A stretch of 32,237 nucleotides of DNA from Rubrivivax sp. (lineage in GTDB: Bacteria; Pseudomonadota; Gammaproteobacteria; Burkholderiales; Burkholderiaceae_C). Position 1 is the stretch's first letter. The number at the start of each line of letters is the position of its first letter. Below are positions 1 through 32,237 of this stretch, in pieces. The DNA lies in contig JAHBZS010000053.1 of NCBI GenBank assembly GCA_019635285.1, positions 1-32,237 of the forward strand, in the 5' to 3' direction. The position numbers were made by a program, and so were the translations under genes. The notes under the pieces are model-generated. The model was not told the origin of the DNA, ran no database searches, and worked only from the letters and a program-made list of their open reading frames with translations.

Positions 1-1
1 G

Positions 2-595
2 CTGATGGCCGCGCAGCTACCGCCGGCGTGCCGCGCCGGCGCCGGCGACGCGGCACCGATCACCGGCTGGCTGCCGCGCGCCTTGGTGGCCGCCGAGGAT
101 GCGCACTTCTGGGAGCACCCGGGCTACGAGGTCGACTCGCTGCTCGCCGCCGCCGCACACAACCAGCACGCCGATGCGAGTCTGCGCGGCGCCAGCACCC
201 TGACGCAGCAGTTGGCCAAACTCACGGTCACCGGCGACGACCGCAGCGTCGCGCGCAAGCTGCGCGAGCTGCTGTACGCGGTGGAGATGGAGCGCACGCT
301 CGGCAAGGCACGCATCCTGCAGCTCTATCTGGCGCTGGCGCCGTGGGGCGACGGCGTGTGCGGCGCCGAGCGCGCGGCGCAGGTCTACCTCGGCAAGAGC
401 GCCTCGAAGGTCGGCCCGGTGTCGGCCGCCTGGCTGGTGAGCCTGCTGCGCAACCCCGACGCGCAATTGCGGCACTACGACGAAGCCAACGAGATCGATC
501 GCGAACGCGTGCGGCAGATCCTCGCCGGCATGCGGCCGATGACCGCCGCGCAACGCGCGCTGGCCAACGAGCAGGTGCAGGAGTGGCTGCCGTGA
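2..595 (+). CDS. Biosynthetic peptidoglycan transglycosylase (GT51), 5' end outside window
   Basis: This enzyme polymerises lipid II into glycan strands on the outer face of the inner membrane. The visible 197 codons carry the GT51 signature motifs in order: AAEDAHFWEHPG (catalytic Glu in the EDxxFxxHxG motif), RGASTLTQQLAK (the GxSTxTxQ motif), and RKLRELLYAVEMERTLGK with ILQLYL (second acidic residue). No transpeptidase domain follows, and the protein ends about 60 residues after the third motif. It is therefore a monofunctional MtgA-like enzyme, not a class A PBP. The frame is open to the window edge, and the first ATG (position 5) lacks the expected membrane anchor before the first motif, so the true start and transmembrane segment lie upstream. 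The GT51 assignment is strong; the exact paralogue is not determined. Confidence 0.88.
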   Translation: MMAAQLPPACRAGAGDAAPITGWLPRALVAAEDAHFWEHPGYEVDSLLAAAAHNQHADASLRGASTLTQQLAKLTVTGDDRSVARKLRELLYAVEMERTLGKARILQLYLALAPWGDGVCGAERAAQVYLGKSASKVGPVSAAWLVSLLRNPDAQLRHYDEANEIDRERVRQILAGMRPMTAAQRALANEQVQEWLP

Positions 596-628
596 GTTCC
601 ACCCTTGAACGGCCGCGGCGCGTCCCCA

Positions 629-656
629 ATTGCCCGCCGACGCTGTGCGGTAGCAT
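629..656 (+). promoter_or_regulatory. Possible promoter for lemA
   Basis: An ATTGCC (-35-like) and a TAGCAT (-10-like) hexamer are separated by 16 nt in the 86-nt gap before lemA. Start sites would fall about 25 nt before the ribosome binding site. Both hexamers are weak matches, so this is only a candidate. Confidence 0.25.
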
Positions 657-687
657 CCACGGCGCGTTGCACGTGGGGAGAATGATG

Positions 688-1320
688 ATGCTTCGGCAAT
701 CGCGATTGTGGGCCTGGCTGATCGCCGTGGCCGCCGTGCTCGGCCTGTCGGGCTGCGGCTACAACGACTTCCAGCGTCTCGACGAGCAGGTGAAGGCGTC
801 GTGGTCCGAGGTGCTCAACCAGTACCAGCGCCGCGCCGACCTGATCCCGAACATCGTCAACACGGTGAAGGGCGAGGCCGGGTTCGAGCAGGAGACGCTG
901 ACCAAGGTGATCGAGGCGCGCGCCAAGGCCACCAGCATCCAGGTGACGCCCGAGACGCTCAACGACCCGGCGGCGTTCAACAGGTTCCAGCAGGCGCAGG
1001 GCGAGCTGACCTCGGCGCTGTCGCGGCTGATCGCGGTGAGCGAGAACTACCCCAACCTCAAGGCCAACCAGGGCTTCCAGGACCTGCGCGTGCAGCTCGA
1101 AGGCACCGAGAACCGCATCACCGTGGCGCGCAACCGCTACATCAAGGCGGTCAACGACTACAACGTGCTGGCGCGCAGTTTCCCGACCAACCTGACGGCG
1201 ATGATCTTCAAGTACCCGGTCAAGGCCAACTTCACCGTGCAGAACGAGGCGCAGATCAGCGCACCGCCGGCGGTGAACTTCGACAAGGCCGCGCCGGCGG
1301 CACCCGCCGCGTCGCGGTGA
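688..1320 (+). CDS. lemA: LemA family lipoprotein
   Basis: LemA proteins are envelope proteins with a helical-bundle domain; their biochemical role is not settled. The N-terminus has a hydrophobic stretch followed by LSGC, a lipobox, so the mature protein is probably lipid-anchored with Cys as first residue. The family core follows: YNDFQRLDEQVKASWSEVLNQYQRRADLIPN, split here as YNDFQRLDEQVKASW and QRRADLIPN, then long amphipathic helices to about residue 185 and a Pro/Ala-rich tail. Three ATG codons sit in tandem at 682, 685 and 688. The GGGAG at 676-680 gives a 7-nt spacing only to 688, so that start was chosen. Two TPM-domain genes follow closely, the usual partners of lemA in Burkholderiales. 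Family assignment is firm. Confidence 0.93.
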   Translation: MLRQSRLWAWLIAVAAVLGLSGCGYNDFQRLDEQVKASWSEVLNQYQRRADLIPNIVNTVKGEAGFEQETLTKVIEARAKATSIQVTPETLNDPAAFNRFQQAQGELTSALSRLIAVSENYPNLKANQGFQDLRVQLEGTENRITVARNRYIKAVNDYNVLARSFPTNLTAMIFKYPVKANFTVQNEAQISAPPAVNFDKAAPAAPAASR

Positions 1321-1336
1321 CCTGAAGAGCCCGGCG

Positions 1337-2248
1337 ATGCCCGCCGTGCTGCGGCTGTTGCTGGCCGCCTGGCTGCTGGCCGGCTGGCTGCCGGCCTGGG
1401 CGCAGGACGTGCTGCCCGTGCCGGCGCTGACGGCACGGGTCATCGACCAGACCGGCACGCTGGACGCGTCGCAGCGCGCCGCGCTGGACGCCAAGCTCGC
1501 CGCCTTCGGGCAGGCCGCGGGGCCGCAGATCGTCGTGCTGATGGTGCCGACGACGCAGCCCGAGGACATTGCCGCCTACGCGCAGCGCGTCGCCGACAGC
1601 TGGAAGATCGGCCGGCGCGACGTGGGCGACGGGCTGCTGATCGTCGTCGCCAAGAACGACCGGCGCATCCGCATCGAGGTGGCCAAGGCGCTGGAAGGCG
1701 CGGTGCCCGACCTGGCGGCGCGGCTGATCATCGACCGCCAGATCAGCCCGGCCTTCCGCGCCGGCAATTTCGCCGGCGGGCTGGACGCCGGCATCGATGC
1801 GTTGATGGCGCGCATCAAGGGCGAAGGCCTGCCCGCGCCGCAGGCGCAGTCGCCGCGCGGGCCGCAGGAGGGCTCGTGGCAGGAGCTGCTGATGTTCTTC
1901 TTCGTCGCCGTGCCGGTGATCGGCGGCATCCTCAGCAAGGTGCTGGGCCGCCGGCTCGGCGCGCTGCTCACGGCCGGCGGCGCCGGCGCCGCCGCGTGGA
2001 TCGTCAGTGCCAGCGTGCTGATCGCCGGCGCGGCCGCGCTGATCACGCTGGTGGTGGTGGGCGTCATCGGCCTGGGCGCGCTGCAAGGAGGGGGCCTGGG
2101 GCGCGGGTCGCGCGGCGGCGGGCCCGTCATCTGGGGCGGCGGCGGGGGCTTCGGCCACGGCGGCGGCTTCGGCGGCGGGGGTGGGGGCGGCTTCGGTTCG
2201 GGCGGCGGCGGCGACTTCGGCGGCGGCGGCGCCTCGGGGGACTGGTAG
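1337..2248 (+). CDS. TPM-domain membrane protein (YgcG family) with Gly-rich tail
   Basis: A 303-residue envelope protein. Residues 1-22 are a signal peptide ending AWA. A TPM domain spans about 30-150, recognisable from VIDQTGTLDASQ, IVVLMVPTTQPEDI, VGDGLLIVVAKNDRRIRIEVA and GNFAGGLDAGIDALM. Hydrophobic segments lie around 178-245, and the last 50 residues are almost pure Gly with Phe and Ser. The family is known as TPM_phosphatase, but the activity is mainly inferred from plant homologues and is uncertain in bacteria. It starts 16 nt after lemA and its TAG stop abuts the next gene's ATG, so the three genes form one unit. The Gly-rich end, with its GGC/GGG runs, is repetitive DNA and may vary in length between strains. 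Confidence 0.88.
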   Translation: MPAVLRLLLAAWLLAGWLPAWAQDVLPVPALTARVIDQTGTLDASQRAALDAKLAAFGQAAGPQIVVLMVPTTQPEDIAAYAQRVADSWKIGRRDVGDGLLIVVAKNDRRIRIEVAKALEGAVPDLAARLIIDRQISPAFRAGNFAGGLDAGIDALMARIKGEGLPAPQAQSPRGPQEGSWQELLMFFFVAVPVIGGILSKVLGRRLGALLTAGGAGAAAWIVSASVLIAGAAALITLVVVGVIGLGALQGGGLGRGSRGGGPVIWGGGGGFGHGGGFGGGGGGGFGSGGGGDFGGGGASGDW

Positions 2249-2755
2249 ATGAACCGGCTGCTGCGCATCCTCCGCCACCGCTGGATCGACGAGACCGCCG
2301 CGCGGCGCGCGCTCGACGACGCCGCGCTGGCGCGGCTGGCCGAGCGCGTGCGCCACAGCGAGACGCGGCACAGCGGTGAGCTGCGGCTGTGCGTCGAGGC
2401 CGGCCTGCCCTGGTCCTACCTGTGGCGCCGGGCACCGCCGCGCGAGCGCGCGCTGGCCATGTTCGGCAAGCTGCGCGTCTGGGACACCGAACACAACAAC
2501 GGCGTGCTGATCTACCTGCTGCTGGCCGAGCATGCCATCGAGATCGTCGCCGACCGCGGCCTGGCGCGGTACGTGGCGCCCGAGCAGTGGGCGCGGCTGA
2601 CGCACACCATGTCGGCCGCCTTCAAGGCCGGCCGCTTCGAGGACGGGCTGGGCGAGGCCATCGACGCGGTGGAGCAGCTGCTCATACAACATTTCCCGCT
2701 GGCCGCCGGCGCGGCCAATCCGAACGAACTGCCCGACAGCCCTTTTGTCGGCTAG
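2249..2755 (+). CDS. Second TPM-domain protein, soluble short form
   Basis: A 168-residue protein with no signal peptide or membrane segment. The TPM fold is visible in SGELRLCVEAGLPWSYL, ALAMFGKLRVWDTEHNNGVL, IYLLLAEHAIEIVADRGLA and GRFEDGLGEAIDAVEQLL, which mirror the corresponding motifs of the upstream TPM gene. The ATG directly follows the upstream stop (TAGATGA), indicating translational coupling. Pairs of one exported Gly-rich and one short TPM protein next to lemA are a familiar arrangement in beta-proteobacteria. The function is not established; an envelope-maintenance role together with LemA is inference. Confidence 0.85.
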   Translation: MNRLLRILRHRWIDETAARRALDDAALARLAERVRHSETRHSGELRLCVEAGLPWSYLWRRAPPRERALAMFGKLRVWDTEHNNGVLIYLLLAEHAIEIVADRGLARYVAPEQWARLTHTMSAAFKAGRFEDGLGEAIDAVEQLLIQHFPLAAGAANPNELPDSPFVG

Positions 2756-2765
2756 ACCCTTTTTT
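2733..2765 (+). terminator. Hairpin plus T-tract after the lemA-TPM unit
   Basis: CCGACA (2733-2738) pairs with TGTCGG (2746-2751) across a 7-nt loop, and six T residues follow at 2760-2765. The 8-nt distance between stem and T-tract is longer than classical, so termination may be partial. The stem overlaps the end of the second TPM gene. Confidence 0.35.
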
Positions 2766-2778
2766 GCGAAACGGCGCC

Positions 2779-3918
2779 ATGAACAAATACCTTGCGGTAC
2801 TTCCGCTGATCCTCGGTTTGCTGGGCGCCGGCAGCAGCCGCGGCGCCGACGCGCCGCCCGCGCCGCCGGCGCTGCCTGCACTGCCGCTGGCCACTCAGCA
2901 GGCGATCGACCGCATCGTCCAGCAGCAGCTGAGCGCGCAGAACCTGCCGGGCGTGGCGGTGCTGGTGTCGATCCCGGGCCGCGGCGAGATGGTCAAGGCC
3001 TACGGCCTGGCGAACCTGCAGACGCGGCTGCCGCGCGATGCCGCCGAGCCCTTTCGCATCGCCAGCATCACCAAGACCTTCATCGGCACCGTCATCCTGC
3101 AGCTCGTCGACGACGGACGCCTCGCGCTGACGGACACGGTGTCGAAGTGGTACCCGACGTTTCCGAACGGCGACAAGATCACCGTGGACGACCTGCTGCG
3201 CATGCGCAGCGGCATCGCCGACTCGCTGGACGACACGTATCTGCAGGAGCTGTACGCCAATCCGACCGCTCCCGTGACGGCACGGCAGATGATCGACCGT
3301 GCCGCCGCGCGCGCGGCCGAGTTCAAGCCGCCCAACACCCAGACGCGTTACACCAACATCAACTTCGTGCTGCTGGAAGAAATCGCCCGCCGGGTGGCGG
3401 GCGAGGACATCCGCACGCTGCTGCAGCGGCGCATCTACGCGCCGCTGGGCATGACGCAGACGGTCTATCCGCGCGGCACCGAACTCGGTGGCACGAACCG
3501 CGGCTATCTCTTCAACCCGCGCACCTCGGCCTTCGAGGACCTGACGGTGCTCAACCCCGCCGGCGCGGGCGGGGCGGGCGCGATCATCTCGACGCTGGCG
3601 GATCTCAAGCGCTACGCACGCGCGCTGTGCACCGGCACGCTGCTGACGCCGGGCACGCAGGCGCGCAGGCTGCAGGGCACGCAGCTCACCGGCGAGCCGC
3701 CGTTCGTGCAATACGGCGCCGGCGTGCTCAAGCTCGGCCGCTTCTGCGGCCACAACGGCACGATCTTCGGCTTCAGCAGCGAGATGTTCTATCTGCCCGA
3801 GCAGGATGCCTTGGTCATCGTGAGCGTCAACCGGCTCGACCTCGACGACCACAGCCAATCCACCGAGCTGTTCCTGCTGCTGACGAGGGAGTTGTTTCCG
3901 CAGGACGTCAACTGGTAG
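2779..3918 (+). CDS. Secreted serine hydrolase, class C beta-lactamase/esterase fold
   Basis: A 379-residue exported enzyme of the beta-lactamase-like serine hydrolase family (Pfam Beta-lactamase). Residues 1-25 form a signal peptide. The SxxK nucleophile motif is S96-I-T-K99, the second motif is Y191-T-N193, and the third is HNG in CGHNGTIFGF, replacing the KTG of true class C enzymes. HxG at this position is common in D-aminopeptidases, esterases and EstB-type proteins, so antibiotic hydrolysis should not be assumed. Core motifs such as DDGRLALTDTVSKW and DDLLRMRSGI are typical. No strong Shine-Dalgarno is visible before the ATG. It lies 23 nt after the second TPM gene and converges with ppk2. 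Confidence 0.87.
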   Translation: MNKYLAVLPLILGLLGAGSSRGADAPPAPPALPALPLATQQAIDRIVQQQLSAQNLPGVAVLVSIPGRGEMVKAYGLANLQTRLPRDAAEPFRIASITKTFIGTVILQLVDDGRLALTDTVSKWYPTFPNGDKITVDDLLRMRSGIADSLDDTYLQELYANPTAPVTARQMIDRAAARAAEFKPPNTQTRYTNINFVLLEEIARRVAGEDIRTLLQRRIYAPLGMTQTVYPRGTELGGTNRGYLFNPRTSAFEDLTVLNPAGAGGAGAIISTLADLKRYARALCTGTLLTPGTQARRLQGTQLTGEPPFVQYGAGVLKLGRFCGHNGTIFGFSSEMFYLPEQDALVIVSVNRLDLDDHSQSTELFLLLTRELFPQDVNW

Positions 3919-3980
3919 CGCCAAGCCCGGCTGCGGGGCCGTGCTCGTCGCCGGGCGGCCGGGTGGCCGGGTGGCAGTCG

Positions 3981-4009
3981 GCCTCCCTAGGCGAAAGCCC
4001 TGAGGAGGC
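3981..4009. terminator. Shared hairpin between convergent ppk2 and serine hydrolase genes
   Basis: GCCTCC (3981-3986) pairs with GGAGGC (4004-4009), and an inner GGC-GAAA-GCC hairpin caps it with a GNRA tetraloop. It lies 5 nt beyond the ppk2 stop and about 60 nt beyond the hydrolase stop. There is no U-tract on either side, so it may act as a 3' stabilising hairpin or Rho-assisted end. Confidence 0.45.
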
Positions 4010-4014
4010 TGCCG

Positions 4015-4797
4015 CTAGACGCTTTTGATCGGCTTGAGCGGCCCGTGGAAGCGCTCGCGCTTGAGTTTGCCGGGCAGGATCGGGAAGTCGATCTGCGGTT
4101 CGGGCAGGTGCGTGTCGGGCACCCGGTTCAGCAGGTGGTGGATCAGCGTCAGCCGGCCGCGCCGCTGGTCGTTGAAGTCGACCAAGGTCCAGGGCGCGTA
4201 GCGCTTGTGCGTGGCCTGCAGCATGCGGTCGCGCGCGCGGCCGTAGGCCTCGTACTTCTGCCGCGCCTGCAGGTCCACCGGCGACAGCTTCCAGCGCTTC
4301 AGCGGGTCGTTCAGGCGCTCGGCGAAGCGCTCTTCCTGCTGCGCCTGGTCCACCGTCAGCCAGTACTTGAACAGCAGGATGCCGTCGTCGACCAGCAGCT
4401 TCTCGAACACCGGTGCCTGGCGCAGGAAAGCCTCGGTCTGCTCGGGCGTGCAGTAGCCCATCACCGGCTCGACGCCGGCGCGGTTGTACCAGCTGCGGTC
4501 GAAGAGCACGATCTCGCCGGCCGCCGGCAGATACGGCACGTAGCGCTGGAAGTACCACTGCGTGGCTTCGCGCTCGGTGGGCTTGGACAGCGCCACGGTC
4601 TTGCACACGCGCGGCGACAGCGCGCCGGCGATGGCCGAGATGACGCCGCCCTTGCCGGCGGTGTCGCGGCCCTCGATCAGCACCAGCATGCGCCGGCCGG
4701 TGTGCTGCAGCCAGCGCGAGAGCTGGTTCAGCTCGATCTGCAGCTGCTCCAGGCGCGCCTGGTAGTCGCTGCGCCCGAGCTTGTCCTTGGCGCCCAT
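4015..4797 (-). CDS. ppk2: Polyphosphate kinase 2 (class I PPK2)
   Basis: PPK2 enzymes transfer phosphate between polyphosphate and nucleotides in the cytoplasm; class I members mainly interconvert NDP and NTP. The 260-residue protein is a single PPK2 domain with Walker A EGRDTAGKGG (42-51), the lid-region KPTEREATQWYFQRY, and Walker B LFDRSWYNRAGVE (98-110). KYWLTVDQAQQEERFAER and LNDPLKRWKLSP follow, all class features. It starts 19 nt behind atpC with no terminator between them, so it is probably the tenth gene of the atp operon. The upstream GGAC is a weak ribosome binding site. Identity is firm; the preferred direction and nucleotide are not readable from sequence. Confidence 0.93.
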   Translation of the reverse strand: MGAKDKLGRSDYQARLEQLQIELNQLSRWLQHTGRRMLVLIEGRDTAGKGGVISAIAGALSPRVCKTVALSKPTEREATQWYFQRYVPYLPAAGEIVLFDRSWYNRAGVEPVMGYCTPEQTEAFLRQAPVFEKLLVDDGILLFKYWLTVDQAQQEERFAERLNDPLKRWKLSPVDLQARQKYEAYGRARDRMLQATHKRYAPWTLVDFNDQRRGRLTLIHHLLNRVPDTHLPEPQIDFPILPGKLKRERFHGPLKPIKSV

Positions 4798-4816
4798 GAC
4801 GGGTCCGCGGCGCGGG

Positions 4817-5233
4817 CTACTTCTTGCGGAACTTGCGCAACGCGGCGATCTGCGCGGCCATCGCGGCGAACTCGCCCTGCGCCTTGGCGAAGTCGATGTC
4901 GCTGGACGCGTTCTTCATCGCGTCTTCGGCCTGCTTGCGCGCTTCCAAGGCCTTGGCCTCGTCGAGGTCGTGGCCGCGGATGGCGGTGTCGGCGAGCACG
5001 GTGACGGCCCCCGGCTGGACTTCCAGGATGCCGCCGGCGACGAAGACGAATTCCTCTTCGTCGTTGTCGGCGCGGATGATGCGCACCGCACCCGGCTTGA
5101 TGCGCGTGATCAGCGGCGTGTGCCGCGGATAGATGCCGAGCTCACCCATCTCGCCGGGCAAGGCGACGAACTTGGCGTCGCCCGAGAAGATGCTCTCCTC
5201 GGCGGACACCACATCGACGTGCAGCGTGGCCAT
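4817..5233 (-). CDS. atpC: ATP synthase F1 subunit epsilon
   Basis: The epsilon subunit links the gamma rotor shaft to the c-ring and can inhibit ATP hydrolysis. The 138-residue length is standard. The N-terminal beta-sandwich carries [20 protein letters not shown] and [16 protein letters not shown]; the C-terminal helical hairpin begins near [15 protein letters not shown] and ends with RKFRKK. AAGGAAAG lies before the ATG. It is the last of the nine canonical atp genes, with 21 nt to atpD and 19 nt to ppk2. Confidence 0.96.
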
Positions 5234-5254
5234 GTGCTTTCCTTGGTCGACGGC

Positions 5255-9167
<3,913 letters not shown>

Positions 9168-9198
9168 GACTCTTCTCCGTTGGACGACGTGAGGGCCT

Positions 9199-9738
9199 TC
9201 AGGCCGTCAACGCCACTCTCATCTGTTCGAGGCGGGCCTTGACCGAGGTGTCCAGCACCTCGTCGCCGACCACCACGCGGATGCCGCCGATCAGCTCGGG
9301 ATCGATGACCACGTGGACATTGAGCTTGCGCTTGAAGCGCCGCTCCAGCGCCGCCACCACCTCGTTGAGCTGCGGCAGCTCGATGACGAAGGCGCTGTAG
9401 ATGGTGGCGTCGTACACGCCGCTGCGCGCGTTGACCAGCGCGCCGTACTGCGCGGCGATCTCGGGCAGCGCGGCCAGGCGGCCGTTGTCGATCACGGTGC
9501 GCAGCAGGTTGCCGACCTTGGCGTCGAGCGACACGCCCTTCTGCAGCGCAATGCCGGCGACCAGATCGAAGACCTGCGCCGGCACGACCTTGGGGTCGTC
9601 GGCAAACTGCCGCAGCTGCTCGTCGGAAGCCAGCTGCGCCAGCGCGGACACCTGGTCCTTCAGCGCGGCAGCATCGGCGCCGGCGGCCTTGAACAAGGCC
9701 TCGGCATAGGGGCGGGCAATGGTGGCGATCTCGGCCAT
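9199..9738 (-). CDS. atpH: ATP synthase F1 subunit delta
   Basis: The stator-cap subunit joining the b-dimer to the top of F1, 179 residues. It begins with [12 protein letters not shown], the OSCP/delta signature, and ends with [20 protein letters not shown], the conserved C-terminal motif. It lies 16 nt downstream of atpF and 31 nt upstream of atpA. Confidence 0.95.
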
Positions 9739-9754
9739 GATGTTCAGCGCCCGA

Positions 9755-10225
9755 TCAAAGCTCGGCCTTGAGCCGGTTCAATAGCTCGGCGTGCACAGCC
9801 GGATTGACCTCGCGCTTCAGGATCGATTCGGCGCCCTTGACGGCCAGCGCGGCGACCTGCTCACGCAGCGTCTCGCGTGCCTTGGTGGCTTCCTGCTCGG
9901 CCTCGGCCCGGGCGGCGGCGACGATCTTCGCGCCTTCTTCGTTGGCGCGGCCCTTGGCTTCCTCGATCATCGACTGCGCCAGACGCTCGGCATCGGCCAG
10001 GCGCTGCGCCGCGTCGTTGCGCGCCGCGGACAGCTGTTCTTCGACGCGCTTGTTGGCCTGGGCCAGTTCGGCCTTGGCCTTGTCGGCGGCGGACAGGCCG
10101 TCGGCGATCTTCTTCGCACGCTCGTCCAGCGCGGCCGTGATCGGCGGCCAGACGAACTTCATCGTGAACCAGACCAGGATCGCGAAGACGATCATCTGGA
10201 AGAAGAGAGTGGCGTTGATGCTCAC
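9755..10225 (-). CDS. atpF: ATP synthase F0 subunit b
   Basis: The peripheral stalk subunit, 156 residues. A single N-terminal membrane helix ([19 protein letters not shown]) is followed by a long charged coiled coil rich in Ala, Glu, Lys and Arg. The start codon is GTG (GTGAGCATCAACGCC), the only atp gene here without ATG; GAGG lies 9 nt upstream. This may tune its translation, since the b subunit is needed in only two copies. The 77-nt gap to atpE is the longest in the operon and shows no clear hairpin. Confidence 0.95.
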
Positions 10226-10302
10226 TGCGGTGACCTCGTCATGGGGTGACCCTCAGGCAGCGGTCGCGGACCGCCGCCTGCCGGACCGAAGCAACGGTGG
10301 AA

Positions 10303-11966
<1,664 letters not shown>

Positions 11967-12000
11967 GAGATTCCTACCGCGTTTCCAGCAAAGCCTCGGG

Positions 12001-12006
12001 ATTATA
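12001..12006 (-). promoter_or_regulatory. -10 box of the atp operon promoter
   Basis: On the minus strand a perfect TATAAT lies 34 nt upstream of the atpI ATG, in the only substantial gap before the operon. The -35 position (CTGTCC or nearby) matches the consensus poorly, and two GC-rich hairpins occupy it. A strong -10 with a weak -35 suggests dependence on a factor or on the hairpin context. Confidence 0.55.
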
Positions 12007-12008
12007 CG

Positions 12009-12039
12009 TGCCCCTCCGCGGGGCAGGACAGCCCCTGTC
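12009..12039 (-). terminator. Two adjacent hairpins between glpD and the atp promoter
   Basis: TGCCCC/GGGGCA (12009-12014 with 12020-12025, 5-nt loop) is followed directly by GACAG/CTGTC (12027-12031 with 12035-12039, 3-nt loop). They lie 18-50 nt beyond the glpD stop and just upstream of the atp -10 box. There is no T-tract, so they may end glpD transcription with Rho or insulate the atp promoter. Confidence 0.33.
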
Positions 12040-12056
12040 GCGGCGCGTTCGCGGCG

Positions 12057-13655
12057 CTACGGCAGCGTGCGGTAACGCAGCGCCAGCGCGTCGAAGTCCG
12101 CGCGCTCGCGCGCGCCGGGCGGCCGCCCCAGTTCCTGCGCGATCAGCTCGGCCACCGGCGCGGCGGCCTCGGCCGCGCGCGCCGCGTCCAGGAACAGCAG
12201 CCGCGAGCGCCGCGCCAGCACGTCCTCGATGCCGCGCGCCATCTCGTAGCGCAGCGCAAAGCGCACCATCGCCTCGCTCAACCCGCCTTGCCCCGATTCG
12301 GCGTCGCGCCACAGCCAGCGGTCGGCGCCGGGCAGGCTGCGCAGCAGCGCCGCCTCGCTGCCGTACAGGTGCTCGCCGGGCGGCTCGGCCAGCGAACGGC
12401 CCGGCGCCGCGCCGACCAGCGGCAACCGCGCGGTGACGCCCCCGGGCCGCCGCGGCAGCGCGCCGCTGGCCATGCAGCGGTCGAGCACGTCCTCGGCCAT
12501 CGCCCGGTAGGTGGTCCATTTGCCGCCGGTCACCGTGACCAGGCCGGAGCGCGCGACGATCACCGTGTGTTCGCGCGACAGCGCCTTGGTGTTGTCGCCC
12601 TCGTCGTCCGGCGGCTTGACCAGCGGGCGCAGACCGACCCAGACCGAGCGCACGTCGGCGCGCGTCGGCGCCCGCGCCAGGCAGCGCCCGGCCTCGCGCA
12701 GGATGAAGTCCACCTCCTCGCGGAACGGCGTGGGCTCGCGCGCCAGGTCGTGGCGCGGCGTGTCGGTGGTGCCCAGCAGCGTCTTGCCCAGCCACGGCAC
12801 GGCAAACAGCACGCGGCCGTCGCTGGTCTTGGGCACCATCAGCGCATGCGTGCCGGGCAGGAACGCGCGGTCCACCACCAGGTGCACGCCCTGGCTGGGC
12901 GCGACCATCGGCGGCCGCGGCGGCGCGTCGCGGTCGCGGTCCATGTCGCGCACCGCATCCACCCACACGCCGGCGGCATTGACCACGCAGCGCGCGCGCA
13001 GCGTGACGCTCTCGCCGCTTTCGGCATCGCGGGCCTGTAGCCCGCGCACCTTGCCGCCGTCTAGCAGCAGCCCGGTCACCGCGCAATGGTTCAGCAGCAC
13101 GGCGCCGCGGTCGATCGCGGTGCGCGCCAACAGCACCGCCAGCCGCGCGTCGTCGAACTGGCCGTCCCAGTAGCGAATGCCACCCACCAGCCCCTGGCGG
13201 CGCACGGTCGGCAGCAGCTGCTGCGTGCGGCCCGGCGACAGCATCTCGGTCGGCCCCAGGCCGTGGCGCCCGGCCAGCACGTCGTAGGCCTTCAGCCCGG
13301 CGCCATAGAAGGGCAGGTCGAGCAGCCGGTAGGCCGGCACCACGAAGCCCAGCCGCTGCGCCACCTGAGGCGCATTCGCGAGCAGCGTGCTGCGCTCGTG
13401 CAGCGCCTCGTGCACCAGGCCGATGTCGCCCTGCGCCAGGTAGCGCACGCCGCCGTGCACCAGCTTGGTGGCGCGCGACGACGTGCCCTTGGCGAAGTCC
13501 TCGCTGTCCAGCAGCGCCACCGAGAAGCCGCGCGCTGCGGCGTCCAGCGCGACGCCCAGCCCGGTGGCGCCGCCGCCGATCACCGCCAGGTCCCACTCGC
13601 GCGCCTCGCGCAGCCGGGCCAGCAGCCGGCCGCGCTCGAAGGCGTCGGCATTCAC
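12057..13655 (-). CDS. glpD: Glycerol-3-phosphate dehydrogenase, aerobic FAD-dependent
   Basis: Oxidises sn-glycerol-3-phosphate to dihydroxyacetone phosphate at the inner membrane and passes electrons to quinone. The FAD-binding GGGATG is at about 27-32, followed by the family motif TSSRATKLVHGGVRYL (58-73). A second conserved block is SQGVHLVVDRAFLPG, and the C-terminal DAO_C domain includes TVTGGKWTTYR. I chose the GTG at 13655 (532 residues). Upstream the frame is open only through repeat DNA that encodes a repeated Pro/Ala/Arg-rich peptide, and AGGG precedes the GTG with good spacing. It is the last gene of the b561-GNAT-aldolase-galM run, separated from galM by the repeat array. Confidence 0.92.
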   Translation of the reverse strand: MNADAFERGRLLARLREAREWDLAVIGGGATGLGVALDAAARGFSVALLDSEDFAKGTSSRATKLVHGGVRYLAQGDIGLVHEALHERSTLLANAPQVAQRLGFVVPAYRLLDLPFYGAGLKAYDVLAGRHGLGPTEMLSPGRTQQLLPTVRRQGLVGGIRYWDGQFDDARLAVLLARTAIDRGAVLLNHCAVTGLLLDGGKVRGLQARDAESGESVTLRARCVVNAAGVWVDAVRDMDRDRDAPPRPPMVAPSQGVHLVVDRAFLPGTHALMVPKTSDGRVLFAVPWLGKTLLGTTDTPRHDLAREPTPFREEVDFILREAGRCLARAPTRADVRSVWVGLRPLVKPPDDEGDNTKALSREHTVIVARSGLVTVTGGKWTTYRAMAEDVLDRCMASGALPRRPGGVTARLPLVGAAPGRSLAEPPGEHLYGSEAALLRSLPGADRWLWRDAESGQGGLSEAMVRFALRYEMARGIEDVLARRSRLLFLDAARAAEAAAPVAELIAQELGRPPGARERADFDALALRYRTLP

Positions 13656-13661
13656 CTGCGG

Positions 13662-13848
13662 ACCCTGCGCGCGGCGCGCTGCGGGATGAGCGCTGGGGAA
13701 CGGCCCGGCGCGCTCATGTCGACGCCCCTGCGCGCGCAGCGCTCCGGGGTGAGCGCTTGGGAGCGGCCCGGCGCGCTCATCCGGCAACCCTGCGCGCTGC
13801 GCGCTCCGGGGTGAGTGCTTGGGGGCGGCCCGGCGCGCTCACAGCACG
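13662..13848. repeat. Three tandem 62-63 bp repeats between galM and glpD
   Basis: Copies begin at 13662, 13725 and 13787. Each contains a GC-rich lead (CCCTGCGCGC...), then (G/A)TGAG(C/T)GC and GCGCTCA(T/C), which form an 8-bp inverted repeat around GCTTGGGAGCGGCCCG-like spacer. Copies 2 and 3 keep pairing by G-T wobble. The galM stop codon lies inside the third copy, and the glpD ribosome binding site lies in or near the first. The unit is probably a dispersed intergenic element amplified locally; the whole array is open in the glpD frame. Confidence 0.85.
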
Positions 13849-14696
13849 CCGACGTCGAGCTGCATCCAGGCCTCGGTCGACTCGCCCGGCGCCACGCTGC
13901 GCAGGCCCTGCGCCAGCGGGTCGGCCATGTGGATGGCGTTGGACACGTGGCTCACCGGCTCGACGCAGTAGTAGTCGCGCTGCGGCGGCGTGTACACCAC
14001 CACCCGCCGCAGGTCGGAGCTGAGCTGCAGCGACATGCGCTCGTCGCGGATGCGCGCCACGCCGCGCCAGCCGTCGAAGCAGTGGTCGTAGTCCAGGTGC
14101 TGCACGTCGCCGTCGACGCCGCTCTGCGCCACCTTGCGCACCGGCAGCTGCGCATCGTCGGCGTCCCAGCGCCCTTCGCATTCCAGGTGCAGCCGGCTGC
14201 GCTCGCGCTTGGGGAAGTACGGGTGCCAGCCCAGCCCCACCGGCTGGGCGATGTCGGCCAGGTTGTCGAAGACCATCTGCACGCGCATCGACTCGGGCGT
14301 CAGCGTGAAGTACTGGCGCGCCTCGAAGGCGAAGGGCCAGTCGCCGTCGGGCGTGTGGCGGTAGCGCAGCACCACGTCGACCGCGCTGGACGACAGCACC
14401 TCCCAGGGGCGGCGCCAGCCGACGCCGTGCAGCGAATGCGGGCTGTCGTCGAAGTTGGCGTGCGTCGTGTGGTCCTGGCCCTTCCAGCGGAAGCGCCGGT
14501 AGCCCAGGCGGTTGGAATACGGCACCAGCGGGAAGCTCGCGGACTGGCGCGCGCCGGCCAGCGCCGCCGCCTCGCTGCTGCGCATCACCGGCAGGTGGCG
14601 GTGCCACAGGCCGGCGATGCAGCCGCCGAGGTCGGGGCGCAGCACCAGGCGCAGCGCCCCGGCATGCAGTTCATGGTGGGGAAGGTGGTTGCTCAT
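13839..14696 (-). CDS. Aldose 1-epimerase (galactose mutarotase family)
   Basis: Interconverts alpha and beta anomers of aldoses in the cytoplasm. The 285-residue protein has the GalM-type beta-sandwich motifs: SFPLVPYSNRLGYRRF, the HSLHGVGWRRPWEV segment, the catalytic His in GLGWHPYFP, and the catalytic Glu in CVEPVSHVSNA. Its ATG overlaps the upstream aldolase's TGA by one base (TGATG), so the two are translationally coupled. Together they suggest catabolism of an unusual or acidic sugar. Family is clear; the sugar is not. Confidence 0.88.
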   Translation of the reverse strand: MSNHLPHHELHAGALRLVLRPDLGGCIAGLWHRHLPVMRSSEAAALAGARQSASFPLVPYSNRLGYRRFRWKGQDHTTHANFDDSPHSLHGVGWRRPWEVLSSSAVDVVLRYRHTPDGDWPFAFEARQYFTLTPESMRVQMVFDNLADIAQPVGLGWHPYFPKRERSRLHLECEGRWDADDAQLPVRKVAQSGVDGDVQHLDYDHCFDGWRGVARIRDERMSLQLSSDLRRVVVYTPPQRDYYCVEPVSHVSNAIHMADPLAQGLRSVAPGESTEAWMQLDVGVL

Positions 14697-15505
14697 CAAT
14701 CGGTCTGCGTCCCGGTGTGGAGGGTGTGCACGTGCGCGCCGTCGGACAGGCTGCGCAGTGCCTTCGCCGCGGCCAGCGCGCCAGCCATCAGCAGGCCCAT
14801 GTCGGAGGAAATCGCCAAGTAGTCGAAACCCATCGCGCGGTACTGCGACACCACCTCGGGCGTGCTGCCGACGCTGCCGATGGGCTTGCCCAGCGCGCGG
14901 CAGCGGCCGGCGGCATCGCCCATCGCGCGCATCACCTCCGGGTGCGTGAACTGGCCGACATGGCCCAGGCTCGCCGACAGGTCGGCCGGGCCGACGAACA
15001 CCGCGTCGACGCCGTCGACCGCGGCGATCGCCTCCAGCTGGGCCAGCGCCTGCGGCGTCTCCAGCTGCACGATGACGCCCATGCTGGCGTCGGCGCTCTT
15101 CAGGTACTGCGGCGCCGTGCCGTAGCGCGACGCCCGCGTCATGCCCGACAGGCCGCGCACGCCACGCGGCGGATAGCGCGTGGCGGCCACGGCCCGCGCC
15201 GCGTCGTCGGCGTTCTGCACGAAGGGGAACAGCACCGTGGTGGCGCCGGCGTCGAGCACGCGCTTGACGGTGACCGCGTCGTTCCAGGGCACGCGCACGA
15301 TGGGCGTGGCCTTGGTCGCCGCCAGCGCCTGCAACAGATGCACCAGGGTCATCAGGTCCAGCGGCGCGTGCTCCATGTCGACCACGGCCCAGTCGAAGCC
15401 GGCATGGCCCATGGCCTCGGCGACGATGGGGCTGGCCGAGCTGATCCAGGTGCCGATGGGCGGCTTGCTGCCGGCGGCACGCAACAGTTGCCGGAATGCG
15501 TTCAT
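14696..15505 (-). CDS. HpcH/HpaI-family 2-keto-3-deoxy acid aldolase
   Basis: A class II pyruvate aldolase that cleaves 2-keto-3-deoxy (or 4-hydroxy-2-oxo) acids to pyruvate and an aldehyde, using a divalent metal. The 269-residue protein carries all family motifs: GTWISSASPIVAEAMGHAG, VVDMEHAPLD (active-site His), RGLSGMTRASRYG, VQLETPQAL (metal Glu), and VFVGPADLSASLG (metal Asp). A good GGGAG lies before the ATG. Candidates include 2-dehydro-3-deoxyglucarate, 2-keto-3-deoxyrhamnonate and 4-hydroxy-2-oxoheptanedioate aldolases; coupling to galM favours a sugar acid, but this is inference. Confidence 0.88.
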   Translation of the reverse strand: MNAFRQLLRAAGSKPPIGTWISSASPIVAEAMGHAGFDWAVVDMEHAPLDLMTLVHLLQALAATKATPIVRVPWNDAVTVKRVLDAGATTVLFPFVQNADDAARAVAATRYPPRGVRGLSGMTRASRYGTAPQYLKSADASMGVIVQLETPQALAQLEAIAAVDGVDAVFVGPADLSASLGHVGQFTHPEVMRAMGDAAGRCRALGKPIGSVGSTPEVVSQYRAMGFDYLAISSDMGLLMAGALAAAKALRSLSDGAHVHTLHTGTQTD

Positions 15506-15540
15506 GGTGTCTCCCGCTGCGCCGCCACGTCGGCGTTGTG

Positions 15541-15558
15541 GCCAGTCTAAAGGCTGGC
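15541..15558 (-). promoter_or_regulatory. Small hairpin between the GNAT and aldolase genes
   Basis: GCCAG (15541-15545) and CTGGC (15554-15558) flank an 8-nt segment containing CTAAAG. It begins 2 nt after the GNAT stop. It has no T-tract, so it is a weak terminator or attenuator candidate within the unit. Confidence 0.3.
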
Positions 15559-15559
15559 G

Positions 15560-16048
15560 CTACAGCGGCGCCTTCAGGTAGTGCGCGCCCGGGATCGGGT
15601 TGAAGTAGTAGGGCGCCACCTCGACGAAGCCCAGCGTCGCATACAGCTCCCGCGCCGATTCCATCTCGTCCAGCGTGTCCAGCAGCATCGACGAGTAGCC
15701 GGCGCTGCGCGCGCGGTCCATTAGCGCCTGTGCCAGCAGCCGGCCGAGGCCGAAGCGGCGGAAGGCGCGGCGCACGAACAGCCGCTTCATCTCGCAGGCG
15801 TTGGCATGGTCCACGTCGCGCAGCGGCCGCAGCGCGCCGCAGCCGGCCAGCGCCTGGTCGGCGAAGGCCAGCAGCAGCACGCCGTGCGGCGCCCCGTAGT
15901 CGCCGGGCAGGCCGGCCAGCTCGCCTTCGAAGTCCTGGAAGCACAGGTCGATCTGCAGGCTGCCGGCGTACTCGCGGAAGATCTCGCGTGCCGCCTGCAG
16001 CAACTGCGGCGTGTCCGCCTCGACCAGCTGGAACTCGACCTTGTCCAT
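15560..16048 (-). CDS. GNAT family N-acetyltransferase
   Basis: A 162-residue acetyl-CoA-dependent acyltransferase. The acetyl-CoA-binding stretch is CEMKRLFVRRAFRRFGLGRLL, with the R/Q-x-x-G-x-G/A motif as RRFGLG, followed by AGYSSMLLDTLDEMESARELY and LGFVEVAPYYFNPIPG. The substrate cannot be read from sequence; proteins with this ending (PYYxNPxPGxxY) are annotated only as GNAT. It starts 6 nt after the b561 gene. Confidence 0.85.
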   Translation of the reverse strand: MDKVEFQLVEADTPQLLQAAREIFREYAGSLQIDLCFQDFEGELAGLPGDYGAPHGVLLLAFADQALAGCGALRPLRDVDHANACEMKRLFVRRAFRRFGLGRLLAQALMDRARSAGYSSMLLDTLDEMESARELYATLGFVEVAPYYFNPIPGAHYLKAPL

Positions 16049-16054
16049 GCGCCT

Positions 16055-16744
16055 TCAGCCTCCCAAAGCGGCCACCCAGCCCGCCAGCGCCACGCACAAC
16101 GCCAGGATCGCCAGCGCCAACAGCCGCGTGGCCAGGCCGTCGGCGCTGGCCGGCGTGCCCGGCGGCAGGCGCTTGTCGCCGCGGATCATCGGGCGCAACA
16201 GGTCGCGCTTCATGGCCAGCTGGTAGACCAGCACCGCCGTCACGTGCAGGCCGACCAGCACCCACAGCAGCCCTTCGCCGTAGACCTTGTGCCAGGTGGT
16301 CGCCAGGTCGGCGACGCGGCTGCTGACAAAACGGTTCAACGGCCCGACATTGGCGATCTCGTCGTCGGCCACCAGGCCGGTGCCGACCTGCGCGATCAGC
16401 AAGGCCAGCAGCGCGAACACCGACAGCGCGCCCAACGGCGAATGGCCGACCTCGTGGTGATCGGCCGCGCGCGACTGGCCGCGCAGGTAGCGCCGCAGCG
16501 ACGCCGGCGCGTAGATGAAGCTGGCAAAGCGCGACCAGCGCCCGCCGACCAGGCCCCACAGCAGCCTGAAGACCAGCAGCGCCAGGACGGTATAGCCGAA
16601 GCGGAAGTGCCAGACCATCGCGCCGCCGCCGATCTTGGCGCTGGTCACCGAAGCGGTCACCAGCAGCACCAGCGTCCAGTGGAACAGCCGGGTCGGCAGA
16701 TCCCAAACGCGCACGACGGCAAGGGGCGGATCCTGGGCGCTCAT
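16055..16744 (-). CDS. Cytochrome b561-family membrane protein
   Basis: A 229-residue di-heme-type membrane cytochrome of the Ni/Fe-hydrogenase b-subunit/b561 group. It begins with RVWDLPTRLFHWTLV (heme-ligand His in the LFHW signature). It has four or five hydrophobic helices and further candidate heme ligands in AMVWHFRFGY, ADHHEVGHSPLG, TTWHKVYGEG and LVGLHVTAV. Such proteins move electrons between quinol and periplasmic c-type cytochromes. A cytochrome c' gene diverges 139 nt away, so the two probably form a functional pair. No hydrogenase gene is present. Confidence 0.88.
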   Translation of the reverse strand: MSAQDPPLAVVRVWDLPTRLFHWTLVLLVTASVTSAKIGGGAMVWHFRFGYTVLALLVFRLLWGLVGGRWSRFASFIYAPASLRRYLRGQSRAADHHEVGHSPLGALSVFALLALLIAQVGTGLVADDEIANVGPLNRFVSSRVADLATTWHKVYGEGLLWVLVGLHVTAVLVYQLAMKRDLLRPMIRGDKRLPPGTPASADGLATRLLALAILALCVALAGWVAALGG

Positions 16745-16833
16745 CGGTCCATGGGGCTGTGCATCGGAAGCGCAACCATAACGCCATCGGCGATTGCGGA
16801 CTTACCCCAAGGCATGGAAGCAAAGGGCGGGGC

Positions 16834-16849
16834 GGCCCGTATACCGGCC
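16834..16849. promoter_or_regulatory. Imperfect 16-bp palindrome between the divergent cytochrome genes
   Basis: GGCC-C-GTATAC-C-GGCC is palindromic except for the single C/C pair on each side. It lies 35 nt before the cytochrome c' ATG and contains a TATAC element that could serve as a -10 box. It is a candidate operator for the divergent b561/c' pair. Confidence 0.3.
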
Positions 16850-16883
16850 GAGCCATCCGACAAACCCCTCCACGGAGCCGCCC

Positions 16884-17339
16884 ATGAAGCCCCTGTCCCT
16901 CGTCGCCCTTGCCGCCGCCGCCCTGGCCGCCGCCCAACCGGCCGCCGCCCAGTTCCAGAAGCCCGAGGATGCGGTCAAGTACCGGCAGAGCGCGATGTTC
17001 CTGCAGGCGCAGACCTTCTCGCGCGTGGCGGCGATGGCCAATGGCCGCGTGCCCTTCGACGCCAAGGTGGCCGCAGACAACATCGACCTCGTCGCCGCGC
17101 TGAACCGCATGCAGTTCACCGCGTTCGTCGACGGCACCGACAAGACGGGCAACACGCGCGCCAAGCCGGAGATCTGGGCGCAGAAGGACAAGTGGAACGC
17201 CGCGGTGGCCAAGAGCCAGGAAGACGTGGCCAAGCTGGTGGCCGCCGGCAAGACCGGCAACATCGACCAGATCAAGGCGGCGGCCGGGGCGGTCGGCGGC
17301 AGCTGCAAGAGCTGCCACGACGATTTCCGCAAGGAGTAG
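16884..17339 (+). CDS. Cytochrome c' (periplasmic, class II c-type)
   Basis: A 151-residue exported heme protein. Residues 1-23 form a signal peptide ending AAAQ. The mature four-helix-bundle part starts with QKPEDAVKYRQSAMFL, and the heme site is C141-K-S-C144-H145 near the C-terminus, the class II layout. Cytochromes c' bind NO and are linked to nitrosative stress or electron transfer. GGAG lies 6 nt before the chosen ATG; an upstream in-frame start would add a non-signal-like leader. It diverges from the b561 gene. Confidence 0.9.
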   Translation: MKPLSLVALAAAALAAAQPAAAQFQKPEDAVKYRQSAMFLQAQTFSRVAAMANGRVPFDAKVAADNIDLVAALNRMQFTAFVDGTDKTGNTRAKPEIWAQKDKWNAAVAKSQEDVAKLVAAGKTGNIDQIKAAAGAVGGSCKSCHDDFRKE

Positions 17340-17367
17340 GGGCACCCGCCACGCGCTTCACGCGCTC

Positions 17368-17391
17368 GCCGGCAGCGTCCTGGTTGCCGGC
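17368..17391 (+). terminator. Hairpin downstream of cytochrome c'
   Basis: GCCGGCA (17368-17374) pairs perfectly with TGCCGGC (17385-17391) across a 10-nt loop, 28 nt beyond the stop. There is no T-tract. Confidence 0.35.
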
Positions 17392-17437
17392 ACCGCTGGC
17401 GCACCGGCCAAGCCGGAGCCGCGGTGGTCGATCGATG

Positions 17438-17503
17438 TCAGGTACCGTGCTGGGCCGCGTCGGCAAAGCCGAGCACGACGCGGCGGGTCATCGCGCTCTT
17501 CTT
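17438..17503 (-). pseudogene. Diverged second copy of the alaX 3' end
   Basis: Read on the minus strand this stretch encodes KKSAMTRRVVLGFADAAQHGT and a TGA stop. Functional alaX ends KKSAMTRRVILGFADAAAGRG with its stop. Over 17453-17504 against 17586-17637 I count 42 of 52 identical bases at a constant offset of 133 bp. Most differences are silent or conservative (AGC/TCA for Ser, CGC/AGG for Arg, TTT/TTC for Phe, GTG/ATC for Val/Ile), as if both copies had been translated at some time. No upstream alaX sequence accompanies it, so it is a 22-codon orphan end. Confidence 0.65.
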
Positions 17504-17515
17504 GTGGCGACGGCA

Positions 17516-17560
17516 CGCAGGCTTCACCTGCTTCACATCGCTGCGCGATATGAGCCTGCG
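17516..17560. repeat. Nested stem-loop beside the alaX cloverleaf
   Basis: CGCAGGCT (17516-17523) pairs perfectly with AGCCTGCG (17553-17560), and two more pairs follow a one-base bulge. Inside, ATCGC-TGC-GCGAT (17537-17549) forms a triloop hairpin. It ends 3 nt before the cloverleaf and fills the space between the two alaX-end copies. Confidence 0.5.
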
Positions 17561-17563
17561 CCG

Positions 17564-17637
17564 GAAGAAATCAGCCGCGGCCTGCGGCCGCGTCGGCGAA
17601 GCCGAGGATGACCCTGCGGGTCATCGCTGATTTCTTC
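17564..17637. other. 74-nt cloverleaf palindrome covering the alaX 3' end
   Basis: The outer stem GAAGAAATCAGC (17564-17575) pairs perfectly with GCTGATTTCTTC (17626-17637). Three perfect hairpins sit inside almost without gaps. They are CGCGGCC-TGC-GGCCGCG (17576-17592), TCGGC-GAA-GCCGA (17593-17605) and GATGACCC-TGC-GGGTCATC (17607-17625). Only G17606 is unpaired outside the loops, and every loop has 3 nt. The alaX stop codon and last 21 codons are encoded within it. On the minus strand the GC-rich CGCGGCC arm followed by TGATTTCTTCC could also act as an intrinsic terminator. Triloops of 3 nt rule out a tRNA. Confidence 0.85.
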
Positions 17638-18302
17638 TCGATCTTCGTCACCACCACGCCGCCGATGTCGGCGGTGTTGGCCACGTGCGTGCCGCCGCAG
17701 GGCTGCAGGTCCACGCCTTCGATCTCCAGCACGCGGATGCGCCCCTGCCCGCGTGGTGGCTGCACGCTCATGCTGCGCACCAGTTGCGGGTTGGCGTCGA
17801 GCTCGGCCTCGCTGATCCAGCGGTGCCGCACCGGGTGCGCCCCGGCCACCAGGCGCGCGATGCCGGCGCTCAGCGCGTCCTTGTCCAGCGGCTCGTTCAT
17901 GTGGAAGTCGAGCCGCGCATAACGCTCGGTGATCGAGCAGCCGTTCACCGGATGCGGAATCAACGCGCACAGCAGGTGCGTCGCCGTGTGAAAGCGCATG
18001 TGGGCGCGGCGGCGCGCCGCGTCGACGCGGGCGGTGACGTCGCTGCCCGGCACCAGCCACCCCGGGTCCGCGCCCTCGGCCAGCAGGTGCAAGATCTCGC
18101 CGGGCGCGTCGCCCTTGCGCGTGTCCACGACGGCCAGCTCGCGGCCGTCGGCCAGCTGCAGCACGCCCGCATCGCCGGCCTGCCCGCCGCCCTGCGGATA
18201 AAACACCGTGCGGTCCAGCCGCACGCCTTGCGCGTCGGCCGACAGCACGCGCGCCCTGCAGTGCAGCAGCGTCGCGTCGTCGCGGAACAATTCTTCGGTC
18301 AT
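17571..18302 (-). CDS. Alanyl-tRNA editing protein AlaX
   Basis: A free-standing editing enzyme that hydrolyses Ser- or Gly-mischarged tRNA-Ala. The 243-residue protein has the N-terminal beta-barrel segment RTVFYPQGGGQAGD and the zinc-binding editing core H105-TAT-H109 and C202-GGT-H206. FHMNEPL and SMSVQPPRGQGRIRV lie between them. The start ATG gives MTEELFRDD; a TTG two codons upstream is open but unlikely. The C-terminal 21 codons overlap the cloverleaf palindrome. It follows the dehydratase-like gene after 75 nt that contain a hairpin, so it may be co-transcribed with attenuation. Confidence 0.9.
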   Translation of the reverse strand: MTEELFRDDATLLHCRARVLSADAQGVRLDRTVFYPQGGGQAGDAGVLQLADGRELAVVDTRKGDAPGEILHLLAEGADPGWLVPGSDVTARVDAARRRAHMRFHTATHLLCALIPHPVNGCSITERYARLDFHMNEPLDKDALSAGIARLVAGAHPVRHRWISEAELDANPQLVRSMSVQPPRGQGRIRVLEIEGVDLQPCGGTHVANTADIGGVVVTKIEKKSAMTRRVILGFADAAAGRG

Positions 18303-18323
18303 GCGCAACGCGCGCCCGCGCCG

Positions 18324-18342
18324 AGCAGGCTACCTGCCTGCT
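18324..18342 (-). promoter_or_regulatory. Hairpin between the dehydratase-like gene and alaX
   Basis: AGCAGGC (18324-18330) pairs perfectly with GCCTGCT (18336-18342) across a 5-nt loop. It lies 36 nt downstream of the dehydratase-like stop and 22 nt upstream of the alaX start. With no T-tract, it could be an attenuator or mRNA-stabilising hairpin that uncouples alaX from the tight five-gene run. Confidence 0.4.
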
Positions 18343-18377
18343 TGGACGCCGCGAACGTGAGGGTTCCCATCAGCCCA

Positions 18378-19337
18378 TCATGCCGCAAGCACGCGCGCGA
18401 ACACGTCGCGGTCGACATTGCCGCCGGTCAGCGCCAGGCCGACGCTGCGGCCGGCCAGGGTGGCACGCCGCTGCAGCGCGGCCGCCAGCGGCGCGGCGCC
18501 GGCGCCTTCGGCCACGTTGTGCGTGTCGCTGAAGTAGATGCGCATGGCCTCGGCCACCTCGTCGTCGTCCACCGCCACGATGTCGTCCACCTCGCGCCGG
18601 ATGAGGGCCAGCGCGTCGGCCTCCGGCACGCGGCAGGCCATGCCGTCGGCCAGCCGGGTGGTCACCGGCGCCTCGACCAGGCGCCCGGTTTCGAAGGAGT
18701 CCTTGTAGGCCGTGGCGTGCGCCGAGACCACGCCGACGATGCGCGTGGCGGCGCCGCTCGCCGCCCGGGCGGCGGCGCAGGCGACGATGCCCGAGCCCAG
18801 GCCGATGGGCACCAGCACCACGTCCGGCTGCACCTGCTCGAAGAACTCCAGCCAGTAGCTGGCCACGCCGCACACCAAGTCGGTGTGGAAGGACGGCACC
18901 ATGTGCAGCCCTTCGCGCTCGGCCAGCACGGCCGCATGCTCGCGCGCCTGCTGGAAGTCCTCGCCGTGCTCGACCAGCGTCGCGCCCAGCGCGCGCATGG
19001 CCGCGTTCTTCTCGGTGGAATTGCCGTGTGGCACGACGATGGTCACCGCCAGGCCGTGGCGCGCGCCGGCGCGCGCGATGGACTGGCCATGGTTGCCGCG
19101 CGTGGCGCTGATCAGCCCGCGCAGCTGCGGCTCACGCTGCCGCAGGCGCTGCACGTACACCGCCCCGCCGCGCAGCTTGAAGGCGCCCACCTCGGTGTGG
19201 TTCTCGTGCTTGACGTACAGCGGCCCGCCCAGGCGCCGCTCGAGCAGCGGCCAGCGGATGGTCGGCGTGGGCGGCATCTGCGCCTGCACGATGGCGCGCG
19301 CCGCCTGCAGGGCTTGGGCGCTGGGCAGCTCAGTCAT
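18378..19337 (-). CDS. Threonine/serine dehydratase-like PLP enzyme (fold type II)
   Basis: A 319-residue member of the tryptophan-synthase-beta fold that eliminates water from hydroxy amino acids or acts on related substrates. The PLP lysine is K54 in HTEVGAFKLRGG, the Asn loop is TRGNHGQS, and the phosphate-binding loop is GLGSGI. There is no ACT regulatory domain, so it is not the biosynthetic IlvA. Its ATG lies inside the end of the glyoxalase-like gene (8-nt overlap). The cluster contains an aminotransferase and an exporter, which suggests amino acid turnover; serine/threonine dehydratase, racemase or EutB-like roles are all possible. Confidence 0.83.
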   Translation of the reverse strand: MTELPSAQALQAARAIVQAQMPPTPTIRWPLLERRLGGPLYVKHENHTEVGAFKLRGGAVYVQRLRQREPQLRGLISATRGNHGQSIARAGARHGLAVTIVVPHGNSTEKNAAMRALGATLVEHGEDFQQAREHAAVLAEREGLHMVPSFHTDLVCGVASYWLEFFEQVQPDVVLVPIGLGSGIVACAAARAASGAATRIVGVVSAHATAYKDSFETGRLVEAPVTTRLADGMACRVPEADALALIRREVDDIVAVDDDEVAEAMRIYFSDTHNVAEGAGAAPLAAALQRRATLAGRSVGLALTGGNVDRDVFARVLAA

Positions 19338-19977
19338 CGCTGGACAGCGTGACCGTGCCGCGCGGCGTGTGCAGCACGGCCTGCAGCGCCGGTCCCGCCA
19401 CCGGACACTCGACGCCGGGCAGCGCCAGCAGCGCCACCGCCTCGCGCGGCAGCCCGCCCAGGGCCAGCGCCTGCAAGGCCACGCCGCTGGGTGGCAGGTG
19501 GCTGCTCGGGTGCTGGTCACCCCATTCGATCAAGGTCGGCAGCGCGCCGCCGCAGAGCAGCTGGCCGTCGTCGCGCACCGCGATGCGCCAGCGCAGCGCA
19601 CCGCGCTCGGCGGCCCGCGCGCGGCCGGCGTCCAGCCCCAGGCGCGCGAGTGCGGCAAGCTGCTCGTCGAGCCCGCGGCAGCGCGCCACGGCGTGCACCA
19701 GCCGCGGCCGCTCGCGCAGGCGCGCCTGCATCGCCGCATCGCCCAGGCCGAACCAGGTCGGCCGTTGCGGCGGCGGCGCGTCGGGGTCCAGCGCGATGAT
19801 CTCCAGGTAGGCCTGGGCGAAGCCGTCGCCGGCGATGGACAGCAGCCGGTTGTGCGTGCCCACGCCGGCGTGCTTGCCGCCCGGCGCCGGCGTCACGCCC
19901 AGCGTCTTCTCGCACCAGTCGGCACCTTGCTCCAGCGTGGCCGCCGCCACCACCAGATGGTCGATGCGCGCGCTCAT
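19330..19977 (-). CDS. Glyoxalase-like (VOC-fold) protein
   Basis: A 215-residue protein starting with MSARIDHLVVAAATLEQGADW. That is the opening of the Glyoxalase_3-type domain, with GKHAGVGTHNRLLSI and YLEIIALDPD marking the paired beta-alpha modules. A metal His is visible in IDHLV. The C-terminal half is less conserved. Reaction unknown. Both ends overlap neighbours: 4 nt (ATGA) with the PhzF gene and 8 nt with the dehydratase-like gene. Confidence 0.78.
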   Translation of the reverse strand: MSARIDHLVVAAATLEQGADWCEKTLGVTPAPGGKHAGVGTHNRLLSIAGDGFAQAYLEIIALDPDAPPPQRPTWFGLGDAAMQARLRERPRLVHAVARCRGLDEQLAALARLGLDAGRARAAERGALRWRIAVRDDGQLLCGGALPTLIEWGDQHPSSHLPPSGVALQALALGGLPREAVALLALPGVECPVAGPALQAVLHTPRGTVTLSSDD

Positions 19978-20804
19978 AGCGTCACCTGGCCGCGGATGCA
20001 CTCGGCCACCTCGCCGCCGACCCAGACGGTGCCGTCGCGGCGCTCGATCACCACGCGGCCGGCGCGTCCCAGCGCGTGGCCCTGGCTGGCCACGTAGCGC
20101 GGCGGCGCCTGGCCGGTGCCGATCAGCCACTGCGCGACGCTGGCATTCAGGCTGCCGGTCACCGGGTCTTCGTACATGCCGTCGCCGATGAAGGCGCGCA
20201 GCTCAAACTGCGCGTCGCCGCCGGCGGCATGCGGGCCGACGACGCCGAGCGCCAGGCCCGCCAACGCCGGCCAGTCCGGGCGCAGCGCGCGCACCGCGTC
20301 GGCCGAGTCCAGCATCACCGCACACCAGCCCGGCCCGTTGTCCACCCACTGGTGGTCCAGCAACGCGGCGCGCGGCAGGCGCAGGCCGCGCGCGATCTGC
20401 GCCAGCAGCGCCTCGTCCAGCGGCCCGCTGCGGCGCGTGGGCGGCGCGGCGAAGGCCAGCCGGCTGCCGTCGCGCCGCACCTCGACCAGGCCGACGCCGC
20501 ACTGCTGCACGACGACGTCGCCGCGGCGCGGTGTGCCGCCGGCAGCCAGCCAGGCGTGGCAGCTGCCCAGCGTCGGATGGCCGGCGAAGGGCAGCTCGCC
20601 GCCCGGCGTGAAGATGCGCACGCGGTAGTCGGCCGCGGCGTCGGTAGGCGGCAGCAGGAAGGTGGTCTCGGACAGGTTGGTCCAGCGCGCGAAGGCGGCC
20701 ATGCGCGCGTCGTCCAGGCCGGTGGCGTCGTGCACCACCGCCAGCGGGTTGCCGCGCAGGCCGTCGGCGCTGAACACGTCTAGCTGGTCGAAGCGCCGCG
20801 TCAT
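19974..20804 (-). CDS. PhzF family isomerase-like protein
   Basis: A 276-residue protein of the diaminopimelate-epimerase fold. Family marks are FSADGLRGNPLAVV, the catalytic Glu E46 in NLSETTFLL, GGELPFAGHPTLG and EDPVTGSLNASVAQWL. PhzF itself isomerises a phenazine precursor, but the rest of the phenazine set is absent here, so only a general isomerase role can be assigned. The start overlaps the aminotransferase stop by 4 nt (ATGA). Confidence 0.87.
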   Translation of the reverse strand: MTRRFDQLDVFSADGLRGNPLAVVHDATGLDDARMAAFARWTNLSETTFLLPPTDAAADYRVRIFTPGGELPFAGHPTLGSCHAWLAAGGTPRRGDVVVQQCGVGLVEVRRDGSRLAFAAPPTRRSGPLDEALLAQIARGLRLPRAALLDHQWVDNGPGWCAVMLDSADAVRALRPDWPALAGLALGVVGPHAAGGDAQFELRAFIGDGMYEDPVTGSLNASVAQWLIGTGQAPPRYVASQGHALGRAGRVVIERRDGTVWVGGEVAECIRGQVTL

Positions 20805-22015
20805 GCCCGGGCCTCCAGCGCGGTGCGCAGCACGCCGCCGAGCGCGGCCACGCCTTGGTCGATGAGCGGCGGCGCCACGGTGACGAAGCTCAGGCGCAGC
20901 GTGTTGGCGCGTGGGGCCTCGCCCCCGTCGCTGCAGTAGAACGGCGCGCCGGGCACGTAGGCCATGCCGGCCTCCACCGCGCGCGGCAGCAGCGCCACCG
21001 CGTCCAGGCCGGCAGGCAGTTCGACCCAGAAGAACATGCCGCCGGCCGGCACGTTGAAGCGGCAGCCCGCCGGCAGGTGGCGGTCCAGCGCGGCGCGCAT
21101 GGCATCGCGCTGCGCCTTGTAGCGCGCGCGCACCTGCGGCAGGTGGGTGTCGAGCAGGCCGCTGCGGATGACCTCGTAGGCCACGCGCTGGTTGAAGCCG
21201 GGGGTGTGCAGGTCGGCCGCCTGCTTGGCCTGCAGCAGCTTCGGATACAGCGCCGCCGGCGCGACGACGTAGCCCAGGCGCAGCCCCGGCGCCAGCACCT
21301 TGGAAAAAGAGCCGAGGTAGATCGCGCCGTCGCCCGCGCTGGCCGCCAGCGGCGGTGGCGGCGGCGCGTCGAACCACAGCTCGCCGTAGGGGTTGTCCTC
21401 GACCAGCAGCAGGCCGGCCTGGGCGGCCGCGCGCGCCACTTCCACGCGGCGCGCCGCGCCCATGCTGCGTCCGCTGGGGTTCTGGAAGTTGGGCAGCAAG
21501 TACAGGAAGCGCGCGCCCGCCGCCGCGGCCAGCGCCTGCGGCAGCGGGCCCTGCTCGTCGCAGGGCACCGACTGGAACTGCGGCTCGAATGGCGCGAAGG
21601 CCTGCAGCGCGCCCAGGTACGTGGGCGCCTCCACCGCCACGCGGCTGCCGGCGTCGATGAGCACCTTGCCCACCAGGTCCAGGCCCTGCTGCGAGCCGGT
21701 GGTGATCAGCACCTGGTCGGCGCGCACGCGCAGGCCCTGCGCGCCGAGCTGCGCCGCCACCCAGTCGCGCAGCGGGCCGAAGCCTTCGCTGGCGGCGTAC
21801 TGCAGCGCCTCGTGCGGCGTGTCGGCCAGCACGCGCTCGCAGGCCTCGCGCATGGCCTGCACCGGAAAGCTCTCCGGCGCCGGCAGGCCGCCGGCCAGCG
21901 AGATGATGCCGGGCTTCTCGGTCACCTTGAGGATCTCGCGGATCACCGAGGGCTCCAGCCGTTCGGCGCGGCGCGCCAGCGTCCAGGGGGCAGTGGGCAA
22001 GGCAGTCTCCTTCAT
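20801..22015 (-). CDS. PLP-dependent aminotransferase, 2-aminoadipate (LysN)-like class I
   Basis: A 404-residue fold-type I aminotransferase. The motifs are SLAGGLPAPESFP, LQYAASEGFGPLRDW, ITTGSQQGLDL, LPNFQNPSGRSM, VEDNPYGEL, and the PLP lysine K239 in GSFSKVLAPGLRLGY. This pattern is typical of the 2-aminoadipate/multi-substrate transaminases related to LysN and to MocR C-terminal domains. Substrate uncertain. It starts 7 nt after the EamA gene and overlaps the PhzF gene by 4 nt. Confidence 0.88.
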   Translation of the reverse strand: MKETALPTAPWTLARRAERLEPSVIREILKVTEKPGIISLAGGLPAPESFPVQAMREACERVLADTPHEALQYAASEGFGPLRDWVAAQLGAQGLRVRADQVLITTGSQQGLDLVGKVLIDAGSRVAVEAPTYLGALQAFAPFEPQFQSVPCDEQGPLPQALAAAAGARFLYLLPNFQNPSGRSMGAARRVEVARAAAQAGLLLVEDNPYGELWFDAPPPPPLAASAGDGAIYLGSFSKVLAPGLRLGYVVAPAALYPKLLQAKQAADLHTPGFNQRVAYEVIRSGLLDTHLPQVRARYKAQRDAMRAALDRHLPAGCRFNVPAGGMFFWVELPAGLDAVALLPRAVEAGMAYVPGAPFYCSDGGEAPRANTLRLSFVTVAPPLIDQGVAALGGVLRTALEARA

Positions 22016-22022
22016 GCGAGGG

Positions 22023-22946
22023 TCAGCGCTGCACCGGCATCTTGCGGCCCAGCGCGACGGTGGCGATCACCGCCAGCGAGAACATCACGGTCACCGGCTC
22101 GAGCTTCTCGCCCAGCACCGGCACCGCGAACAGCAGCGCCAGGAAGGGCTGCAGCAGCTGCACCTGGCTGACGCGCACCGTGCCGCCCAGCGCCAGGCCG
22201 CGGTACCAGGCGAAGAAGCCCAGCCACATCGAGAACAGCGTGACGTAGGCAAAGCCGGCCCAGGCCGACGCGCTGGCCGCATGTGTGGGCCAGCTCAGCA
22301 GCATCAGCGGCGCGGTCAGCGGCAGGCTCAGCACCAGCACCCAGCAGATGGCCTGCTCGGCGCCGAGCTCGCGCGCCGCGGCGGCGCCGGCCACGTAGCC
22401 CGAGGCGGCGCTGAGGATGGCCAGCAGCAGCAGCCCGTCGGCCGCACTCAGGCGCCCGCCGCCGGCGCCGGCGGCGAAGGCCAGCACCAGCGCGCTGCCG
22501 GCCAGCGCGCAGGCCCAGAAGCCCCACGACGGCCGCTGCCGCAACACCACGGCGGCGATCGCCGCGGTGGCCAGCGGCAGCAGCCCGGTGACCACCGCGG
22601 CATGCATCGCATCCACCTGGCGCAGCGCCAGCGCCAGGAACAACGGGAAGCCGATCACCGTGCCGGCGGCGCTCAGGCCCAGCGCCGGCCACAGCCGGCG
22701 CGGCGGCCGCGCAGCGCGCGTCAGCAGCAGGAAGCCGATGCTCAGCAGCGCCGCCAGCGCCGCCCGCCCGGCGGTGACGAACAGCGGCGGCAACTGCGGC
22801 GCGTCCACCGGGCCGACGGCCAGGCGCGTCATCGGCAAGGTCAGCGCAAAGATGGCCACGCCCAGCAGGCCGAGCCACAGGCCGCGCGACTCGGCAGCCG
22901 CCGACGTGGGCGCAGGCGTGGGGGTGGGCGTGGACAGCGAGGGCAT
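22023..22946 (-). CDS. EamA/DMT-superfamily transporter
   Basis: A 307-residue inner-membrane protein with about ten hydrophobic helices in two EamA repeats after a Pro/Thr-rich 20-residue N-terminus. Conserved elements include GRAALAALLSIGFLL, RQVDAMHAAVVTGLLPL in the first repeat and QLLQPFLALLFAVPVLGEKL in the second. Members export amino acids, amines or other metabolites. It is first in its unit and diverges from a MocR regulator gene, so it is the likely primary regulatory target. Confidence 0.88.
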   Translation of the reverse strand: MPSLSTPTPTPAPTSAAAESRGLWLGLLGVAIFALTLPMTRLAVGPVDAPQLPPLFVTAGRAALAALLSIGFLLLTRAARPPRRLWPALGLSAAGTVIGFPLFLALALRQVDAMHAAVVTGLLPLATAAIAAVVLRQRPSWGFWACALAGSALVLAFAAGAGGGRLSAADGLLLLAILSAASGYVAGAAAARELGAEQAICWVLVLSLPLTAPLMLLSWPTHAASASAWAGFAYVTLFSMWLGFFAWYRGLALGGTVRVSQVQLLQPFLALLFAVPVLGEKLEPVTVMFSLAVIATVALGRKMPVQR

Positions 22947-22952
22947 CGCCGC

Positions 22953-23017
22953 AGTGTAGGGGCCGCCAGCAGTACATTGGCACTACACTTTTGCATCACA
23001 GTTCCACATCTGTACTG
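22953..23017. promoter_or_regulatory. Interleaved inverted repeats in the EamA/MocR divergent region
   Basis: AGTGTAG (22953-22959) with CTACACT (22983-22989), and CAGTACA (22970-22976) with TGTACTG (23011-23017), are two perfect 7-bp inverted repeats that interlock within the 98-nt gap. A TTGGCA hexamer at 22977-22982 could be a -35 box for the regulator gene. MocR proteins commonly bind repeats between themselves and their divergent target, so these are operator candidates. Confidence 0.5.
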
Positions 23018-23044
23018 GCCATCGCAGCAGCACAGCTCACGCCG

Positions 23045-24517
23045 ATGAACGCGCCGGAAGCCCTGCCCCCCACGGCCGTGCCGCTGTCGCGCCACGCCCA
23101 GGCGACCCTGGCCGAGCAGCTGGCCGGACACTTCGCCGGGCGCATCCGCCAGCGCCTGCTGCCGGCCGGCACGCGGCTGCCGTCGGTGCGTGAATGCGCG
23201 CGCCGGCACGGCCTGAGCCCGAGCACGGTGGTCGCCGCCTACGACCGGCTGCTCGCCGCCGGCCTGGTGGAATCGCGCCGCCAGCGCGGCTTCTTCGTAC
23301 GCGAGCCGGCCCCCGGCGAGCGACCCGAGCCGGCGCGCGGTGCGGGGCACGGCGGGGCGCGCATGCCGCTGCCGGTGAGCGCGACGACGCTGATCCGCGG
23401 CATGTTCCAGCCCGCGGGCGCGCAGCCGATGCCCGGCCTGGGCACGCTGCCGGCGGACTGGCTGGACCTGCCGATGCTCGCCACCGCCCTGCACAAGGTG
23501 AGCCGCAGCGCCGCCTTCGGCGAGTGCTCGCTGCGCTATGGCGAGCCGGCCGGCGACATGCGGCTGCGCCGCGCGCTGTCGCACAAGCTGGCCGAATACG
23601 GGGTCAAGGCCACGGCGCAGCAGATCCTCACCACCATCGGCGCGACGCAGGCGCTGGACGTGGTGACACGCACGCTGCTGCGCGCCGGCGACGCGGTGCT
23701 CGTCGACGAGCCCGGCTGGGCCGTCGAATACGCGCGCCTGGCGGCGCTGGGCATGCGCGTGCTGCCGGTGCCGCGCGGCGAGGAAGGCCCGGACCTGGAG
23801 GTGATGCAGCAGCTGATCGCGGCGCACCGGCCGCGGCTGTACGTCACCGTGTCGGTGCTGCACAACCCCACCGGCGCGTCGCTGTCGCTGCACCGCGCGC
23901 ACCAATTGCTGCGCCTGGCCGAGCAGCACGAGCTGCACGTCGTCGAGGACGACACCTGCGCGCACCTGGCGCCGCCGCACCTGCCGCGGCTGGCGGCGCT
24001 GGACGGGCTGCAGCGCAGCTTCTACATCTCCGGCTTCTCCAAGATCCTGGCGCCCAACTGGCGCGTCGGCTACCTGGCGGCGCCGCCGGCATGGGTGGAC
24101 CGGCTGGTCGACACCAAGCTGCTGACGACGCTGACCACGCCGTCGCTGACCGAACAGGCGCTGGCGCATTGCCTGGAGCAGGGGCTGCTGCGCCGCCACG
24201 TCGAGCGCGTGATGCAGCGCCTGGACACGGCACGCTCGCGCACCGTGCATGCCGCCGAGAGCCACGGCTTCCGCTTCGCCGCGCCGCCGCGCGGGCTGTT
24301 CGGCTGGGTCGACGCCGGCTGCGACACCGAGCGCCTGGCCGAGGCGATGCTCGACCAGGGCTGGCTCCTCGCCCCCGGCGCGCTGTTCCATGCGGTGCCG
24401 CGCCCGACGACGCTGATGCGCATCAACTTCGCGACGACGCAGGATGCGGCGTTCTGGCGCGCGCTGCGCCAGGCCTGCGGCCACATTTCACAGCGGCGCG
24501 ACGCCGTGCGGGCGTAG
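23045..24517 (+). CDS. MocR-type transcriptional regulator (GntR wHTH plus aminotransferase domain)
   Basis: A 490-residue regulator. Residues 25-90 form a GntR winged helix (AGTRLPSVRECARRHGLSPS, then TVVAAYDRLLAAGLVE). A Gly/Pro-rich linker follows to about 110, then a fold-type I aminotransferase-like domain. The PLP lysine is K333 in YISGFSKILAPNWR. At the position where family members usually carry Tyr to contact the PLP ring (DxxY-type motif), the sequence reads EDDTCAHL, with Cys305. The ATG at 23045 was chosen; a TTG further upstream would extend into the operator region. It diverges from the EamA unit, its probable target. The effector is likely an amino acid or amine; this is inference. 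Confidence 0.9.
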   Translation: MNAPEALPPTAVPLSRHAQATLAEQLAGHFAGRIRQRLLPAGTRLPSVRECARRHGLSPSTVVAAYDRLLAAGLVESRRQRGFFVREPAPGERPEPARGAGHGGARMPLPVSATTLIRGMFQPAGAQPMPGLGTLPADWLDLPMLATALHKVSRSAAFGECSLRYGEPAGDMRLRRALSHKLAEYGVKATAQQILTTIGATQALDVVTRTLLRAGDAVLVDEPGWAVEYARLAALGMRVLPVPRGEEGPDLEVMQQLIAAHRPRLYVTVSVLHNPTGASLSLHRAHQLLRLAEQHELHVVEDDTCAHLAPPHLPRLAALDGLQRSFYISGFSKILAPNWRVGYLAAPPAWVDRLVDTKLLTTLTTPSLTEQALAHCLEQGLLRRHVERVMQRLDTARSRTVHAAESHGFRFAAPPRGLFGWVDAGCDTERLAEAMLDQGWLLAPGALFHAVPRPTTLMRINFATTQDAAFWRALRQACGHISQRRDAVRA

Positions 24518-24541
24518 CATCGCAGCGCCCCTCGCGAACCG

Positions 24542-25282
24542 ATGTTCCCGTCCACCCTGCCCTTCGGCGAACCCGACCTGATGCGCGCCAGCGCCTTTCG
24601 GCGCTACCTGGACGAATCGGCGGGCGATGCCGACACGCGGGCCTCGGGGCTGTCGACACTGACCCCGTCGCTGCTGATGGACCTGCTGCGCTTCGAGCAA
24701 CAGGGGCAGCACGGCGGCCTGCTGGAGATCCTGGCGGCCTGCATCCGCCACGCCTGCCGCCTGCTGCTGCACCTGCAGGCCGACGACCGCATGGTGCCGC
24801 TGACCATGTTCCCGGTGGAGCGGCTGGTGCATTGCCCGATGCCGATACGCCAGTTCATGGCGCTGCGCCTGGGCGACCTGCGTGTGCTGCACGTCGAGCC
24901 GGCGCTGCTGCGCCCCCCCGGCGACCGCGTGCAGGCGATGGTCGGCGAGACGCAGCACTACGGCCCGCTGGGGCCGCTGCTGTGGGAGCTGGCGCTGCGC
25001 GGCTCGCGCGCCGAGTTGCTGCCCGAGATCGCCGGCCAGGCGGCGTACCGCATCTCGGCCGGCCTGAACCTGCGTGCGATGGACATCGGCGGCTCGATGG
25101 CCGAGGCCGTGGCGCGGCTGAAACGCGAGACCAGCAACCTGCGCGGCATCGCCCAGTGGCCCGGCTTCGACCGCGAGCGCGCGATGCGCCTGCTCAACGC
25201 GCTGTACCTGCAGGGCGGGCTGATGGTCAGCCGCACACACCCGGCGGCCACCCACGAAGGCTGGGGCAGCGGCCGCCACTGA
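24542..25282 (+). CDS. Unrecognised 246-residue cytoplasmic protein
   Basis: I do not recognise the family. It has no signal peptide, membrane helix or familiar nucleotide-binding motif. It looks mostly alpha-helical, with Leu-rich stretches (LLEILAACIRHACRLLLHLQ). Its central VPLTMFPVERLVHCPM segment could be beta, and the C-terminal half includes GLNLRAMDIGGSMAEAVARL and RAMRLLNALYLQGGLMVSR. Coding support comes from GC-rich third positions and close packing, 24 nt after the MocR stop, in the same direction. It may be co-transcribed with the regulator. It converges with uup. Confidence 0.75.
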   Translation: MFPSTLPFGEPDLMRASAFRRYLDESAGDADTRASGLSTLTPSLLMDLLRFEQQGQHGGLLEILAACIRHACRLLLHLQADDRMVPLTMFPVERLVHCPMPIRQFMALRLGDLRVLHVEPALLRPPGDRVQAMVGETQHYGPLGPLLWELALRGSRAELLPEIAGQAAYRISAGLNLRAMDIGGSMAEAVARLKRETSNLRGIAQWPGFDRERAMRLLNALYLQGGLMVSRTHPAATHEGWGSGRH

Positions 25283-25362
25283 CGCAGGCCCGCGCACGAC
25301 TGGCGCAGTCCCTCGAGCGACCGACGCGGGCTCTCGAGTTACTGGCGCAGGCTTTCGAGCGC
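25279..25362. repeat. Four tandem 21-bp units spanning the uup stop codon
   Basis: Units start at 25279, 25300, 25321 and 25342 and share the pattern CTG(G/A)CGCAGGC-TCTCGAGC. On the minus strand they read ALESLRQ, then stop-LESPRR, SLEGLRQ and SCAGLRQ. That is one heptad each; the first ends Uup and the others continue in frame after the TAA. The outermost unit overlaps the last codons of the convergent 246-aa gene. Confidence 0.85.
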
Positions 25363-27237
25363 TTCCCAGCGCTGCAGCGCCTGCTCCAGCTCGTCGTCGA
25401 TCTGCGCATAGCGCGCCTGCAGCTCGGCCACGCGCTGCGGTTCGCGCGTGTACAGCTCAGCGCCGGCCAGGCGTTCGCCGATGCCGCGCTGTTCGGCTTC
25501 GAGCGCGTCGATGCGCGCCGGCAGCTCCTGCAGCTCGCGCTGCTCCTTGAAGCCCAGCTTGCGTGACGCCGCCGCCGGCGTTGGGCTGGGCGCCGGGCTG
25601 GGCGCGGGCGCGGCGGCAGCCGCCCGCGGCGGCTCCGCGGCGGCGAGCTGGCGCGCACGGGCGCGCTGCAGCTGCCAGTCCTCGTAGCCGCCTTCGTATT
25701 CGCGCCAGCGGCCCGGCGCCTCCTCGCCCTCCCAGGCGATGGTGCTGGTGACCACGTGGTCCAGGAAGCGCCGGTCGTGGCTGACCAGGAACACCGTGCC
25801 GGCATAGGCCTGCAGCAGTTCCTCCAGCAATTCGAGCGTGGCGATGTCCAGGTCGTTGGTCGGCTCGTCCAGCACCAGCACGTTGGCCGGCAGCGCGAAC
25901 AGCCGTGCCAGCAGCATGCGGTTGCGCTCGCCGCCCGACAGCGTGCGCACCGGCGAGTGGGCCCGCTCCGGCGCGAACAGGAAGTCGTTCAGGTAGCTCA
26001 TCACGTGCTTGCGCTGGCCGTTGAACTCGACCCATTCGCTGCCCGGGCTGATGCTGTCGGCCAGCGTCGCATCCAGGTCGAGGTGGCTGCGCATCTGGTC
26101 GAAGTAGGCGGTGGCCAGCTTGGTGCCGCGCCGCACCGTGCCTTGCGTCGGCTGCAGCTCGCCGAGCACCAGCTTGAGCAGGGTCGTCTTGCCGGCGCCG
26201 TTGGGGCCGATCAGCCCGACCTTGTCGCCGCGCAGGATCGTCGCGCTGAAGTGGTCGACCACCGGCGGGCGGTCGGGTGCGTAGCGGAAGCTCACGTCGC
26301 GCAGTTCGGCCACGATCTTGCCGCTGGGCACGCCGGCATCCAGCTCCAGCCGCACCTGGCCCAGGGTGTCGCGCCGCTGCGCACGCGTCGCGCGCAGGCG
26401 CTGCAGCCGCTCGACGCGCGCGACGCTGCGCGTGCGCCGCGCCTCCACGCCCTTGCGGATCCACTGCTCCTCCTGGGCCAGCAGCTTGTCGGCGCGGGCG
26501 TTGGCCAACGCCTCGGCGGCAAGCTGCTCGTCCTTCAGGTTTTCGTAGGCGCTGAAGTTGCCCGGGTAGCTGCGCAGCACGCCGCGGTCGAGTTCGACGA
26601 TGCGCGTGCACACCGCGTCGAGAAACGCGCGGTCGTGCGTGACCAGCATGACGCTGCCCTTGAAGTCGCGCAGCAGTTCTTCGAGCCAGGCGATCGAGTC
26701 CAGGTCCAGGTGGTTGGTGGGCTCGTCCAGCAGCAGCACCTCGGGCAGCGCCACCAGCGCCTGCGCCAGCGCCACGCGCTTGTTCATGCCGCCGGACAGG
26801 CTGCCGATGTCGCGCGCGCCGTCCAGATGCAGCTGCGCCAGCGTGGTGGCCACACGCTGCTCCCAGTTCCACGCGTCCAGGGCCTCGATGCGCGACTGCA
26901 ACGCGTCCAGGTCATCGCCCGGCGCATGCGCCTCGTAGCGCTGGCGCACGGCCTGCGCCTCGGCCACGCCTTCGGCGACGACCTCGAACACGCTGCGCGC
27001 GGCATCGAACAGCGGCTCCTGCGGCACGTAGCGGATGCGCAGGCCCTGCGTCATCTGCAGCAGGCCGTCGTCCAGCTTTTCCAGGCCGGCCAGCAGCTTC
27101 AGCAGCGACGACTTGCCGGCGCCGTTGCGGCCGATCAGGCCGAGCCGCTCGCCGGCCGCCAGCGACAACGCCGCGTCGTCGAGCAGCGCCACATGGCCGA
27201 AGGCCAGGTGGGCGTGGGACAGGGACAGGATGGCCAT
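25339..27237 (-). CDS. uup: ABC-F family ATPase Uup
   Basis: A cytoplasmic protein with two ATP-binding cassettes and no membrane domain, of the ribosome/DNA-associated ABC-F group. First cassette: Walker A GRNGAGKS, signature LSGGMNKR, Walker B with DEPTNHLDLDS. Second cassette: GPNGAGKT, LSGGERNR, DEPTNDLDIAT. The linker between them is the charged helical ABC-F hairpin, and an Ala/Pro-rich segment leads to a C-terminal coiled coil, the Uup hallmark. The 632-residue length is near the E. coli protein. The ATG at 27237 gives MAILSLSHAHLAFG. The C-terminus ends inside a 21-bp tandem repeat. Confidence 0.94.
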   Translation of the reverse strand: MAILSLSHAHLAFGHVALLDDAALSLAAGERLGLIGRNGAGKSSLLKLLAGLEKLDDGLLQMTQGLRIRYVPQEPLFDAARSVFEVVAEGVAEAQAVRQRYEAHAPGDDLDALQSRIEALDAWNWEQRVATTLAQLHLDGARDIGSLSGGMNKRVALAQALVALPEVLLLDEPTNHLDLDSIAWLEELLRDFKGSVMLVTHDRAFLDAVCTRIVELDRGVLRSYPGNFSAYENLKDEQLAAEALANARADKLLAQEEQWIRKGVEARRTRSVARVERLQRLRATRAQRRDTLGQVRLELDAGVPSGKIVAELRDVSFRYAPDRPPVVDHFSATILRGDKVGLIGPNGAGKTTLLKLVLGELQPTQGTVRRGTKLATAYFDQMRSHLDLDATLADSISPGSEWVEFNGQRKHVMSYLNDFLFAPERAHSPVRTLSGGERNRMLLARLFALPANVLVLDEPTNDLDIATLELLEELLQAYAGTVFLVSHDRRFLDHVVTSTIAWEGEEAPGRWREYEGGYEDWQLQRARARQLAAAEPPRAAAAAPAPSPAPSPTPAAASRKLGFKEQRELQELPARIDALEAEQRGIGERLAGAELYTREPQRVAELQARYAQIDDELEQALQRWEALESLRQ

Positions 27238-27312
27238 GGCAGGGCGGCGATTATCGGCAACGGGCGCGCGCCACCGCTGTGGTGCCTCGGCGACGGACAA
27301 AGGCCCCGTGCT

Positions 27313-27336
27313 TCCCCTGCGCGCGCGGGCAGGGGA
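27313..27336. promoter_or_regulatory. Hairpin and -10-like element upstream of uup
   Basis: TCCCCTGC (27313-27320) pairs perfectly with GCAGGGGA (27329-27336) across an 8-nt loop, followed on the plus strand by GACAAT (27335-27340), a -10-like hexamer pointing toward the PEP-CTERM gene. A second small hairpin GGCCC-TAC-GGGCC lies at 27404-27416. These are the only visible structures in the 284-nt divergent gap. Confidence 0.35.
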
Positions 27337-27521
27337 CAATCGGCGCCACACGACGAAGCGATGCGCGCGCGCCACGCCGCGACCCCCTCATCCAAGGTGG
27401 TAAGGCCCTACGGGCCGTGACGGAATGGCTGCAGCGCGCCCATGCGTGTTGCAGGCCCCTGGTAGCCCGGGCGGCCGCACCGCATGATGACGACACAAAG
27501 AACGTCGTTGGAGGATTTCCG

Positions 27522-28379
27522 ATGTTTGATCACCACCGCGCCTCGCGCCGCCGAGGCGGCTTGCTGCTGCTTTGGGCGGCGCTTTGTGCGCCGGCCCTGG
27601 CCGACCCGATCTCGCTCGCGCCGACGCTGGCGGGGCACTACCGCGCCGGCACCGGCGTCGATGCGCAGTTCCTGAAGGTGCAGGACAGCTGGCGCGGCAG
27701 CGGCGTGCTCTACGACCCGGTGACCGACCAGTTGGGCGTGGGGCAGCCCATCGGCAACTTTCCCGGCGGCAGCGGCCTGTGGGGCCTGGTGGACTGGCAC
27801 ACCGCCTACCACCAGCCGACGGCCGGCATGATCGAGGCCACCTGGAGCGGCCGCGCCACGCAGATCGCCTTCGGCGACGTCGGCTACAACGACGTGCACG
27901 GCAGCGCGCTGGGCGTCGTGCCGCTGGCGCCGCTGTTCCAGCCGGGCCAGGACGACGCGCAGCAGGAAAACTGGGCGGCGCGCTTCCAGGGCTACATCCG
28001 CATCACCGAAGCCGGCTTCTACAACTTCGGCGTGCTGCACGACGACGGCTTCTTCTTCGACCTGTACGGCACGGACGGACAGGCCTCGATCTGGAACGAC
28101 TTCCTGAACCCGCCGAACCGCATGGCCTTCGCCGACGGGCTGCTGCTGCAGGCCGGCCTGTACGCCTTCGAGTTGGGCAGCTACGAGCACCTGGAAGCCG
28201 GCGTGGTGGAGCTGTCCTGGATGCGCGGCGACGGCGCATGGTCGCGCCTGCCCTCCGACCACCTGGTGGCCGTCGGTGACGTGGCAGCGGTGCCCGAGCC
28301 GGCCAGCGGACTGCTGTTGGCCGGTGGCCTGCTGGCCCTGGCCGCGACGCGACGCGCAGCCCGGCCGCCGCAGATTTGA
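27522..28379 (+). CDS. PEP-CTERM sorting-domain protein with PA14-like region
   Basis: A 285-residue exported protein. Residues 1-27 are a signal peptide after an Arg-rich start. The C-terminal 29 residues are a PEP-CTERM tag: VPEP, a hydrophobic helix and RR, then a short tail. Such tags are processed by exosortase in EPS-producing bacteria. Residues about 150-240 (GYIRITEAGFYNFGVLHDDG, FFFDLYGTDG, GLYAFELGSYEHLEAGVVEL) resemble the PA14/GLEYA beta-barrel that binds carbohydrate. TTGGAGGA precedes the ATG with 7-nt spacing. The glycosyltransferase gene follows 57 nt later. No exosortase gene lies in the window. Confidence 0.87.
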   Translation: MFDHHRASRRRGGLLLLWAALCAPALADPISLAPTLAGHYRAGTGVDAQFLKVQDSWRGSGVLYDPVTDQLGVGQPIGNFPGGSGLWGLVDWHTAYHQPTAGMIEATWSGRATQIAFGDVGYNDVHGSALGVVPLAPLFQPGQDDAQQENWAARFQGYIRITEAGFYNFGVLHDDGFFFDLYGTDGQASIWNDFLNPPNRMAFADGLLLQAGLYAFELGSYEHLEAGVVELSWMRGDGAWSRLPSDHLVAVGDVAAVPEPASGLLLAGGLLALAATRRAARPPQI

Positions 28380-28436
28380 CGGCCCCGCCCGCGCGCGCGC
28401 CCGGCGCGCCGCACCACAACCCACGCCATCCGGACC

Positions 28437-29807
28437 ATGTTTGACGATTCGCCTTCCCGCCAGCAGAGCGCCAGGGGGGCCGCCTCGGCGGCGGCCCCGC
28501 GCCGGCGCTGGTACCTGAGCATCCGCTGGAAGTTCGCCCTGTCGCTGTGCGCCGGCCTGGTCTGGGCGGCGTTCTCGCTGTGGGTGGCGCAGGTCTGGCT
28601 GCAGGAGTTTTCCGGCCGGGTGGGCGCGTTCGTCGCCCACCTGGTGGTCTTCGGCATCGCCATCATCCCCGGCTTCATGAATGCCTTCCTGGTGACCAGC
28701 CTGCTGCTCGACCGGCGGCCGCAGATCCGGGTGCCGGCCGACCGCCTGCCGGCGGTGGCCATCCTGGTGGCCGCCTACAACGAAGAAGCCAACATCGTCT
28801 CGACCCTCGAGAGCATCGCCAAGCAGGACTACCCCGGGGCGCTGCAGGTGATCGTCATCAACGACGGCTCCACCGACGGCACTGCCGCCGCGCTGGCCGG
28901 CGTGCACTACCCCTGGCTCGAGGTCATCAACCTGGCGAAGAACGCCGGCAAGTCCCACGCTCTGAACGAGGGGCTGCAGCGCGTGCGCTGCGCGCTGACC
29001 ATCACGCTGGACGGCGACTCGTATCTCTACAAGCAGGCGCTGCGCAATCTGGTCGGGCGCTATCTGAGCGACCCGCCGGACACCCGTGCCGTGGCCGGCG
29101 CGGTGCTCATCCGCAACTCGCGCAAGAACCTGGTGACCGAGGCGCAGGAATGGGACTACTTCCACGGCATCGCCGCCGTCAAGCGGCTGCAGAGCCTGTA
29201 CCAGGGCACGCTGGTGGCGCAGGGCGCGTTCTCGGTGTACGACACGCAGACCCTGCGTGAGCTGGGCGGCTGGCCGCACACGGTGGGCGAAGACATCGTG
29301 CTGACCTGGCAGATGCTGGCGAAGAACCATCGCGTGGGTTTCGCCGAGAACGCGTGCGTGTTCACCAACGCGCCCGAGACCTGGCGCCAGTTCATCCGCC
29401 AGCGGCAGCGCTGGTCGCGCGGCCTCATCGAAGCCTTCAAGGCGCACTGGCAGCTGCTGTTCAAGCTGCGCATGTCGACCCTGTTCATCTGGTGGAACCT
29501 GCTGTTCCCCTATCTGGATCTGGTGTTCACGCTGGCCTTCATTCCCGGCCTGATCCTCGCGCTGTTCGGCATCTACTGGATTGCCGGCCCGCTGACCTTC
29601 CTGCTGCTGCCGCTGGCGGCCATCGTCAACGGCATCATGTTCCGCGTGCAGCGCCGCATGTTCGACGAGCAGGGCCTGAAGGTGCGGCGCAACCTGCGCG
29701 GCTTCTTCTTCTACACGCTGTGCTACAGCTTCGTGTTGCAGCCGGCCTGCGTGATCGGCTACTTCAAGGAGCTGCTCAACCGCAGCAAGACCTGGGGCAC
29801 GAAGTGA
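28437..29807 (+). CDS. Processive family 2 glycosyltransferase, PgaC/IcaA-like
   Basis: A 456-residue inner-membrane polysaccharide synthase. Two N-terminal membrane helices lie within 30-95 and several C-terminal ones after about 340. The GT2 motifs are VAAYNEEANI, VINDGSTDGT, DGDS, GEDIVLTW and the Q-x-x-R-W signature as QRQRWSRG. Order and spacing match PgaC/IcaA poly-beta-1,6-N-acetylglucosamine synthases; hyaluronan-, cellulose- or chitin-like products remain possible. PgaB-type deacetylase and PgaD are not adjacent. Its TGA overlaps the next gene's GTG (GTGA), so the beta-barrel is translationally coupled. Confidence 0.88.
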   Translation: MFDDSPSRQQSARGAASAAAPRRRWYLSIRWKFALSLCAGLVWAAFSLWVAQVWLQEFSGRVGAFVAHLVVFGIAIIPGFMNAFLVTSLLLDRRPQIRVPADRLPAVAILVAAYNEEANIVSTLESIAKQDYPGALQVIVINDGSTDGTAAALAGVHYPWLEVINLAKNAGKSHALNEGLQRVRCALTITLDGDSYLYKQALRNLVGRYLSDPPDTRAVAGAVLIRNSRKNLVTEAQEWDYFHGIAAVKRLQSLYQGTLVAQGAFSVYDTQTLRELGGWPHTVGEDIVLTWQMLAKNHRVGFAENACVFTNAPETWRQFIRQRQRWSRGLIEAFKAHWQLLFKLRMSTLFIWWNLLFPYLDLVFTLAFIPGLILALFGIYWIAGPLTFLLLPLAAIVNGIMFRVQRRMFDEQGLKVRRNLRGFFFYTLCYSFVLQPACVIGYFKELLNRSKTWGTK

Positions 29808-30697
29808 GGGCATCGATCGTCTTTGCCGCGCTGCTGGCCGGCACTGCGCCGGCGCTGGCGCAGTTCGTCAGCGGCAACGTCTTCTATTCGCGCGATTCGG
29901 ATTCCTTCGAGGAATTCCGCGTCGGCGCCGGCTGGACGGCGGCCAACGGCTTCGGCATCGCCGCCGCGGGCCTGCGCTTCAGCGCGCCGGGCTGGTCCGA
30001 GAACGGCTCGCTGCTGGCCGGCACGTACCGCGAGTACAGCCGTGAGACGCAGATCGACGCCAGCCTCGGCGCGCTGGACCTGGCGGGCAAGGTCTACGCC
30101 GTCGGCACCGTCGACTACGTGCATCGTTGGGCCTCCGGCAACGGGCTGGGCTTCAGCCTGGACCGCAACATCGTCAACTCGCAAGGCGGCATCGAGGATG
30201 GCATCACGCAGAACACCGCCGTGCTGGTGGGCGACTACCTGTTCACGCCGACCTTCAACGTCGGCGCGGCCGCGGGCCTGACCTATTTCTCCGACGGCAA
30301 CACGCGCCCGGTGCTGCGCACGCGCTGGAACTACGAGCTCGTCGCCGACTACGGGCTCAATGCCTACCTGAAGACACGCAGCTACACCAACTCCGACCCC
30401 GGCCGGCCGCAGTACTACTCGCCGTCGCGGCTGAACGAGGCCTCGCTCGGCCTGTCCTCGCGCTTTCTGGCGCAGGAGCGCGTGGTCGTCAGCGCGGCGC
30501 TCGACGCCGGCATGCAGTCCACCCCCGACGACACCGAGCCGATCTGGAGCGTGTTCTTCGGCCTGGCCTCGCCCCGCGGCGACGCGATCCGCTGGAGCGT
30601 CGGCCTGCTGGCCACCAACACCTCGTCGCTGCTGACCACGCAGTCGGGCGCCTACCGCTACCTGAGCGCGACGGCGCAGATCCAAATCCCCTTCTGA
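29804..30697 (+). CDS. Outer-membrane beta-barrel protein coupled to the glycosyltransferase
   Basis: A 297-residue exported protein. The GTG start overlaps the glycosyltransferase stop. Residues 1-19 form a signal peptide ending ALA. The mature protein alternates amphipathic strands (VSGNVFYSRDSDSFEEFRVG, TYREYSRETQIDASLGAL, YHRW-like turns) and ends in IQIPF, the C-terminal Phe recognised by the Bam machinery. I recognise no specific porin family; YaiO- or PgaA-barrel-like export of the polymer made by its partner is inference from coupling. Confidence 0.82.
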   Translation: MRASIVFAALLAGTAPALAQFVSGNVFYSRDSDSFEEFRVGAGWTAANGFGIAAAGLRFSAPGWSENGSLLAGTYREYSRETQIDASLGALDLAGKVYAVGTVDYVHRWASGNGLGFSLDRNIVNSQGGIEDGITQNTAVLVGDYLFTPTFNVGAAAGLTYFSDGNTRPVLRTRWNYELVADYGLNAYLKTRSYTNSDPGRPQYYSPSRLNEASLGLSSRFLAQERVVVSAALDAGMQSTPDDTEPIWSVFFGLASPRGDAIRWSVGLLATNTSSLLTTQSGAYRYLSATAQIQIPF

Positions 30698-30727
30698 CGC
30701 GGGGCACGTCGGATCGACGAAGATGCG

Positions 30728-30742
30728 CGGATCGCAGATCCG
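30728..30742 (+). promoter_or_regulatory. Triloop hairpin next to the yghU ribosome binding site
   Basis: CGGATC-GCA-GATCCG forms a 6-bp stem whose end touches the GGGAG Shine-Dalgarno at 30742-30746. A second CGGATC at 30710-30715 could compete for the same GATCCG arm. A stem of this size also arises by chance in GC-rich DNA, so support is limited. Confidence 0.3.
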
Positions 30743-30755
30743 GGAGCCTTCGCGC

Positions 30756-31631
30756 ATGAACGACAACACCGACTACGTGCCGCCACCGGTATGGGCCTGG
30801 AACAAGGCCAGCGGCGGCCGTTTCGCCAACATCAACCGCCCGGTCGCCGGGCCGACGCACGACAAGGCGCTGCCGGTCGGCAAGCATCCGCTGCAGCTGT
30901 ATTCATTGGCCACGCCCAACGGCGTCAAGGTGACGGTGATGCTGGAAGAGTTGCTGGCGCTGGGCCATGCCGGCGCGGAGTACGACGCCTGGCTGATCCG
31001 CATCGGCGAAGGCGATCAGTTCGGCAGCGGCTTCGTCGCCGTGAACCCGAATTCCAAGATCCCGGCGCTGCTGGACCGCAGCGGGCCGCAGCCGGTGCGC
31101 GTGTTCGAGTCGGGCGCGATCCTGCTGTACCTGGCCGAGAAGTTCGGCGCATTGCTGCCGCAGGACGCGGCCACCCGCGCCGAATGCCTGTCGTGGCTGT
31201 TCTGGCAGATGGGCGCGGCGCCCTACCTGGGCGGCGGCTTCGGCCACTTCTATGCCTATGCGCCGACGAAGATCGAATACGCCATCGACCGCTTCGCGAT
31301 GGAGGTCAAGCGCCAGCTCGACGTGCTGGACCGGCGCCTGGCCGAAAGCGAGTACCTGGCCGGCGACGTCTACACGGTCGCCGACATCGCCGTGTGGCCC
31401 TGGTACGGCGCGCTGGCCAAGGGCCTGGTCTACGGGGCCGGCGAGTTCCTGCAGGTGCAGGACTACAAGAACGTGCAGCGCTGGACCGACCAGATCGCCA
31501 AGCGCCCCGCGGTGCGGCGCGGGCGCATGGTCAACCGCTTGTCGGGCGACCCGTCCAGCCAACTGCACGAGCGCCACGACGCCAGCGACTTCGACACGCG
31601 CACGGCCGACAAGCTGGGCGCGGCCGGCTGA
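30756..31631 (+). CDS. yghU: Glutathione-dependent disulfide-bond oxidoreductase (Nu-class GST)
   Basis: A 291-residue cytoplasmic GST of the YghU group, which reduces disulfides using two glutathiones. The match to E. coli YghU is close over the whole length: GGRFANINRPVAGPTHDKAL, LPVGKHPLQLYSLATPNG, TVMLEELLALGHAGAEYDAW, NPNSKIPAL, GGGFGHFYAYAPTKIEYAID, RPAVRRGRMVNR and QLHERHDASDF. The thioredoxin-fold part carries FESGAILLYLAEKFG, the glutathione-binding Glu-Ser. The ATG giving MNDNTDYVPPP aligns with the E. coli start. GGGAG lies 9 nt upstream. It lies 58 nt after the beta-barrel gene. Confidence 0.94.
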   Translation: MNDNTDYVPPPVWAWNKASGGRFANINRPVAGPTHDKALPVGKHPLQLYSLATPNGVKVTVMLEELLALGHAGAEYDAWLIRIGEGDQFGSGFVAVNPNSKIPALLDRSGPQPVRVFESGAILLYLAEKFGALLPQDAATRAECLSWLFWQMGAAPYLGGGFGHFYAYAPTKIEYAIDRFAMEVKRQLDVLDRRLAESEYLAGDVYTVADIAVWPWYGALAKGLVYGAGEFLQVQDYKNVQRWTDQIAKRPAVRRGRMVNRLSGDPSSQLHERHDASDFDTRTADKLGAAG

Positions 31632-31717
31632 GGGCTTACGCGGCGCCGAGAGCGGCAACTGCTTTCGACGCATAGCGGTCGAAGCCCACAGCCGTTCTTG
31701 CGGGGTTTCAGCGCATC

Positions 31718-31942
31718 GCGCCAGGCGGCACCTGCCAGGCGCTCATGCTGCGGCGGTCGGCCCTTCGGACCGACTGCACTGCGGTGCTCGCCCCGGGGTC
31801 GTGCCGCATAACTCGCTACGCGCTGCGCGCTGCGCTCAAACAGATGCGGCAAGCATGAGGACGAAGCGCGCTGCGCGCGCCGACCCCGGGGCTGCGCTCC
31901 TCGTCGCCGCAGAAATCGCCCCTGCCAGGTGCCGCCTGACGC
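31718..31942. repeat. Large nested foldback
   Basis: Three successive arm pairs face each other about one centre. The outer pair is 31718-31739 with 31921-31942 (20 of 22 pairing, GCG-CAGGCGGCACCTG-CAGG). The middle pair is GCCCCGGGGTCG (31790-31801) with CGACCCCGGGGC (31881-31892). The inner pair is TGCCGCAT (31802-31809) with ATGCGGCA (31844-31851). A smaller hairpin (31756-31774) lies in one arm. Confidence 0.7.
31745..31843 (-). repeat. LFERS-type repeat, minus-strand copy
   Basis: Read on the minus strand it begins CTGTTTGAGCGCAGCG, continues through a GAGTT block and a CGAGCACCGCAG block, and its translation starts LFERSAQRVAS. It aligns with the plus-strand copy at 32095 with gaps. 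Confidence 0.5.
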
Positions 31943-31957
31943 GAGGTCGTGGCCCCT

Positions 31958-31980
31958 GTGGTGTTCGCGTCGAACACCAC
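31958..31980. repeat. Perfect 10-bp triloop hairpin
   Basis: GTGGTGTTCG (31958-31967), loop CGT, CGAACACCAC (31971-31980). Every base of the stem pairs. No gene end lies nearby to explain it as a terminator. Confidence 0.75.
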
Positions 31981-32045
31981 GTGCGCTGGCCCAGGCCGCG
32001 GGCGGATCGACGGCAGGGCGCCTATGCGACGCCGAGAAGCGCAGA

Positions 32046-32150
32046 GCCCATGGCCAGCGCGCGCAGCGCGCCACAACCTCTGACTTCGTCGCGACTGTTT
32101 GAACGGAGCGAACGCAGTTCGCGCAGTGAGTTGGCGACGAGGCCATGGGC
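32046..32150. repeat. Nested inverted repeat enclosing the plus-strand LFERS copy
   Basis: GCCCATGGCC (32046-32055) pairs perfectly with GGCCATGGGC (32141-32150). TCGTCGC (32086-32092) pairs with GCGACGA (32134-32140). At the centre GCGAAC-GCA-GTTCGC (32108-32122) forms a triloop hairpin. GCGCTGGCC at 31983-31991 can alternatively pair with GGCCAGCGC at 32052-32060. Confidence 0.65.
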
Positions 32151-32190
32151 GCGAGCATCGCAGGGGACCCCGCCCACGGGGCGGGGCGTC
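32095..32190 (+). repeat. LFERS-type repeat, plus-strand copy
   Basis: It begins CTGTTTGAACGGAGCG and its translation starts LFERSERSSRSEL. From memory, repeats with this translated signature recur in beta-proteobacterial intergenic regions; I could not check this. It lies in opposite orientation to the copy ending at 31843. Confidence 0.5.
32168..32186. repeat. Perfect 8-bp triloop hairpin
   Basis: CCCCGCCC (32168-32175), loop ACG, GGGCGGGG (32179-32186). It follows the plus-strand LFERS copy. Confidence 0.6.
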
Positions 32191-32237
32191 GCATCGAAGC
32201 CCTGACGGCGATCCGCCCGCGGCCTCGCGCCACGGCT

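Follow-up and report, generated by a model that had tools for sequence, protein, structure and literature searches.

The window analyzed here is the whole 32,237-nucleotide stretch of Rubrivivax sp. contig JAHBZS010000053.1. On its minus strand, positions 17571 to 18308 hold alaX, which encodes an AlaX-type tRNA editing protein (Pfam tRNA_SAD); the start codon is TTG in the open reading frame list, and an ATG is present at 18302. Convergent to alaX, on the plus strand, lies a cytochrome c′ gene (16884 to 17339; Pfam Cytochrom_C_2, 6.5e-35). The 3′ end of alaX takes part in a 74-nt cloverleaf at 17564 to 17637, composed of the first bases of A1 (the gene end in use), three triloop hairpins, and an inverted arm (A′). 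Its perfect 12-bp outer stem pairs 17626 to 17637, the coding arm at the start of A1 (GAAGAAATCAGC on the minus strand), with 17564 to 17575, the A′ arm in which the start of A1 is inverted (GCTGATTTCTTC on the minus strand). Within the stem are hairpins of 7 bp (17576 to 17592; 3-nt loop, TGC on the plus strand), 5 bp (17593 to 17605; 3-nt loop, GAA), and 8 bp (17607 to 17625; 3-nt loop, TGC on the plus strand), the last of which contains an AGG arginine codon. In total there are 32 pairs (12 + 7 + 5 + 8), and G17606 is the sole unpaired base outside the loops. This geometry agrees base for base with that described in an earlier sequence-only reading of this DNA, including the one unpaired base. 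Read on the minus strand, the cloverleaf encodes the final residues of AlaX and the stop codon. The same reading had stated that the palindrome forms the coding end of alaX, and part of it does, with the TGA stop codon (17571 to 17573) falling inside the A′ arm of the outer stem.

DNA folding of positions 17554 to 17647 returns the cloverleaf, the minimum-energy fold having two extra outer pairs. The folding energy, −34 kcal/mol, lies at z = −5.97 relative to 200 dinucleotide shuffles (mean, −19.2; SD, 2.48), none of which folded as well.

The cloverleaf is half of a larger arrangement, in which it is adjoined by a repeated element that we call E1 (17502 to 17564) and by a displaced second alaX 3′ end that we call A2 (17438 to 17503). 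Both of these neighbors were overlooked in the sequence-only reading. E1 lies on the minus strand (covariance model, 76.3 bits) and consists of stem P1 (17560 to 17563 with 17511 to 17514), P2 (17533 to 17553), P3 (17517 to 17531), and an unpaired 3′ tail. A2, also on the minus strand, reads KKSAMTRRVVLGFADAAQHGT-stop and belongs to no gene. A repeat scan detected it as a 51-nt relative of the alaX end at 17453 to 17503, with 82% identity. The differences between A1 and A2 in the window are mostly synonymous or conservative, and one serine codon differs at all three bases (TCA versus AGC). Because so many of these differences are synonymous, recombination appears to be needed, and duplication followed by decay would be insufficient.

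The sequence-only reading had proposed that the cloverleaf is itself a mobile or structure-specific element. Searched against its own genome, a 94-base query found itself and, as the sole other match, the displaced alaX end (88% over 42 nt), whereas the stretch between the two alaX ends (query 17490 to 17572) matched further sites in the same genome. Thus, the part of the idea that involves a structured element of a mobile type stands, but the repeated unit is E1 and not the cloverleaf.

E1 is a structured repeat present across the family

E1 is a repeat of 55 to 65 nt that folds as a three-helix junction with GCCGNANCC on its 3′ side. Scanning the window plus 400 kb of its genome gave three E1-like matches, one of them doubtful, and Markov copies gave none. 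A similarity search across the genus with the 63-base E1 was limited by noise and missed the window's own copy, and it was replaced by pattern searches. Within the genus (Rubrivivax and its kin), 35 of 81 genomes had the core pattern of E1 (reversed control, 0); in the family, 51 of 299 did, representing 34 of 141 genera (control, 0). A covariance model raised the count in the genus to 51 of 81 genomes; the window's genome holds 6 copies and genome G024 holds 31. In a class-wide sample, the model detected E1 in 2 of 369 genomes, both of the same family, in a search that scored 14 candidates per genome, compared with 66 genus-wide, and may therefore miss copies. Plasmids and phages searched for E1 yielded no match. 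Rfam gave no match at gathering score in 10 E1 loci, and on the window stretch it returned two matches that were far below gathering and at chance level.

We examined base pairing in 40 of 55 nonredundant copies; the 55 derive from 69 copies after removal of five odd ones and of lengths outside 54 to 66 nt, and the 15 omitted from the alignment include forms with a short P3. The three helices are paired in 95.1% of cells, compared with 27 to 43% in slid registers. Cells changed on both sides number 66, versus 25.5 (SD, 3.3) in shuffled alignments, in a test to which invariant P2 pairs contribute little, since P2 is partly fixed by the search pattern. Counted by pair, change on both sides shows no excess (5 versus 4.9 in shuffles). 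P3 varies freely, and its pairing is mostly kept. Among 21 further matches fetched by the model, whose alignment is fitted to the model itself, 97.1% of cells are paired and 36 are changed on both sides (versus 9.9; SD, 2.3). When mispairs are read on the gene strand, G.T exceeds A.C (33 to 10 and 16 to 3), a hint that the structure may act as RNA of the gene strand.

E1 copies follow unrelated genes

Copies of E1 follow unrelated genes, including alaX, ftsW, metK, and sucC. Pfam searches of the genes that precede E1 identified ftsW, an ABC ATPase, an aspartate/ornithine carbamoyltransferase (argF type), a SIS-domain protein (which we take to be glmS from its ending), a flavocytochrome c sulfide dehydrogenase, ribonucleotide reductase, an ATP-grasp coenzyme A ligase (sucC type), S-adenosylmethionine synthetase, an amino acid kinase with a PUA domain (proB type), and AlaX. 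The neighboring genes at E1 junctions are presumably murG, phoU, groES, and groEL. At 56 of 98 loci, an open reading frame of at least 150 codons on the same strand ends 4 to 70 nt before the E1 core; the mirror arrangement occurs at 20 of 98. At another locus in the window's genome (L057), the end of the ABC ATPase gene (pstB, judging by its ending) is present twice with E1 between the copies.

Several other placements were noted in passing. On contig C64 of the window's genome (G000; L058 and L351), E1 lies between groES- and groEL-like genes, with no clear flanking repeat by eye. At L209, E1 lies beside a tRNA-Ser gene, and a 54-nt stretch that includes the first part of the tRNA is repeated on the far side. 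E1 arrays extend over several hundred bases at the end of the SIS-domain (glmS-like) gene in L219 and L274. At L396 and L399, E1 apparently lies antisense at the start of a gene, a placement that differs from its usual position at gene ends; the duplicated stretch there encodes MAEIKNYTLN on the other strand.

A minority of E1 loci retain a second gene end

The order seen at alaX recurs elsewhere: the gene end in use (A1), an inverted copy of its start (A′), E1, and a second gene end (A2). The direct repeat is typically the last 20 to 65 nt of the gene, including the stop codon. A flanking direct repeat reaches at least the 95% null score at 33 of 77 E1 loci or arrays, and 44 of 77 fall below it; the null comprises 763 comparisons, among them pairs of the same gene across species, which lengthen its tail. 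We then considered 20 of the 21 matches found by the model alone. Eight exceed the 95% null and 12 do not; three of the eight (L391, L393, and L400) are the argF-type end already seen in other species, and the test also includes two array-like loci (L384 and L388). Fewer than half of E1 loci therefore retain a clear duplication. Among 35 cores from other genera, which include three read on both strands, 16 score at least 13, the two L297 rows among them being chance-like. Some pairs are identical (34/34 at L260 and 35/35 at L235), and the repeat at L033 reaches a gapless score of 68. Of 40 registered cases, 20 have ANAA (from the first or second base on) at the A2 border of the repeat and 19 have it at the A1 border; the background is 1.7% of left-flank positions.

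The inverted arm matches the gene end in use rather than the displaced one. Pairing of A′ with A1 exceeds the 95% null in 23 of 40 cases and the 99% null in 17, whereas pairing with A2 does so in 4 and 2, respectively; these are 40 registered cases from 123 cores, some of doubtful register, and, as in the other E1 counts given here, loci were counted irrespective of phylogeny. An earlier arm test against A2 alone had given 7 of 46 above the 95% null, a weakness explained by the side-by-side test of A1 and A2. In the window, the A1/A′ pair is the 12-bp outer stem of the cloverleaf. Since the outer stem is a gene end plus its own inverted copy, its letters vary by gene. For example, proB-type ends at L291 and L298 read CAACTTGGTGCTCG-TGTAA-CGAGCACCAAGTTG and then E1; the two arms fold back perfectly and leave the stop codon in the loop. 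The proB-type end at L297 has different letters and the same fold, with one mispair.

Sites without E1 were found at the ftsW-murG junction. From the 76 genomes that have ftsW, the best 30 loci were taken, and the gene end was readable in 22 and unreadable in 8. Of the 22, 4 have E1 with two copies of the gene end and 18 do not have E1. A plain ATGA overlap of the two genes occurs in L375, L378, L381, and L383. Several of the 18 hold other sequence past the stop codon, and L359 may hold an E1 variant missed by the strict pattern. L354, L356, and L382 keep both genes intact: A1 supplies the ftsW stop codon, and A2 carries a murG-like start.

At L270, L266, and L235, the stretch past A1 looks like a decayed copy of the murG start that was turned into perfect triloop hairpins. 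These loci bear on a purely mutational origin, in which template switching perfects quasi-palindromes and slippage duplicates the gene end, with no need for a mobile element. The hairpins at the decayed murG starts fit such an origin, as does the creation and upkeep of RNA hairpins by template switching reported in PMC8794818. However, the same E1 follows unrelated genes throughout the family, and slippage cannot supply E1. We therefore regard mutation by itself as quite an improbable source of the arrangement.

Relatives of alaX differ in element content and codon choice

We compared 88 alaX loci, of which 14 carry E1, 17 a different spacer (E2), 4 a second end only, and 53 neither. This comparison of alaX 3′ ends, advocated in the sequence-only reading, uncovered matched changes in some relatives and lack of the element in others; it is not the case that all relatives share one sequence without covariation. 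That reading had also raised the prospect of an assembly artifact. An error confined to a single genome is unlikely because related layouts recur in many other assemblies, including those of L038 and L033, both of which carry E2 and not E1.

A second end with at least 70% identity is present in 22 of the 35 element-bearing loci, and in 21 of these 22, A2 reads as an AlaX end through to the stop codon. Mean identity to element-free alaX ends is 0.749 for A2 and 0.764 for A1, with A2 equal to or above A1 in 9 of 22 loci. Since A2 is on average no closer to element-free ends, the view that A2 is the older end draws on its coding appearance and on single cases.

Two other repeats were seen at this gene end. 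The E2 spacer (GGGG..CGCTCA..TGAGCGATCACC) replaces E1 after alaX in L033, L035, L038, L050, and others. Its pattern matches 12 of 81 genomes of the genus, and E2 may be a sister family of E1. A third palindromic repeat (GGGGTGAGCCCGGAC..) follows or interrupts the alaX end in L032, L006, L024, and L051.

Codon choice in alaX goes along with the element. The second arginine codon of the TRRV motif is AGG in 28 of 35 genes with an element and 15 of 53 without (Fisher, 2.8e-6, ignoring shared ancestry). When the alaX tail plus 25 nt downstream was subjected to synonymous randomization, the three element classes had mean fold z values of −2.93, −2.68, and −3.77, compared with −0.36 for element-free tails (Mann-Whitney, 3e-9, again ignoring shared ancestry). 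A difference in folding is also seen in the coding part of the tail alone (Mann-Whitney, 9e-5, with shared ancestry likewise ignored). These comparisons suggest that element-bearing alaX genes favor synonymous codons that fold.

The cloverleaf also resembles a terminator by pattern. A pattern scan found four terminator-like sites in a 501-base stretch, compared with 0.2 (SD, 0.4) in shuffles. The hairpin at 17576 to 17592 with the tail GCTGATTTCT is terminator-like on the minus strand, and that at 17607 to 17625 with the same tail on the plus strand. By pattern only, and with GCTGATTTCT not being a plain T run, both strands thus show the G+C-rich hairpin and T-rich stretch of an intrinsic terminator. 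Given that alaX and the cytochrome c′ gene converge, it is plausible that the cloverleaf is a two-way terminator between them.

These properties led us to weigh whether the cloverleaf and E1 together form a selected RNA structure, that is, a functional 3′ element acting in termination, mRNA stability, or processing (at alaX, as a two-way terminator between convergent genes), with the repeats as a by-product. The terminator-like sites on both cloverleaf strands, the synonymous codon choice favoring folding, the excess of G.T over A.C mispairs, and the predominance of E1 after same-strand genes (56 versus 20 mirrored among 98) are all as such a role would predict. However, the distribution is patchy, with 53 of 88 alaX loci having neither an element nor a second end, and the direct repeats and A′ are left unexplained. 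Furthermore, copies occur between same-strand neighbors (ftsW-murG, pstB-phoU, and groES-groEL), where a terminator would be harmful; for this reason, termination is not a general role of E1. We consider an origin by selection for RNA structure a serious possibility, albeit one that is rather less than probable.

A proposed mechanism of insertion at gene ends

Taking together the layout, its recurrence at unrelated genes, the pairing of A′ with A1, the E1-free sites, and the covarying structure of E1, we think it probable that E1 is a small noncoding palindromic element of a mobile kind that inserts at the 3′ ends of genes, duplicating the end and leaving a foldback copy. At alaX, E1 would have inserted at an ANAA-type site within the last codons, so that the gene end came to be present twice: A1, adjacent to the gene and in use, and A2, displaced beyond E1. 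A′, lying between A1 and E1, repeats the first bases of A1 in inverted orientation and ends at the insertion point. We envision that the gene end becomes a 3′ overhang through staggered nicks some 20 to 80 nt apart; the overhang would snap back and be extended as far as the nick, giving A′. E1 would then be joined, and gap filling would produce A2. Subsequently, transfer between lineages by homologous recombination, together with template-switch correction, may preserve the match between A1 and A′ and convert the region to triloop hairpins. RNA hairpins are reported to arise and to be maintained through template switching (PMC8794818). For alaX, the outcome would be new synonymous codons, a longer C terminus, a stop codon within the A′ arm, and, as suggested by the pattern scan, a terminator-like structure working both ways.

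Transfer could also take place through a circle. Recombination between the repeats would excise an A1-A′-E1 unit, which would enter a single gene end on another chromosome, the recipient's old end becoming A2. The synonymous A1/A2 differences in the window, the retention of a coding appearance by A2 in 21 of 22 loci, and tandem units at L282 (an argF-type gene), L257, and L008 are consistent with such circles. No circle was seen, and the spread of E1 to new genes would remain unexplained. We judge this route possible but rather unlikely; it is compatible with insertion at gene ends and could supplement it without replacing it.

If E1 does insert in this manner, it would be a mobile element tolerated at essential genes and at overlapping pairs such as ftsW-murG, since the insertion itself restores the gene end. 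It would also preserve natural traces of foldback DNA synthesis, provide a way for protein C termini and stop codons to be rewritten, exemplify codon choice that goes along with a neighboring element, and allow the origin of compensatory changes to be tested where stems and codons overlap.

Relation to known repetitive elements

E1 was not described in the literature searched (open-license papers). Rickettsia palindromic elements are mobile palindromic DNAs that add sequence to proteins and are translated inside genes. The likeness to them drawn in the sequence-only reading holds as an analogy only, because E1 sits after the stop codon; here, it is the rewritten gene end alone that is translated. 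As in insertion with target duplication, E1 is flanked by direct repeats at a minority of loci (33/77 and 8/20), and a single-copy site is seen in relatives at ftsW-murG. Readings of the structure as an integron attC site or a phage attachment site were dropped after comparison by eye with known motifs.

SINE-like elements are short structured units with target duplications of variable length and an A-rich start of the duplication, and E1 shares these three traits. E1 could be a SINE-like element, the first in bacteria. Its structured RNA of some 60 nt would be made as the tail of the host gene's mRNA and copied into ANAA sites close to gene 3′ ends, with snap-back copying of the exposed end and long target duplications of variable length. 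In that event, each insertion would rewrite a protein C terminus with the gene still working. Reverse transcriptase (RVT_1) is present in 10 of 16 genomes searched, including the window's genome, G024, and G026, but was not found in the E1-rich genomes G277, G077, G048, and G040, and so does not track E1. We hold the SINE-like reading to be unlikely.

REP elements and BIMEs with their RAYT (Y1) transposases are a further point of comparison. Like them, E1 is short, palindromic, repeated, mostly extragenic, oriented, and nonautonomous, as would be expected of a REP-type element moved by a RAYT. It differs in being a three-helix junction, in its low copy number (6 in the window's genome), and in the long duplications of gene ends and the locus-specific inverted arm that often flank it. 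Of 12 genomes searched, 5 have a Y1 transposase, and none was found in the window's genome, G024, or G026; it does not track E1 among the 12. As far as the accessible text of PMC2817692 extends, REP elements have a GTAG-type foot and a single hairpin and, like their IS200/IS605 relatives, make no larger duplications; E1 has three helices, GCCGNANCC at its 3′ side, and direct repeats of about 20 to 65 nt at many loci. Both transposase and structure thus differ from the E1 case, and movement by a RAYT seems to us very improbable.

Two organellar cases offer partial parallels to E1. Coding palindromes in Nematomorpha mitochondria are inverted repeats within coding sequence, as here, with no adjoining repeated element described in the accessible part of PMC6649704. 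Hairpin-forming elements of sponge mitochondria are small repeated hairpins that have likewise been read as invasions; the sections of PMC2800124 at hand describe no gene-end duplication of the kind seen with E1. A survey of stem-loop families in 40 genomes (PMC2267715) names Bordetella, and neither Ralstonia nor Burkholderia was found in the text of it available to us.

Other repeats in the window

Two additional repeat regions were observed in the window. At 31716 to 32225, near the contig end, there are interlocking inverted repeats of 34 to 41 nt with about 150 nt between arms. At 13663 to 13842, three near-copies of a 55-nt stretch are spaced by 62 to 63 nt, directly after the stop codon of an aldose epimerase-like gene on the minus strand. 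Similar sequence occurs after ftsW in L377 and near E1 in L223, and these repeats may represent a second family at gene ends.
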